Shown: positions 1-64,000 of the stretch, in pieces
Layout: every line of letters starts with the position of its first letter
Numbering within the stretch: the stretch's first letter is position 1
Origin: Chloroflexota bacterium
GTDB lineage: Bacteria > Chloroflexota > Limnocylindria > P2-11E
Assembly: GCA_027310565.1 (NCBI GenBank)
Contig: DAIDAP010000036.1
Span: forward strand, 26,896-90,895
Length of the DNA stretch: 64,000 nt
Reading direction: 5' to 3'
Position numbers and translations under genes: made by a program
The notes under the pieces: generated by a model
Told to the model about the DNA's origin: nothing
What the model saw: the letters and a program-made list of their open reading frames with translations, nothing else
Database searches by the model: none

Positions 1-2
1 CC

Positions 3-3000
3 GGCGTCGCGCTCATGGTGAAGCCGCAGTTCGGCGTCGGGCTCGTCGTCGTGGCCGCGGCCGCGCTCTTCACCTGGATCCGCGAGGGGCAGTGGCGTCC
101 GCCGGTCCGCGTGGCGGTGGCGACCGGCGTGGCCGTCCTCGCGCTCGGCCTGCCGTTCCGCAGCGGGCCGGTCGAGCTCGTCGGGCTCGTCCGCTCCGCG
201 GCCGAGACGTACCCGTACACGTCGCTCTTCGCCTTCAACATCTGGTCGATCGTCGGGGATTTCTGGCGGCCCGACGACGCCTACGTCGTGCCCGGCGCGG
301 TCCTGCTCGTCGCGGGCCTCGCCGCGTCGTGCGCGCCGCTGTGGCGGCGCCGCGACGTCGCCACGCTCCTCGCCGCCGGGACGCTCGCCTCCCTCGCCTT
401 CTACTTCCTGCCCACGCGGGCGCACGAGCGCTACCTGTTCCCCGTGTTCGCGCTGCTCCTGCCGCTCGCCGTGACGCGCGCGCGGCTCCTGTGGCCCTAC
501 GTCGCGCTCGCGGCCTCGTTCGCCCTCACGCTCTACTTCGCGTTCACGCGCTACCCGCAGATCGTCGACCTGCGCACGCCCGAGTGGCTCGAGGCCACGC
601 TCTTCACCCGCGGCGGCCAGATCCTCGTCGCGCTGGTCATGCTCGGGCTCGCCGCCGCCATCGCCTGGCGGCTCGCGCGCGGCGACGCCTCGCTCGAGCC
701 CGAGACGGCGCGCGCGGCGGCCGCGCGGGGCGAGCCGGCCGCGCGCGGGCCATGGCGGCTGCCCGCCGCGCTCGCGCCGGGCGGTCCGCCGACGCGGCGC
801 GATCTCACGGCCGCCTTCCTCGTCGCGCTCGTGGTGCTGGCCACGCGCGGGTTCCGGCTCGACGAGCCGCGCGACATGTACTTCGACGAGGTGTACCACG
901 CGCGCACGGCGTACGAGCTGCTCGCGCAGCGCGAGCCGTACGAGTGGACGCACCCGCCCCTGGCGAAGGAGATCATGGCGCTCGGCATCCTGGCGTTCGG
1001 CGACAACCGCGTCGTCGGCAGCGAGCCCGCGCTCGCGGACGCGGTCGCCCTCGCCGTCGGGAACGACGGGCTGCGCGTCTACGCGACCGCGGGCGGCGGC
1101 CTCGAGGCGGCCACGCGGGACGGGCAGCGGCGCTCGCTCGCGACCGGGCTCGGCCCGGTCCGCGCGGCCGCGATCGACGGAGGACAGGTGATCGTCGCCA
1201 CGGACACCGAGCTCCTCGCCGTCCCGCTCGTCGAGCCGCCGGCGGGCGCGCCGATCCCCCGCATCGCGCTCCCGTTCCAGGGCGCCGCGACGCGAGGCCT
1301 CGCCCTCGCCGAGGGCCGGATCGCCGTCGCCACCACCAAGGGCCTCGCGCTCTACCCGTCGTTCGGCGAGCAGGCCCAGGTCGTCCCCGGCGAGGTCGTT
1401 GCGGTGACCGCCAAGCCGGACGCGAGCGAGTACTTCGTCCTCGAGCCCGCCGGCGTCGTGCGCGCGATCGACGCGGTCACCGGTCAGGAGCGGCTGAGGC
1501 TGAGCGGCGGCGGTCCGGGGACGGCCATCGCGTACGTGCAGGCGCCGGACCGCCTCTTCGTCGCGCGCGCCGACACGCCGGCGCTCGACGTCCAGGACCT
1601 CCAGGGCCGCTCGCTGAGCACGGTGCCGCTCGCCAACGCGCGCACCGGCGCGTTCGCGTCCGGGGCGACCGCGCTCGCGGTGGTGACGCGCTCGCAGTTC
1701 CTCTACGCGCTCGCCGACGGGCGCGTCGTCGTCGTCGAGCCGCACGGCGCGTCGCCGTTCGCGTCCATCCCCGTGACCGGGTCGCTCCTCGGCGTCGACG
1801 GCGAGGGGGACAAGCTCGTCGTGGCGGGAGCGGGCCCGGCGCAGCTCGTCGAGACCGGGCGGAGCGCCTTCGCCTGGCGTCTGCCGGGCCTGGTGTTCGC
1901 CGCGCTGCTCGCCTTCTTCCTGTACCTGCTCGCGCGCCGGCTGTTCCGGTCGCCGCTCGTCGCGTACCTCGCGGCGGGCGCGCTCGTCGTGGACGGCTCG
2001 ATGTTCGCGCAGGCCCGCATCGGGATGAACGACGTGTACGTCGGGTTCTTCATCGTCGCGTCCTGGTACTTCATCGCGGCCGCTCACGCGCCCAGGCGCA
2101 GCGCGGCGCTCGACATCCTCATCGCGGGCGTACTCGTCGGCTTCGGCGTCGCCGCGAAGTGGGCCGCCGTGTACACGCTGGGGGGCATCTTCGTCGCCTC
2201 GCTGTTCGTGACCGGCCGGGCCTACCTCGACGGGCGGATCGGCGGCGGCGGGCCGCTCGACCTGCTCGCCGGGCGTGGCCGCAACCTCGTGCTGCTCGCG
2301 GTCGCCTTCGCGCTGATCCCCCTCGCCATCTACCTGGGCTCGTACCGGTCGTGGTTCGGCGGACCGATGCAGCCGTACGGCTGGAGCCTCTGGGAGCTGC
2401 AGCAGCAGATGTACTGGTACCACAGCTCGCTGACCGCGCCCCACTGCGCGGCGTCGCCGTGGTGGGCCTGGCCGCTCGACCTCAAGCCGGTGTACTGGTA
2501 CTTCGGGGCCGCCGGCGGCGGCTGGAACGCGTACGTCTACGACGCCGGGAACATCGTGCTGTTCTGGGTGGCGCTGCCCGCCTCCGCCATCGTCGCCGGC
2601 TACGCCGTCCGCGCCCGGTCCGCCGCGCTGGCCCTCGTCGTGTTCGCGATGCTCACCCAGCTCGTCGCGTGGATCCCGATCTCACGCGTGCTCTTCTTCT
2701 ACCACTTCTTCACCGCCCTGCCCTTCTACCTGCTGGCCCTGGCGATCGTCCTCGCGCTGGTGTTCGAGCGCCGCCGCCGCGCCGTCGTGGTGTACGGCGC
2801 GATCGCGGCCGCCGTCTTCGTGCTCTTCTACCCGTACGTCTCCGCGGTGCCGGTCCCCGGTGAGCTGGGCGCCGCGTACCAGATCCTCCCGACCTGGCAG
2901 TACGACCCCACGTTCTACCCGACGGACTCGTGCCCCACGCCGATCAGCGCGAGCATCGCGTCGTCGCTCACCGTGGGCGTCGCGTGGGTCTACGAGCTCG

Positions 3001-3077
3001 CGTCCCTCGCGCTCGGCGTCGCCGTCGCCGCCGACGTCGGTTTCGTGCGGCGGGCCCTCGCACGCCTCGGGCTGTAG
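3..3077 (+). CDS. Membrane glycosyltransferase, GT87-like N-terminal part plus PMT (GT39)-like part with an inserted propeller-like domain; 5' truncated by window edge
   Basis: Frame open from base 3 (GVALMVKPQF...); FDEVYHA and HPPLAKE motifs, HERYLFP, many TM segments, C-terminal PMT-type helices. Confidence 0.8.
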   Translation, partial: GVALMVKPQFGVGLVVVAAAALFTWIREGQWRPPVRVAVATGVAVLALGLPFRSGPVELVGLVRSAAETYPYTSLFAFNIWSIVGDFWRPDDAYVVPGAVLLVAGLAASCAPLWRRRDVATLLAAGTLASLAFYFLPTRAHERYLFPVFALLLPLAVTRARLLWPYVALAASFALTLYFAFTRYPQIVDLRTPEWLEATLFTRGGQILVALVMLGLAAAIAWRLARGDASLEPETARAAAARGEPAARGPWRLPAALAPGGPPTRRDLTAAFLVALVVLATRGFRLDEPRDMYFDEVYHARTAYELLAQREPYEWTHPPLAKEIMALGILAFGDNRVVGSEPALADAVALAVGNDGLRVYATAGGGLEAATRDGQRRSLATGLGPVRAAAIDGGQVIVATDTELLAVPLVEPPAGAPIPRIALPFQGAATRGLALAEGRIAVATTKGLALYPSFGEQAQVVPGEVVAVTAKPDASEYFVLEPAGVVRAIDAVTGQERLRLSGGGPGTAIAYVQAPDRLFVARADTPALDVQDLQGRSLSTVPLANARTGAFASGATALAVVTRSQFLYALADGRVVVVEPHGASPFASIPVTGSLLGVDGEGDKLVVAGAGPAQLVETGRSAFAWRLPGLVFAALLAFFLYLLARRLFRSPLVAYLAAGALVVDGSMFAQARIGMNDVYVGFFIVASWYFIAAAHAPRRSAALDILIAGVLVGFGVAAKWAAVYTLGGIFVASLFVTGRAYLDGRIGGGGPLDLLAGRGRNLVLLAVAFALIPLAIYLGSYRSWFGGPMQPYGWSLWELQQQMYWYHSSLTAPHCAASPWWAWPLDLKPVYWYFGAAGGGWNAYVYDAGNIVLFWVALPASAIVAGYAVRARSAALALVVFAMLTQLVAWIPISRVLFFYHFFTALPFYLLALAIVLALVFERRRRAVVVYGAIAAAVFVLFYPYVSAVPVPGELGAAYQILPTWQYDPTFYPTDSCPTPISASIASSLTVGVAWVYELASLALGVAVAADVGFVRRALARLGL

Positions 3078-3081
3078 GGCG

Positions 3082-3861
3082 CTAGCGAGTCGGCGGGAAG
3101 CTGAGGACGAGCGCGATCGCCGCCGCGGTGAGGATCACGACGAACGCGACGACGATGCCGAAGACGAAGAGGCCACGCGAGCCGCGCGCCGGCCGGTCGC
3201 GCGGCGCGTACAGCACCACGGTGACGTTGTCCTCGCCGCCGCGCACGAGCGCCAGGTCCACCAGGCGGTCGACTGCGGCCTGCGGCCCGCCGGCGCTCAC
3301 CGCGGCGGCGATCTCCTCGTCCGCCACGTGCCGCGTGAGGCCGTCCGAGCAGAGGACGAGGCGGTCGCCGGCGGCCAGCGTCTCGGCGTAGACGTCGGGC
3401 TGCACGCCGCGCTCGTCGCCGACGAACCGCGTGATCGCGTTCGCGGAGTCGCCGCTGTGGTCCTCGGTGATCTGGCGCGAGGCGCCGGTGCGGACGAGAT
3501 AGGCCCGGCTGTCGCCGAGGTTCGCGATCACGGCCTCGTCGCCGCGGATCGCCGCCGCGACGAGGGTGCTCGCGGCGCCGGGGTTCCCCGAGTCCTTCGC
3601 GGCGCGCAGCACGGCGCCGTTCGCCTCGCGCGCCGCCTCGGCCAGCGCGTCGCCGAGCGCGCGGTCGCGCGGCGCCGCGAAGAACCGCTCGGCGAGCTCG
3701 GTCACCGCGGCCTGCGCGGCGATCTCGCCGCCGGCCTCGCCGGCCACGCCGTCGGCGACGGCGAGGAGCACCGTCGAGCGCTCCTCGCGCACGACGTAGC
3801 GGTCCTCGTTCCCCTCCCGCACGCGCCCGGTGTCGGTGCGTGCGGCCGTGCGTGCCGTCAG
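3082..3861 (-). CDS. PP2C-family serine/threonine protein phosphatase
   Basis: TDTGRVREGNEDRY, AVADGVAGEAGGE, LGDSRAYL, LCSDGLTRHV, GGEDNVTVV motifs; C-terminal TM. Start uncertain (ORF open to 3990; no ATG/GTG/TTG directly after the kinase stop). Confidence 0.85.
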   Translation of the reverse strand: MTARTAARTDTGRVREGNEDRYVVREERSTVLLAVADGVAGEAGGEIAAQAAVTELAERFFAAPRDRALGDALAEAAREANGAVLRAAKDSGNPGAASTLVAAAIRGDEAVIANLGDSRAYLVRTGASRQITEDHSGDSANAITRFVGDERGVQPDVYAETLAAGDRLVLCSDGLTRHVADEEIAAAVSAGGPQAAVDRLVDLALVRGGEDNVTVVLYAPRDRPARGSRGLFVFGIVVAFVVILTAAAIALVLSFPPTR

Positions 3862-3874
3862 CGCGCGTCCCCCG

Positions 3875-5143
3875 TCACGGGATGCAGTCCCGGCCCGCGA
3901 CGTAGAACACCTGCGCCGTCGCTCCGCGCTGGAACGAGGCGTCTGCCGCGGGCACCTGACGCACGATGCTGCACGGCCTGCCGTTTGCACCGCTCTCCGG
4001 CGAGTACTCCATGAGGCCGAAGCCCGCGCCGATGAGCACCGGCCGCGCCTCCTTGAGCGTCTTGCCGACGACGTTCGGCGTGCGGCCCGCCGCCGCGGAC
4101 GCCGAGGGCGCCGGCGACGCGTTCGGGCCGCCCGTCGGAAGCCCGCCGCTCTGGAACACCGCGAAGACGGCGAGCGTCCCGACGAGCACGGCGATGACCG
4201 CGAGCAGCGCGAGCGTCGTGTCGATGCGCGGTCCGGAGCGGCGCAGCGCCTTCGGCCCCGGCAGCACGCTCGTGGCGTCGCCGCGGTCGGCCGCCTGCGT
4301 GAGCGCGCGCGCGAACTGGCCGGCGCTCGCGTAGCGCGCGCGCGGATCGCGCGCGAGCGCGCGGCCGATGACGCGGTCGACCTCGTCGCTCACGCCGGCA
4401 CGCCGGCCGCGCAGCGTCGGCGGCGGCCCGTCGAGACGCAGGCGCAGCAGGTCGTCGGTCTCGAGCTCGGCGTACGCCGGCCGTCCCGCGAGGAGCTCGT
4501 ACGCGACGAGGCCGAGGCTGTAGATGTCGCTCTGCTCGGTCGGCGGGTCGCCGAGGACGCGCTCCGGGGCGATGTACCGCGCCGTGCCGATGAGCTCGTG
4601 CTCGCCCGGTCCGCGCGCGGCGCGCGCGATGCCGAAGTCGGCGAGCTTCGCGCGGCCGTGGTCGTCGACGATGACGTTGGCGGGCTTCACGTCGCAGTGG
4701 ATGACGCCGGCCTCGTGCGCGGCGTCGAGGGCGGCGGCGACCTGCGCCACGATCCGCGCGGCCTCGTACGCGGGCAGCGCGCCGCGCTCGGCGACGATGT
4801 CCCGCAGCGTCCTCCCGCGGACGTACTCCATGACCATGAACGAGCGGCCGTCGTCGCGTCCCTCGTCGAAGACCGTGACGACGTTGGGGTGGGAGACCTG
4901 CGCGGCGCGGCGGGCCTCGTCGGCGAAGCGCTCGCGGAACGCCTCGTCCGCGTCCGTGCCGAGGAGCTTCACCGCGACCTCGCGTCCGAGCCGCTCGTCG
5001 CGGGCGCGCCAGACCTCGCCGGCCCCGCCCGCGTCGATGCGCTGGAGCATGCGGTAGCGCTCGGCGAGCAGCTCGGTGCGCTCCTCGTCGCCGGTCGTCG
5101 CGGCCCTGCGGTCGTCCGTCGGCACGTGCGCCCCTCCCGGCAA
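3875..5143 (-). CDS. Serine/threonine protein kinase, PknB-like, with TM and C-terminal PASTA-like domain
   Basis: YRMLQRIDAGGAGEVWRARD, VAVKLL, HCDVKPANV, DFGIAR; TM LLAVIAVLVGTLAVF; PNVVGKTLKEARPVL. Confidence 0.9.
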   Translation of the reverse strand: MPGGAHVPTDDRRAATTGDEERTELLAERYRMLQRIDAGGAGEVWRARDERLGREVAVKLLGTDADEAFRERFADEARRAAQVSHPNVVTVFDEGRDDGRSFMVMEYVRGRTLRDIVAERGALPAYEAARIVAQVAAALDAAHEAGVIHCDVKPANVIVDDHGRAKLADFGIARAARGPGEHELIGTARYIAPERVLGDPPTEQSDIYSLGLVAYELLAGRPAYAELETDDLLRLRLDGPPPTLRGRRAGVSDEVDRVIGRALARDPRARYASAGQFARALTQAADRGDATSVLPGPKALRRSGPRIDTTLALLAVIAVLVGTLAVFAVFQSGGLPTGGPNASPAPSASAAAGRTPNVVGKTLKEARPVLIGAGFGLMEYSPESGANGRPCSIVRQVPAADASFQRGATAQVFYVAGRDCIP

Positions 5144-5146
5144 ACC

Positions 5147-6307
5147 CTAGGCCAGCGCCAGCAGGGCGTGCAGCGCGGCCTCGTACACGTGGTCGAATCC
5201 GGCGATGGTGAGCTCTTCGGCCATGAGATCCTCGACCGCCGGCGCGGGCAGGGGCACGACGCGCAGCGACCGTACGCGCCCGTCGAGGAGGACCGTCGCG
5301 GTGACGTGGCGCTCGTCCGGCGCCCGCTTGAGCACGAACTCGGCGACCTCGCCACGGCGCCGGCACCGGAGGCGGAACCCGGTGGTGTCCCCCGGCGCGA
5401 CGCCGCGCTCGAAGCGCGGGCGCACGCGGACGGCCAGCGGCGTGCCGTCGGCGCGCGTCATCCGGAAGAGCAGGCCGCCCGCCTCGGCGGGCGCGAGGCT
5501 CTCCGCGGGCCGCCACCCCAGACGCGACGTGAGCCACCCGACGAGGAGCAGCGCCTGCGAGGGATGGATGTCGCGGCCGTCCATGTCGACGCCGAAGCCG
5601 ACGCCGACGCCGATCGTCGCGTCGAGGAACGGCCGCCAGGCCTCGACGTCGAAGAACTGCGCGACGAGCTCGCGCCACGGGGTGAGCCGGGTCCAGTTGA
5701 GATCCGTGATCGCGATGCGCCCGCCGTCGCCGCGCCCGACGAGGCGCGCGAGGTGCGCGAGCGTCTCGGCCGGACGCGCGAAGTCCGCCGAGTCGACGAC
5801 GAGCCGGTCCGCGAGCGCGACGAGGTCGTCGAATCGCCGCGCCCGAGGCGGCGGCGAATCGGTCCACCAGAGGAACACCGGAAGGTCGGGGACGAGCAGC
5901 GGGATGACGACGCTGCGCAGGCGCGCGTCGTCGTCGTCGCGCACGCGCACGAGGATCTGCTCGCAGCGGCACACGCCGGCGCGGTCGTCGACGCGCGGGA
6001 TCCGGCAGCGCAGGTCGAGGTCCGCCGGTGGACCGCCGGGATCGCGGTCACGCCACACGACGATCGCGCGCGAGGGATGCCGCTGCGCCAGCCGGACGAT
6101 GCCGCGCGCCGCGCGCTCGGCGTGGACGCCGCGCTCGGCGTAGACGACGACGTTGAGCACGGCCGCCCGCGCGACCGTGTGGCCCTGCTCGCGCGCGTGC
6201 GCCCCGGCCGCGTGGCGCAGCCGCGCGAGCTCGCGCTCGAGCGCGCCGACGCTCGGGGCGGCCGTACCCCACACGGCCTCGTCGACGGCCGTCATGCCTT
6301 CCGCCAC
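5147..6307 (-). CDS. opcA: Glucose-6-phosphate dehydrogenase assembly protein OpcA
   Basis: VLNVVVYAE, HPSRAIV, LLVPDLPVFLWW; overlaps zwf. Confidence 0.88.
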   Translation of the reverse strand: MAEGMTAVDEAVWGTAAPSVGALERELARLRHAAGAHAREQGHTVARAAVLNVVVYAERGVHAERAARGIVRLAQRHPSRAIVVWRDRDPGGPPADLDLRCRIPRVDDRAGVCRCEQILVRVRDDDDARLRSVVIPLLVPDLPVFLWWTDSPPPRARRFDDLVALADRLVVDSADFARPAETLAHLARLVGRGDGGRIAITDLNWTRLTPWRELVAQFFDVEAWRPFLDATIGVGVGFGVDMDGRDIHPSQALLLVGWLTSRLGWRPAESLAPAEAGGLLFRMTRADGTPLAVRVRPRFERGVAPGDTTGFRLRCRRRGEVAEFVLKRAPDERHVTATVLLDGRVRSLRVVPLPAPAVEDLMAEELTIAGFDHVYEAALHALLALA

Positions 6308-7817
6308 ACGCGGCCGTCGCGCCGCACGAGCGCGTCGGCCTCATCGGGGCCCCACGAGCCGGCCGGGTACGTGCCGAGCGGCGGCTCCCCGCGCGCCCAC
6401 GCGGCCAGGATCGGATCGACGAAGGCCCACTGCTGCTCGACCTCGTCGCGCCGCGTGAACAGCGTCGCGTCGCCGCGCATCGCGTCGACGATGAGCGTCT
6501 CGTACGCGTCGGGCGCGTCGACCATGAACGACGCGCCGTAGACGAAGTCCATGTTCACCGAGCGGATGCGGAACCCCTGCACCGGGACCTTCGCGCCGAA
6601 CGTGAGCGAGATGCCCTCGTCGGGCTGGATGCGCAGGACGAGCTCGTTCGCCTCCACGCCCTCGGCCTCCCGCGTGAAGATGCGGTGCGGAGCGACGCGG
6701 AAGCGGACCGCGATCTCTGTCGAGCGCTTCGGCAGCCGCTTCCCGGTCCGCAGGTAGAACGGGATGCCCTCCCAGCGCCAGTTGTCGACGAAGCACTTGA
6801 GCGCGACGAACGTCTCGGTCCCGGACGCGGGCGCGATGCCCGCTTCGGACCGGTAGCCCGCCACGGCCCGGCCCTCGATGTACCCGGGGCCGTACTGCCC
6901 GCGAGCGGTGTGCGCCGGCGCCTCCTCCGGGCCGATCGGCCGCAGCGCGCGGAGGACCTTCACCTTCTCGTCCCGCACCGCGCGGTCGTCGAACGCGGCG
7001 GGCGGCTCCATGGCCACGAGCGCGAGGAGCTGCAGCAGGTGGTTCTGCACGATGTCGCGCATCGCGCCGGCGGCGTCGTAATACTCCGCCCGCTCCTCGA
7101 TGCCGAGCGTCTCGGCCACGGTGATCTGCACGTGGTCCACGTACTGCCGGTTCCAGATCGGCTCGAAGATCCCGTTCGCGAAGCGGAGCACGAGGACGTT
7201 CTGCACGGTCTCCTTGCCGAGGTAGTGGTCGATGCGGAACACCTCGTCCTCGCGGAAGACCTCGTGCACGATCCGCGACAGCTCAGTCGCGGAGCGCAGG
7301 TCGTGGCCGAACGGCTTCTCGACGACGACGCGCGAGGATCCCGGCCCGCGCAGGCCGTGCGCCCCGATCGCGCGGATGATCGGCGCGTAGGCCGCCGGCG
7401 GGGTGGCCAGGTAGAACAGGCGGTTCCCGTCCGCGCCGACCTCCGCGTCGACCCGCTGGAGCTCGCCCGCGAGCCGGTCGTAGCCGGCGTCGTCGGGCGT
7501 CGCGACGAAGCGGAGGTGCTGCGCGAAGGTCGACCAGACGTCCTCGTTGATCGGCCGCGTGCGGCTGTGCTGCGCGACCGCGTCGTGGACCTCGTCGCGG
7601 AACTCCTCGTCGCTCATCGGTCGACGCGCGGCGCTCACGACCGCGAAGGCGGCCGGCAGGAGCCGCTGCAGCGCGAGGTTGTAGAGGGCGGGCAGGAGCT
7701 TGCGGCGGGCGAGGTCGCCCGAGCCGCCGAAGAGGACCAGCGTGGTGGGTCGCGGCGCGCGCGCGAGGCGCAGCCCCTCGCGCAGCGGGTTCGGCGCGAC
7801 GGCCGTGGCGCTCGCGG

Positions 7818-7821
<4 letters not shown>
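6292..7821 (-). CDS. zwf: Glucose-6-phosphate 1-dehydrogenase
   Basis: GGSGDLARRKLLPALYNL, RIDHYLGKETVQN, RTGKRLPKR. Confidence 0.97.
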
Positions 7822-8720
<899 letters not shown>

Positions 8721-8801
8721 GCCGCTCACCCTCCGGTGCTGGTGCCGCCGAGCATAGGCCCGACCTCCGTGGAGCGACCCGTGCGGTACCGTGGAGCGCC
8801 T

Positions 8802-10664
8802 ATGGCGACGGTCAGCGCGATCGGGAGCCGCGTCGACCTCTACCGCTCCCTCGCCCGGCAGCTGCGGGCGGACAGCATCCGGTCGTCGACGGCGGCCGGA
8901 TCCGGCCACCCGACCTCGTCGCTCTCGGCGGCCGACCTCGCGGCCGTGCTCCTCGCCGGCCACTTCCGCTACGACTGGTCGCGGCCCGACGATCCGGCGA
9001 ACGACCACCTCATCTTCTCGAAGGGCCACGCGTCGCCGCTCCTGTACGCGATGCTCCGCGCCGCCGGCGCGATCGACGACGCCGAGCTGCTCACGTTCCG
9101 CAGGCTCGGGTCGCGCCTCGAGGGCCATCCGACCCCGGTGCTGCCGTGGGTCGACGTCGCCACCGGGTCGCTCGGGCAGGGCATGCCCATCGCGGTGGGC
9201 ATGGCGTTCGCGGCGAAGCGCCTGTGGAGCGCGCCCTTCCACGTCTGGACGCTGCTCGGCGACAGCGAGAGCGCCGAAGGGTCGGTCTGGGAGGGCTTCG
9301 ACCTCGGCGGCCACGAGGGCCTCGAGAACGTCACCGTGATCGTCGACGTGAACCGGCTCGGCCAGCGCGGCCCGACGGAGCTCGGGTGGGACACCGACGC
9401 GTACGCCGCGCGCATCGAGTCGTTCGGCTGGGACGCGATCGAGATCGACGGCCACGACCTCGCGCAGATCGACGACGCGCTCGGCCGCGCGCGCGACGCG
9501 CGCCGCCCGACCGCGATCGTCGCGCGCACCGTGAAGGGGAAGGGCGTGTCGTTCCTCGAAGACAAAGAGGGCTGGCACGGGAAGGCGCTCGCGCCCGACC
9601 AGGCCGAGCAGGCGCTGCGCGAGCTCGGCGCGGAGCCCTCGCGCACGTTCGACACGCCCGGGCCGCCCCGGTGGGCGCCGCCGGCCGCGCCCGCGCCGCG
9701 CGCGCCGGAGCTGCCCGCCTACACCGCCGCCGTCGCGACGCGCAAGGCCTACGGCGAGGCGCTCGCCGCCGTCGCCGCCGCGCGCGCCGACGTCGTGGCG
9801 CTCGACGCCGAGGTGTCGAACTCCACGCACGCCGAGGACGTGAAGAAGACCGCGCCGGAGCGCTTCTTCGAGATGTACATCGCCGAGCAGAAGATGGTCG
9901 CGGCGGCGGTGGGCATGCAGGTGCTCGGCTTCCGCCCGTTCGCCTCGACGTTCGCCGCGTTCCTCACGCGCGCGTACGACTTCGTGCGCATGGCCGCGGT
10001 CTCGCGCGCGAGCATCCGGCTCGCCGGGTCGCACGCCGGCGTGTCGATCGGCGAGGACGGCCCCTCGCAGATGGCGCTCGAGGACCTCGCGATGATGCGC
10101 GCGGTCCACGGGAGCACGGTGCTGTACCCGAGCGACGGCAACCAGACCACCAAGCTCGTCGCGCAGATGGCCGACCGCGAGGGGATCGTCTACATGCGCA
10201 CGACGCGGGAGAAGACGCCGATCCTCTACGACGCCGCGGACGCGTTCCCGATCGGCGGGAGCCGGATCGTCCGCGGCGGCGGCGACGACGACCGCGTGAC
10301 GATCGTCGCCGCCGGCATCACGCTGCACGAGGCGGTGAAGGCGGCCGACGCGCTGGCGCACGAGGGCGTCCGCGTGCGGGTCATCGACGCGTACAGCGTG
10401 AAGCCGATCGACGCGCGGGCGATCGCCGACGCGGTCACGGCCAGCGGCGGCCGGCTGGTGGTCGCCGAGGATCACTGGCCCGAGGGCGGTATCGGCGAGG
10501 CCGTGCTCGAGGCGCTGGCCGCCGCGGGCGTGCGGGGCGTGGCGCTCCGCCACCTCGCGGTGCGCGAGATGCCCGGCTCGGCCAGGCCCGCGGAGCTGCT
10601 GCGCGCGGCGGGCATCGACGCGGAGGCCGTCGCGAACGCGGTGCGGGAGCTGCTGCGCCCCTAG
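8802..10664 (+). CDS. tkt: Transketolase
   Basis: SGHPTSSLSAADL, LIFSKGHASPLLYA, GSLGQGMPIAVGMA, TVKGKGVSFLED, GVSIGEDGPSQMALED. Confidence 0.95.
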   Translation: MATVSAIGSRVDLYRSLARQLRADSIRSSTAAGSGHPTSSLSAADLAAVLLAGHFRYDWSRPDDPANDHLIFSKGHASPLLYAMLRAAGAIDDAELLTFRRLGSRLEGHPTPVLPWVDVATGSLGQGMPIAVGMAFAAKRLWSAPFHVWTLLGDSESAEGSVWEGFDLGGHEGLENVTVIVDVNRLGQRGPTELGWDTDAYAARIESFGWDAIEIDGHDLAQIDDALGRARDARRPTAIVARTVKGKGVSFLEDKEGWHGKALAPDQAEQALRELGAEPSRTFDTPGPPRWAPPAAPAPRAPELPAYTAAVATRKAYGEALAAVAAARADVVALDAEVSNSTHAEDVKKTAPERFFEMYIAEQKMVAAAVGMQVLGFRPFASTFAAFLTRAYDFVRMAAVSRASIRLAGSHAGVSIGEDGPSQMALEDLAMMRAVHGSTVLYPSDGNQTTKLVAQMADREGIVYMRTTREKTPILYDAADAFPIGGSRIVRGGGDDDRVTIVAAGITLHEAVKAADALAHEGVRVRVIDAYSVKPIDARAIADAVTASGGRLVVAEDHWPEGGIGEAVLEALAAAGVRGVALRHLAVREMPGSARPAELLRAAGIDAEAVANAVRELLRP

Positions 10665-10691
10665 GCGGCTCCGTCCGCTACCGTCTCCCCG

Positions 10692-12185
10692 ATGCTGCGC
10701 GAGCCGCTCACGGTCGCGATGGGGAAGGCCGAGCCGCCTCTCGTGCTCGCGCTCGACATCGGCACCTCGGGGCTGCGGGCGTTCCTCTTCGATTCGCGCG
10801 GGCGGCCGATCGCGCGCGCCGTCGCGCACGCGGACCGGCCGGTGCGCACCTCGCCCGACGGCGAGGCGACCGTCGATCCCGACGAGCGCGTGCGCGCGGC
10901 CTGCGGCGCGATCGACGAGGTGCTGCGGCGCGCGGGGCGGCGCGCCGGCGAGATCGCCGCGGTCGCGGCGTCGACGTTCTGGCACAGCGTCATGGGCGTG
11001 GACGAGCGCGGGCGCCCCACGACGCGCGTCCTCACCTGGGCCGACACGCGCGCGCGCGGCGACGCCGCGGCGCTGCGGACGGAGCTCGACGCGCGCGCGG
11101 TGCACGCGCGGACCGGCTGCGTCCTCCACGCGTCGTACCTCCCGGCCAAGCTCCGCTGGCTCGCCGCGCACGAGCGCGACGCCTACCGGCGAACGGCGCG
11201 CTGGCTCTCGCTCGGCGAGTACCTGTACCTCTCGCTCCTCGGCGAGGCGCGCGCCGCGCACGGGATGGCGTCGGCGACGGGGCTCTACGACCAGCGTCTG
11301 CGGCGCTGGGACGCGCCGATGCTCGCGCACCTCGGCGTCGCGGAGCGCGCGCTCTCGCCGATCGACGACGCGCCGCTCCGCGGCCTGCGCCGCGCCTTCG
11401 CGCGCCGCTGGCCCGCGCTCGCCGACGTCCCGTGGGTCCCGGCCATCGGCGACGGGGCGTGCTCGAACGTCGGCGCCGGCGTCGTCGGACGCGGCGTCGC
11501 ATCGCTCTTCCTCGGGACCTCCGGCGCGATGCGCGTCGTGTACGCGACGGACGATCCGCCGGTCGTCGAGGGCGGGTGGACCTACCGGCTCGACGCGCGG
11601 CGCGTCGTCGCCGGCGGCGCGCTGAGCAGCGGCGGGAACGTCCTCGGCTGGCTGGGGCGGGCGTTCCCCGGCGTGGACCTCGCGCGCGTCGTGCGCGCCG
11701 CCGGCCCCGAGCGTCTCGTCGCGCTCCCGCTCCTCGCGGGAGACCGCAGCCCCACCTGGGACGACGCCGCGCGCGCCGCGGTCGCCGGCATCGGGCTCTC
11801 CGACACGGCCGAGGACGTCGCGCGCGCGATGGTCGAGGGCGTCGCGCACCGTGTCGCGCGTCTGTGGCGCGTCGTGCACGACGCGATGCCGGGCATCTCG
11901 ACCGTCGTGGCCACCGGCGGCACGCTCCTGGCGCTCCCGTGGCTCATCCAGCTCTTCGCCGACGCGATCGATCGCCCCGTCGCCATGAGCATGGCCGGCG
12001 AGGGGTCCGCGCGCGGCGCCGCGCTCGCGGCGCTCGAGCGCACCGGACACCTCTCCGACGTCGCCGCGGTCCGCTCGCCGGTCGGCCGCGTCTTCCGGCC
12101 GCGTCCGGAGGTGCACGCGCGCCTTGCCCGCGGCGTCGAGCGGCAGCGTGCGCTGGAGGAGGCGGTGCGGCCGCTCATGGGATGA
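10692..12185 (+). CDS. FGGY-family carbohydrate kinase, gluconokinase-like
   Basis: LALDIGTSGLRAFLFD, FLGTSGAMRVV, VATGGTLLALPW; in pentose phosphate context. Confidence 0.85.
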   Translation: MLREPLTVAMGKAEPPLVLALDIGTSGLRAFLFDSRGRPIARAVAHADRPVRTSPDGEATVDPDERVRAACGAIDEVLRRAGRRAGEIAAVAASTFWHSVMGVDERGRPTTRVLTWADTRARGDAAALRTELDARAVHARTGCVLHASYLPAKLRWLAAHERDAYRRTARWLSLGEYLYLSLLGEARAAHGMASATGLYDQRLRRWDAPMLAHLGVAERALSPIDDAPLRGLRRAFARRWPALADVPWVPAIGDGACSNVGAGVVGRGVASLFLGTSGAMRVVYATDDPPVVEGGWTYRLDARRVVAGGALSSGGNVLGWLGRAFPGVDLARVVRAAGPERLVALPLLAGDRSPTWDDAARAAVAGIGLSDTAEDVARAMVEGVAHRVARLWRVVHDAMPGISTVVATGGTLLALPWLIQLFADAIDRPVAMSMAGEGSARGAALAALERTGHLSDVAAVRSPVGRVFRPRPEVHARLARGVERQRALEEAVRPLMG

Positions 12186-12785
12186 TTGTCGCCGCAGGAC
12201 CGCCTGCCGAAGGGGGAGGTCGTGGAGATCTGGATCGCCGTCGCGGTCGTCGTGGTCGTCGCCCTGTTCCTCGTCGCCACCTACAACCGCCTCGTCACGC
12301 TGCGGCAGCGCGTGAAGGAAGCGTGGTCGGATATCGACGTGCAGCTCAAGCGTCGCTACGACCTCATCCCGAACCTCGTCGCCACGGTGAAGGGCTACGC
12401 GGCGCACGAAGCCGGCGTGTTCGACCGCGTGACGCAGGCGCGCGCGAACGCGATCAGCGCGGGCCAGACCGGCGGTCCGGAGCAGCGGGCGGCCGCTGAG
12501 AACCAGCTCACCGCGGCGCTGCGCTCGGTCTTCGCCGTCGCCGAGAACTACCCGCAGCTCCAGGCGGTGCAGGAATTCAAGGACCTGTCCGAGAACCTGA
12601 CCGCGACCGAGGACAAGATCTCGTTCGCGCGCCGCTTCTACAACGGCAACGTCCGTGACTACAGCACCGCGCTGCAGACGTTCCCGACGAACCTCATGGC
12701 CGGGGCGTTCGGCTTCGCCGCCGAGCAGTACTTCGAGCTGGCGGAGGCGGCCGAGCGCGAAGCGCCGAAGGTGTCGTTCAGCTAA
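12186..12785 (+). CDS. lemA: LemA family protein
   Basis: N-terminal TM then YNRLVTLRQRVKEAWSDIDVQLKRRYDLIPNLVATVKGYAAHE; ARRFYNGNVRDYS. Confidence 0.95.
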   Translation: MSPQDRLPKGEVVEIWIAVAVVVVVALFLVATYNRLVTLRQRVKEAWSDIDVQLKRRYDLIPNLVATVKGYAAHEAGVFDRVTQARANAISAGQTGGPEQRAAAENQLTAALRSVFAVAENYPQLQAVQEFKDLSENLTATEDKISFARRFYNGNVRDYSTALQTFPTNLMAGAFGFAAEQYFELAEAAEREAPKVSFS

Positions 12786-12793
12786 GCCCGGCG

Positions 12794-13717
12794 ATGGCAA
12801 CAGAGGCGCCGCGGCTGAACATCTACGACGCGGTCGCGGCGAATCGCTGGCGCACCGTCGTGCTCGTCGCGGTCTTCACCGTGATCGTGACGGCGCTCGC
12901 CTACTTCGTCGGCGAGTACTTCGCCCCGGGCGGCGGCATCGCGCTCCTGCCCTTCGGGCTCGGTCTCTCCGCCGTGTCGGCCGCGGGCTCGTACCTCGCG
13001 GGGGACCGGGTCATCCTGGCCCAGAGCCGGGCGCGGGAGCTCGCACCGGGCGCCGAGCCGCGGCTGCGCAACGTCGTCGAGACGCTCGCGATCGGACTGG
13101 GGATCCAGCCGCCGAAGCTGTACGTCATCGAAGATCCCGCGCCCAACGCCTTCGCGACCGGGCGCGATCCGGCGCACGCGTCCATCGCCGTGACGCGCGG
13201 GCTCCTCGAGAAGATGGACCGGACCGAGCTCGAGGGCGTGCTCGCGCACGAGATGAGCCACGTCGTGAACCGCGACATCCGTGTCATGCTCCTCATCGCC
13301 GTGCTCGTCGGGTCCGTCGCGCTGATCTCCGACCTCCTGCTGCGCTCGTTCTGGTGGGGGGGTGCCCGCCGGCGCGGCGGCCGCGAACGCGGCGGCGGCG
13401 CGATCATCGCGCTCGTCGCGCTCGCGCTCGCGATCCTCACGCCGATCGTCGCGGCGATCATCCAGCTCGCGGTCTCGCGGCAGCGCGAGTACCTCGCCGA
13501 TGCCTCGGGCGCCCTCCTCACGCGGTACCCGCCGGGGCTCGCCAGCGCGCTGCGCAAGATCGCGGCGGATCCCGCGCCCCTGGCCGTGGCGAACAAGGCG
13601 ACGGCGTCGTTGTACATCTGGAATCCGTTGAAAGACTCGCCGCGCGCCATGGACGGCCTGTTCGACACGCACCCGCCGATCGCCGAGCGGATCAAGCGCC
13701 TCGAAGCGATGGGCTGA
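12794..13717 (+). CDS. htpX: M48 family zinc metalloprotease HtpX
   Basis: VLAHEMSHVVNRD zinc motif, PNAFATGRDPAHASIAVTRGLL, FDTHPPIAERIKRLE. Confidence 0.95.
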   Translation: MATEAPRLNIYDAVAANRWRTVVLVAVFTVIVTALAYFVGEYFAPGGGIALLPFGLGLSAVSAAGSYLAGDRVILAQSRARELAPGAEPRLRNVVETLAIGLGIQPPKLYVIEDPAPNAFATGRDPAHASIAVTRGLLEKMDRTELEGVLAHEMSHVVNRDIRVMLLIAVLVGSVALISDLLLRSFWWGGARRRGGRERGGGAIIALVALALAILTPIVAAIIQLAVSRQREYLADASGALLTRYPPGLASALRKIAADPAPLAVANKATASLYIWNPLKDSPRAMDGLFDTHPPIAERIKRLEAMG

Positions 13718-13722
13718 GGAGG

Positions 13723-14703
13723 GTGCGGACCTCCACGGCGGGGATCGTCGCGGCGCTGCTCGTCGTCGCCGCGGCCGTGCTGGGGCTGGGCGCGAGCGTC
13801 CTCGCGCGCAGGCCGCCACCCACGCCGGTCGTCGTCACGTTCACGCCCGCTCCGACCACGCCGCCGCCGGCGCCGACCACCGATCCCGCGGTGTTCCGCC
13901 AGCGCCTGGCCGGCGGCTGCGCGACGGCCGACAACGTCTGGGTGGTGAGCGACGGCGGGACGCTGATCCGGTACGCCGGCAGGGACTGGGAGCAGGTCGA
14001 CGCCACGCTGCGGTCGCTGGTGCGCGCCGCGTGCGACGACCGCGGCCTCATCGCCGTCGGACCGGCGGGCGGCGTGCTGCTCGTCGACGAGAGCGCCCAG
14101 ACGGTGAGCTCGGTCTACCTCGGCGTCGAGGACCTCTGGGGCGTCGCGGTCACGGCGGAGGGCGACCTCGTCACGGGGGCGAACGGGGAGGTGCAGCTCC
14201 TCGCGGGCGGCTCGTGGCAGCCCTTCGCGGAGGGGATCCGGACCGATCTCCTGGCGATCGCCGCCTTCTCGCTGCGGTCGGCGTGGGCGGTCGGCGCCGG
14301 CGGCGCCTCCTACCGCCTCGAGCCCGCCGGCTGGCGCGCGGTCCCGACCGGCGTCCAAGCGGCGCTCCGCGCCGTCGCCGCGACCACGGTGACCGACGCG
14401 GTCGCCGTCGGCGACGCGGGCACCGTGCTGCGCTTCGACGGCACGGGCTGGCGGACGGCCGAGAGCGGCGTCAGCACGACGCTGCGCGACGTCATCGTGG
14501 CGCCCGCGCTCTGGATCGTCGGCGACGGCGGCGTCGTGCTCACCGGCGAGCCGCTGCGGAACCTGGACATCGGAACGTCGTGCGATCTCCGCGCCGTGTT
14601 CGCGAAAGGCCAGGACGTGTGGATCGTCGGCTCCGCCGGCTCGCGCGGCGGCGTGTGGCGGCTGCGCGGCGGCGCCGTCGCCGAGAAGTGGGGAGTCTGT
14701 TAG
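13723..14703 (+). CDS. Membrane-anchored propeller-like repeat protein (Ycf48/Hcf136-like repeats)
   Basis: GTG start; N-terminal TM, Pro/Thr linker, recurring VWVVSDGGTLIRY / AWAVGAGGASYRLE / AVAVGDAGTVLRFDGTGW repeats. Confidence 0.65.
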   Translation: MRTSTAGIVAALLVVAAAVLGLGASVLARRPPPTPVVVTFTPAPTTPPPAPTTDPAVFRQRLAGGCATADNVWVVSDGGTLIRYAGRDWEQVDATLRSLVRAACDDRGLIAVGPAGGVLLVDESAQTVSSVYLGVEDLWGVAVTAEGDLVTGANGEVQLLAGGSWQPFAEGIRTDLLAIAAFSLRSAWAVGAGGASYRLEPAGWRAVPTGVQAALRAVAATTVTDAVAVGDAGTVLRFDGTGWRTAESGVSTTLRDVIVAPALWIVGDGGVVLTGEPLRNLDIGTSCDLRAVFAKGQDVWIVGSAGSRGGVWRLRGGAVAEKWGVC

Positions 14704-14731
14704 CCCGTGTCACGACACTAAACTCGCCGGA

Positions 14732-15931
14732 GTGCCACACGACGCGCCGCTCGCCGGCATCCGCGTGCTCGAGGTCGGCAACTACATGGCCGGGCCGTTC
14801 TGCGGTATGCAGCTCGCGGACCTCGGCGCCGACGTCGTGAAGGTCGAAGACCCGCGCGGCGGCGACCTGTCGCGGCGGCTCGAGCCGATCGTGGACGGCG
14901 AGAGCGGCAACTTCGTGCGGATCAACCGCGGAAAGCGCAGCATCGCGCTCGATCTGAAGCGCCAGCCGGCGAAGGCGCTCTTCCGCCGCCTCGCGGCGAA
15001 CGCCGACGTCATCGTCGAGAACCTGCGCCCCGGTACGATGCGCGACCTCGGCCTCGACCCGCGCGAGCTGCTCGACGCGAACCCGCGGCTCGTCTACGCC
15101 GCGGTGACCGGCTGGGGGCTCGACGGCCCGTACGCCGATCGCCCCGCGCTCGACATCATCGTGCAGGCCATGAGCGGACTCATGAGCGTGACCGGTGAGG
15201 AGGGCGGCGCTCCGGTGAAGGTCGGCGTCTCGATCTCGGACCTCGCCGCCGGCCTCTACGCGACGATCGCGGTGCAGGCCGCGCTCATGGTCCGCGCGCG
15301 CGACGGCCGCGGGCAGCTCGTCGACGTGTCGATGTTCGAGTCCTCGGTGTCGCTCGCGGTCTGGGAGTCCGGCATCTACTTCACGACGGGCGAGGTGCCG
15401 CGCGCCGCCGGATCGGCGCACAAGCTCGTCGGCCCGTACCAGGCGGTCCGCGCGTCCGACCGTCACTTCGTGCTCGGCGCGACGACGCCGCCCACGTGGG
15501 CCGCGTTCTGCGCCGCGCTCGACCTCGGGCGCCTCGAGCGCGACGCGCGATTCGCCGACGGCACGCTGCGCCGCCACAACGCCGACGCGCTCATCCCGCT
15601 CATCGAGGAGGTCACCCGGGCGCGTCCGGCGTCGCACTGGCTCTCGGTCCTGCGCGCGGCGGGCGTGCCGTGCGGCGAGATCTCCGACTACGCCGCGGTG
15701 TTCGAGGACGCGCACCTGCGGTCGCGTGGCTTCTTCGTCGACCTCGCGCACCCGACGCTGGGGACGGTGCGCGCGCTGGGGACGCCGCTGCGCCTGACCT
15801 CGTCGCCGCCGCGCATCGAGCGCGCCGGCCCGCTCCTCGGCGAGCACACGCGCGAGGTCCTGGCCGGGGCCGGGTGCGCGCCGGGCGACATCGACGCGCT
15901 CCTCGCCGAGGGCACGGTCGCGGCCCCGTGA
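14732..15931 (+). CDS. CaiB/BaiF CoA-transferase family protein
   Basis: GIRVLEVGNYMAGPFCGMQLADLGADVVKVEDP; VENLRPGTMRDLGL. Confidence 0.95.
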   Translation: MPHDAPLAGIRVLEVGNYMAGPFCGMQLADLGADVVKVEDPRGGDLSRRLEPIVDGESGNFVRINRGKRSIALDLKRQPAKALFRRLAANADVIVENLRPGTMRDLGLDPRELLDANPRLVYAAVTGWGLDGPYADRPALDIIVQAMSGLMSVTGEEGGAPVKVGVSISDLAAGLYATIAVQAALMVRARDGRGQLVDVSMFESSVSLAVWESGIYFTTGEVPRAAGSAHKLVGPYQAVRASDRHFVLGATTPPTWAAFCAALDLGRLERDARFADGTLRRHNADALIPLIEEVTRARPASHWLSVLRAAGVPCGEISDYAAVFEDAHLRSRGFFVDLAHPTLGTVRALGTPLRLTSSPPRIERAGPLLGEHTREVLAGAGCAPGDIDALLAEGTVAAP

Positions 15932-16728
15932 GCCGTGCGGTCCCGGGCTCCGGCGACGTCCGCGTCGAGCTGCGGGACGCGGGCGCGCTGTGGGTGACGT
16001 TCGCACGCGGCCGCACCCGCAACGCGATGACGTTCGCGATGTACGAGGAGCTCGAGGCCGCCGCGCATCGTGCCGACGCCGACGCCGGCGTGCGCGCCCT
16101 GGTGCTCGCCGGAGAGGGCGGCGCGTTCGTCGCCGGCACCGACATCGCGCAGTTCGCCGGATTCCGCACCGCGGAGGATGCGTACCGCTACGAGGACTTC
16201 ATGGAGCGCGTGCTCGGAGCGCTCGAGGCCGTGCGCAAGCCGACGATCGCGGCGATCGGCGGTGCGACCACCGGCGGCGGGCTCGCGATCGCGTCCGCGT
16301 GCGACCTGCGGATCGCGACGACGGGCGCGACGTTCGGCATGCCGATCGCGCGCACGCTCGGCAACTGCCTCGCCCTCGCGAACCTCGTCCGCGTCGCGTC
16401 GCTCATCGGCGCCGCCCGCACGAAGGAGCTCGTGTTCACGGCGCGCATCGTCACCGCCGCCGAGGCGCTCGCGAGCGGTCTCGTCACCGAGGTCGTGGCC
16501 GACGACGCGGCGCTGTCCGCGCGAGTCGACGAGCTCGTGCGGCTCCTGTCGGGCCACGCGCCGCTCACGCTGTGGGCGACCAAGGAGGGGCTGCGCCGGG
16601 TGCGCGAGCGGCTGCTGCGCGAGGAGGACGGGCGCGACCTCGTCGCGCTGTGCTACACCAGCGCCGATTTCCGGGAGGGCGTCCGCGCGTTCCTGGAGAA
16701 GCGCCGGCCCGTCTGGCGGGGCGAGTGA
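15928..16728 (+). CDS. Enoyl-CoA hydratase/isomerase family protein
   Basis: GTG start overlapping previous stop; GGAFVAGTDIAQF, AAIGGATTGGGLAIASACDLRIA. Confidence 0.93.
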   Translation: MSRAVPGSGDVRVELRDAGALWVTFARGRTRNAMTFAMYEELEAAAHRADADAGVRALVLAGEGGAFVAGTDIAQFAGFRTAEDAYRYEDFMERVLGALEAVRKPTIAAIGGATTGGGLAIASACDLRIATTGATFGMPIARTLGNCLALANLVRVASLIGAARTKELVFTARIVTAAEALASGLVTEVVADDAALSARVDELVRLLSGHAPLTLWATKEGLRRVRERLLREEDGRDLVALCYTSADFREGVRAFLEKRRPVWRGE

Positions 16729-16735
16729 TCCGCGC

Positions 16736-18349
16736 TCAGCGCGCCAGCCAGACCAGGGCCAGATCCTGGCCCACGCCCGCGCCCGGCTGGATGCGCCAAC
16801 CGCGCAGCTCGCGCGCGTAGGGCACCGTCCGCCCCCACCACAGGAGCGGATACGCGTAGGCCTTGTCGTCGAGGATGTACTTGGTCGCCTGGGCGACGAG
16901 GCTCGCGCGCTTGCCCGCGTCGAGCTCGGTGCTCTGCGCCGCGATCATGTCGTCGAGCGCGCCGTCGCCGAACGCGCCGCGGAAGCGCGCGAGCTGGAGG
17001 TCGGGCTCGTCGATCGCGGCGCAGGCGACGTCCAGGGCCACGTCGTACGCGCCCGTCCGCAGCGCCTCCTGGTACGCGGCCGGCGCGCGCGCGTCACGCG
17101 TGACGGCGAGGCCGACCTGCTTCCACTGCTCGACGAGGTACGCCGAGAGGGCGTCGTACGGGGCGGCGTCGGGGGTCAGCAGCGTGAAGCGCAGCGAGGC
17201 CGCGCCCGCGTCGGCGAGGAGCTGCTTCGCGTCCGTCTTGTTCTTGGCGGCGTCGGTGCCGAAGCCCTTGAGCGCCTGCAGGTCCGTGCCGGCGAGCTCG
17301 AAACGGCTCGTCGGGCGCAGGAGCCCGCCCACGTCGCGCAGCGGCGTGGTCTTCCGCAGCTCGGACGACGCGCCGTAGCGGTCGATCGCGAGCGAGACCG
17401 CCTGGCGCACCTTCACGTCGTCGAAGGGCTTCCGCGTCCGGTTCGGGATGAGGTCGTTCACGCAGTTGAGCGACGAGTCCTGGATCGCGGCCGAGTCGCC
17501 GAGCGCGGTCACGATCGGACCGACCTGCCCCGGCGCGAAGCCCGCGAAGTCGACGAGCGCGCTCTTCTTCGCGACGGCGTCGGCCCGCGCGGCGGTATCG
17601 GTCAGGATGATCGCTCGGAACCCGTCGAGGTACGGCAGGCGCGCCCCGCTCGCGTCGGTCCCGAAGTAGTCGGCGTTCCGCTTGCCGACGAGCTCCTTGC
17701 CCGGGTCGCTCGAGACGTACGTGAAGGGACCGGTGCCGTCGACGTTCTTCTCGTAGAAGCGGATGTCGCCCTGGAGCTTCGCCGCGCTCTCGATCACGTT
17801 CCAGGGCGACGCGAGCAGGGTCTTGAACGCGGCCGAGGGCCGCTTCAGCGTGAAGACCACGGTCGACGGGTCCGGCGCGGCCACGGCGTCGACCATCGCG
17901 TAGTCGTCCCTGCGCGCCGAGTTCACGCCGGACGGCGGGGACACGATCTTCCGGTACGTGGCGACGACGTCCGCGGAGGTCAGCGCGGCGCCGTCGTGGA
18001 ACCTCACGTCGCCGCGCAGCTTCACCGTGACCGTGAGGTTGTCGGCCGAGAAGCTCGGCTGGCCCTGCGCGACGTCGGGCAGGACCTCCGCCGGCTGGTT
18101 CGGGTCGATCCGGTACAGCACGCTGTAGAAGGGCGCCACGAGCTCGAGCACCGTCGGCGACGTCTCGCGGTGCGGGTCGAGCGACGGCGGCTGGCCGTCG
18201 ACGACGAAGGTGAGCGTGCCGCCGGCCTGCGCCGGGACGCCGGTCACCGCCGAGGACGGCGACGGCGACGGTGCGGGCTGGGCGGCGCAGCCGCCGAGCA
18301 CGAGCGCGGCGATGAGGGGGAGCGCGAAGAAGCGGCGGGTGTCGGTCAT
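16736..18349 (-). CDS. ABC transporter substrate-binding protein, family 5 (peptide type), lipoprotein
   Basis: Lipobox LVLGGCAAQ; FHDGAALTSADVVATYRKIV; NDLIPNRTRKPFDDVKVRQAVSLAID. Confidence 0.92.
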   Translation of the reverse strand: MTDTRRFFALPLIAALVLGGCAAQPAPSPSPSSAVTGVPAQAGGTLTFVVDGQPPSLDPHRETSPTVLELVAPFYSVLYRIDPNQPAEVLPDVAQGQPSFSADNLTVTVKLRGDVRFHDGAALTSADVVATYRKIVSPPSGVNSARRDDYAMVDAVAAPDPSTVVFTLKRPSAAFKTLLASPWNVIESAAKLQGDIRFYEKNVDGTGPFTYVSSDPGKELVGKRNADYFGTDASGARLPYLDGFRAIILTDTAARADAVAKKSALVDFAGFAPGQVGPIVTALGDSAAIQDSSLNCVNDLIPNRTRKPFDDVKVRQAVSLAIDRYGASSELRKTTPLRDVGGLLRPTSRFELAGTDLQALKGFGTDAAKNKTDAKQLLADAGAASLRFTLLTPDAAPYDALSAYLVEQWKQVGLAVTRDARAPAAYQEALRTGAYDVALDVACAAIDEPDLQLARFRGAFGDGALDDMIAAQSTELDAGKRASLVAQATKYILDDKAYAYPLLWWGRTVPYARELRGWRIQPGAGVGQDLALVWLAR

Positions 18350-18369
18350 GCGGTGCTCCTGACTCTACG

Positions 18370-19479
18370 TCATGCCCGGCGCGCGAGGACGTCCCGGTAG
18401 ACGTCGACGAGCTGTGCGGTCACGTGCCCCCAGTCGTACTCCGGCGCGCGCGCCGCGCCCGCCCGTCCGAGGCCCTCGCGCAGCGATGGATCGCCGATGA
18501 GCCGCCCGAGCGCCGCCGCGAGCGCGTCCGGGTCACGCGGCTCCACCAGCAGGCCGGTGACGTTGCGCTGCACCACACGCTTGTACCCGTGGATGTCCGA
18601 CGCGACGACGGCGCGACCGGCGGCCATCGCCTCGAGCAGGACGATCCCGAACGACTCCTGCCCCGTCGAGGGCGCGCAGAAGATGTCCGCGGTCTTGTAG
18701 AAGCGCGCCTTGTCGATGTCGCTCACGCGCCCCGCGAACAGCACGTCGGGCACGCGGTTGTCGCGGACGAAGCGGCGCAGCTCGCCGATCTGCGGCCCGG
18801 AGCTCGCGAGGATGAGCCGCGTGTCGGGGTGCCGCGTCTTGAGCGCCGCGTAGGCGCGCATGAGGTACATCGCGCCCTTGCGCGGCTCGGCGCGGCCGAC
18901 GAAGAGGATGTTCACCTTGCCGTCCCCGAACTCGGGGAACGGCCGCGCGCCCGCGTAGAACTCCACGTCCACGCCGTTCGGGATGATGCGGTAGTCGTCC
19001 GGGAAGTAGCGCGACACGAAGTGGCGCGCGGCGCTGGAGACGCAGATGCGAGCGTCGAGCTTGTTCATGTACCGGTCGAGCACGAAGCGGCCGAGCCAGT
19101 AGGACACCGAGAAGCCGCCGAAGGCGTGGAACGTCGCCACATGGGGGCACCTGGCGGAGTCGAGGATCTGGAACGACAGGAACGGAACGAACGGCTCGTG
19201 GTGGTGGATGATGTCGAACCGCTCGCGCTCGAGCATGCGTGACACGAGCCACTCCAGACGCAGGGAGAGCGTGACGCGCCCGATGCTGCCGTTGAACGGC
19301 ACCGCGACGGCCCGGCCGATCTGGATGACGTCCTGAGCGGGCGGGTCGTCGCCCCATGGCGCGGTGATGATCCGGACCTCGTGCCCGAGCTCGCGCAGGT
19401 GGACGTAGGTCTCACGGATGTGCTCGTTCGCGCCGCCGGGCCGCGGGTACGCGTAGGGCGAGACGATGCCGACCTTCAC
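18370..19479 (-). CDS. GT4 glycosyltransferase, PimA-like
   Basis: VGIVSPYAYPRPGGANEHIRE, FVGRAEPRKGAMYLMRAYA, CAPSTGQESFGIVLLEAMAAGRAVVAS. Confidence 0.9.
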   Translation of the reverse strand: MKVGIVSPYAYPRPGGANEHIRETYVHLRELGHEVRIITAPWGDDPPAQDVIQIGRAVAVPFNGSIGRVTLSLRLEWLVSRMLERERFDIIHHHEPFVPFLSFQILDSARCPHVATFHAFGGFSVSYWLGRFVLDRYMNKLDARICVSSAARHFVSRYFPDDYRIIPNGVDVEFYAGARPFPEFGDGKVNILFVGRAEPRKGAMYLMRAYAALKTRHPDTRLILASSGPQIGELRRFVRDNRVPDVLFAGRVSDIDKARFYKTADIFCAPSTGQESFGIVLLEAMAAGRAVVASDIHGYKRVVQRNVTGLLVEPRDPDALAAALGRLIGDPSLREGLGRAGAARAPEYDWGHVTAQLVDVYRDVLARRA

Positions 19480-19525
19480 GCGGCCGTCCCCTCGCGCCCG
19501 GCTCGGCGCGCCGCTCGCGGCCGGC

Positions 19526-20245
19526 TCACGGCCGTCTCGCCCCGCGGCGGGCCCGCTTCATCGGGTCGCGCACCATCGAGCGCCACTGCTGGCGCGCGAC
19601 GCCGTCGAGGTGCTCGCGCAGCGTCCAGTGGCGTCCGTGCGGCCGCGTGGTGCGGTCGAGGATCGCGCGGCGCAGGTCCGCGGCGCTCGCGCCGGGGAAC
19701 TCCGTCCAGGCCGTGCCGACGAGCTGCGCGTGGTGCGCGTCGCTCGAGCCTGTCTCGGCGACGTGGAGCACGGTCGCGTTGAGCCACGTCGCGCGGTGAC
19801 GGCGCACGCGGCCGGCGTACGAGGGGTTGCGCAGCTCGATGCCGTCGACGCGGCACGCGCCGCCGGCGTCGTGCAGCTGGCGGAGCGCGCGCTCGCCGAT
19901 CGAGAACGTGAGGTAGGAGAGCGGGTGGGGGATGATCGCGATGCCGCCCATGGCGTGGACGCGCGCGACGGTGTCCATGAGCGGAGCGAACATCGGGAGC
20001 TCGTCCTCGACCCACAGCGCGAGCAGGTGGCCGGACCGCGTCGTCACCTCGACCCCGGTCACGATCGCGACCGGGCTGGCGCGCCGCGCGGCGAGGTCGC
20101 GCAGCACGAACGCGCCCCGGATGTCGTCGTGATCGGTGAGCGCGATGACGTCGAGCCCGTCGCGCTCGGCGGCGTCGAGGATCGCCTCGGGCGGCGCGAG
20201 CCCGTCGCCGAGGTCCGAGTGCAGCTGCAGGTCGGCCCTACCCAC
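19526..20245 (-). CDS. PHP-domain metal-dependent phosphoesterase
   Basis: ADLQLHSDLGDG, VIALTDHDDI, GIAIIPHPL, ETGSSDAHH. Confidence 0.9.
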   Translation of the reverse strand: MGRADLQLHSDLGDGLAPPEAILDAAERDGLDVIALTDHDDIRGAFVLRDLAARRASPVAIVTGVEVTTRSGHLLALWVEDELPMFAPLMDTVARVHAMGGIAIIPHPLSYLTFSIGERALRQLHDAGGACRVDGIELRNPSYAGRVRRHRATWLNATVLHVAETGSSDAHHAQLVGTAWTEFPGASAADLRRAILDRTTRPHGRHWTLREHLDGVARQQWRSMVRDPMKRARRGARRP

Positions 20246-21128
20246 GCCCCCAGACCTCCTCGAAGACCGTCCACTGCTCGGGGCTGCGCCGCACGTAGCG
20301 CTCCAGCACGCGCGACCAGCGTCGCACGCCCTCACGCACGTCGGCGGTGCGGTCGCCGGTCGACGGCAGCTCGAGCCGCGGCTCGAACGAGGCGGTGAGC
20401 CGGCCCCGGTCCCGGCCGGAGAACGCCGGGATGAGCGGCGCCCCGGTGCGCAGCGCGAGGACCACGTGCGCGGAGGGCAGCAGCGCGTCGCGCCCGAAGA
20501 ACGGGACGCGCTCGCCGACGCCGGTGACCGCGCGGTCCGCGAGCACGCCCACGATCTTGCCCTCGCGCAGCGCGCGGACGATCGCGAGGCCCGCGGTGGT
20601 CGGCACGAGCTGGAGGCCGAGCGACCGGCGCGCCCGGTTCACGGCGCGCTGGAACTCGGTGTGCGCCGTCTCGACCGGCAGGACCGTTTCGTAGCCGTGC
20701 GCGACGAGCATCTGCCCGACGAGCGAGATCGGCCCGAGGTGCGCGCTCGCGACGATGATCCCGCGGCCGCCGGCGCGCGCGCGCTCGAGGTGCTCCCAGC
20801 CGGTGACCCGGATGCGCGCGAGCAGCTCGTCCGGCGCGGTGGCCGGGATGCGGAAGACCTCGAGGTAGTTCCGCGCCTGCTCGACGAAGACGCGGCGCAC
20901 CGGCGCCTCCGCCCGCTCCGGCGCGATCACCCGCAGGTTCGCGCGCACCGCCCGGCGGGCGCCCGGCGACGCGGCCCAGGCGAGCGTCCCGACGATCTCG
21001 GCGGCCGGGATCGCCACCCCTTCGGGGACGCGTGGCAGCGCGCGCTCGGCGGCCCGCAGCAGGGCGCCGGCGGCCACGGTCAGGTCGTCTCGCCCGCGCG
21101 CGGCCACATCGGGCGGAAGATGTACCAC
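20238..21128 (-). CDS. LpxL/HtrB-type (PIM) lipid acyltransferase
   Basis: IIVASAHLGPISLVGQML, VLADRAVTGVGERVPFFGRDA. Confidence 0.85.
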   Translation of the reverse strand: MVHLPPDVAARGRDDLTVAAGALLRAAERALPRVPEGVAIPAAEIVGTLAWAASPGARRAVRANLRVIAPERAEAPVRRVFVEQARNYLEVFRIPATAPDELLARIRVTGWEHLERARAGGRGIIVASAHLGPISLVGQMLVAHGYETVLPVETAHTEFQRAVNRARRSLGLQLVPTTAGLAIVRALREGKIVGVLADRAVTGVGERVPFFGRDALLPSAHVVLALRTGAPLIPAFSGRDRGRLTASFEPRLELPSTGDRTADVREGVRRWSRVLERYVRRSPEQWTVFEEVWGRG

Positions 21129-21991
21129 TGGTCCGGGTCGGGGCGAAGCAGCCCCTCGAGCGCGCCGACGACGGACTGCGTCGCGCGCTCCACGTCGTGC
21201 GCGGCCTGCTTCGTGCGCGCGACGAAGATCGGCGGCAGCGCGACGCCGCGGAAGGTGTTGTCGCGCTCACGCTTCACCGCGGCGACGACGATGGGCGCCC
21301 CCGAGACGCGCGCGAGCGCGGCCGCGATCGTCGGGAACGTCGTCGGGAGGCCGAAGAACGTCGCCTGGATGTTGTCGAGCTCGTGCGCGCGCGGCCCGAG
21401 GTCCATCATGAATCCGACCATCTCGTTGCGCCTGAGCGCGGCGAGGACGCGCTTCGCCGATCCCTCGGGTGGCACGATGTTGACGTTCTTGTGCTCGCGA
21501 TTCGCGACGAGCAGGTCCATGAGGCGCTGGTTATCGAGATCGTCGGCCACCACGGTGATCGGGATCTCCTGCGCGATGCGCGCGCCGCCGAGCTCGAAGT
21601 TCCCGAAGTGCGCGCTGACGAAGATGAGCCCCCTGCCGTGCTCGCGCGCCGCTCGGAGGTGCCCGAGCGACCGGTCGTCGACGTCGACGAGCCGTTCGAG
21701 GTCGCCGTGATGCATGGCCGGGAAGCGCATGATCTCGGTCACGTACTTGGCGAAGTTGCGGAAGCTGCGGCGGGACACGCGCGCCACCTCCGGATCGGCC
21801 GAGGAGCGCGCGAGCACGATCGAGAAGTTGTGCTTCGTGATCTCACGCTTGTCCGACCAGAGGAGGTACGCCGCCTCCCCGGCGAGCACCGCGCCGGCGT
21901 AGACGAGCCGCGCCGGGAGGCGCTGCACCAGCGCCGCCGCGGCGCGCCAGCCCCAGTAGAGGAATCCCTCGAGCAGATGCGGGCGCATCAC
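21080..21991 (-). CDS. LpxL/HtrB-type lipid acyltransferase, tandem paralogue
   Basis: [47 protein letters not shown]. Confidence 0.85.
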
Positions 21992-23124
21992 CGACCCGTC
22001 AGGGTACGGCTGTCGTCACCGCGGATGAACGCCTCGACGGCCTCCCGCGCCTCGTCGTCGTGGATCTGTTTCGGCGGCGACTTCATGAAGTAGGACGACG
22101 GCGCGACGAGCGTGCCGGAGAGACCGCGGTCGAGCGCGAGCTTCGCGCAGCGGATCGCGTCGATGACCACCCCGGCGCTGTTCGGCGAGTCCCACACCTC
22201 GAGCTTGACCTCCGCGTTCAGCGGCACGTCTCCGAAGGTGGTGCCCTCCATGCGGATGTAGCACCACTTGCGGTCGAGCAGCCACGGCACGTAGTCGGAC
22301 GGTCCCACGTGGACGTCGTCCGCGGGGATCGGGTAGTCGAGCATGCTCGTGACCGCGTTCGTCTTGCTGATCTTCTTCGACTCGAGCCGCTCGCGCTCGA
22401 GCATGTTGAGGAAGTCGGTGTTCCCGCCGAAGTTCAGCTGGTACGTGCGGTCGAGCCGCACCCCGCGGTCCATGAACAGCCGGGTGAGGACGCGATGCGT
22501 GATCGTCGCGCCGACCTGCGACTTGATGTCGTCGCCGATGATCGGCAGCTTCGCCGCCGCGAAGCGCTTCTGCCACCGCGGCTCGCGGCCGATGAAGACC
22601 GGGATGCAGTTCACGAACGCGCACCCGGCCTGGAGGATCTGCTCGACGTACCAGCGGGTCGCGTCCTCGCTGCCGACCGGCAGGTAGGAGACGACGACGT
22701 CGACCTTGCGGTCCTTCAGGATGCCGACGATGTCGTCGGTCTCGCCGGCGGCCTTGGTGATCACCTGCGACAGGTACTTCCCGATCCCGTCGAGCGTCAT
22801 CCCGCGGCCGACCTTCACGCCGGTCTTCGGGACGTCGGCGAACCGGTACGTGTTGTTCGGCTTCGCGTAGATCGCGTCGGCGAGGTCCTTGCCGACCTTG
22901 TTGCGGTCGACGTCGAACGCCGCGACGAACTCGAGGTCCGCCAGGTGGTAGCCGCCGAGGTCGACGTGCATGATCCCCGGAATCTTGTCGCCGGGCTTGG
23001 CGTCGCGGTAGTAGTGGACGCCCTGGACGAGCGAGGACGCGCAGTTCCCGACGCCGATGATCGCGACGCGGATCTTGCGCGCTCCCCTCGTCCGAGCCGT
23101 CACGCGCTTCTTCGCTGGCATCAC
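21988..23124 (-). CDS. ino1: Myo-inositol-1-phosphate synthase
   Basis: [73 protein letters not shown]. Confidence 0.95.
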
Positions 23125-23136
23125 ATGTACCTCTCT

Positions 23137-23742
23137 TTATGTCCTCAGCGCTCGTGCCACGTGCACGATGCGCTGGATGGTGGTGAGCGTCGCGAGGAAC
23201 GCGACGACGGCGACCGCCGCCGCGAAAAGGCTGAGGCCCCCGGTGGCGGTCCAGGCAGCGACACCGAGGACGAGGATGACGAGCCGGGCCTCGCGTGGCG
23301 CGAGGCCCACGTCCGCCGCGACACCGAGCGACTCCGCCTTCGCGCGGATGTACGGGACCGCGGACCCCGCGACGAGCGCGGCGAGCGCGGACCAGAAGAG
23401 CAGCCGGTCGCCGGAGGACGCGCCGAGCCAGGCCGCCGCGATGCCGAACGCGCCGTCGGAGAGGCGGTCGAAGGTCGAGTCGAGGAAGGCTCCAAGGCGC
23501 GTGCCGCCGCCGGCGGCGCGCGCGATCTGCCCGTCGAGCGTGTCGGCGAGCGCGCCGGCCAGCAGGACGACGAGCGCCGCCGCCGGCATCGCGAGAGCGA
23601 GGAGGGTCGCCCCGGTCACGGTGAGCAAAAAGCCGAGCGCCGTCACCGCGTTGGCGCTCACGCCGATCCGGTGGAGCGCGCGGGCGAGCGGCGCGAGGCC
23701 GCCGCGGGCGGTGGAGCGCGCGCGCTCGGGGACGATGCTCAC
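23137..23742 (-). CDS. CDP-alcohol phosphatidyltransferase (PI-phosphate synthase-like)
   Basis: LADTLDGQIARAAGGGTRLGAFLDSTFDRLSD matches D-x2-DG-x2-AR-x8-G-x3-D-x3-D; GTG start overlaps arsR stop. Confidence 0.88.
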   Translation of the reverse strand: MSIVPERARSTARGGLAPLARALHRIGVSANAVTALGFLLTVTGATLLALAMPAAALVVLLAGALADTLDGQIARAAGGGTRLGAFLDSTFDRLSDGAFGIAAAWLGASSGDRLLFWSALAALVAGSAVPYIRAKAESLGVAADVGLAPREARLVILVLGVAAWTATGGLSLFAAAVAVVAFLATLTTIQRIVHVARALRT

Positions 23743-24032
23743 GACCGGTTGGCGAGCGTGCGGAACGTCTGCTCCTGCAGCTCCGCGAACCGCTCGCGGT
23801 CGAACGAGCAGCGCACCTCGCGGCCGACGCGCGCCGTGCGCACGATGCCCGCGCGCGTGAGGCGGCGGAGGTGCCACGACATGAGCGGCTGGCTGATGCG
23901 CAGGCGCCGGACGAGAGCGGTGACCGAGGACTCGCCCTCCGTCGCGAGGATCTGGACGACGCGGAGGCGCGTCACGTCGCCGAGCGCCCGGTGGAACGCC
24001 TTGAGGTCGCGCAGGGACGATGGGCTGAGCAC
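23739..24032 (-). CDS. ArsR-family winged-helix regulator
   Basis: [50 protein letters not shown]. Confidence 0.88.
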
Positions 24033-24121
24033 GGCTCCCCTTCCGCGGTGTCCCTCTGACTATAAGCGACTCTTTATGTGTCGGCAACGCTTCGGCGGCC
24101 CGGCGGTGGGACAATCGCGGT

Positions 24122-25453
24122 ATGCCGGACACGCGACCGCTCGCCGCGCGCATGCGGCCACGCGACCTCGATGAGCTCGTCGGCCAGGAGCACCTCGTGG
24201 GAGCGGGCCGCGTCGTCCGGAAGGCGATCGACGCCGGGCAGCCGCCGTCGATGATCCTGTGGGGTCCGCCGGGCACCGGAAAGACGACGCTCGCCGCGAT
24301 CGCCGCGAAGCGCGCACGGGCTCGGCTCGTCGCGATCTCGGCGGTATCGAGCGGAGTCGCCGACCTGCGGAAGATCATCGACGAGGCGCGCAGGCTCCGC
24401 GACATGAGCGGGCAGCGCACGGTCTTGTTCATCGACGAGATCCACCGCTTCAACAAGGCCCAGCAGGACGTGGTGCTGCCCTACGTGGAGAACGGCGACG
24501 TCGTCCTGATCGGCGCGACGACGGAGAACCCCTCGTTCGAGGTGAACTCGGCGCTGCTGTCGCGGTCCCGCGTGTACGTCCTGCGGCCGCTCGGCGAGGA
24601 GGACGTCCGCGCCATCGTCCGGCGTGCGCTGTCGGACGAGCGCGGCCTGGCGGGGCGCGCCCGGCTGGCGCCCGAGGCGGAGGCCGCGCTCGTCGCGGTG
24701 TCGAACGGCGACGCGCGCGTCGCGCTGAACGCCCTGGAGCTCGCGGCGGACGCGACCGGCGGCACGCGCGAGATCACGCTCGGCGACATCCGCGAGGCGC
24801 TCCAGCGGCGCAGCCTGCTCTACGACCGCGCCGGGGACCAGCACTACGACACGATCAGCGCGTTCATCAAGAGCGTGCGCGGATCGGATCCCGATGCGGC
24901 CCTGTACTGGCTGATGCGGATGATCGACGCGGGCGAGGACCCGATGTTCATCGCGCGGCGCATCGTCATCCTGGCGGGCGAGGACGTCGGTCTGGCCGAT
25001 CCGCAGGCGCTGGTGATCGCGAGCGCCGCGCAGCAGGCCGCGCACCTCATCGGTCTCCCCGAGGCGTACTACCCGCTGGCCGAGGCGACGGTGTACCTGG
25101 CGCTCGCGCCGAAGTCGGACTCGCTGAAGCGCGGCCTCGGCGAGCTCCAGCGCGACCTCGCCGAGACGCGCGCGGATCCGGTGCCGCTGCACCTGCGCAA
25201 CGCGCCGACCGGGCTGATGCGGCAGCTCGGATACGGGAAGGACTACCAGTACGCGCACGACTTCGAGGGTCACGTCGTCCCGGGCGAGACGTACCTGCCG
25301 GAGCCGCTGCGCGAGCGCAGGTACTACGTGCCGACGGACCTGGGCGCGGAGGCCGAGCTCAGGAGGCGGGTCGAGGCTTTGCGCCGATCCGCGCGAGCAG
25401 CAGGCCCAGCTCGAACAGGAGATACATCGGGATCGCGACCAGGGACTGATTGA
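24122..25453 (+). CDS. rarA: Replication-associated recombination protein A (MgsA/RarA), AAA+ ATPase
   Basis: [52 protein letters not shown]. Confidence 0.96.
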
Positions 25454-26084
25454 ACGGGTCGGGGGTGGGCGTCAGGATCGCGGCGATCACGAACACCAGG
25501 AGGAAGACGTAGCGCCGCTGCCTCGTGAGCCAGGACCGCTGGACGACGCCGACGCGGACGAGCGCGAAGATGATCGCGGGCATCTCGAACACCAGACCCA
25601 CGGCGAGGATGAACGTCGTGACGAACGACAGGTACTCCGACGCCCGCAGCTGATTCTCGAACACGTCGCTCGCGAACGTGATGAGGAAGCGGACCGCGTT
25701 CGGCAGCAGGAGGAAGTAGGCGAACAGCATGCCTGCGACGAACAGCAGGAGCACGAAGGGGCCCAGCAGGAGGACGAAGCGTCGTTCGTTGGGATGGAGC
25801 GCCGGGTCGATGTACGCGAAGATCTCGTACAGGATCACCGGCATCGCGAGCGCGATCCCCGAGAACAGCGCGACGCGCATGTACGTGGTGAAGTTCTCGG
25901 TCGGGCTGAGCGACGTCAGCTTGCTCACGCCGGCCGGCAGGATGAGCAGGCGGATGATGTCGGTGGTGAAGAAGAACGCGATGGCGGTGGTCACGACGAC
26001 TGCGATGGCCGCGACCATGAGGCGGTCGCGCAGCTCGGTCAGGTGCTGGATCAGCGAGAGCTCTTTGTCGCGCGAAGCGCTCAT
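25359..26084 (-). CDS. tatC: Twin-arginine translocase subunit TatC
   Basis: [13 protein letters not shown], six [11 protein letters not shown]. Confidence 0.95.
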
Positions 26085-26120
26085 CGCCGGAACGCTAGCG
26101 CAGGTACACTCGAGGTGTTC

Positions 26121-26192
26121 GCCCCCGTAGCTCAGTGGATAGAGCGCAGGCCTCCGAAGCCTGAAGCAGCGGTTCGAGTCCGCTCGGGGGTA
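26121..26192 (+). tRNA. tRNA-Arg (anticodon CCG)
   Basis: Cloverleaf: GCCCCCG/CGGGGGT acceptor (one G:U), CAGGC-CTCCGAA-GCCTG anticodon arm, AGCGG-TTCGAGT-CCGCT T arm; CCA not encoded. Confidence 0.95.
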
Positions 26193-26317
26193 CCGGTGGC
26201 CGCCCGACGCCGGCCGGCCGGCGGGCGACGGCGTTCCGCGGGCCGGTCGCGGGGCGCGCGACCGCCGAGGCACCGATCGTGCACCGGGTACCCTCCCGTA
26301 GATCGGAGGTGCGTTCC

Positions 26318-26581
26318 ATGGGTCTCCTCGCTTTCCTCGTCGTGGGTCTGGTCGCCGGGTTCATCGCCCGCTGGCTGGTGCCCGGGCCGGATCCGATGGG
26401 CTGGGTCGGCACGCTGATCCTCGGTGTCATCGGGTCGTTCGTCGGCGGCACGCTCGCCGCGCTCTTCTTCGGAGGGACGGTCGATCTCACGGCATCGGGC
26501 CTGGTCGGGTCGATCGTGGGCGCGATCATCGTGCTGCTCGTCTGGCGCGGGCTGGGCGGGAGCCGCGCGAGGACCGTCTAG
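26318..26581 (+). CDS. GlsB/YeaQ/YmgE family membrane protein
   Basis: GLVAGFIARWLVPGPDPMGWVGTLILGVIGSFVGG; Shine-Dalgarno GGAGGT. Confidence 0.9.
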   Translation: MGLLAFLVVGLVAGFIARWLVPGPDPMGWVGTLILGVIGSFVGGTLAALFFGGTVDLTASGLVGSIVGAIIVLLVWRGLGGSRARTV

Positions 26582-26781
26582 AGCGCCTGCGAGGGGTGGT
26601 CCGGGGGCGGCTCCTCGGCTGACCGCAGACGGGTCACATGGATCCAGAAGCGCCCGAGGCGGCTGCTCACCAGCCACTCCTCGCGGTTCGGGGACGACCG
26701 CACGAGCCGACCCTCGTGCCACTCGTCTCCGGGCGCGGGCGAGTAGAGCACGCGCGCGCCGGGACGCAGCTCGAGCCGCAT
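26578..26781 (-). CDS. Small hypothetical protein, 67 aa
   Basis: MRLELRPGARVLYSPAPGDEWHEGRLVRSSPNREEWLVSSRLGRFW...; stop/start abuts the next minus-strand gene. Confidence 0.5.
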   Translation of the reverse strand: MRLELRPGARVLYSPAPGDEWHEGRLVRSSPNREEWLVSSRLGRFWIHVTRLRSAEEPPPDHPSQAL

Positions 26782-27974
26782 CAATGCTGCGGAACGATAG
26801 CGGCTTCGCCGCCGGACATGCGGCGGACGTACTCCGCGAACATCGGCTCGACGAAGTCGTACTTCCCGCGGCCGAGCCGCGTCACCAGCCCTCGCGCGCG
26901 CAGCGCCTCGAGCGCGCGCAGGACCTCTGGCCGCGGGACCTCCCCCTCGCTCGCGTAGAGCACGGCGCGCTCGGCCACGCGCTTCGCGATCGCCTGCAGG
27001 TACTTCTGCCGGCCGATCTCGCTCCAGTGCAGCGCGAACGGACGCTCGAGCTCGCGCATCGCCTGCTCGTAGGCGACGGCGAGCAGCTCCGCGGTCACCG
27101 TGCGCTGGCCGGAGTCGCGCATCAGGTAGTAGAGCGCGGCGCAGAGCTGCATCGTGTCCTGCGGGTGCCCGCCCGTCGCGTCGATGAGGCGATCCACGAC
27201 GGACTCGTCGACGGCGATCCTGCGCTCGGCGAACTTGCCGCGGATGTAGTCGAGCCAGTCGTCGGGCGCGATCCCGAAGCGGTGGCCGCCGGCGTCGGCG
27301 AGGTCGAGCGGGACCGCGAAGCGGTAGAAGGCGCGTCCCTTCTCGCTGAACAGCTGCTCCATGATGCCCTCCTCGGAGCCGAGGAAGGCGTACGCGACAC
27401 CCCGCTGCGCCTGCAGGTGCGTGCGCATGACGTCGAAGACGCGCGGCCCGAGCCGGCCGGCGGCCTGGAACTCGTCGAACACGACGACGACCCGCTTCCC
27501 GCCGCGGGCCGCGAGCGTGCGCGGGAGGTCGAGCGCGGCGTCGAAGAAGCGCTGCGCGTTCGTCTCGCGCGCGAGCTCGAGCGCCAGCTCGACGTGCTCG
27601 TACTTCACCCGCACCGTCGGCCGCATGCCGGCGGCGACCGCCTTGGCCTGCGCGAGCGTGCGCTCGGTGCCCGACACGTTCTCGAGGAGCGCGTCGGCGA
27701 GACGCTCGCCGAGCCCGCGGAGGTCGGTCGCGCCCAGGCAGTCGACGTAGGCGGTGAGCGCGCCCTTGCGCCGCAGGCGGCGCAGGACCTCGAGGATGAT
27801 CGACGTCTTTCCGATGCGGCGCGGCCCCGCGACGAGCAGATGGCTCCCGTCGCTCAGACGCTCGACCGCGCGCCGGATGTAGGCCTCGCGGCCGACGAGG
27901 TCCGCCGCCGGGACCGGCCCGCCCACCGGGAAGTGGGGCGGCGGAGCGGCGACGCGGCCGAACGGCCCGGGCAT
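26781..27974 (-). CDS. ATP-binding protein, archaeal-ATPase (ATPase_2)-like with C-terminal winged helix
   Basis: LLVAGPRRIGKTSIILEVLRRL, VVVVFDEFQAAG, AYAFLGSEEGIMEQLFS. Confidence 0.85.
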   Translation of the reverse strand: MPGPFGRVAAPPPHFPVGGPVPAADLVGREAYIRRAVERLSDGSHLLVAGPRRIGKTSIILEVLRRLRRKGALTAYVDCLGATDLRGLGERLADALLENVSGTERTLAQAKAVAAGMRPTVRVKYEHVELALELARETNAQRFFDAALDLPRTLAARGGKRVVVVFDEFQAAGRLGPRVFDVMRTHLQAQRGVAYAFLGSEEGIMEQLFSEKGRAFYRFAVPLDLADAGGHRFGIAPDDWLDYIRGKFAERRIAVDESVVDRLIDATGGHPQDTMQLCAALYYLMRDSGQRTVTAELLAVAYEQAMRELERPFALHWSEIGRQKYLQAIAKRVAERAVLYASEGEVPRPEVLRALEALRARGLVTRLGRGKYDFVEPMFAEYVRRMSGGEAAIVPQH

Positions 27975-27985
27975 CGCCGCCCAGT

Positions 27986-28000
27986 ATACATAGGATGTAT
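27986..28000. promoter_or_regulatory. Perfect 6-3-6 palindrome ATACAT-AGG-ATGTAT upstream of the ATPase
   Basis: Arms exact; 12-26 nt upstream of start at 27974, overlapping TATACT. Confidence 0.5.
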
Positions 28001-28050
28001 CCAAAGGTTGCCGCGGATGCGTACACGGCTGCCGTGCGAGCATCGACGGC

Positions 28051-28485
28051 GTGGGGCTCGTCGACCGCGTGCTGGGGCGGCGCGACCGGGAGCGGCAGCG
28101 CCGGCTCGCCGCCGCCTCCGCCGCCGTGGACCGCGAGCTCGCGGCGAACCTCGAGCTCGCGGCGATGTTCGGCCAGACGCGCCAGGCGGTCGTCCTCGAG
28201 AATGGCGAGTTCGCGCGCCACCGTGCCGTGCTGGAGAGCGAGCTGCCGTCGGTCTTCGACGGCCTGCGCGACCTGTACGCGCGTATCCCCGACGCGGAAT
28301 CGGCCATGGAGCGCCGGGGTCCGGCCGGATCGCTGCGGCCGGAGGATCGCTCGATCGTCGAGGGCTGGGAGGGCGACGCGCGATCGCTCCAGCGCGAGCT
28401 GCGTTCCGCGGCCGCCGCGCCGCCGCCGTCGCTGGCGTCGCTGCTCCTCGGCCGTCTGCGCGGAGGCCCGTCCGGCAGGGGATAG
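28051..28485 (+). CDS. Hypothetical protein, 144 aa
   Basis: GTG start; plausible charged helical composition. Confidence 0.5.
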   Translation: MGLVDRVLGRRDRERQRRLAAASAAVDRELAANLELAAMFGQTRQAVVLENGEFARHRAVLESELPSVFDGLRDLYARIPDAESAMERRGPAGSLRPEDRSIVEGWEGDARSLQRELRSAAAAPPPSLASLLLGRLRGGPSGRG

Positions 28486-28532
28486 CCCCGCCGCTGGCTA
28501 ATGGCACGTGACCTGCATCGTTAAGCCGTCGG

Positions 28533-30860
28533 ATGGCAGGTCCGCTCAGACCGGGTCGCGCCTATCGCGCGTACCGCTTCCCGCAGCGCAAGGGTGGCCG
28601 CCTCTGGCGCCGTCCGGGACCGGCCGTTCGGCTCGGCCCGCTCGCCGGAGGAGCGCTCGCGTTCGTGCTCGCGATGGGCGCGCTGGCCGGCACCGCCGCG
28701 GCCGCCGTCATCGGGTACCTCGCCGCCGACCTCCCGGAGGCTCAGGACCTCGCGAGCGTCCCCGTGCCCCTCACGACGCGGATCTACGACCGCTCGGGCG
28801 AGCGCCTCCTGTACACGCTCGAGAATCAGCGTCGCGACCTCGTCGGCCTCGAGGCGATCCCGCAGCGCCTTCAGGACGCCACCATCGCGATCGAGGACAA
28901 GACCTTCTGGACGAACCCCGGCATCGACGTCGGCGGCATCATCCGCGCCGCGAACGCGAACCTCTCGAGCGGCGGCATCAGCCAGGGCGGCTCCACCATC
29001 ACCCAGCAGCTCATCAAGCAGCGCCTGCTCGGCGACGACCCCACGTTCACGCGGAAGATCAAGGAGGCGATCCTGGCGATCGAGGCGACGAGGACGTTCA
29101 CGAAGAAGCAGATCCTCGAGATGTACTTCAACCAGGTCTACTACGGGAACCAGTCGTACGGCGTGCGGGCGGCGGCGCAGACGTACTTCGGCGTCGCGGA
29201 CCTGAACCAGCTCACGCTCGGCCAGGTCGCGCTCCTCGCGGGGCTGCCGCAGGCGCCCTCGTCGTACGACCCGATCGTCAATCCGGACGGGGCCTACGCC
29301 CGCCGAGCCGCGGTGCTCCAGGCCATGGTCGACAACGGCTACGTCAGCGCCGACGAGGCCGCCGCGGCGCAGGACGAGCCGATCGTCGTGAAGCCCGCGG
29401 CAACGGCGCTGTGGGCGGCCCACTTCACGTTCCGCGTCCGCGAGCAGCTCATCCGCGAGGTCGGCGAGAAGGCGGCCTACGAGGGCGGGTTCACCGTCAT
29501 CACGACGCTCGACTGGAACATGCAGGCGCTCGCGGAGAAGGAGGTGAAGGCGAAGGTCGATTCGCTCAAGGGCGCGAACGTGAACAACGCGGCGCTCATC
29601 ACGATGGATCCGCGGACCGGCGAGATCCTGGCCTACGTCGGATCGTACGACTACAACATCAACACGCCGAAGATGCGCGGCGACTACGACCACGCGGGCA
29701 TCGCGCTCCGGCAGCCCGGCTCGACGTTCAAGCTGTTCACCTACCTCGCCGGCATGGAGTTCGCGGGGCTGACCGCCTCCTCGCGGCTCTACGACATCGA
29801 GTTCAAGATGCGTGACGGCAGCGGGCAGGTCTACGCCCCGAGGGACGCGACGCTGCAGCAGCACGGGCCGACGACGGTGCGGCAGGCGCTGCGCGAGTCG
29901 CTGAACCTCCCGGCCCTGCAGGTCGCGCGCACCGTCGGCGTCGACCGCATCATCGACGTCGTCGGCCAGCTCGGCATCCAGCGCGAGTTCGCCCGATCCC
30001 GCCTCGGCATCTCGTTCGGCATCGGCGCCGGCGAGATGCGCCTCATCGACATGGCGAGCGCGTATCAGGTCGTGGCGAACATGGGCGTGCGCGTCGAGCC
30101 GACGATGATCCTGAAGATCATCGACCCGAAGGGGAAGGTCGTCCGCGACTTCTCCAAGCCCGAGGGACGCCAGGTGCTCGACCCGCGTCTGGCGTGGGTG
30201 ATGACCGACATCCTCAAGGACAACACGAATCCGCAGGCCTCGTTCGTGTTCGGCCCGTGGACGACGATCGGGCGGCCGGCGGCGCTCAAGACCGGCACGA
30301 CCGACAACCTGCAGGACGTGCTCGCGATCGGCTACACGCCGCAGCGTCTGACCGCGGTGTGGATGGGCAACTCGGACAACTCGCAGATGTACGGCATCAC
30401 CTCGGCGATGGCGCCGGGCGTGCTGTGGCGCGACTACATGAAGCAGGTCGTGGCCGGGCTGCCGGTGGAGTGGTACCCGGAGCCGGACGGCATGGTCGAC
30501 CGCGTCGTCTGCGTCAATCCGTCGCCGTACGGCGGCAACGGCTCGGGCGAGCTGCCGGGTCCGTTCTGCCCGCCGGGCTTCCGCTTCACCGAGCACTACC
30601 TGGCGGGGACCGAGCCGAAGAAGAACGACGCCGACTTCTACACCTCGTGCGGCATCCGCCTCGCTGCGCCGTTCGCCGACTGGCAGGCCGACTACAACCG
30701 CTGGGCCGCGGGTGCGGTGAACGGCAGCTACGGCTACGGGCGGTTCAACTGGCAGATCTGCGGGTTCTCGCCCTCGCCCTCGCCGTCGGCGTCGCCGGGC
30801 GCGAGCGCCTCGCCGCGGCCGACGACCACGCCGAGGCCGACGAGGCGGCCGCGTCCCTGA
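28533..30860 (+). CDS. Bifunctional penicillin-binding protein 1A-type
   Basis: AIEDKTFWTNPGID, GGSTITQQLIKQ, QPGSTFKLFTYL, KTGTTDNLQDV; Ser/Pro-rich C-tail. Confidence 0.96.
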   Translation: MAGPLRPGRAYRAYRFPQRKGGRLWRRPGPAVRLGPLAGGALAFVLAMGALAGTAAAAVIGYLAADLPEAQDLASVPVPLTTRIYDRSGERLLYTLENQRRDLVGLEAIPQRLQDATIAIEDKTFWTNPGIDVGGIIRAANANLSSGGISQGGSTITQQLIKQRLLGDDPTFTRKIKEAILAIEATRTFTKKQILEMYFNQVYYGNQSYGVRAAAQTYFGVADLNQLTLGQVALLAGLPQAPSSYDPIVNPDGAYARRAAVLQAMVDNGYVSADEAAAAQDEPIVVKPAATALWAAHFTFRVREQLIREVGEKAAYEGGFTVITTLDWNMQALAEKEVKAKVDSLKGANVNNAALITMDPRTGEILAYVGSYDYNINTPKMRGDYDHAGIALRQPGSTFKLFTYLAGMEFAGLTASSRLYDIEFKMRDGSGQVYAPRDATLQQHGPTTVRQALRESLNLPALQVARTVGVDRIIDVVGQLGIQREFARSRLGISFGIGAGEMRLIDMASAYQVVANMGVRVEPTMILKIIDPKGKVVRDFSKPEGRQVLDPRLAWVMTDILKDNTNPQASFVFGPWTTIGRPAALKTGTTDNLQDVLAIGYTPQRLTAVWMGNSDNSQMYGITSAMAPGVLWRDYMKQVVAGLPVEWYPEPDGMVDRVVCVNPSPYGGNGSGELPGPFCPPGFRFTEHYLAGTEPKKNDADFYTSCGIRLAAPFADWQADYNRWAAGAVNGSYGYGRFNWQICGFSPSPSPSASPGASASPRPTTTPRPTRRPRP

Positions 30861-30886
30861 CCTGACGCCTCTCTAGACTTCGTCTC

Positions 30887-31867
30887 GTGGCCGACGTCGC
30901 GAGGGCCTCGTTCTACGAGCCCGTCGAGCAGGAGCTGCGCGAGCTCGAAGCGCGCCTGCGCGGCGTGGCGCGCGGCGGCCATCCGACCTTCGGCGCCGCG
31001 GTCGAGCACCTCTTCTCCGCGCCGGGGAAGCTGCTGCGCCCGACGCTGGTGTTCCTCGCGGCGCGCTTCGGCACGCGCCCCGACCCCGCCGTCGTCCTCA
31101 ACCTCGCGCTGTCGCTCGAGCTCGTGCACACGGCGTCGCTCGTGCACGACGACATCGTCGACCGCGCCGACCTCCGGAGGAACATGCCGACCGTCAACGC
31201 GCGCTGGGGCGACGACGCGGCGCTCATCGTCGGCGACTACCTCTTCGCGAAGGCCTATGCGCTCGCGGCGGTGCTGCCGAAGCCGGAGGTCATCGCGATC
31301 GTCGCGCAGACCGTCTTCGCGCTGTGCGACGGGGAGCTCAAGGAGGTCACCATGGAGCGCGCGCTGCCGAGCGAGGAGCAGTACCTCGAGCGCATCGAGC
31401 TGAAGACCGCCTCGCTCTACGCGGCCTGCTGCCAGGGCGCCGCCCTGCTCACCGAGGCTGAGCCGGAGCACGTCGCCGCGCTGGGCGCGTTCGGCACGAA
31501 CCTCGGGCTCGCGTTCCAGATCACCGACGACATCCTCGACGTGGTCGGCGACGAGAGCGAGTTCGGGAAGACCGTCGGCCGCGATCTCGCCGAGGGCATG
31601 CCCACGCTGCCGATGATCTACGCGGCGCTCGAGGCCGACGGTTACGCGGGCGAGCTCGCGCGGCGGATCACGCGGATCGGGAAGGCGGAGGGCGAGGTGC
31701 GCGATCTCCTCCGCGTGATCCGCGAGAGCGGCGGACCGGCGCGCGCCCGAGAGCGAGCGCTCGCGTTCCACGATCTCGCGGCCAGTGCCCTGGACGCGCT
31801 TCCCGATGGGCGGGAGCGGGCCGCGCTGCGCGACCTCGCGGACTTCGTGATCAGCCGGGTGCGTTAG
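30887..31867 (+). CDS. Polyprenyl diphosphate synthase
   Basis: LVHDDIVDRADLRR and FQITDDILDVVGDE. Confidence 0.95.
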   Translation: MADVARASFYEPVEQELRELEARLRGVARGGHPTFGAAVEHLFSAPGKLLRPTLVFLAARFGTRPDPAVVLNLALSLELVHTASLVHDDIVDRADLRRNMPTVNARWGDDAALIVGDYLFAKAYALAAVLPKPEVIAIVAQTVFALCDGELKEVTMERALPSEEQYLERIELKTASLYAACCQGAALLTEAEPEHVAALGAFGTNLGLAFQITDDILDVVGDESEFGKTVGRDLAEGMPTLPMIYAALEADGYAGELARRITRIGKAEGEVRDLLRVIRESGGPARARERALAFHDLAASALDALPDGRERAALRDLADFVISRVR

Positions 31868-32853
31868 CTCCGCTGGCGGCGGTCGCGGCCGCCGCGGCGC
31901 CCCCGACGGCGCTTGCGCCGGGCTCCGTCCTCGCCGACGGGGGTGGGGCGCTCCATGCGCGGCACCTCGTCGCCGCCGTAGGAGCCGACGCCGCGCGTGT
32001 GCGCGCCGACGCGCGAGAACTCGACGCCGAGCTCTTGCGCGGTGATCTCCGCCCGTCCGCCGGTCGCGAGCTCCACGACCACGGCCTCCTTCACGACGTT
32101 GGTGCCCTGGGTCACGGCGCAGCCGCTCGTGCCGCACTGTCCGCCCTGGCAGGAGGGGATGTGGAACACCTCGCCGACCTTCGGGAGCTTCCCCTTGACC
32201 TCCTGGTAGGTCTCGAGCTCGTAGATGAGGCAGCACTTGAGACGCCCGCACACGCCGGTGAGCTTGGCCTGGTTGAGCGGCAGGTCCTGCTCCTTCGCCA
32301 TGCGGATCGATATGTTCGAGAACTTGTCGAGCCAGCTCGAGCAGCAGAGCTCGCGCCCGCACGTCCCCACGCCGGTCATCACCTTCGTCTCGTCGCGCGC
32401 TCCCAGACGGCGAAGCTCGATGCGCGTGCCGAACCGTGCCGCGAACGCGTCGGTGAGCTCGGCGAGGTTGAGCCGGTCCTCGCTCTGCTGCGAGTAGAAG
32501 ACCGTGAGCGCGGTGCCGTCGAACTGCCAGTCGCAGCCGAGCACCTTCAGCGGGAGCCCGCGCTCGCGCACCATCCCCGCCGCCGTGACCGCGGCCTCGG
32601 CCTCCATCCGCTTGCGTCTGTTGATCTCGAGCACGTCCGACGCGGTCGCCTTGCGCTCGACGACGCCGAGCGGCATGTCGACCTGCACGAGCGGCGAGTC
32701 GGTGGGGAGGATCTGGATCCGGGCGGCGTCGAGGCCGACCTCGGTGCGCACTATGACCCACTGGTTGATCGTGAAGTCGCCGATCTGACCGGGCTCGAAG
32801 AAGTACATGCGGCCTGCCTTCGCGAAGCGGACGCCGACGACCGTGCGCATCAT
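31864..32853 (-). CDS. PSP1-domain protein (RicT/YaaT family)
   Basis: VGVRFAKAGRMYFFEPG, GVGTCGRELCCSSWL, MAKEQDLPLNQAKLTGVCGRLKCCLIYE. Confidence 0.95.
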   Translation of the reverse strand: MMRTVVGVRFAKAGRMYFFEPGQIGDFTINQWVIVRTEVGLDAARIQILPTDSPLVQVDMPLGVVERKATASDVLEINRRKRMEAEAAVTAAGMVRERGLPLKVLGCDWQFDGTALTVFYSQQSEDRLNLAELTDAFAARFGTRIELRRLGARDETKVMTGVGTCGRELCCSSWLDKFSNISIRMAKEQDLPLNQAKLTGVCGRLKCCLIYELETYQEVKGKLPKVGEVFHIPSCQGGQCGTSGCAVTQGTNVVKEAVVVELATGGRAEITAQELGVEFSRVGAHTRGVGSYGGDEVPRMERPTPVGEDGARRKRRRGRRGGRDRRQRS

Positions 32854-33887
32854 GCGGCGGCCGCCAGGTCCGCGCGGTAGGGGAGCCGCAGCGCGAGCAG
32901 CTCCAGCAGCATGCGCGCGCTCACCGTCGTCTCGACGACGTCGCGCCGCCAGCGTTCGAACGCCTGCGCGAGGTCGACCAGCTCGCGTCCGCCGGTGCTG
33001 GCGGCGAGCTTCGCCGACTCGGCCGCGCGCTCGGGGCGCACGGCCCGCTCGGGCGCTCCCGCCGCGACGAAGGCGGCGTCGCGCAGCAGCTCGCCCCATT
33101 CGACGAGGCGGGTCTCGATCTGCGCGCTGCGCTTCTGCGTGTCGGTGCGCGACTCGGCGAGGTCGGCGGCCCACGCGAAGCGGTCGGTGAGCCGGCTGGC
33201 CACGAGCGTGTAGAACTCGCGCTCGAGCGCCCGCCGCGCCTCGCGCTCGGCCTCGTCGATCGCCAGCCGGATCGCGACACCCGGCTTCCCGGCGGCCGCC
33301 GCCGCGTAGCGCGCGGCGTCGGGGCCCAACCGCGCGACGAGCGCCGCCTCGATCTCGGCGCGCGGCACGGGGCGGAACGGGATCGGCTGCACGCGCGAGC
33401 GGATCGTGTCGAGGAGCCGCGAGGGCGTGGGGGTCACCAGGAGGAGACACGCGTGCGCCGGCGGCTCCTCGAGCGTCTTGAGCAGCGCCGTCTCGGCGTG
33501 CTCGGAGAGGTCGGCCGCGTCGTCGATGATCACGACGCGGGTGCGGCCCTCGAGCGGGCGCAGCGCGAGATCCTGCTGCATCGCGCGGACCTGCTCGATG
33601 CTGATGTTCTTGCGGTCGTCGCGCGTGCCGCTGTCCACCAGGCGCGTCACCTCGCGGACGTCCGGATGCAGGCCGCGCTCGATCTTCCGGCAGGCGACGC
33701 ATGCGCCGCAGCCGCCGCTCACGCGCGGCTCGCGATCGCAGTTGAGCGTCTGCGCGAGCCGGATCGCGACGGTGTGCTTGCCGATCGAGCGCGGTCCGCT
33801 GAGCTCGTACGCATGGGCAACGTCGCCACGGACCGCCTGGTCCCCGAGCCTGTCGAGGAGGCGACGCTGCCCGATGACATCTCGCAT
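32850..33887 (-). CDS. holB: DNA polymerase III subunit delta'
   Basis: VIGQRRLLDRL, GPRSIGKHTVA, CGACVACRKIERGLHPD, VVIIDDAADLSEHAETALLKTLEEPPA. Confidence 0.93.
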   Translation of the reverse strand: MRDVIGQRRLLDRLGDQAVRGDVAHAYELSGPRSIGKHTVAIRLAQTLNCDREPRVSGGCGACVACRKIERGLHPDVREVTRLVDSGTRDDRKNISIEQVRAMQQDLALRPLEGRTRVVIIDDAADLSEHAETALLKTLEEPPAHACLLLVTPTPSRLLDTIRSRVQPIPFRPVPRAEIEAALVARLGPDAARYAAAAAGKPGVAIRLAIDEAEREARRALEREFYTLVASRLTDRFAWAADLAESRTDTQKRSAQIETRLVEWGELLRDAAFVAAGAPERAVRPERAAESAKLAASTGGRELVDLAQAFERWRRDVVETTVSARMLLELLALRLPYRADLAAAA

Positions 33888-33913
33888 CGGGTCAGGGCGA
33901 TTCTATGCTCTCG

Positions 33914-33994
33914 CTAGCAGCAGGGCTCGTCGCTCTGCGGCGGGCAGCAGACGGGTGAGGGACAGCACGGCTGCGGGCAGCACGGCTCGCTCAT
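33914..33994 (-). CDS. 26-aa Cys/Pro-rich small protein MSEPCCPQPCCPSPVCCPPQSDEPCC
   Basis: Verified codon by codon; GAAAGGAGG Shine-Dalgarno 5 nt before ATG; ATG 14 nt after arsR stop. Confidence 0.75.
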   Translation of the reverse strand: MSEPCCPQPCCPSPVCCPPQSDEPCC

Positions 33995-34008
33995 CGGGGC
34001 CTCCTTTC

Positions 34009-34353
34009 TCAGCGCAGCGCGTCGACCAGACGCCGGATGTGCGCCGGGAGATGCGGCGTGAGACGGTAGTACGTCCAGATGCCGCGGCGCGTCGCCTCCA
34101 CCAGCCCGGCGTCGCGGAGCTTCCCGATGTGGTGCGAGATGGTCCCCTGCGTGAGGCCGAACGTCGCGGTGAAGTCGCAGACGCACGCCGGCTCGGTCGC
34201 CTCGCGCAGCGCGAGGACGATCTGCAGCCGCGTCGGATCGGCGAGCGCCCGGAGGACGGCCGCGAGCTCGCCGGCGCGCTCCGCGGGCAACTCGGGCTCG
34301 AGCGCGCAGCACACGCCACGCTCACGGTCCGGAAGGATCCGCGCCGCGCTCAT
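34009..34353 (-). CDS. arsR: ArsR-family arsenic-responsive regulator
   Basis: LRALADPTRLQIVLALREATEPACVCDFTATFGLTQGTISHHIGKLRDAGLV; divergent from arsM. Confidence 0.92.
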   Translation of the reverse strand: MSAARILPDRERGVCCALEPELPAERAGELAAVLRALADPTRLQIVLALREATEPACVCDFTATFGLTQGTISHHIGKLRDAGLVEATRRGIWTYYRLTPHLPAHIRRLVDALR

Positions 34354-34373
34354 CGCGGCGATCGTAGCAGACC

Positions 34374-34391
34374 CATTGACGACTATCAATG
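34374..34391. promoter_or_regulatory. Candidate ArsR operator CATTGA-CGACTA-TCAATG
   Basis: Perfect 6-6-6 inverted repeat between divergent arsR and arsM. Confidence 0.75.
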
Positions 34392-34442
34392 CGTTGTGGG
34401 AGCATGTGGCGGGCGCCGCCGGCGGCGCGCGGGAGGACGAAG

Positions 34443-35195
34443 ATGAGCGAACTCCAGGAGGCGGTGCGCGCGAGGTACGCCGAGCGCGCGCTGCGGATGG
34501 CGAAGACACCGGGGAGCTGTTGCGACGACGCGGGCTCGACCCGCGACGCCTACAGCGGCGAGGAGCTCGCGAGCGTCGGCCTCGGTCCCGCCGCGAGCCT
34601 CGGCTGCGGGAACCCGACCCTGCTCGCCGACCTCCGTCCCGGTGAGCGCGTGCTGGATCTGGGGTCCGGCGCGGGCGTCGACGTGCTGCTCTCCGCGCGC
34701 CGCGTGTCGCCCGGCGGGCACGCCTACGGCGTGGACATGACCGACGAGATGCTCGCGGTCGCGCGCGAGCACCAGCGCCGCGCGGGCATCGCGAACGCGT
34801 CGTTCCACAAGGGCACGATCGAGGCGCTGCCGCTCGACGACGCGAGCGTCGACGTCGTCATCTCGAACTGCGTCATCAACCTCGCGGCCGACAAGCGGGC
34901 GGTGCTCCGCGAGGCGTTCCGGGTGCTCCGGGATGGCGGACGCCTCGCGGTCGCCGACATGGTGGCGCTCGAGGAGCTGGCGCCGGCGGCGAAGCGGCGC
35001 CTCGACCTGTGGGCCGGCTGCGTCGCCGGGACGATCACGGTGGAGGAGTACGCCGCCGCGCTGCGTGAGGTCGGCTTCACGGACGTCGCGATCGAGGTGA
35101 CGCGCGAGGTCACGCTCGACGGCGTCGCCGGACGGATCGCGAGCGCCTACCTGAGGGCCCGCAAGCCGTCGCGGGACGTGACCGCCGCGGCGTAG
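34443..35195 (+). CDS. arsM: Arsenite S-adenosylmethionine methyltransferase
   Basis: LDLGSGAGVDVLLSARRV, YGVDMTDEML; conserved Cys sites GSCC, SLGCGNP, SNCVIN, WAGCVAG. Confidence 0.93.
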   Translation: MSELQEAVRARYAERALRMAKTPGSCCDDAGSTRDAYSGEELASVGLGPAASLGCGNPTLLADLRPGERVLDLGSGAGVDVLLSARRVSPGGHAYGVDMTDEMLAVAREHQRRAGIANASFHKGTIEALPLDDASVDVVISNCVINLAADKRAVLREAFRVLRDGGRLAVADMVALEELAPAAKRRLDLWAGCVAGTITVEEYAAALREVGFTDVAIEVTREVTLDGVAGRIASAYLRARKPSRDVTAAA

Positions 35196-36238
35196 ACCGC
35201 CTCGGTCCGGCGCGCGACCGCGGGCCAGCTGAACTCGGCGCGCGCGCGCTCGCGGCCGGCCGCTCCCATGCGCCGCGCGCCGTCCGGATCGGCGAGCAGC
35301 GCGAGGACCGCATCCGCGATCGCGCGCGGCTCGTTCCGCGCGTGCAGCCCGTCCACGCCTTCGCGCACGACCTCGCGCAGCGGCGGGATGTCGCCGGCGA
35401 CCACCGGCAGGCCGGCGGTCCACGCCTCGAGGTAGGCGTGGCCGAACGTCTCGTGCTCGCTCGGCATGGCGAAGATCGTCGCCCGCGCGAACGCCTCGGC
35501 CTTCTCGCGCTCGCTCACCACGCCGCGCTCGATCCAGCGGGGATCCGCACGCGGCCTGGCGAGGCGCGCGCTCCACGCCGGCTGGCCGATCGCGACGAAC
35601 CGCGCGTCGGGCCGCTCCCGCCATACCAGCGGCGCCGCGTCGCGCAGCGCGTGGTATCCCTTGTAGCGCTCCTTCCGCCCGACGAAGAGCACCGTCGCGG
35701 GCTCGCGCGGCACGTCCGGCAGCGCCGCGAGGTTCGGCCCGATCCCGGTGACGTGGACCCGCGCCACGCCGCGCGCGCGGTACCACGCCGCCTCCCACTC
35801 GGTCAGCGCGATGAGCGCGTCGTCGCGCCGGTACCGCGCGAGGTCGGCCCGCCCGCCGCCGGAGAAGGGCTGCCCCGGATGGACCAGGGGCGTCTCCACG
35901 AACGCGGCGCCGGCGGCTCGGGCCGCCGATGCGAGCTCGCCCGCCCACTCGCGCGCCAGCGAGTGCACGACGTCCGCGCCGGCGACGACGCGCCGCAGGT
36001 CGTCCGCGCGCACCAGCGTGGTCGGCAGGAGCGCGTCGACGGCCGCGCCCAGCCTGCCCCCGCGTACGTCGAGGAGGGTCAGGCCGCCGGCGTCCATGCC
36101 GGCGCGCCGCCAGGGCGGGCGCATGCCGACGAGCGTGACGTCGTGACCGAGCGCGCGCAGCTCGCGTTCGAGCGCGCGCGCGAAGGTCTCGGAGCCGCCG
36201 ACGGTCGAGACGAGCTTCTTCGCGACGACGACGCGCAA
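35147..36238 (-). CDS. GT4 glycosyltransferase
   Basis: TVGGSETFARALERELRALGHDV, FVGRKERYKGYHAL, SEHETFGHAYLEAWTAGLPVVAGDIPPLREVV. Confidence 0.9.
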   Translation of the reverse strand: MRVVVAKKLVSTVGGSETFARALERELRALGHDVTLVGMRPPWRRAGMDAGGLTLLDVRGGRLGAAVDALLPTTLVRADDLRRVVAGADVVHSLAREWAGELASAARAAGAAFVETPLVHPGQPFSGGGRADLARYRRDDALIALTEWEAAWYRARGVARVHVTGIGPNLAALPDVPREPATVLFVGRKERYKGYHALRDAAPLVWRERPDARFVAIGQPAWSARLARPRADPRWIERGVVSEREKAEAFARATIFAMPSEHETFGHAYLEAWTAGLPVVAGDIPPLREVVREGVDGLHARNEPRAIADAVLALLADPDGARRMGAAGRERARAEFSWPAVARRTEAVYAAAVTSRDGLRALR

Positions 36239-36245
36239 GACGCCG

Positions 36246-37391
36246 CTACGCCAACGCCTCGTCGGCGCTGATGTGCGCGGCCGCGGCGCGCTCGTACGCG
36301 GACTCGACGCGGTCCATGACGCGCTCCCAGTCCCATCGTTCGGCGGTCTTCGCCGCGCCCGCGCGGCCCATGCGCGCGCGCAGGTCCGCGTCGTCGAGGA
36401 GCACGGCGATCGCGTCGGCGATCTCGCCGACGCGCTGCCGCACGACGAAGCCGTCCTCGCCGTGCGCGATCACCTCACGCAGCGGCGGGATGTCGCCGCC
36501 GATCACGGGCCTCTCGTGCAGCCAGGCCTCGAGGTAGCCGATGCCGAAGGTCTCGTGGAGCGAGGGCATCGCGTACAGCGAGCATGCGTCGAACGCCGCC
36601 GCCTTCTCGGCGTTCGTGGCGCGCTCGATCGGGATGATCCGCTCGTCGGTGTGGCGTGCGAACTCGTCCACGACCGAGCCGTAGAAGCCGGCGAGTCCGA
36701 TGAACACGAAGCGCGTCTCGGGGTGGCGCTGCCACACGCGCTCCGCGGCGTCCAGCAGGTGGACGAAGCCCTTGTAGCGCTCGCGCCGTCCCACGTAGAG
36801 GACGACGGGCGCGTCCGGCGGGATGCGGTGCCTGCGCCGGAAGTCGTGGCCGTCGGTCGATCGGGTCGCGTTCGGGCCCATGCCCGTCGTGACGACGCGG
36901 TAGGGATCGATCCCGTACGAGGCGTACCAGCCGCGCTCCCACTCGGTCATCGTCGTGATCGCGGTCGCGCGGCGGTACCGCTCGAAGTCCGACGGGAGGT
37001 CTCCGCCGTGGAACTGGCCGGGGTGCGCGAGCGGCGTCAGCACCACCGGGACGTCGAGTGCCTCGCCCACGCGGAGCGAGCTGTCGAGGTACTCCCGGCC
37101 GACGTTGTGGATGAGATCGCGGTCCCCCGCGTGGCGCTCGAGCTCGGACGTCGGCATGAGGTCGACGAGCGTGGACGCGTCGACGAAGAGCCCGAAGATG
37201 CCGCCGCGCGGCTTGACCTGGACGACGTCCACGCCGCTCCGGGTCGTGAACCTGGTGCGCTCGTCGAACGCCTGCGTGCAGACCACGCGAACGTCGTGGC
37301 CGCGTGCTGCGAGGCGTGTCGCGAACTGGTAGGCGAGGCTCTCGGACCCGCCCATGGGCGCGAACGTTCGCTTGGTGAACAGGATCCGCAT
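36246..37391 (-). CDS. GT4 glycosyltransferase (tandem paralogue)
   Basis: MGGSESLAYQFATRLAARGHDV, YVGRRERYKGFVHLLDA, LHETFGIGYLEAWLHERPVIGGDIPPLREVI. Confidence 0.9.
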   Translation of the reverse strand: MRILFTKRTFAPMGGSESLAYQFATRLAARGHDVRVVCTQAFDERTRFTTRSGVDVVQVKPRGGIFGLFVDASTLVDLMPTSELERHAGDRDLIHNVGREYLDSSLRVGEALDVPVVLTPLAHPGQFHGGDLPSDFERYRRATAITTMTEWERGWYASYGIDPYRVVTTGMGPNATRSTDGHDFRRRHRIPPDAPVVLYVGRRERYKGFVHLLDAAERVWQRHPETRFVFIGLAGFYGSVVDEFARHTDERIIPIERATNAEKAAAFDACSLYAMPSLHETFGIGYLEAWLHERPVIGGDIPPLREVIAHGEDGFVVRQRVGEIADAIAVLLDDADLRARMGRAGAAKTAERWDWERVMDRVESAYERAAAAHISADEALA

Positions 37392-37434
37392 TGCCGCTCT
37401 CCTTAGCACGCGCCCTGCCGCCCGGCCGGCTCCG

Positions 37435-37621
37435 CCTAGTGTCGTGACCCGGAATACATGCGCAGCCGCATCGGTACCGGATCCGCCGATGCCTGTGTCG
37501 CCTTCGTCCGGACGCTCCTCACGTACCTGCGGCTACGCTCCGGCGCGTCCCTCCTCGGCTCCTTGGCCTCGGCGTCCCGGTACCGCGCGTCTGCACATGA
37601 CTTCCGGGTCACGACACTAGG
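37435..37621. mobile_element. MITE-like non-coding element, 187 bp, TIR 20/20
   Basis: CCTAGTGTCGTGACCCGGAA at 37435-37454 and its exact reverse complement at 37602-37621; imperfect extension through CATG-GCAG-GGTACCGG; TA/CTAG at both borders. Confidence 0.8.
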
Positions 37622-38144
37622 ACGCGGCCTCCTCGAGTCCGATGAACTTGGCCCAGGCGAGCTCGCCGCCGCGCACGTACGACGCGTAGAGGTACGTCGG
37701 CGTGGCCGGCGGGCGCCTCGGCGGGCGCAGGAGGACCATCTTCGATTCGGCGAGCGTTCGCCCGCCCTTGCGGTGGTTGCACGGGCGGCACGCCGCCACG
37801 ACGTTCTCCCAGGTGTGCTGTCCGCCGCGATGGCGGGGCATCACGTGGTCCAGCGTCAGGTCGTTGCCCCGCCTCCCGCAGTACTGGCAGGTGTGGTCGT
37901 CCCGCTGGAGGACCTCCCTGCGGGTCAGCTTCACGACCGGCCGCGGCCGCTTGATGTGGTAGGCGAGCCGGATGACCGACGGCGAGGCGAACGACAGCCG
38001 CTCGCTCGTCACGATGTGGCCGTTCTGCTCGATGACGGTCGCCTTCTGCTTCGTGAGCAGCACGACGGCGCGCCGGACGTTGCACACGTTCAGCGGCTGG
38101 TAGTCCGAGTTCAGCACCAGGACGTTCGCGTCGATGACCGCCAT
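37617..38144 (-). CDS. HNH endonuclease
   Basis: [45 protein letters not shown]. Confidence 0.95.
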
Positions 38145-38181
38145 GTACCGATTCTACGGGCCGCGCGGTACGATTGGGTCG

Positions 38182-39096
38182 ATGGCACCCTCCCAGAACG
38201 GCTCCGGCGGGCAGGCCCACACCGGCACCTGGACCCTCAAGACCGGGCTCGCGCAGATGCTCAAGGGCGGCGTGATCATGGACGTCGTCACGGCCGAGCA
38301 CGCGCGCATCGCCGAAGAGGCCGGCGCCGTGGCGGTGATGGCGCTCGAGCGCGTCCCCGCCGACATCCGCGCCTCCGGCGGCGTCGCGCGCATGAGCGAC
38401 CCCGAGAAGGTCCTCGAGATCATGGCCGCCGTCACCATCCCGGTGATGGCGAAGGCGCGCATCGGGCACTTCGTCGAGGCGCAGGTGCTCGAGGCGCTCG
38501 GCGTCGACTACGTCGACGAGAGCGAGGTCCTGACGCCTGCCGACGAGCAGTTCCACATCGACAAGCACGCGTTCAAGGTCCCGTTCGTGTGCGGCGCGCG
38601 TGACCTGGGCGAGGCGCTCCGCCGGATCAACGAGGGGGCGGCGATGATCCGCAGCAAGGGTGAGGCCGGCACCGGCAACGTCGTCGAAGCCGTTCGCCAC
38701 CTGCGCGCGATCACGTCGCAGCTCCGCGCGCTCGCCGACATGGACGAGGCGGCGCTCGCGGAGAGGGCGTCCGAATACCGGGTCCCGGTCGACCTGGTGA
38801 AGCGCGTCGCGCAGGCACGCAAGCTGCCGGTCGTGCTGTTCTGCGCGGGCGGCATCGCGACTCCCGCGGACGCCGCGCTCATGATGCAGCTCGGCGCGGA
38901 GGGGAACTTCGTCGGCTCGGGCATCTTCAAGTCCGCGGAGCCGGCGCGTCGCGCGAAGGCGATCGTCGAAGCGACGACGCATTACACCGACGCGAAGCTC
39001 GTCGCCGAGGTCTCGCGCGGGCTCGGCGAGCCGATGCGCGGCATGTCGCTCGAGACGATCCCGCCCGCCGAACGTCTTGCCGTCCGCGGCTGGTGA
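38182..39096 (+). CDS. pdxS: Pyridoxal 5'-phosphate synthase lyase subunit PdxS
   Basis: [52 protein letters not shown]. Confidence 0.98.
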
Positions 39097-39685
39097 CCCG
39101 AAGAGCCGACCGGCCCGCGTAGGCGTCCTCGGCCTCCAGGGCGATTTCGCCGAGCACCTCCGGACGCTCACGCGCCTCGGCGCGGAGGCGATCGACGTGC
39201 GCCGTCCCGAGCAGCTCGACGAGATCGACGCCCTCATCATCCCCGGCGGCGAGAGTACGACGATCGGCAAGCTCGCCGAGCGCTACGCGTTCATCCCGAA
39301 GCTGCGCGAGCGCGTCGCGGCGGGCATGCCGGTGTGGGGCACGTGCGCGGGCGCGATCTTCCTCGCGAAGGACGTCCCCGGGCACCCGCACCCCCTCGCG
39401 GCGGTCATGGACATCACCGTCGAGCGCAACGCGTTCGGCCGCCAGATCGATTCGTTCGAGGCCGACATCGACGTGCGCGGCATGGGCGGCGGTCCGTTCC
39501 ACGCGGTGTTCATCCGCGCGCCGAAGATCAGGGCGACCGGACGGGACGTCGACGTGCTCGCGACGCTGCCCGACGGCGCCGTCGTCGCCGTGCGCGAGGG
39601 CGCGCTCCTCGCGACGTCGTTCCACCCGGAGCTCACCAGCGACGACCGGTTCCACCGCTACTTCCTCGCGATGGGGAGGCGCTGA
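39077..39685 (+). CDS. pdxT: Pyridoxal 5'-phosphate synthase glutaminase subunit PdxT
   Basis: [37 protein letters not shown]. Confidence 0.97.
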
Positions 39686-40671
39686 TGCCGGCGCGCGCCG
39701 CGACGCCGTTCGACGCGCCGCGCATCTCCGCGCTCCTCGAGCGGTCGCTGCGCTCGCCGGAGAGCGTGGTCGCCTCCGCCCTGCCGGCGCCGTTCGCGGG
39801 CGGCGCCGTCCCGGGGCTGCGCGCGCTGGGGCTCGGCATCTTCGGGCTCGCGGGCGGCCGCCTGCGTGTCTACCTCGACGAGGTGCGCGGACAGCTGCGC
39901 AGCGTCGCGCTGGTGTACGGCGGGAGGCGCGCGGAGTGGGTGATCCTCATGCTCGCCTCGCTGCCCGAGCCCGGCGGCGCGGACAGCGCGTTCCGGCTCC
40001 TCTCCGGCGTCAGCGGCGCGGCGGCGCGCGCGGGCATGCATCGCCTGTTCGCCGCGGCGCCCGACGACGCGATGCCGCGCGAGACCTTCTTCCAGACCGG
40101 CTTCTACTCGTACACGCGCGAGACCTGGTACGCCGCGAGCGGCATGCGCCTCGCGCCGGCGCGCCGCGAGGGCTGGCGCGCCGCGACGGGGACCGACGCG
40201 CACGACCTGTTCCGCTTCTACACGGCGACGACGCCGCACGCGGTCCAGCGTGCGGAGCAGCTCTCGGTGCCCGACTTCGACCTCTCGCGCCGCGGCGGCG
40301 CGTACGATCCGCCGCACCTCAGCGGTGGCAACCCGCTCGCGATGCGCCGCGCGCTCGCGCTCGTGGACGGGGACGAGCGGACGACGCGCGCGGTCGCCCT
40401 CGCGTTCGCGGGCCGCGAGCGCCACCCGCACGTCGTGAAGGTGCGCACGCGCGAGGGCGACGTGGACCTGGCGCGCGACCTCGTGCGCGCGAGCGTGCGC
40501 GCGCTTGAGCCAGACCGCCCCGTCGCCGCACCGGTGCGCTCGTACGAGGAGCACGTCGGCCGTGCGCTGCTCGCGGAGGGCTTCCGCGACCTCGCGACCA
40601 CGATGCTCTTCGTCAAGGAGCTGGCCGTTCGCGTCGAGGAGCCGGCGTTCGCGCCCGCGGTGGTCCGCTAG
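39685..40671 (+). CDS. Hypothetical, possible GNAT-like acyltransferase
   Basis: ATG overlaps pdxT stop (TGATG); AATPFDAPRISALLERSLR and EEHVGRALLAEGFRDLATTMLFVKELAV. Confidence 0.6.
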   Translation: MPARAATPFDAPRISALLERSLRSPESVVASALPAPFAGGAVPGLRALGLGIFGLAGGRLRVYLDEVRGQLRSVALVYGGRRAEWVILMLASLPEPGGADSAFRLLSGVSGAAARAGMHRLFAAAPDDAMPRETFFQTGFYSYTRETWYAASGMRLAPARREGWRAATGTDAHDLFRFYTATTPHAVQRAEQLSVPDFDLSRRGGAYDPPHLSGGNPLAMRRALALVDGDERTTRAVALAFAGRERHPHVVKVRTREGDVDLARDLVRASVRALEPDRPVAAPVRSYEEHVGRALLAEGFRDLATTMLFVKELAVRVEEPAFAPAVVR

Positions 40672-40683
40672 CGTCAGGAGGCT

Positions 40684-40980
40684 CTAGCCGCCCGCGATCG
40701 CGCCCAGCACGATGAACGGCTCCTCGCCACGGCCGACCGCGGACGGCAGCGGCGCATCCGGAGGATCGTGCGTGAGGTCCTGCTCGCACGCGAAGAAGCG
40801 CAGGAAGGGCCGGCGCCGCTGGGTCGTGTGGTCGCGGATCGTGCCACGCAGCATCGGATAGGCGGCCTCGAGCGCGTCGAGCACGGAGCGCTGCGTCACC
40901 GCGCCGTCGACGCGGAGCGTGACCTCGCTCGCCACGCCCGCCAGGGTGCGCAGATGGTGCGGAAGGACCACGCGGATCAC
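40684..40980 (-). CDS. MoaD/ThiS-like ubiquitin-fold protein ending in Gly-Gly
   Basis: [45 protein letters not shown]...[10 protein letters not shown]. Confidence 0.8.
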
Positions 40981-42164
40981 CGGAGCGTCTGCACCTCCAC
41001 CGACAGCACCGCCGGGAGATCGCGCACGATGGCCGACCAGGTGTCGCCCGCGTCGGCCGACGCATAGACCTGCCCGCCGGTGGTCCCGAAGTACACCCCG
41101 CACGCGTCCAGCGAGTCCACGGCCATGGCGTCGCGCAGGACGTTCACGTAGCAGTGGCGCTGCGGCAGCCCCCTCGTGAGCGCCTCCCATTCGTTGCCGC
41201 CGGTGCGGCTGCGGTAGACCCTGAGCCTGCCGTCGGGCGGGAAGTGCTCGGCGTCGCTCTTGATCGGGACCACGTAGATCGTCTCCGGCTCGTTCGCGTG
41301 GACGTCGATGACGAATCCGAAGTCGGTCGGCAGATCCCCGCTCACCTCCGTCCACGAGTCGCCCGCGTCGTCGCTGCGCAGCACGTCCCAGTGCTTCTGC
41401 ATGAACAGCACGTTCGGACGAGAGCGGTGCATCGCGATGCGATGGACGCAGTGGCCGACCTCCGCCGTCGGGTCGGGGAGGTACTGCGACCGCAGACCGC
41501 GGTTTATCGGCTTCCAGCTCCGGCCGCCGTCGTCGGTGCGGAACGCGCCGGCGGACGAGATCGCCACGAACAGACGGTCGCGATCTTCGGGATCCGCGAT
41601 GATCGTGTGCAGGCACAGGCCGCCGGCGCCGGGCTGCCACTGCGGCCCCGTCCCGTGCCCGCGCAATCCCGCGACCTCGCTCCAGGTGCGTCCGCCGTCG
41701 GTCGAGCGGAAGAGCGCGGCGTCCTCGACGCCCGCGAGGACGGTGTCGGGGTCGGTGAGCGAGGGCTCGAGATGCCAGACGCGCTTGAACTCCCACGGCC
41801 GCTGCGACCCGTCGTACCACTGGTGCGTGGTGAGCGCGCTGCCGGTGGCGGCAGAGGCGTCGTACACGAACTTGTTGCTCTCGCCCTTCGGCATGCCGTC
41901 GGGCGTGGTCGTCGGCTCGCCGCGGGGCGTCCCCGGCTGGTGCCAGGTCTTCCCGCCGTCGTCAGAGCGCTGGACGATCTGTCCGAACCAGCTGCTCGTC
42001 TGCGATGCGTAGAGGCGGTCAGGATCCACCGGCGAGCCCTTGAGGTGGTAGATCTCCCAGCCCGCGAAGTGCGGACCGCCGACGGTCCAGTCCGTCCGCC
42101 TGCCGTCGGACTCGAGGATGAACGCGCCCTTCCGGGTGCCGACCAGGACGCGGACTCCACTCAT
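40977..42164 (-). CDS. BNR/sialidase-like repeat protein
   Basis: Repeated [11 protein letters not shown] / [11 protein letters not shown] / [11 protein letters not shown] motifs. Confidence 0.88.
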
Positions 42165-42271
42165 GTCGCTCCCCCTCGCATGCGAGATCAGAGAACGGGA
42201 TGACTATCGCACGCGACGAGCGCTCCGCTCGATGCCGCGCGGAGGCGGCTGCCGGGACGGCGGTCGCTCGG

Positions 42272-43363
42272 CTAGCCGCTCGGCGGGGGCGACGGTGTCG
42301 GCGACGGTGTCGGCGCGCTCCCGCCGCCGAGGTACGTGAAGGCCATCCGCTCGCAGTAGAGCGAGAACGAGACCTTCCCCGGCGAGTCGTCGGTATCGAG
42401 CGTGTCGTCACTCGCGGCGAAGATGCCGAGACCGACGAAGTCGATGCGCAGAAGCTCGCCCTTCAGGTCCGACGTGAAGAACGTGAGGCTGCCGGTCTTC
42501 TCCCGGCCCTGGTCGTTGTTGCCCCTGATGACGAAGTCCTCGTGCCAGTCGTACCACGTCTGCGCGCTCGACTGCGCGATAGTGACCACGAGATTGGGGA
42601 CCTCGACGGTCCCGGGCTCGCGCTCGTAGTCGCGCTGCTCGCCGATGGGATTCTCGACCACCTTCTGCTTCAGGGTGAACGCGTCGATCTTCGCGACGCG
42701 CGAGGTGTCCAGCCCGTCGATCTGCAGCCGGAAGTTCGACGGAAGCCACTGCTTCTGCCTGCCCCTCGCGACGGTGGGGAGGGCCAGCGTCGCGTTTGGC
42801 GGCGCCACCTGCGTGTACGCCGGGGAGAACCGGATCGTCAGGTAGGCGGGCTCCTTCGAGCTGCCGTCGCAGGCGGGGATGGTGGTCTCGGTGATGAGCG
42901 CACCGTAGAACTTCCGCGTCGCCAGCGGCCTGCTGTTGTAGTCGGCTGCGACGATCTCGCCGTCCTTGCGCAGGGATTCCATCGACCACGACGCCGCGAT
43001 CCAGTCGTAGACCGCCTTCGACATCGAGAAGCCGATCTGCATCGAGATGTCCTCGTACTTCACGCCGGCGATGTGCTTGCGCACGACGCCGTCGGCCCCG
43101 ACCTTCTCGTTCACGACCTCCGCGACCGCGTGCCCGCCCTCGACGTCCTGGAGCCAGCCGACGTCGACGTTGTCGATCGCCAGCATGAACTTGCCGGCGC
43201 TATAGGAGCGTCCCGAGACGGGGTTCCCGTCGGCGCGCGGGGCGTCCGGATCGACCGCGGCCGCGACCTTGCCCGCGCCCCAGATCGCGGCCCCGAGCGC
43301 GACCCCGGTCGCGCCCGCGGCGGTGCCGAGGAAGCGGCGTCGCGAAGTCCCCGTGCTCTCCAT
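42272..43363 (-). CDS. Tat-signal protein with phage tail tube (gp19)-like domain
   Basis: TSRRRFLGTAAGATGVALGAAIW signal; KFMLAIDNVDVGWLQDVEGGHAVAEVVNEKVGADGVVRKHIAGVKYEDISMQIGF; Pro/Ser tail. Confidence 0.65.
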   Translation of the reverse strand: MESTGTSRRRFLGTAAGATGVALGAAIWGAGKVAAAVDPDAPRADGNPVSGRSYSAGKFMLAIDNVDVGWLQDVEGGHAVAEVVNEKVGADGVVRKHIAGVKYEDISMQIGFSMSKAVYDWIAASWSMESLRKDGEIVAADYNSRPLATRKFYGALITETTIPACDGSSKEPAYLTIRFSPAYTQVAPPNATLALPTVARGRQKQWLPSNFRLQIDGLDTSRVAKIDAFTLKQKVVENPIGEQRDYEREPGTVEVPNLVVTIAQSSAQTWYDWHEDFVIRGNNDQGREKTGSLTFFTSDLKGELLRIDFVGLGIFAASDDTLDTDDSPGKVSFSLYCERMAFTYLGGGSAPTPSPTPSPPPSG

Positions 43364-43410
43364 CTCGTACCTCCCCAGGGCGGCCGGTTGCCGGGAGGCT
43401 AGCACGGCGC

Positions 43411-44928
43411 TCAGGCGTTCAAGCGCAGGAAGCCGCGGGACAACAGGTGTCGCGCGAGCCGGGCCGCCTCGGCGAGGAAGTCTTCGACCGGCGCGCCGTC
43501 GGCCGCGAACCGCCCCGCCGCCGCGCGGGCCGCTTCCTCGAGCGTCCGCGCCCCGTCGAGCTTCGTGAGGAGCTCCGCGCCGAACGCCTCGATCTCGGTA
43601 CGGAGCCGCAACCCCTCCTCGAGCCGGAGGCTCGCGGCCTCCACCACGAAAGCCCCATCGCGCAGGCGCAGCGTCTGGTCGAGGCGGTGCGCGGGCTCGA
43701 CGGCGAGCACGGTGGCGAGCAGCGCGACGTCGTCGTGGCTCGCGAGGTAGTCCTCCGCGGCGATGAGGCGCCCGATCTGCGCGCCGGAGGCCGGCTCGCG
43801 CTGGCCGTTCGCGTCGTCCGACCGCGTCCAGTGCGTCTTCGCGGCGCGTCTTCTCAGGATGACGGCCCCGTAGCCGAGGGCCGCGTATCCGAGCTCGCGA
43901 TACGAGGCCGTCCAGCGATCCAGCGCGCGCTCGTAGGCGGTGGGGTCGGGGGCGCGCTGGAGCGGCTCGTTCCACGTCGCGGCGTATCCGAGCGGCGTCG
44001 CGCTCGCCTGGTGGATGAGCCACGCGTCGCAGCCGAGGTCGCGGACCCATGCCTCGAGCGGCGCTTCCCAGCGCGCGGCGGCGGGCATGCCCCACGACAC
44101 GAGCACGAACGCGCGGCCGGCCTCCGCGAGGTGCGCCGCGGCCTCGCGCACGACCATGCGGCTGACACCGTCGCCGCGCATGCCGCTGTCGCGGAAGGCG
44201 ACGACGTTGTCCGGCGAGATCACGAACGGCGGGTTGGATACGACGAGGTCGAACTTCTCCCCACGGACGGGCTCGAAGAACGAGCCCTGCCGGCACTCGA
44301 CGTTCCGGACCCCGTTCAGCGCGGCGTTGAAGCGCGTGTACTCGAGCGCGCGCGGATTGATGTCGCAGGCGACCACGCGGTCCGCATGCGTCGCGGCGAG
44401 CACGCTCTGTATGCCGCAGCCGCAGCCGACGTCGAGCACGTCGCGGACGCGATCGCGCACCGTGAGGCTCGCGAGGAACACCGACGACGTCGTCACGCCC
44501 ATGACGTGGTCGGCCGGGACGTCGGGATCGCTCTCGAGGGTCGCATCGCAGGCGAAGAGGAAGCCGCTCGAGGGCAGCAGCCGCACGCCGGAGCGCACAC
44601 GATCGCCGTCGCGCCGCAGCAGACCGAGGCGCAGCGCGCGCTCGAGGGGCAGCGGTGCGAGCGCGCGGCGCGGATGCTCGGCCTCGACGTCCACCGAGAT
44701 GAGGAAGAGGCGGAGCAGGTCCGCCAGGCGGTCGTCCTGCGGCAGCAGGCGGAGGAGGACCGGCACGTCCTCCGGGCGGGGCGTGAGGCGCTCACCCTCC
44801 GCTCGGAGCATGACCCGCATGTGCTCCGGGTCGTACGCGGCCGAGACGACGGCCTCGCGGAGCAGCGTGATGCCCTCCCGGTCCGAGCCGTCGAGCGTCA
44901 CCGGACGTTCCGTGCCGACCCGCTCCAC
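43411..44928 (-). CDS. Class I SAM-dependent methyltransferase
   Basis: VLDVGCGCGIQSVLAA, DLVVSNPPFVISP; GTG start inferred. Confidence 0.88.
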   Translation of the reverse strand: MERVGTERPVTLDGSDREGITLLREAVVSAAYDPEHMRVMLRAEGERLTPRPEDVPVLLRLLPQDDRLADLLRLFLISVDVEAEHPRRALAPLPLERALRLGLLRRDGDRVRSGVRLLPSSGFLFACDATLESDPDVPADHVMGVTTSSVFLASLTVRDRVRDVLDVGCGCGIQSVLAATHADRVVACDINPRALEYTRFNAALNGVRNVECRQGSFFEPVRGEKFDLVVSNPPFVISPDNVVAFRDSGMRGDGVSRMVVREAAAHLAEAGRAFVLVSWGMPAAARWEAPLEAWVRDLGCDAWLIHQASATPLGYAATWNEPLQRAPDPTAYERALDRWTASYRELGYAALGYGAVILRRRAAKTHWTRSDDANGQREPASGAQIGRLIAAEDYLASHDDVALLATVLAVEPAHRLDQTLRLRDGAFVVEAASLRLEEGLRLRTEIEAFGAELLTKLDGARTLEEAARAAAGRFAADGAPVEDFLAEAARLARHLLSRGFLRLNA

Positions 44929-45009
44929 CGGACAGACGATAGGGCGGCCCTCGATATGCTTGAGTACGGATGCGTGGACTCTCGCGCATGGGCGGTGGAT
45001 GACGTGACC

Positions 45010-46530
45010 ATGCAGCAGCAGAGCGACGAGCTCGACGCGCTTCTCCGCGGTCTTCCCTCCGACCTCGCGTCCCGGGTCGGCGCGCTCGACGGCCTCGACG
45101 GTCTCCTCGAGATCGTCATGGACCTCGGCCGGCCGCCCGAGGCGCGCTTCGCCGGTCGAGAGGAGCTCCTCTCGCAGCGCGAGGTGTCCGCCGAGGACAT
45201 CGCGTACGTCATCTCGCACATCGGGCAGTTCGGCGGCGACAACCGCGCCGGCATCGAGCGCACGCTGCATCGCATCAGCGCGCTGCGGAACCGCGCGGGG
45301 AAGGTCGTCGGCCTCACGCTCCGCGTCGGCCGCGCCGTCTACGGGACGGTCGAGATCATCCGCGACATCGTCGAGTCGGGGAAGAGCATCCTCCTGCTCG
45401 GGCGACCCGGCGTCGGCAAGACCACGATGCTCCGCGAGGTCGCCCGCGTGCTCGCCGACGACCTGGGCGAGCGCGTCGTCGTCGTCGACACCTCGAACGA
45501 GATCGCCGGCGACGGCGACATCCCGCACCCCGGGATCGGACGCGCGCGGCGTATGCAGGTGCCCACGCCGTCGCTGCAGCACGCGGTGATGATCGAGGCG
45601 GTCGAGAACCACATGCCCGAGGTGGTCGTCATCGACGAGATCGGCACCGAGCAGGAGGCCGCCGCGGCGCGCACCATCGCCGAGCGCGGCGTCCAGCTCG
45701 TCGCGACGGCGCACGGGAACACGCTCGAGAACCTCATGCTGAACCCGACTCTCACCGACCTCGTCGGGGGCATTCAGACCGTCACCCTGTCCGACGAGGA
45801 GGCACGCCGCCGCGGGACGCAGAAGTCGGTGCTCGAGCGCAAGGCACCCCCGACCTTCCAGGTGCTCGTCGAGATCCAGGCGTACCAGCGTGTCGCGATC
45901 TACCTCGACGTGGCGCAGACGGTCGACGCGATCCTCCTCGGCCTGCCGGTGTCGCCGGAGCTGCGCGAGCGCGGCGCGAGCGGCGAGATCGAGCGCTCGA
46001 CGAAGGAGCCGTCGCGCGCGCCGGCGGAGGCCGTCGAGCGGCGCAGCACGCCGCGGAACGGGCTCGGCGAGGGGCTTCGCGAGACGATCAAGGTGTATCC
46101 GTTCGGCGTGTCCTGGAACCGCGTCGAGGACGCCGCGCGCGGCCTCGGCATGCCGATCGCGATCGTGCGCGAGCCGGACGACGCCGACGTCGTCATCACG
46201 CTCAAGAACTACTACCGGCGCAAGACGCCGCGCCTGCGGAACGCCGAGTCGTCGGGGATCCCGATCTACATCGCGCGCAGCAACTCGTCGAGCCAGATCG
46301 CGAGCGCGCTCGCATCCGTCGTCGAGCTGCGGCGCGGCCCCGAGGACCGGGCGCTCGAGGAGGCGCGCGAGGCGATCGAGTCCGTCGCGAACGGCACACG
46401 CGACGAGGTCGAGCTCGCCCCGCAGAACGCGTACGTTCGGCGGCTGCAGCACGAGCTCGCCGAGCGCGCGAGCCTCTCGTCGCGCTCGACCGGGCACGAG
46501 CCGCTGCGGCGCGTGCAGATCTACCGGTGA
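45010..46530 (+). CDS. R3H-domain AAA ATPase (SpoIIIAA/Ycf45-like)
   Basis: LLLGRPGVGKTTMLREVARVLAD, VVVIDEIGTEQEAAAARTIAERGVQLVATAHGNTLENL; start could be GTG 44995. Confidence 0.9.
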   Translation: MQQQSDELDALLRGLPSDLASRVGALDGLDGLLEIVMDLGRPPEARFAGREELLSQREVSAEDIAYVISHIGQFGGDNRAGIERTLHRISALRNRAGKVVGLTLRVGRAVYGTVEIIRDIVESGKSILLLGRPGVGKTTMLREVARVLADDLGERVVVVDTSNEIAGDGDIPHPGIGRARRMQVPTPSLQHAVMIEAVENHMPEVVVIDEIGTEQEAAAARTIAERGVQLVATAHGNTLENLMLNPTLTDLVGGIQTVTLSDEEARRRGTQKSVLERKAPPTFQVLVEIQAYQRVAIYLDVAQTVDAILLGLPVSPELRERGASGEIERSTKEPSRAPAEAVERRSTPRNGLGEGLRETIKVYPFGVSWNRVEDAARGLGMPIAIVREPDDADVVITLKNYYRRKTPRLRNAESSGIPIYIARSNSSSQIASALASVVELRRGPEDRALEEAREAIESVANGTRDEVELAPQNAYVRRLQHELAERASLSSRSTGHEPLRRVQIYR

Positions 46531-47162
46531 CGCGAGCGCTCTTCCTGTCGTTCGAGGGCGGAGAGGGCTCCGGCAAGTCCGTGCAGACGGCGGCGCTCGC
46601 GCGATCCATCGGCGAGCGTGGCCGTGACGTCGTCCTCACGCGCGAGCCGGGCGGCACGCCGGCGGGCGAGCGCATCCGCGAGATCCTCCTGCACGCCAGG
46701 GAGGCGCCGCTCTCGCCGGAGGCCCAGGTGCTCCTCTACAGCGCGGCTCGCGCGCAGCTCGTCCGCGAGGTGATCCGGCCGGCGCTCGACGCGGGGCGGA
46801 TCGTCATCGCGGACCGCTACTTCGACTCCACGCTCGCGTACCAGGGCTACGGCCACGGCGTCGCGCTCGAGCAGATCCGCGGGGTGACCGGCCTCGCCGT
46901 CGGCGGGCTCGTGCCCGATCGCACGTTCCTGCTGGACGTTCCCGTCTCGGTCGCCCTGCCGCGCTCGGGGTGGCGCAGCGCGGCGACGTGGGACCGCTTC
47001 GAGGTGCTGGGGAGCGACTTTCACGAGCGGGTGCGCGACGGCTACCTGCGACTGGCGGCGGCGGAGCCGGAGCGCTTCGTCGTCGTGCGCGGCGACCGGG
47101 ACGAGGCATCCATCGCGAGCGACATCCGCCGCGAGGTCGACGCGCTGCTGACGCCGGTCTAG
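46527..47162 (+). CDS. tmk: Thymidylate kinase
   Basis: FLSFEGGEGSGKSVQ, LTREPGGTPAGERIR, ADRYFDSTLAYQGYG. Confidence 0.95.
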   Translation: MTRALFLSFEGGEGSGKSVQTAALARSIGERGRDVVLTREPGGTPAGERIREILLHAREAPLSPEAQVLLYSAARAQLVREVIRPALDAGRIVIADRYFDSTLAYQGYGHGVALEQIRGVTGLAVGGLVPDRTFLLDVPVSVALPRSGWRSAATWDRFEVLGSDFHERVRDGYLRLAAAEPERFVVVRGDRDEASIASDIRREVDALLTPV

Positions 47163-47473
47163 CTCCTCGCACCTCGACCGCGGGCGCCGACCACCGCGAG
47201 CGCGATGACGGCGGCGACCTGCAGTGCGACGATGAGCCCGAAGACCAGGGCCCCCGTGAGCGGTGCGTCCGCGGCGACCTTGAGTCCTCCGGCGCGATCG
47301 AGTGCCCAGGCGGGGGCGACCACCGCGGCAAGCGCCGCGGCGGTGGTGACCGGCGATGTCCGGCGCCGTGAGGTGCCCGGCGGGCCAGACCGCGCCGCGA
47401 GCCAGTAGGCGGTGGCGAGCGCGAGGAGCACGAGCGCGCTCGTCGCGATGTAGCCGAGCGGGCTCATGGACAA
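47159..47473 (-). CDS. Hypothetical small membrane protein
   Basis: Several hydrophobic helices; convergent CTAG overlap with tmk. Confidence 0.5.
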   Translation of the reverse strand: MSMSPLGYIATSALVLLALATAYWLAARSGPPGTSRRRTSPVTTAAALAAVVAPAWALDRAGGLKVAADAPLTGALVFGLIVALQVAAVIALAVVGARGRGARS

Positions 47474-47480
47474 ACCCTCC

Positions 47481-47780
47481 CTAGCATGGCTCGCGTACGT
47501 AGTAGCACGAGTAGGCGGTCACGACCGTGCACATGACCACCGTGATCACTTCGCAGATCGCGCCGCACGGCGGACACGAGACGCCCACGCCGAAGCAGAC
47601 GACCGTTGACTCCGCCCAGCAAGAGAGGCCCACGCCAAGCTCGCACGCGACGGTGCAGACGACGCCATTCAGTCCACAATCGGTCGCGAGCCTCGAGGCG
47701 ACGCCGCTCCCGCGCGCACCATGCTCCGGGTGGAGGCGGACGCGCTTCTCGCCACACCGACGTATCGCACCAGCGCGTCC
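47481..47780 (-). pseudogene. Cys-rich halocin-C8-like bacteriocin tail, in a different frame from the upstream coding region
   Basis: Hand translation: CGLNGVVCTVACELGVGLSCWAESTVVCFGVGVSCPPCGAICEVITVVMCTVVTAYSCYYVREPC-stop; 11 Cys; no ATG/GTG/TTG start in this frame. Confidence 0.55.
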
Positions 47781-48283
47781 TCAGCCGAGAACGTGATCGT
47801 CGAGCGGCGTCGTGGCCGACGAGCCATAACGTCGAAGACGTCCGTTGTGTCGGCGGAATGCGCGTCCCACACGTTGGCGAAGGACTTCGTCCCGCCGCCG
47901 GCCTCGAGGCCGTAGTAGAGCCGCGCGCGATCGCCGCGCTCGTTCGCGAACGGGACCATCGCGAAGTAGCCGCTCAACGCGCGGTCGCTCGCGAGGTACG
48001 CGTCGGTCCCGTACGCCAGGTGCAGGTCCGGCTGCATGCCGCGCGACTGCATCGCCGCCGCGTCCGCCGCGACCCCGACGACGAGCGCGCCGCCGATGGC
48101 CAGCTCGCCGACCGGTATCGCGCGGGCCAGCGGCGCGGCGAGGCTCGCCGGCAGGATCCGGTAGCCGCGGAAGGCCCGGGCGAAGGAGTCGGGCCCGATC
48201 CGCAGCGTGGCCAGTCCGGCGACGACGAACACGATGCCGGCCGCTACCCGCGCGACCCCCTCGGCGGAGGAGGCAAGTTCCAT
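47669..48283 (-). CDS. MauE/DoxX-like N-terminus joined to a bacteriocin-precursor-like region, likely frameshifted
   Basis: VARVAAGIVFVVAGLATLRIGPDSFARAFRGYRILPASLAAPLARAIPVGELAIGGALVVGV then LSGYFAMVPFANERGDRARLYYGLEAGGGTKSFANVWDAHSADTTDVFDV. Confidence 0.55.
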   Translation of the reverse strand: MELASSAEGVARVAAGIVFVVAGLATLRIGPDSFARAFRGYRILPASLAAPLARAIPVGELAIGGALVVGVAADAAAMQSRGMQPDLHLAYGTDAYLASDRALSGYFAMVPFANERGDRARLYYGLEAGGGTKSFANVWDAHSADTTDVFDVMARRPRRRSTITFSAEDALVRYVGVARSASASTRSMVRAGAASPRGSRPIVD

Positions 48284-48330
48284 GGCCGACGACAGTGGGT
48301 GCAGCGGACGCCGTGTACATCGCGCGAAAT

Positions 48331-48361
48331 GACCATTCCTTGACCATTGCGATCGACCATT
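48331..48361. repeat. Three direct repeats of GACCATT
   Basis: 48331-48337, 48342-48348, 48355-48361, in the divergent intergenic region. Confidence 0.7.
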
Positions 48362-48406
48362 GACGGCCGCCGTGCGCGATGCCCGCCGGTGTACAGTCGC
48401 GGCGCA

Positions 48407-48736
48407 ATGAAGCTGGTCATCGCGATCGTGCACCCTGAGGACGCCGGTGCCCTCGTCGACGCCCTCACCGACAAGGAGTACCGGGTCACCCGGCTCCAGT
48501 CCCAGGGCGGGTTCCTGAAGCAGAGCAACGCCTCGATCATGGTCGGGGTCGAGGAGGCGCAGGTGGACGACGTGCTCGCGACGATCCGCGAGACCTGCCA
48601 CGCGCGCACGCAGCACATCAGCCCGATGCCGCCGATCATGGAGCCGGGCGAGTTCTACATGCCCTATCCGGTGGAGGTCACCTTCGGCGGAGCGACCGTC
48701 TTCGTCCTCGACGTCGCCCGCTACGAGCGCATCTAG
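48407..48736 (+). CDS. Cyclic-di-AMP receptor, DarA/PstA-like
   Basis: MKLVIAIVHPEDAGALVDALTDKEYRVTRLQSQGGFLKQSNASIMVGVEEAQVDDVLATI. Confidence 0.88.
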   Translation: MKLVIAIVHPEDAGALVDALTDKEYRVTRLQSQGGFLKQSNASIMVGVEEAQVDDVLATIRETCHARTQHISPMPPIMEPGEFYMPYPVEVTFGGATVFVLDVARYERI

Positions 48737-49023
48737 CGCCGCCGCGTCGACGTCCCGGCCGCTCTTCGGGCCGTTCGGCGGGCTCCTCCTCGTCGCCCTG
48801 CTCCTGCCGGTCGCGCTGTCGCAGGCCGAGGGCGGCGCGATCACGGCGCTCGCGCGGGCGCTGCCGAGTGGGGCGCTCGCCGCGGCGGTGCGCGCGGCGA
48901 CGATCTCGAACGTCGGGATCGCCGAGTACGTGCCGCAGCTCACGTACCTCGTCGCGCTCGGCGTCGCCGCGACGGGCGTCGCGACCTGGGCGATCCGCCG
49001 CGATCCGTCATGATCGGCTAGCG

Positions 49024-49278
49024 ATGCCACCACGCGAGGTCGTCGTCGCAACGATGTCGGACCGCTATAGCGCCGAGTTCGTCGTGTCGCGTCTGCGCGA
49101 GGCCGGCATCGCCGCGCGGATGACGTCGAAGGTCGAGCCATCGTGGACGACCGGCAGCCCCACGCGCGTCATGCCCGTGGAGGTCCGCGTCCCCGAGGCA
49201 CAGGCTGAGGAGGCGCGCGCGCTCCTCGCCGCGGCTCAGTCCGAGGAGCCGCCGGACGGTGCCGAGGGCAACGGATAA
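49024..49278 (+). CDS. DUF2007-like putative signal-transducing protein
   Basis: VVVATMSDRYSAEFVVSRLREAGIAARM...VEVRVPEAQAEEARALL. Confidence 0.6.
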   Translation: MPPREVVVATMSDRYSAEFVVSRLREAGIAARMTSKVEPSWTTGSPTRVMPVEVRVPEAQAEEARALLAAAQSEEPPDGAEGNG

Positions 49279-49755
49279 CCCACACCTTTCGCTGATCGAC
49301 GCGTGACGTGTCGGAGGCGTGAGCGCCTCAGTCAGCGATCGCACTGTGGTGCTCACGTGCGGCGCGATCGTGACGCGGGGCGCGCTGGACAACAGGACGG
49401 GCGTTGACGCACGGATGCTCCGGCTCACGCCGTCAGCTCGGACACCACGCCGCCGGACTCGGCCAACGCAGCGCGATGGTCAATTCGAGCACGGCGTCTC
49501 CATCGCCGTCCGGCGGGAATGGCGATGAAGATGGCCGAATCTGAGGATGCCGGCAGGCTCGCCCACGAGCATCCTGCCCACGTCCGACGACATCGGATGG
49601 GGGAGGCGGCGATGCAGCGGCAGCCCGCGAAGATCGTCCCGTTCACGAACAAGCGACGTGAGCTTCGCGTACGTCTGACGTCCACGGGAGAGGCGATCCG
49701 CACCTTACCCGCGCTCCGCGGCCGCGGGAACGACGATGGACCCCGGGCGGCGTAG

Positions 49756-51414
49756 CTACCGGGTCGGCCGGCGGACCAGCGCGGCGGCCGCGGTGCGATT
49801 CGCGGCGCCGAGCTTCGCGCGCGCGTTCGCGATGTGCCGCGCCACGGTGTGGGGACTGAGGAAGAGCTTGTCGGCGATCCGTTTGTTGGTCAATCCCTCC
49901 GCAGCGAGCGCGAGGACCTCTACCTCGCGCTCGCTCAAACCGCTGGGGCGCTCGCGCACCGCCGCGGCCGTCTTACCGACGTCGTCGCGGCGTTGCGCGA
50001 GCTTGGCGAGCGTTTCCTTCGCGTGCGTCGTGTTGATCTGCCCGAGCGCGTCGACCGCCGCACGCCGCACCTTGTCGGGCGTGTTCGGGTCGTCGATGTA
50101 GCGTGTCGCGACCTCGCTGGTCACGTTCGGCCGATTCGCCGTGATCGCGAGCTCGAGGATGCTCTCGGAGCGTTCGCCCATCGCGGTGAGCCCGAGCGCC
50201 GCGTCGGCCGCGATCTCCGTCGGGACGAGTGCTGGGCGGCGCCACCCCGTGACATCGAGCAGCATGCGGAGATGTCGGGCGGGGCTAGCACGCGGATCCA
50301 GTGCTGTCATCCAGGTAAGCGCACTGATCTGCAGCCATACGTTGCCAGCCCGTCGCGCGAGGCGCTCAGCGTCCTCGAAGGCCTCATAGCGACGACCTGA
50401 ATACCCGGAGAGGAAGATCGGGAGACCCTTCAGTCCCGGCGTTGCCTTGCGGGACTTTGCGGCAAGCCCTGCCAGCTCGGTCTTATTTCCAGGCACCCCA
50501 CTCCAGAGATCGCCTGCGACCCTCCACGACGCGGCCTGAAGCTCACCACGCGGGGAGGCAAGACGAGCCGCGATGTAGCCGGTCACTTGGGCCGCCCACG
50601 TCAGGGTTGCGTCTGATCGCAACGGCAGCAGGGGCATCAGGTAGGACAGGAGTTCCCACGTGCCCAGCGGCGACGGCCCCGTTGGCTGTACGACTCTGGG
50701 GATCGTCGCTAGTTCGAAGTCGACTGAGTCTCCCATAGCTAGACGCGTCAACTCAGCAAGGTCGTGGGCCATCGCTCTCAGAGGCTCGCCCGTGTCGCCG
50801 AGTCGCTCCCCCTCCTGGGCCAGTGCGTGCGCCACCTCAAGACGGCCGGCGTGACTCTCGCCAATGGCTAGCATGACCGTGTCGTGCAAGCGGCGAAATC
50901 TCATATGCCTGCCAATGGCTATATCCGATCGCCGCCACAGTTCCTCAGTGAAGACACCTGAGATCTTCATTGCCCACTTCTTGAGAAGACGCATCTCACG
51001 ACGCATCTCGTATTCGTACGCCTCAAAGAGCCTTCGTTGATGCAGCGCGATCCCGACCGGGATCGCGACGTGATCGAGCGGGGCAGTAACAATCTCCCGC
51101 ACACCGTGCGTCTCAACAGGCTCGCTCTCGAGTCCCCTGAGACCATCCCAGTCTCCGTGGTCCAGCATCGCCGATGCTCGGTAGCGATCGAATACAGGGT
51201 CGACGCCCGATGGCAACCGAAGGACAAGCTGCAGGAGTTCGCGCCCGTACGCGCCATCCGTAACGGCCCCATCCATGACGCGACTTAATTCGCTTCGAAC
51301 AGCCGTCCAGTCTTGGTTGTTGAATGCCTGAGCGAGAGGGCGTGGGAGATCGGCTTGGCCTACCTCGGCCCAAAGATCTGGCGGGTCGGTTGTGCGCCGA
51401 GCGTCGCCCTTCAC
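49756..51414 (-). CDS. LuxR-type regulator with large helical-repeat N-terminus
   Basis: C-terminal LSEREVEVLALAAEGLTNKRIADKLFLSPHTVARHIANARAKL. Confidence 0.88.
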   Translation of the reverse strand: MKGDARRTTDPPDLWAEVGQADLPRPLAQAFNNQDWTAVRSELSRVMDGAVTDGAYGRELLQLVLRLPSGVDPVFDRYRASAMLDHGDWDGLRGLESEPVETHGVREIVTAPLDHVAIPVGIALHQRRLFEAYEYEMRREMRLLKKWAMKISGVFTEELWRRSDIAIGRHMRFRRLHDTVMLAIGESHAGRLEVAHALAQEGERLGDTGEPLRAMAHDLAELTRLAMGDSVDFELATIPRVVQPTGPSPLGTWELLSYLMPLLPLRSDATLTWAAQVTGYIAARLASPRGELQAASWRVAGDLWSGVPGNKTELAGLAAKSRKATPGLKGLPIFLSGYSGRRYEAFEDAERLARRAGNVWLQISALTWMTALDPRASPARHLRMLLDVTGWRRPALVPTEIAADAALGLTAMGERSESILELAITANRPNVTSEVATRYIDDPNTPDKVRRAAVDALGQINTTHAKETLAKLAQRRDDVGKTAAAVRERPSGLSEREVEVLALAAEGLTNKRIADKLFLSPHTVARHIANARAKLGAANRTAAAALVRRPTR

Positions 51415-51548
51415 CTCTCCCCCGGTTAGCGCGCAACTTTGCGGACTCGGCCTGGTCTGTCTGAACGGTATCAGTACCGGGAAGTGCCTAAAGGCTCAAG
51501 CAGCGTCTGCCGATGACCGGAACGAGCTCCGGCGAAGGGAGGTCTCGA

Positions 51549-51626
51549 ATGCGGCGGATTCTCATGGCGGTGGCGGCCCTCGCAGCGCTTGTTCTTGGCG
51601 GCGGGGCGGGCGTCTCCGGCATCTAA
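51549..51626 (+). CDS. 25-aa hydrophobic peptide MRRILMAVAALAALVLGGGAGVSGI
   Basis: Verified codons; GAAGGGAGG Shine-Dalgarno just upstream; hairpin downstream. Confidence 0.55.
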   Translation: MRRILMAVAALAALVLGGGAGVSGI

Positions 51627-51662
51627 GGCATATTCGCGTCCTCGCGCGTGCACGAAAGCGCG

Positions 51663-51694
51663 CGAGACGGGAGCCCTAAAGGGCTCCCGTCTCG
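51663..51694 (+). terminator. Strong hairpin, 14-bp stem with TAAA loop
   Basis: CGAGACGGGAGCCC-TAAA-GGGCTCCCGTCTCG; weak T-tract afterwards. Confidence 0.75.
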
Positions 51695-51745
51695 TAGTTC
51701 TAGACCGCGCCCGGTTTCGCCGACGGCCTCGCTATTCTTCGGCGC

Positions 51746-53110
51746 GTGTCTGTTGTCGCTGCGCCGCATGGTCGCCTAGCCTTCCTGGTCTACGGCGTGA
51801 TCGGGGCCGGGCTGGTGGTCCTAGTCCAGGTCTCGGTCCCTCTGCCCGTCGGCCTTGACCTTGGGCGCATCTTCTTCTGGACGGCGATTGCCCTCGCGCT
51901 CGCTGCACTGCCGGTGCGGCTACCCGGCGGCATCGTCGCCCATACGACTACGGCCCCTCTTATTGCTGCCGTCTTTGACTCCCTCCTTCCCAATCCCTTC
52001 GCTCTCGTCTGGGTTGCACTCATTGGAACCGTCGAGCTACGCGACCTCCGGCGCCAGTTGCCCCTGTGGGGAACTGCCTACAACCGCTTCGCGTATGTCC
52101 TTTCGGCCTACGCGAGTTACCTCGCCGTTCAGGCATCGAACGCCGCAATCCGCCCCGACGATCCTCTGGGCATCATCGCCCAGATCGTTTTGGCCGGCAT
52201 CGCCTTTAGCTTTGTCAATATGCTGCTCGCAGTAAGCCTCGCGAGTGTCCGAACGAGCACGCCATTCGCGCGGGTCTGGTCCCTAAGCATCGCGAACGTC
52301 TTGAGTGGTCTTGTGGCCCTCGTGCCCCTTGGTTGGCTCATGGCCGAGATCGCCATGAAGGTCGGTCTGTGGGCGGCCGCGATGTTCATGGTTCCGCTGT
52401 ATCTCGCCCGCTTCGCGTTCAGCAAGTACGCCGAGACGCGCGAGCTCTTCTTCGGAACCGTGAGCGCACTGTCACAGGCGATCGATGCGAAGGATGGATT
52501 CACACGGGGCCATGCCGACCGCGTCTCACGTATCGCCGGCGCGATCGCGCGTGAGCTGAACGTCCCCGAGCGCCAGATCGAGCAGATCGAGCTCGCGGGC
52601 CTCCTCCACGACATCGGGAAGATCGGTGTCGAGGACCGCATCCTCATGAAGCCGCAGCGGCTCGAGGCGGACGAGCAGGAGCTCATGCGCCGGCATCCGA
52701 TCTACGGCGCGTCGATCCTGGAGCCGTCGGCGGCGCTCCGACCACTCGTCCCCATCGTGCTGCACCACCATGAGAACTACGACGGCAGCGGGTACCCGGA
52801 AGGGCTGAAGGGCGAGGAGATCCCGATCGGCGCGCGGATCATGATCGTGGCCGACGCCTACGAGGCGATGACCTCCGATCGCATCTACCGCAAGGCGATC
52901 GGGCACGACAATGCCATGGAGCAGCTCAACAAGCACAAGGGCCGTCAGTTCGATCCGAAGGTCGTCCGGGCGCTGGAGCAGGTCGTGAGCTCGAAGGGGT
53001 CCGCGGCTTTCGAGATGAGCGATCTGCCGCCGATCAACTACGAGACGCTCGCGGAGCTGCGCCGCCGGCTCGCTCGCGAACCGATGGTTCGCGACGCCCA
53101 TGCTGGCTAG
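51746..53110 (+). CDS. HD-GYP domain protein with N-terminal membrane domain
   Basis: GHADRVSRIAGAIA, LLHDIGKIGVEDRILMKP, HHHENYDGSGYPEGLKGEEIPIGARIMIVADAYEAMTSDRIYRKA. Confidence 0.95.
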   Translation: MSVVAAPHGRLAFLVYGVIGAGLVVLVQVSVPLPVGLDLGRIFFWTAIALALAALPVRLPGGIVAHTTTAPLIAAVFDSLLPNPFALVWVALIGTVELRDLRRQLPLWGTAYNRFAYVLSAYASYLAVQASNAAIRPDDPLGIIAQIVLAGIAFSFVNMLLAVSLASVRTSTPFARVWSLSIANVLSGLVALVPLGWLMAEIAMKVGLWAAAMFMVPLYLARFAFSKYAETRELFFGTVSALSQAIDAKDGFTRGHADRVSRIAGAIARELNVPERQIEQIELAGLLHDIGKIGVEDRILMKPQRLEADEQELMRRHPIYGASILEPSAALRPLVPIVLHHHENYDGSGYPEGLKGEEIPIGARIMIVADAYEAMTSDRIYRKAIGHDNAMEQLNKHKGRQFDPKVVRALEQVVSSKGSAAFEMSDLPPINYETLAELRRRLAREPMVRDAHAG

Positions 53111-54806
53111 TGGAGTCCTCGCCGGCATAGCAGCGGGCATCGCGTTCGGGGGCGATTGGCGAAGGCTCAGCACACTCACGCTGCGCCTGTGGCCGCTCCT
53201 GGTGCTCGCGGCGCTGGCCCGCGCCGCGACGTTCTTCGATCCCAACCTACCGCTGTGGTTGTACCTCGCGGGCTACGCCGGCATCGCGCTCGTCGCGGCG
53301 GCGAACTGGGGGCTTCCGGGCGCGGCGCTCATCGCGGTCGGCACGACGATGAACATGGCCGCAATCTCGCTCAACTCCGGCATGCCGTACGATCCCGCGC
53401 TGGTCGCCAGCGTCGGCGCTCGGATCCCGTCCGGCGAGTTCTACGTGATCCTGGACGCGTCGACCCGGCTGCCGTTCTTCGCCGACGTCGTGCCGATCGG
53501 ACCTCTCCGCGGCGTCTACAGCGTCGGCGATCTGCTCATCGCGCTGGGCGGCTTCCTCATCCCGTTCATGTGGCTCCAGCCGACCCCGCAGGCCGACGCC
53601 ACGCGACATCAGCTGCGCTCCACGAACTTCGCGCTCTTCTGGCTCGCGCAGGTCATCAGCAAGTTCGGAGACCCCATCACGGTCATCGCGCTGACGTTCG
53701 CGACGTACCGACTGACGCAGTCCGCCCTGGTCACCGCGCTCGCCGTCGCGACCGCGACGATCCCGAACGCGGTGTTCGGCTTCGTCGGCGGCGCGGTGGC
53801 CGACGCGATCGGGACCCGGCGGGCGATGCTCTGGTCGGACATCACGCGCGTCGCGCTCGTCGCGCTGATCCCGCCCCTGCTCGCCGCGGAGGTACCGCTG
53901 GTCTACGTCTTCGTCCTGGCGTTCCTCTCCGGCATCGCCGGGGCGATCTTCAACCCGGCACGCGCCGCGATCGTCCCGGCGCTGATCTCGCGGGAGCGGC
54001 TGGCCGCGGCGAACTCGCTGGTCTTCGCCTCGGACCGCGCGGTCGAGATCGTCGGGGCGCTCGCGGCCGGGGTCTTCGTCGCGACGGTCGGCGACGCCGC
54101 GTTCTACCTGGACGCGCTCACCTTCGCCGTCTCGGCGGTGCTGCTCTCACGTCTGGTGGTGATCGAGGAGCCGCGCAGCTTCCGGTGGTCGGCGCTCCTC
54201 GGAGACGTGGGTGCCGGCCTGTCGTTCCTGCGTGCGTCCACGGTGCTGTGGTCGAACACGGTCTTCTCGCTCATCGCGCAGGTCGCCAATCCGGTGATCA
54301 ACACGCTCGCGCCGGTCCTCCTGGTGCGCCGGTTCGCGGGCAACGACGCGGCCATGGGCGCGGTGTTGTTCGGCGGATCGGAGGCGGCGATCGCGCTCGG
54401 CGCGGTCGTCGGCAGCGCCGTCCTGCCCGGCTACATCGGCCGTCTGCGCAAGGGTCGGGCCCTCATCACCGGTTTCCTCCTCACCGGCGCGATGATCATC
54501 GCCATCGCGGCGGCGCCGACCTACCCCGTGGCCGTCGCCCTGTTCGCGGTGCTCGGCTTCACGAACGTGCTCTTCTACGTCCCGACCGTCACCATCCTCC
54601 AGGAGTTCACCCCGCAGGAGATGACCGCGCGCGTCTTCGGCGCGCGCTACGCGCTCACGAACCTCAGCTGGCTGCCCGTCATCTTCCTCGGTGGCTATGT
54701 CGGCGATCTCGTCGGGGTCGACGTGCTGATCGCCGCGGCCGGTGCCATCACGCTCGTCGCGGCGCTCGCCGCGACGCTCGTCCCCTCCATCCGCGACGTT
54801 CCCTGA
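53100..54806 (+). CDS. MFS transporter with DUF5317-like N-terminal domain
   Basis: N-terminal five-TM region with LNSGMPYDPAL, then NFALFWLAQVISKFGDPITVIAL MFS domain. Confidence 0.8.
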   Translation: MLASGVLAGIAAGIAFGGDWRRLSTLTLRLWPLLVLAALARAATFFDPNLPLWLYLAGYAGIALVAAANWGLPGAALIAVGTTMNMAAISLNSGMPYDPALVASVGARIPSGEFYVILDASTRLPFFADVVPIGPLRGVYSVGDLLIALGGFLIPFMWLQPTPQADATRHQLRSTNFALFWLAQVISKFGDPITVIALTFATYRLTQSALVTALAVATATIPNAVFGFVGGAVADAIGTRRAMLWSDITRVALVALIPPLLAAEVPLVYVFVLAFLSGIAGAIFNPARAAIVPALISRERLAAANSLVFASDRAVEIVGALAAGVFVATVGDAAFYLDALTFAVSAVLLSRLVVIEEPRSFRWSALLGDVGAGLSFLRASTVLWSNTVFSLIAQVANPVINTLAPVLLVRRFAGNDAAMGAVLFGGSEAAIALGAVVGSAVLPGYIGRLRKGRALITGFLLTGAMIIAIAAAPTYPVAVALFAVLGFTNVLFYVPTVTILQEFTPQEMTARVFGARYALTNLSWLPVIFLGGYVGDLVGVDVLIAAAGAITLVAALAATLVPSIRDVP

Positions 54807-54863
54807 CCCTGCGCGGCAGGCGCGGCCGTCGGTGACCCGGCCGATTTGACATGTACGCTTCGC

Positions 54864-54880
54864 GGCACAGAGACTGTGCC
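54864..54880. promoter_or_regulatory. Perfect 7-3-7 palindrome GGCACAG-AGA-CTGTGCC
   Basis: Between the MFS gene and the NtrC-type regulator; TTGACA at 54846-54851. Confidence 0.6.
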
Positions 54881-54947
54881 AGCGAACGGGGACGACCGCT
54901 CGCAGCCGTTCGATTCGAGGCCCGTTGGGAAGGAACCGTACAGAATC

Positions 54948-56339
<1,392 letters not shown>

Positions 56340-56348
56340 GAGGTCGCC

Positions 56349-56603
56349 GTGTTCACCCTGCTGCGCGTCGCGAGCCGCTCGTTCGCGGCCGGGTTCGTCG
56401 TTGGGATCCTCGTCGCGCCCGGCCCGGGCGCGGAGACGCGTCGGCGCTTGAGCGAGGCGATCGCGACGGCTCTGCGGAGCGTGCTGGCGCTCGCGGCGCT
56501 GCCGCCCGTCGAGCCGCGCCGCGCGCTCACGGACGGTCACGGCGAGCCCGCGCCGGCGCGACGCCGCCGCTCCCGCGCCAGACGCGATGCCGGCGCGTCG
56601 TAA
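56349..56603 (+). CDS. Hypothetical small protein (YtxH-like)
   Basis: Short N-terminal hydrophobic helix then basic tail. Confidence 0.4.
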   Translation: MFTLLRVASRSFAAGFVVGILVAPGPGAETRRRLSEAIATALRSVLALAALPPVEPRRALTDGHGEPAPARRRRSRARRDAGAS

Positions 56604-56811
56604 GAGCACCGGCGGCGTCGTCCGCCTGACCGAATCGAGCGGCGCGTCCTCGCGCGGCTGGGAGGCGGCCGTCGCCGCGGCCGTGCGGGCGAGCGAGGTC
56701 GCGAGGCCGATCGGCGTCGAGGTGTCCCGCCTGTGGGCGGACTGGGACGGCCGCAAGCTCTCCCGCTACCACGCGACGGTGAAGGTCGCTTACCGTCAGT
56801 CTCTGAAGTAG
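56587..56811 (+). CDS. Dodecin-like small protein
   Basis: GWEAAVAAAVRASEVARPIGVEVSRLWADWDGRKLSRYHATVKVAYRQ. Confidence 0.6.
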   Translation: MPARRKSTGGVVRLTESSGASSRGWEAAVAAAVRASEVARPIGVEVSRLWADWDGRKLSRYHATVKVAYRQSLK

Positions 56812-56846
56812 CCAACTGTCGCGCTTCTTGACATACTGGCTCCCGC

Positions 56847-57437
56847 ATGGCCGGTAGCCCGACCGATCCGCTGTGGCGCGTGCTCGTCGCGAACGACGCC
56901 GAGCTGCTCGGGCGGCTGCGCCTCTCCGCCGCCGAGGCGGCGCGCGTCTGCGACGTGACACCGCGGCAGCTCATCTACTGGACGAAGAAGGGGCTGGTGA
57001 AGCCGTCGGCCGACGGGGCCGGGCCCGGTTCGTACGACGTCTACGCGATGGAGAAGGTGATCCGCATCCGTCAGGCCCTGGCGAAGGGCTATTCCCTCGA
57101 AAAGGCCGCGCAGCTCGTGCAGCGCGAGCTCACGGCGCTGCACGGAGAGGCGAAGCGGCTCGACCAGATGGGCCCCGAGGAGCTGGAGGACGAGCTGCGC
57201 GCGCGGCTCGAGCGCCTGGAGGAGCGTGTCGCGGTTCTGCGGCGCAGCCTGCCGGCCGCCCTCTCGCTGGCCCGGCTGCGCCGCGCGGTCGCCGAGCTCG
57301 AGCGCCTCCAGGCGCACGGCGCGCTCGACAGCTCCGCGGCGACCGGTGAAGGTGGGAAGGCGCTCGTCCTGCGGCTCGGACGCGCGGTGGACGAGCTCGA
57401 GCTCCTGCTCCGCGAGGTCCAGCCCGCCGCCGTCTAG
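56847..57437 (+). CDS. MerR-family regulator
   Basis: LSAAEAARVCDVTPRQLIYWTKKGLVKPSADGAGPGSYDVYAMEKVIRIRQALAKGYSLEKA. Confidence 0.85.
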   Translation: MAGSPTDPLWRVLVANDAELLGRLRLSAAEAARVCDVTPRQLIYWTKKGLVKPSADGAGPGSYDVYAMEKVIRIRQALAKGYSLEKAAQLVQRELTALHGEAKRLDQMGPEELEDELRARLERLEERVAVLRRSLPAALSLARLRRAVAELERLQAHGALDSSAATGEGGKALVLRLGRAVDELELLLREVQPAAV

Positions 57438-57448
57438 CCTGTTCGGTC

Positions 57449-58840
57449 GTGCCCGACTCCCTCGCCACGCTCGCCAACGCCGCGGGCAAGATCACGCGAC
57501 TCGGCCTCACGCTCTCCGGTCGCGGTGGCACCGCGCTCCCCGGTCTGGTCACGCTGCAGCTCGATCCGGACTTCATCGCGGCGGCGACGCGCGCGCTCCC
57601 GCACGGCGTCGTCCTCGTCTCGGGCACGAACGGGAAGACGACGACGGCGCGCATGCTCTCCGACGTCGCGCGCGCCGCCGGGTGGCAGCCGATCCACAAC
57701 CGCTCGGGATCGAACCTCGAGCGCGGCATCGCCGGCGCGCTCCTCGCCGACGCGACCTGGCGCGGCGAGCCGCGCGGCGACCTCGGGCTGTTCGAGGTGG
57801 ACGAGGCGTCGCTGCCGCGCGTCCTGGGCCGTGTGCGGCCGCGGGCCGTCGTGATCACGAACCTCTTCCGCGACCAGCTCGACCGCTACTTCGAGCTCGA
57901 CCAGCTCGCGCGCCGCATCGGCGACGCGATCGCGGCGCTCGACCCGTCGGTCACGCTCGTGCTGAACGCCGACGACCCGATCGTGGCGTCCCTCGGCCCG
58001 CGTCACCGCGGCGCCGCGCTCTACTTCGGCGTCGACGACCCGTCGGTGGGCGGCAGCGTACCGCAGGCGATCAGCGACGCGACACGCTGCCCCCGCTGCC
58101 GCGCGCCGCTGCGCTACGCGCGCGTCGTCCTCGCGCACGAGGGCGACTGGTCCTGCACGTCTTGCGGCCTGACGCGCCCGGCGCGGGACGTGAGCGCGTC
58201 GCGCGTCGCGCTCGCCGCGGCCGGGAGCGAGGTCGCGCTCGGCGGACCGGTCCCCGGCGCGTTCGACGACCTGCGCGTCCCGCTCCCCGGCCTCTACAAC
58301 GTGTACAACGCGCTCGCGACCGTCGCCGCCGCGCGCGCGCTGGACATCGAGCGCGCGACGGTGACGCGCGCCATCGGATCGTTCCGCGCGGCGTTCGGAC
58401 GGCTCGAGCAGGTGGACGTCGCCGGGCGCTCCGTGCGTCTCGTGCTGGTGAAGAACCCCGCGGGCTTCAACGCCGCGATCGCCGCGCTGCTCGAGACCGG
58501 CCGCCGCCCCCGGCTCCTCGCCGCGCTGAACGATCGGGACGCCGACGGGCGCGACGTGTCCTGGATCTGGGACGCGGACTTCGAGTCGCTCGCGCCGTCC
58601 GTCGACCACGCCGTCGTGACCGGTCTGCGCTCGCGCGACCTCGCGAACCGCCTGAAGTACGCGGGCGTCCCGCGCGAGCGCGTCGACGTCGTCGACGGCT
58701 GGGCCGCCGCGATCGACCGTGCCGTCGGTGGCGTCCCGCGCGGCGGCGAGCTCGTCGTCCTCGCGACCTACACGGCGATGCTCGCGCTCCGCGGCGAGCT
58801 CGCGCGGCGCGGGCACGTCGCGCCGTTCTGGGAGGATTGA
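57449..58840 (+). CDS. murT: Lipid II isoglutaminyl synthase subunit MurT
   Basis: VSGTNGKTTTARMLSDV, NRSGSNLERGIA, Cys4 motif CPRCRAPLRY...CTSCG, NPAGFNAAI. Confidence 0.93.
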   Translation: MPDSLATLANAAGKITRLGLTLSGRGGTALPGLVTLQLDPDFIAAATRALPHGVVLVSGTNGKTTTARMLSDVARAAGWQPIHNRSGSNLERGIAGALLADATWRGEPRGDLGLFEVDEASLPRVLGRVRPRAVVITNLFRDQLDRYFELDQLARRIGDAIAALDPSVTLVLNADDPIVASLGPRHRGAALYFGVDDPSVGGSVPQAISDATRCPRCRAPLRYARVVLAHEGDWSCTSCGLTRPARDVSASRVALAAAGSEVALGGPVPGAFDDLRVPLPGLYNVYNALATVAAARALDIERATVTRAIGSFRAAFGRLEQVDVAGRSVRLVLVKNPAGFNAAIAALLETGRRPRLLAALNDRDADGRDVSWIWDADFESLAPSVDHAVVTGLRSRDLANRLKYAGVPRERVDVVDGWAAAIDRAVGGVPRGGELVVLATYTAMLALRGELARRGHVAPFWED

Positions 58841-58844
58841 GCGA

Positions 58845-59570
58845 GTGGACCTGCGCATCGCGCACCTGTACCCCGACCTCATGAGCATCTACGGCGATCG
58901 CGGCAACGTCCTCGCGCTCGCGCAGCGCGCGCGCTGGCGCGACGTCGCGGTCGAGGTGCGCCCGTACAGCGCGGGCGTGCCGTTCGACGCCGAGTGGCCC
59001 GACCTCCTCTTCTTCGGCGGCGGACAGGACGTGGGGCAGGACATCGTCGGCGCCGACCTCGCGGGGCCAGGCGGCGACGCGGTGCGCCGCATGGTCGCGG
59101 GCGGCGCCGCGGCGCTGCTCGTCTGCGGCGGGTACCAGCTCTTCGGCCACGAGTACGTGCCGGAGCAGGGCGCGCCGATCCCGGGGCTCGGCATGCTCGA
59201 CGTGCGCACGCGCGCCGGGAAGAAGCGCTTCGTCGGCAATCTCGTCGCCGACACGCCCGACGGCCGGCTCGTGGGGTTCGAGAACCACAGCGGACGCACC
59301 TACCTGGGCCCCGAGGCGAAGCCGCTCGGCACCGTCGTCGTCGGCCACGGCAACAACGGCGAGGACCGGACCGAGGGCGCGGTGCAGGGCCGTGTCATCG
59401 GCACCTACAGCCACGGCTCGTGCCTGCCGAAGAACCCCTGGCTCGCGGACAAGCTGCTCGGGTGGGCGCTCGAGCGGCGGCACGGCGCGGTCAGCCTGCG
59501 GCCGCTCGACGACGCCGAGGAGCGCGCCGCGAGCGAGCAGGCCGCCCTCGTCGCGCGCGCGCGACCCTAG
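58845..59570 (+). CDS. gatD: Lipid II isoglutaminyl synthase glutaminase subunit GatD
   Basis: IAHLYPDLMSIYGDRGNVLAL, LLVCGGYQLFG, GRVIGTYSHGSCLPKNPWLAD. Confidence 0.93.
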   Translation: MDLRIAHLYPDLMSIYGDRGNVLALAQRARWRDVAVEVRPYSAGVPFDAEWPDLLFFGGGQDVGQDIVGADLAGPGGDAVRRMVAGGAAALLVCGGYQLFGHEYVPEQGAPIPGLGMLDVRTRAGKKRFVGNLVADTPDGRLVGFENHSGRTYLGPEAKPLGTVVVGHGNNGEDRTEGAVQGRVIGTYSHGSCLPKNPWLADKLLGWALERRHGAVSLRPLDDAEERAASEQAALVARARP

Positions 59571-59633
59571 TACCGCGGTACCGCCCGCGCCTCCTCTTCG
59601 TGCCGCGCCACGAATGGCGTTCGATCCGCTCCG

Positions 59634-60662
59634 ATGCGTGTGCGTCCGCTCCTCGTCGGTCTCGCGCTTGCGATGCCCCTCGCGGCCGCGTCGCATATCG
59701 CGTCGGCGGACGACGGCTCGCCCAGCGCGAGCCCGTCGCCGCGGCCTCCCTTCGTGGTGCTCCGCCCTTTCGCGGAGCCGACCGGGCCGATCACCGCGGT
59801 CGGCGGGCGCGTGCCCGAGATCGTCCTGCTCGTCGGCGGGTTCGGCTCGGACAACGGCGACGACGCGTTCGGTGAGCTGACGGCCAGCCTGGTCTCCAAC
59901 GGGCTCGTCGTGCGGCGCTTCGGCGCCGACGACTCGTTCCGGTACGACACGCTGGGCTCGATCGACCAGAGCGCCGACACGCTGTGCGCCGCCGTGCGCT
60001 CGGCGGCGCGCGAGTACGCGGCGGTGAGCATCGTGGCGCACTCGATGGGCGGCGTCGTCGTCGATCGGGCGATGAGCCGGTGCATGACCGGCGGCGAGGT
60101 CGCGACGTACGTCGCGTGGTCGTCGCCGCACGCCGGGAGCAGCGTCGCGCGGCGCGGCCAGGACGCGCTCGCGCTCGCCGGCGACGCGCGCTCGGACCTC
60201 GCCGGGCTGCTCGCGGGCCTCGGCCCCAGTCTCGATACGGCCGCGGCTCGCGACCTGGCGTCGCCTCCCGCGCGCACGCCGGTTCCCGGTCCGGTCCGCC
60301 TCGACCTGCGCGAGGCGACCGACCTCCTGGTCCCCTCGCGCGACGCGCGCGACGGCGCGGTCACGCAGCGGACCCTGCTCGGCAGCCTGGAGGGGCACGG
60401 CGGGATCCTCACCGACGATCGCGCGATCGAGCTCACCGAGCGCACCATCCTCGAGCGCCGCGTCCCGCCGGACGACCGCGGCGCGCTGCTCCAGGGCGCG
60501 AGCGCGGCGCTCGCCGGGCTCGTCGACCTCCTCGGCGGTCGCCTGCTGGAGGCGCTCTTCGTCGTCGCGGCGCTCGCGGGCCTGACGCTGCGGGCGCGGC
60601 GCTTCCTCATCGACCCGGTGCTCCAGCCGGACTGGCGGCGGTACCTGCCGTGGTCCGGCTGA
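59634..60662 (+). CDS. Exported alpha/beta-hydrolase (lipase/esterase-like)
   Basis: Signal peptide; EIVLLVGGFGSDNGD; SIVAHSMGGVVVDRAM. Confidence 0.8.
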   Translation: MRVRPLLVGLALAMPLAAASHIASADDGSPSASPSPRPPFVVLRPFAEPTGPITAVGGRVPEIVLLVGGFGSDNGDDAFGELTASLVSNGLVVRRFGADDSFRYDTLGSIDQSADTLCAAVRSAAREYAAVSIVAHSMGGVVVDRAMSRCMTGGEVATYVAWSSPHAGSSVARRGQDALALAGDARSDLAGLLAGLGPSLDTAAARDLASPPARTPVPGPVRLDLREATDLLVPSRDARDGAVTQRTLLGSLEGHGGILTDDRAIELTERTILERRVPPDDRGALLQGASAALAGLVDLLGGRLLEALFVVAALAGLTLRARRFLIDPVLQPDWRRYLPWSG

Positions 60663-61054
60663 GCGGCGAGCGGGGCCAGGCGATCGTCGAGCTCGCGCTG
60701 GTGCTCCCGGTGCTCCTCGCCTCCGGCATCGCGATCGTCCTCGTCGCCGAGATCGGGGTCGCGCGTCTGGCGCTCCAGAACGCCGTCGCCGAGGGCGCTC
60801 GGGCCGGCGCGCTCACGAACGACGACGCGCAGATCCGGCGGACGCTCGCGGCGGCGGTCGCGCCGCTTCCGCCCGACCAGGTCGTGACGGAGATCGCGCC
60901 CGCGGCGGACGCGCCCCCGCGCTCCGGCGACCCGCGCGGCGCGCTGCTCACCGTCAGCGCGAGCTACCGCGTGCCGCTGCCGCTCGCGTTCGTCGGTCTC
61001 GGCGAGATCACCGTGCGTGCGTCGACCGTGCGCCGTGTCGAGTGGACGCCGTGA
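60650..61054 (+). CDS. TadE-like pilus assembly protein
   Basis: GERGQAIVELALVLPVLL. Confidence 0.88.
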   Translation: MVRLSGERGQAIVELALVLPVLLASGIAIVLVAEIGVARLALQNAVAEGARAGALTNDDAQIRRTLAAAVAPLPPDQVVTEIAPAADAPPRSGDPRGALLTVSASYRVPLPLAFVGLGEITVRASTVRRVEWTP

Positions 61055-61422
61055 GCGACGAGCGCGGCCAGGCGCTGGTCCTCGCGGTGCTCATGCTGGC
61101 GATGGCGGCCGTCGCGATCGGCGGTCTCCGTCTCGCGCAGGACCGCATCCTCGCCGCGGAGCAGGGTCGCCGCGCCGGGGAGGCCGCCGTCGAGGCGGCG
61201 GCCGCGGTCGTCGCCGACGCCCTCGCGGCGGGTCAGGACGTCCGCGGTGGCGCCGTCGCGGCGCGCGCGCGGTCGGCCGCGGCGGACCTCTCGCGGCGGA
61301 ACGGCGGCGGCGCGGTGTCGGACGTCGCGGTCGCGTGTGGAGCGCGCTGGACCGTGGTGCGCATCCGCGTGGAGGACGCGAGCTACAGCGCCGCGATCGA
61401 GGCGACGTGCTCCCCGCGCTGA
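61042..61422 (+). CDS. TadE/TadG-like pseudopilin
   Basis: DERGQALVLAVLMLAMAAVAIGGLRLAQDRI. Confidence 0.75.
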   Translation: MDAVSDERGQALVLAVLMLAMAAVAIGGLRLAQDRILAAEQGRRAGEAAVEAAAAVVADALAAGQDVRGGAVAARARSAAADLSRRNGGGAVSDVAVACGARWTVVRIRVEDASYSAAIEATCSPR

Positions 61423-61820
61423 CCGCCTCGCGGCGCCGCGTGACGCCGCGTCGCCTCGCGCTCGCCGCCGCGTCCGCCGTGCTCACCGCTGCGTCGGTCG
61501 GCACGGCGCTCGCGGCGCCGGCCGAGATGCCGCCGCCGGCTCTCGCCGATGCGCTCGCGCCGTCGACGTGGGCGATGGAGGTGCCCGCGGCGTGGCTCGC
61601 CACGGTGCCGGCGGGACTGCGGGCCGGTGACCGCATCGACCTGCTCGCGACGCGCACGGGCGAGCGCGCCTACGCGGTCCCGATCGCGTTCGCGCTGCGG
61701 GTCATGTCGAACGGCGCGGGCGGCCTCGTCCTCGAGGTGGACGAGGGCGACGCGGTCGCGCTCGCGACGGCGCGCGGCGGAGGTCTGCTCATCGTCCCGA
61801 TCCTCCGCTCGACACGGTGA
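61407..61820 (+). CDS. CpaB/SAF-domain-like pilus assembly protein
   Basis: N-terminal hydrophobic segment; VPAAWLATVPAGLRAGDRIDLLATR; cluster context. Confidence 0.6.
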   Translation: MLPALTASRRRVTPRRLALAAASAVLTAASVGTALAAPAEMPPPALADALAPSTWAMEVPAAWLATVPAGLRAGDRIDLLATRTGERAYAVPIAFALRVMSNGAGGLVLEVDEGDAVALATARGGGLLIVPILRSTR

Positions 61821-62758
61821 GGGGGCGCACCCGCGCGCTCGTGCTCGGCGGCGGCGAGCTGCGCGAGAGCGCGCTGGCGCTGGGTCTCGAGCTCGTCGAC
61901 GCCGGTGCCGAGCTCGCCATCGTCGACCTGCGCGACGCCGCCGCGCTCCGGGCGGCCGCGTCGCTGCCCGCGACGCTCCCGCGCGTCGTGGTCGCGGGCG
62001 AGGCCGAGCGCCCGCTCCTCGACGCGCTCGCCGTGGAGCCGTCGCGCGTCGCGAGCGCGTGCGACGCGCGCGCCATCGGACCGCTCGTCGCCGCGGCCAC
62101 GCCGGCGCGGCCGCGCAGCGCGACGCGCGTCGTGATCGTGAGCGCGGTCCGCGGCGGCGTCGGCCGCACGCTGCTCGTCGCGAACCTCGCGCGCCGCCTC
62201 GCGCAGCGCCTCTCCGTGACGGCGATCGACCTCAGCGGGACCGGCGCGCTCGCGTGGTGGCTCGCGTGCGAGCCGCGGCCGTGGTCGGAGCTCGAGGCGC
62301 TGGGCGACGAGCTGTCGCCGGACCACCTCGCGCTGCTGGCCACCCAGGCGCTCCCCGGCCTGCGTGTGGTCGGCGGCCCGCCGTCCGCGCCCACGCCGCC
62401 GATCGCGATCGCCGCGATCCGCGCGGCGCTCGTCCTGGACGATCTCGTGCTCCTCGACGCGCCGCTCGCGACCGACGCGCTCTTCGCCGCGGCCGCGCGC
62501 GCCGCTGACCGCGTGCTCGTCCTCGCGTACGAGGACGCGCTCTCGGCCGCGACGCTCGCGGCCGTCGCGCCGCCGGACGGCTGGCTCATCCTCTCGCAGT
62601 CGCGCGCGGTCCGTCTCGGCGAGCGCGAGGTCTTCCGCGCGCTCCCGCGCGACGAGGCCGCGGTGTCGGCCGCGCTCGCGCGCCGCGACCGCGTGGGCGG
62701 TGGCCTCGGGCGCGCGTACGACGACCTCGCCGAGATCCTCGCGCTCGACGCGTCATGA
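61817..62758 (+). CDS. CpaE-like P-loop protein with deviant Walker A
   Basis: VVIVSAVRGGVGRTLLVANLARRLAQRLSVTAIDL; directly upstream of cpaF. Confidence 0.75.
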   Translation: MRGRTRALVLGGGELRESALALGLELVDAGAELAIVDLRDAAALRAAASLPATLPRVVVAGEAERPLLDALAVEPSRVASACDARAIGPLVAAATPARPRSATRVVIVSAVRGGVGRTLLVANLARRLAQRLSVTAIDLSGTGALAWWLACEPRPWSELEALGDELSPDHLALLATQALPGLRVVGGPPSAPTPPIAIAAIRAALVLDDLVLLDAPLATDALFAAAARAADRVLVLAYEDALSAATLAAVAPPDGWLILSQSRAVRLGEREVFRALPRDEAAVSAALARRDRVGGGLGRAYDDLAEILALDAS

Positions 62759-63870
62759 CCGCCGAGAGCGTCCGCGCGCGTCTCGAGCGCGCGATCGTCG
62801 CCCGGCTGCGCGAGGCGCCCGACGGCCGGCCTCGGCGCGAGCAGCTCGCGCCGGCGCTGCGCGAGGCGTTGGCGGCGGAGCGCGTGGCGGTGCCGTCGGG
62901 CGAGCTGCGCGAGCTCGAGCGCCACTTCGACGACCGGCTCTTCGGTCTCGGCCCGCTCGCGGCGCTGCTGCGCGACGAGCGGGTCAGCGAGGTCATGGTG
63001 AACGGCACGCGCGGCGTCTGGGTCGAGCGCGACGGACGGCTCGAGGCGGCGCCGATCCGGTTCGCCGACGACGAGGAGATCCTCGTGCTCGTCGAGCGGC
63101 TCGTCGCGCCGCTCGGACGCCGCATCGATCTCGCGACGCCGCTCGTGGATGCCCGCCTCCCCGACGGCTCGCGCGTGCACGCGGTGATCCCGCCGATCTC
63201 GCTCGCCGGTCCGATCCTCACCATCCGCCGCTTCTCGAGCCGTCCGCTCGGACCCGACGACCTCGTGCGCAACGGCACCTGCGCGCGCGAGATGATGGAC
63301 CTGCTCGTCGCGGCGGTGCGCGCCCGCCGATCGGTGCTCGTCTCCGGCGGCACGTCGAGCGGCAAGACGACGACGCTCAACGCGCTCGCGTTCGCGATCG
63401 GAGAGCGGGAGCGCGTGGTCACGATCGAGGACGCGGCGGAGCTGCGGCTGCCGCAGGCGAACGTCGTGTCGCTCGAGACGCGCGCCCCGAGCGTCGAGGG
63501 CACCGGCGCCGTCGACGTCCGGACGCTCCTGCGTGCCGCGCTGCGCATGCGGCCGGATCGCATCGTCGTCGGCGAGGTCCGCGGCGGCGAGGCGCTCGAC
63601 ATGCTCCAGGCGATGAACACCGGGCACCGCGGATCGCTCACCACGGCGCACGCGAACGGGCCGTACGAGGCGCTGCTGCGACTCGAGACGATGGCGCTCA
63701 TGGCGGGCGTCGACCTGCCGCTCCCCGCGATCCGCGAGCAGATCCGCCGCGGCATCGAGCTCGTCGTGCACCAGGAGCGCGCGCCGGACGGCGCTCGGCG
63801 CATCACCGCCGTCATGGAGCTGCTGCCCGACCGCCGCGACGACTACGCGCTGCGCGCCGTCGCCGCGTGA
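62755..63870 (+). CDS. cpaF: CpaF/TadA-type secretion ATPase
   Basis: VSGGTSSGKTTTLNALAFAI, TIEDAAELRLPQ, RMRPDRIVVGEVRGGEALDMLQAMNTGHRGSLTTAHAN. Confidence 0.95.
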   Translation: MTAESVRARLERAIVARLREAPDGRPRREQLAPALREALAAERVAVPSGELRELERHFDDRLFGLGPLAALLRDERVSEVMVNGTRGVWVERDGRLEAAPIRFADDEEILVLVERLVAPLGRRIDLATPLVDARLPDGSRVHAVIPPISLAGPILTIRRFSSRPLGPDDLVRNGTCAREMMDLLVAAVRARRSVLVSGGTSSGKTTTLNALAFAIGERERVVTIEDAAELRLPQANVVSLETRAPSVEGTGAVDVRTLLRAALRMRPDRIVVGEVRGGEALDMLQAMNTGHRGSLTTAHANGPYEALLRLETMALMAGVDLPLPAIREQIRRGIELVVHQERAPDGARRITAVMELLPDRRDDYALRAVAA

Positions 63871-63887
63871 GACTTCCTGTGTCAACC

Positions 63888-64000
63888 TCAGGCCGCGAAC
63901 CGAGCCGCCGCGGCCGCGAGATGACGTACGTCGTCATAAGACGTTCGGTCCTGCCAGCAGCGCCACAGAACGCGCAGCCAGGCGCGGGCGAGGATACGGA
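63888..64000 (-). mobile_element. C-terminal fragment of a transposase, IS110-like, running off the window
   Basis: Hand translation RILARAWLRVLWRCWQDRTSYDDVRHLAAAAARFAA-stop; resembles IS110-family C-termini. Confidence 0.55.

Follow-up and report, generated by a model that had tools for sequence, protein, structure and literature searches.

A conserved cysteine-pair micropeptide gene associated with arsR and arsM in a family of Chloroflexota

Directly behind an arsR gene of a Chloroflexota bacterium lies a very short reading frame rich in cysteine and proline codons. The question is whether this is a gene and, if so, what its product might do in an arsenic locus. We examined it within a stretch of 64,000 nucleotides, referred to here as the window, and compared it with related genomes. 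The features discussed below are listed in Table 1.

Table 1. Features of the arsR-arsM region, with positions in the 64-kb window
Feature	Position	Strand	Basis or remark
holB-like DNA polymerase III delta' subunit	32850..33887	-	named from sequence; downstream neighbour, conserved in relatives
TAGAAT, -10-like box	33900..33905	-	12 nt 5' of holB ATG
CC/Pro micropeptide gene MSEPCCPQPCCPSPVCCPPQSDEPCC	33914..33994	-	ORF reading, homologues and purifying selection
Shine-Dalgarno sequence GAAAGGAGG	34000..34008	-	5 nt 5' of peptide ATG
arsR, 114 aa, ArsR/SmtB metalloregulator	34009..34353	-	NF033788, E 1e-25
sigma-70-type promoter of arsR-peptide, TTGATA-17-TACGAT	34361..34389	-	1 found vs 0.1 expected
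probable ArsR operator CATTGACGACTATCAATG	34374..34391		palindrome shared by related loci
arsM, arsenite S-adenosylmethionine methyltransferase, 250 aa	34443..35195	+	NF008823; divergent from arsR

The reading frame is as the original prediction had described it: 26 aa followed by a stop codon, with 8 Cys arranged as four CC pairs (31% of the residues) and 8 Pro, so that in small size and clustered cysteines it is of the metallothionein type. Both the strong Shine-Dalgarno sequence and the distance of 14 nt from the ArsR stop codon (34009-34011) were found as claimed, and the identities given to arsR and arsM agree with their family matches. The further statement that the peptide lies opposite arsM is correct only in that arsM is divergent from arsR; arsM is located about 450 bp away, beyond arsR, and does not overlap the peptide gene.

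We then asked how often such an ORF occurs, using as definition a length of 15–75 aa, a Shine-Dalgarno sequence, at least 5 Cys, at least 15% Cys and at least one CC pair. The micropeptide ORF, which is too short for standard gene finders, is the only one of this kind in the window, and 40 simulated 64-kb windows with matched trinucleotide make-up contained none. The peptide had no match in Pfam or NCBIfam at E ≤ 1, eight related or similar peptides gave no relevant match there at E ≤ 5, a profile search of the PDB with the peptide returned nothing, and a prior description was not found in the open-licence literature. A reading as RiPP precursor was also considered; no maturation enzyme was recognised among the neighbours (whose names were inferred from sequence).

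The same peptide is encoded in eight genomes belonging to three genera of one Chloroflexota family, always adjoining arsM or arsR. Besides the window genome these are G005, G008, G013, G016, G023, G024 (on two contigs) and G027. The genes measure 75–84 nt including the stop codon, and an AAGGAGG-type site is found 5' of the homologues as well. Their sequences (MNEPCCPAPCCPAPDCCPPDEAPCC, MNEPCSPEPCCPYPDCCPPDHEPCC, MSAANEPCCPEPCCPDPECCPPGEEPCC, MNEPCCPTQCCPTPDCCPPDEAPCC, MNEPCCPAPCCPAPECCPPDEEPCC and the more divergent MIGPCCPPQPACPEDCCPPEEPCC and MSGSCCPIPVECCPEPESDQPCC) give the consensus MNEPCCPxPCCPxPxCCPPxxEPCC, in which the Cys pairs, the Pro spacing and the CC at the C-terminus are conserved; the four CC pairs are kept save for single losses. 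We therefore define here a family of ars-associated CCP peptides (EPCCPxPCCP...CCPP...PCC-end, Shine-Dalgarno sequence, arsR or arsM as neighbour), to which the window peptide belongs. G024 carries two arsM-peptide-holB segments (L183 and L193); since they lie on separate contigs, two strains or species have probably been binned together.

The distribution is narrow. The pattern CCPxPxCCP occurred at 7 places in 28 family genomes, compared with 0 for a reversed-pattern control, and a profile search of 177 genomes of the class hit 8 places in 7 genomes, every one beside arsM. Among 399 sampled genomes of the phylum, good matches were limited to the family of the window. A pattern scan of the genome collection gave at least 120 matches, mostly chance occurrences or Pro-rich proteins, and only three of the matches listed were genuine, namely those in the family genomes G008, G024 and G027.

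Within the family the gene is frequently lost. It is missing from three of the four congeners checked, these three having kept arsR-arsM and the order holB, arsR, arsM, glycosyltransferase, and from 10 of the 18 family genomes that carry arsM. The peptide is thus not essential. At the site of gacgagccc-tgctgctag in the window, one congener (L012) reads gacgaaccc-a-tgctgctga, possibly the decayed end of the peptide gene. A reading of no conservation at all had come from DNA behind arsR only, and was overturned by a scan of the whole cassette. The expectation that relatives retaining arsR-arsM would also retain the peptide therefore holds in part: the gene is lost in the genomes just mentioned, but it is present with its Shine-Dalgarno sequence and Cys pairs in seven genomes, which belong to two other genera.

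Such losses and the very short length would be consistent with an ORF that arose by chance or reflects a feature of the RNA, and that has no function as a peptide gene. We compared the codons of the six homologues of the same length. Pairwise differences numbered 24 at the first, 35 at the second and 143 at the third codon position, and 102 of 162 codon differences were synonymous, giving a pN/pS of 0.17, a value that is indicative since the pairs are not independent. The two peptide copies of G024 differ by synonymous changes only. These numbers indicate that the gene evolves under amino-acid constraint, and the synonymous bias together with the conserved Shine-Dalgarno sequence makes it very likely that the peptide is translated. 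Conservation, ribosome binding site and synonymous bias across three genera, together with the empty simulated windows, leave hardly any room for a non-functional ORF, and the comparison supports a genuine Shine-Dalgarno-led coding gene tied to arsR and arsM.

The placement of the gene within the cassette varies: it lies 3' of arsR in the window, 3' of arsM in most relatives and 5' of arsM in G008. In all homologues except G008 the start codon of the peptide gene touches the arsM stop codon or overlaps it, with a GGAG-type site 5' of the start. Counting the window, holB follows the peptide gene in seven of the eight genomes; the main difference of the window is thus that arsR-arsM has been inverted beside a peptide gene that stayed at holB. 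We do not regard holB as part of the arsenic unit. The TAGAAT box in front of it is conserved in relatives whether or not they have the peptide. This suggests that holB is transcribed from a leaderless promoter of its own and makes the peptide unlike a holB leader.

These observations bear on the idea that the ORF is a cysteine-responsive leader, in which ribosome stalling at the Cys codons tunes a neighbouring gene while the peptide itself is irrelevant. The ORF is short and rich in Cys codons, and polycysteine uORF attenuators have a precedent in Mycobacterium (Canestrari 2020, as cited in PMC9031893). However, the peptide gene usually comes last, after arsM or arsR, and stands 5' of arsM only once; holB follows at a distance of 26 nt and has its own box. 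The RNA structure is not unusual (folding z = 0.35), the peptide strand has no terminator, and the start is led by a strong Shine-Dalgarno sequence rather than being leaderless. Moreover, Pro, Glu and the spacing are kept at the amino-acid level, and synonymous changes are preferred. A leader function therefore appears very improbable to us.

How would the peptide be regulated? In 19 of 22 related loci the 18-bp palindrome (CATTGAC-n-TCAATG) adjoins arsR, and it lies in the arsR-arsM interval when the locus has both genes; 891 kb of unrelated DNA contained 3 matches. The palindrome is the probable ArsR operator. The -35 box of the arsR-peptide promoter falls inside it, and arsR and the peptide gene are probably co-transcribed in the window. 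The ArsR protein contains Cys15-Cys16 (as GVCC) and Cys57-Val-Cys59. Its nearest solved structure is CgArsR (6j0e) of C. glutamicum, whose site consists of Cys15, Cys16 and Cys55 (PMC11868830). Cys15-Cys16 of the N-terminal site of this CgArsR-type (type 3) sensor are aligned and present in the window protein, whereas Cys57 and Cys59 lie 2–6 residues from the aligned Cys55 and, as CVC, resemble the R773 type-1 site. Taken together, operator, promoter and ArsR cysteines suggest that the peptide is probably under ArsR control in both arrangements, via arsR in the window and via arsM in the relatives; by its position, the operator would have this effect in nearly every arrangement.

Control by ArsR could also run in the other direction, with the peptide competing for As(III) and thereby setting the induction threshold or resetting repression, while contributing little to detoxification directly. 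In the window the peptide gene comes second, after arsR, on the same transcript, and ArsR likewise senses through Cys pairs. In most relatives, however, the peptide gene is co-transcribed with arsM and divergent from arsR; no stoichiometry with ArsR is preserved, and we consider such a feedback role improbable.

The second gene of the cassette, arsM, scores 282 bits against an NF008823 cut-off of 263. Comparison with the structures 4kw7/4fr0 aligned three of its cysteines (LGCGN, ISNCV, WAGCV) with the catalytic positions of the algal CmArsM. Its last 30 residues contain no Cys; its N-terminus has one CC, where the congeners show CC...CC...C. In the ArsM proteins of one genus (L018, L020, L021, L023), about 85 inserted residues (VTGSLGLACDL...LVAAERVCCGTANWALHDDGAELRVTV...) separate the N-terminal helix from the CC motif; Pfam and NCBIfam gave no match for this insertion. 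Neither arsA nor arsB was seen adjoining the peptide at the window locus. Of the 28 family genomes, 27, the window genome (97.5% complete) among them, have no arsenite efflux pump of Acr3 type, the one pump family searched for, and positive control genomes confirm that the search works. Sequestration plus methylation is thus a plausible strategy, and an arsenic-methylating cell apparently devoid of Acr3 would gain from a thiol buffer.

Many ArsM proteins have cysteines of their own at the C-terminus. A Cys-rich tail was found in 45 of 148 Chloroflexota ArsM proteins, about one third (L194 and many loci in L204-L328), often ending in ...GCGCGSGGCC or ...CCGGGGCC and also in ...SGCGCGSGGCC. This raises the possibility that the peptide is a dedicated ArsM partner, an in-trans form of the tail that docks As(III) or takes MAs(III). 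Three observations fit: the contact of peptide start and arsM stop in most homologues, the ArsM of the same-family genome G017, which does without the peptide and ends in ...PPEESCC, and the ArsM proteins linked to CCP peptides, none of which has a Cys in the last 30 residues. Across loci, however, complementarity of Cys-rich tails and free micro-ORFs was unsupported (Fisher p=1), Cys-rich micro-ORFs occur without arsM, and the window peptide is joined to arsR. We therefore regard a dedicated partnership as rather unlikely.

The micro-ORFs in question emerged from a survey of 140 Chloroflexota arsM loci for Shine-Dalgarno-led Cys-rich ORFs. Nine were located within 400 bp of arsR or arsM (261 kb) and one elsewhere (322 kb; p=0.004), an enrichment that is partly due to related species. 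A tenth candidate (L275) proved to be an in-frame internal start within an ArsM tail; with it included, the near count was 10 and p was 0.002. In one other family, two loci encode MRNNDGCCDGNCDCAGGACC and MRTMRHDDGCCDGGCDCGPGCC in a similar place, divergent from arsR, and MDCTCPCCDGCNCDPTCCS and MPELPIIAADCCEEECCEGGSCASGCC are further Chloroflexota examples. L013 has a different Cys-rich ORF of 31 aa (1304-1381) directly behind the arsR operator and 5' of arsM within its operon. L028 (1966-2043) and L029 (1978-2055), from genomes in which arsM was not found, have different Cys-rich ORFs of 40–44 aa directly behind the same arsR operator. In G019 and G021, of the same family as the window, arsM was not found, and a different Cys-rich micro-ORF follows the same operator. 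These other micro-ORFs may be unrelated genes. Two such ORFs near arsR or arsM turned up in 125 loci from Actinomycetota, Myxococcota and a mixed-phylum set, one from Myxococcales and one a Chloroflexota case already counted, so the feature is concentrated in Chloroflexota. The Actinomycetota sample also contained many weaker ArsM-family matches with one in-frame TGA, which may be selenocysteine forms or neighbouring genes.

In our opinion the micropeptide is probably, though by no means certainly, an ArsR-induced, metallothionein-like cytoplasmic buffer or carrier of trivalent arsenic. On entry of As(III), ArsR would be released from the operator between arsR and arsM, so that methyltransferase and peptide would both be made, the latter together with arsR in the window and with arsM in the relatives. 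The four vicinal Cys pairs, separated by Pro in what would be a flexible peptide, would then bind trivalent arsenic. As As(III) takes three thiol ligands and MAs(III) two (PMC11868830), the peptide might accommodate about two As(III), each held by three thiolates, or as many as four MAs(III), each held by two. Bound arsenic would be kept off cellular thiols until it is methylated by ArsM, hand-over to ArsM being the least certain step of this scheme. Many soft metals are bound by Cys-rich peptides, and the arsenic specificity of this one therefore rests on gene context.

The original prediction had proposed a metallothionein-like arsenic chaperone, buffer or ArsM substrate donor. A conserved Cys-pair gene tied to arsR and arsM supports this proposal in part, with the donor role as only one of the options. 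Delivery to ArsM is possible, but we prefer a buffer to an obligate donor because the window peptide is joined to arsR and not to arsM, and because many ArsM-bearing relatives do without it. A stand-alone buffer is likewise favoured by the Cys-rich micro-ORFs at the same regulated position in loci that lack arsM.

More tentatively, we put forward that Chloroflexota, and possibly further bacteria that lack arsenite efflux, possess a class of overlooked ArsR-controlled arsenic-thiol carriers of 18–45 residues ("arsenothioneins"). Such carriers might bind As(III) or MAs(III) and either supply ArsM or shield it. They may have arisen repeatedly, some as free peptides and others as Cys-rich tails of ArsM, and been missed because they fall below the length limits of gene callers. 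If the micropeptide itself acts as we propose, standard annotation would be seen to hide functional genes of 20–30 codons in metal-resistance loci, and biosensors or remediation could draw on the peptide as a minimal natural scaffold that binds arsenic.

The principle behind such a function is familiar from metallothionein-like and chaperone-like proteins; the peptide sequence itself is without known relative, and we infer its arsenic binding from composition and context. The metallothioneins SmtA/BmtA and MymT are small, Cys-rich, metal-inducible cytoplasmic buffers, often under a repressor of the ArsR/SmtB family. The micropeptide is likewise small, Cys-rich and encoded next to such a repressor, but it consists of CC pairs and Pro within 26 aa, whereas metallothioneins use CxC/CxxC plus His; its locus is arsenic-specific and it stands outside the metallothionein families of Pfam and NCBIfam. 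Pro-spaced CC pairs are also a feature of the engineered tetracysteine tag CCPGCC, which binds biarsenical dyes. The tag is a designed hexapeptide, while the spacing in the micropeptide is CC-PxP-CC and CC-PxPx-CC.

ArsD, which carries As(III) via the vicinal pairs Cys12-13, 112-113 and 119-120 (PMC12607644), is similar in being an ars-unit product with vicinal Cys pairs. It differs in being folded and longer (about 120 aa) and in handing its arsenic to the ArsA ATPase, and our family search found no ArsD homology in the micropeptide. The mycobacterial polycysteine leader ORFs are, according to PMC9031893, short and leaderless, with runs of Cys codons, and lie 5' of the controlled gene; the micropeptide gene is Shine-Dalgarno-led and mostly terminal in its transcript, and has neither an attenuator-like structure nor a terminator on its strand. 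The Cys-rich ArsM tails share with it the CC end, the link to ArsM and the phylum, but they are Gly-rich and part of the enzyme chain, whereas the micropeptide is free-standing and Pro-rich. Finally, QueF and QueE of Lysinibacillus are intracellular As(III) binders under ArsR control that raise tolerance (PMC12093948). They are enzymes encoded outside the ars operon, in contrast to a dedicated Cys-pair micropeptide inside it. The same 2025 paper states that a sequestration gene within ars operons is unknown so far (PMC12093948), and a conserved ArsR-controlled Cys-pair micropeptide in bacteria apparently devoid of Acr3, if it acts as we propose, would fill this gap.
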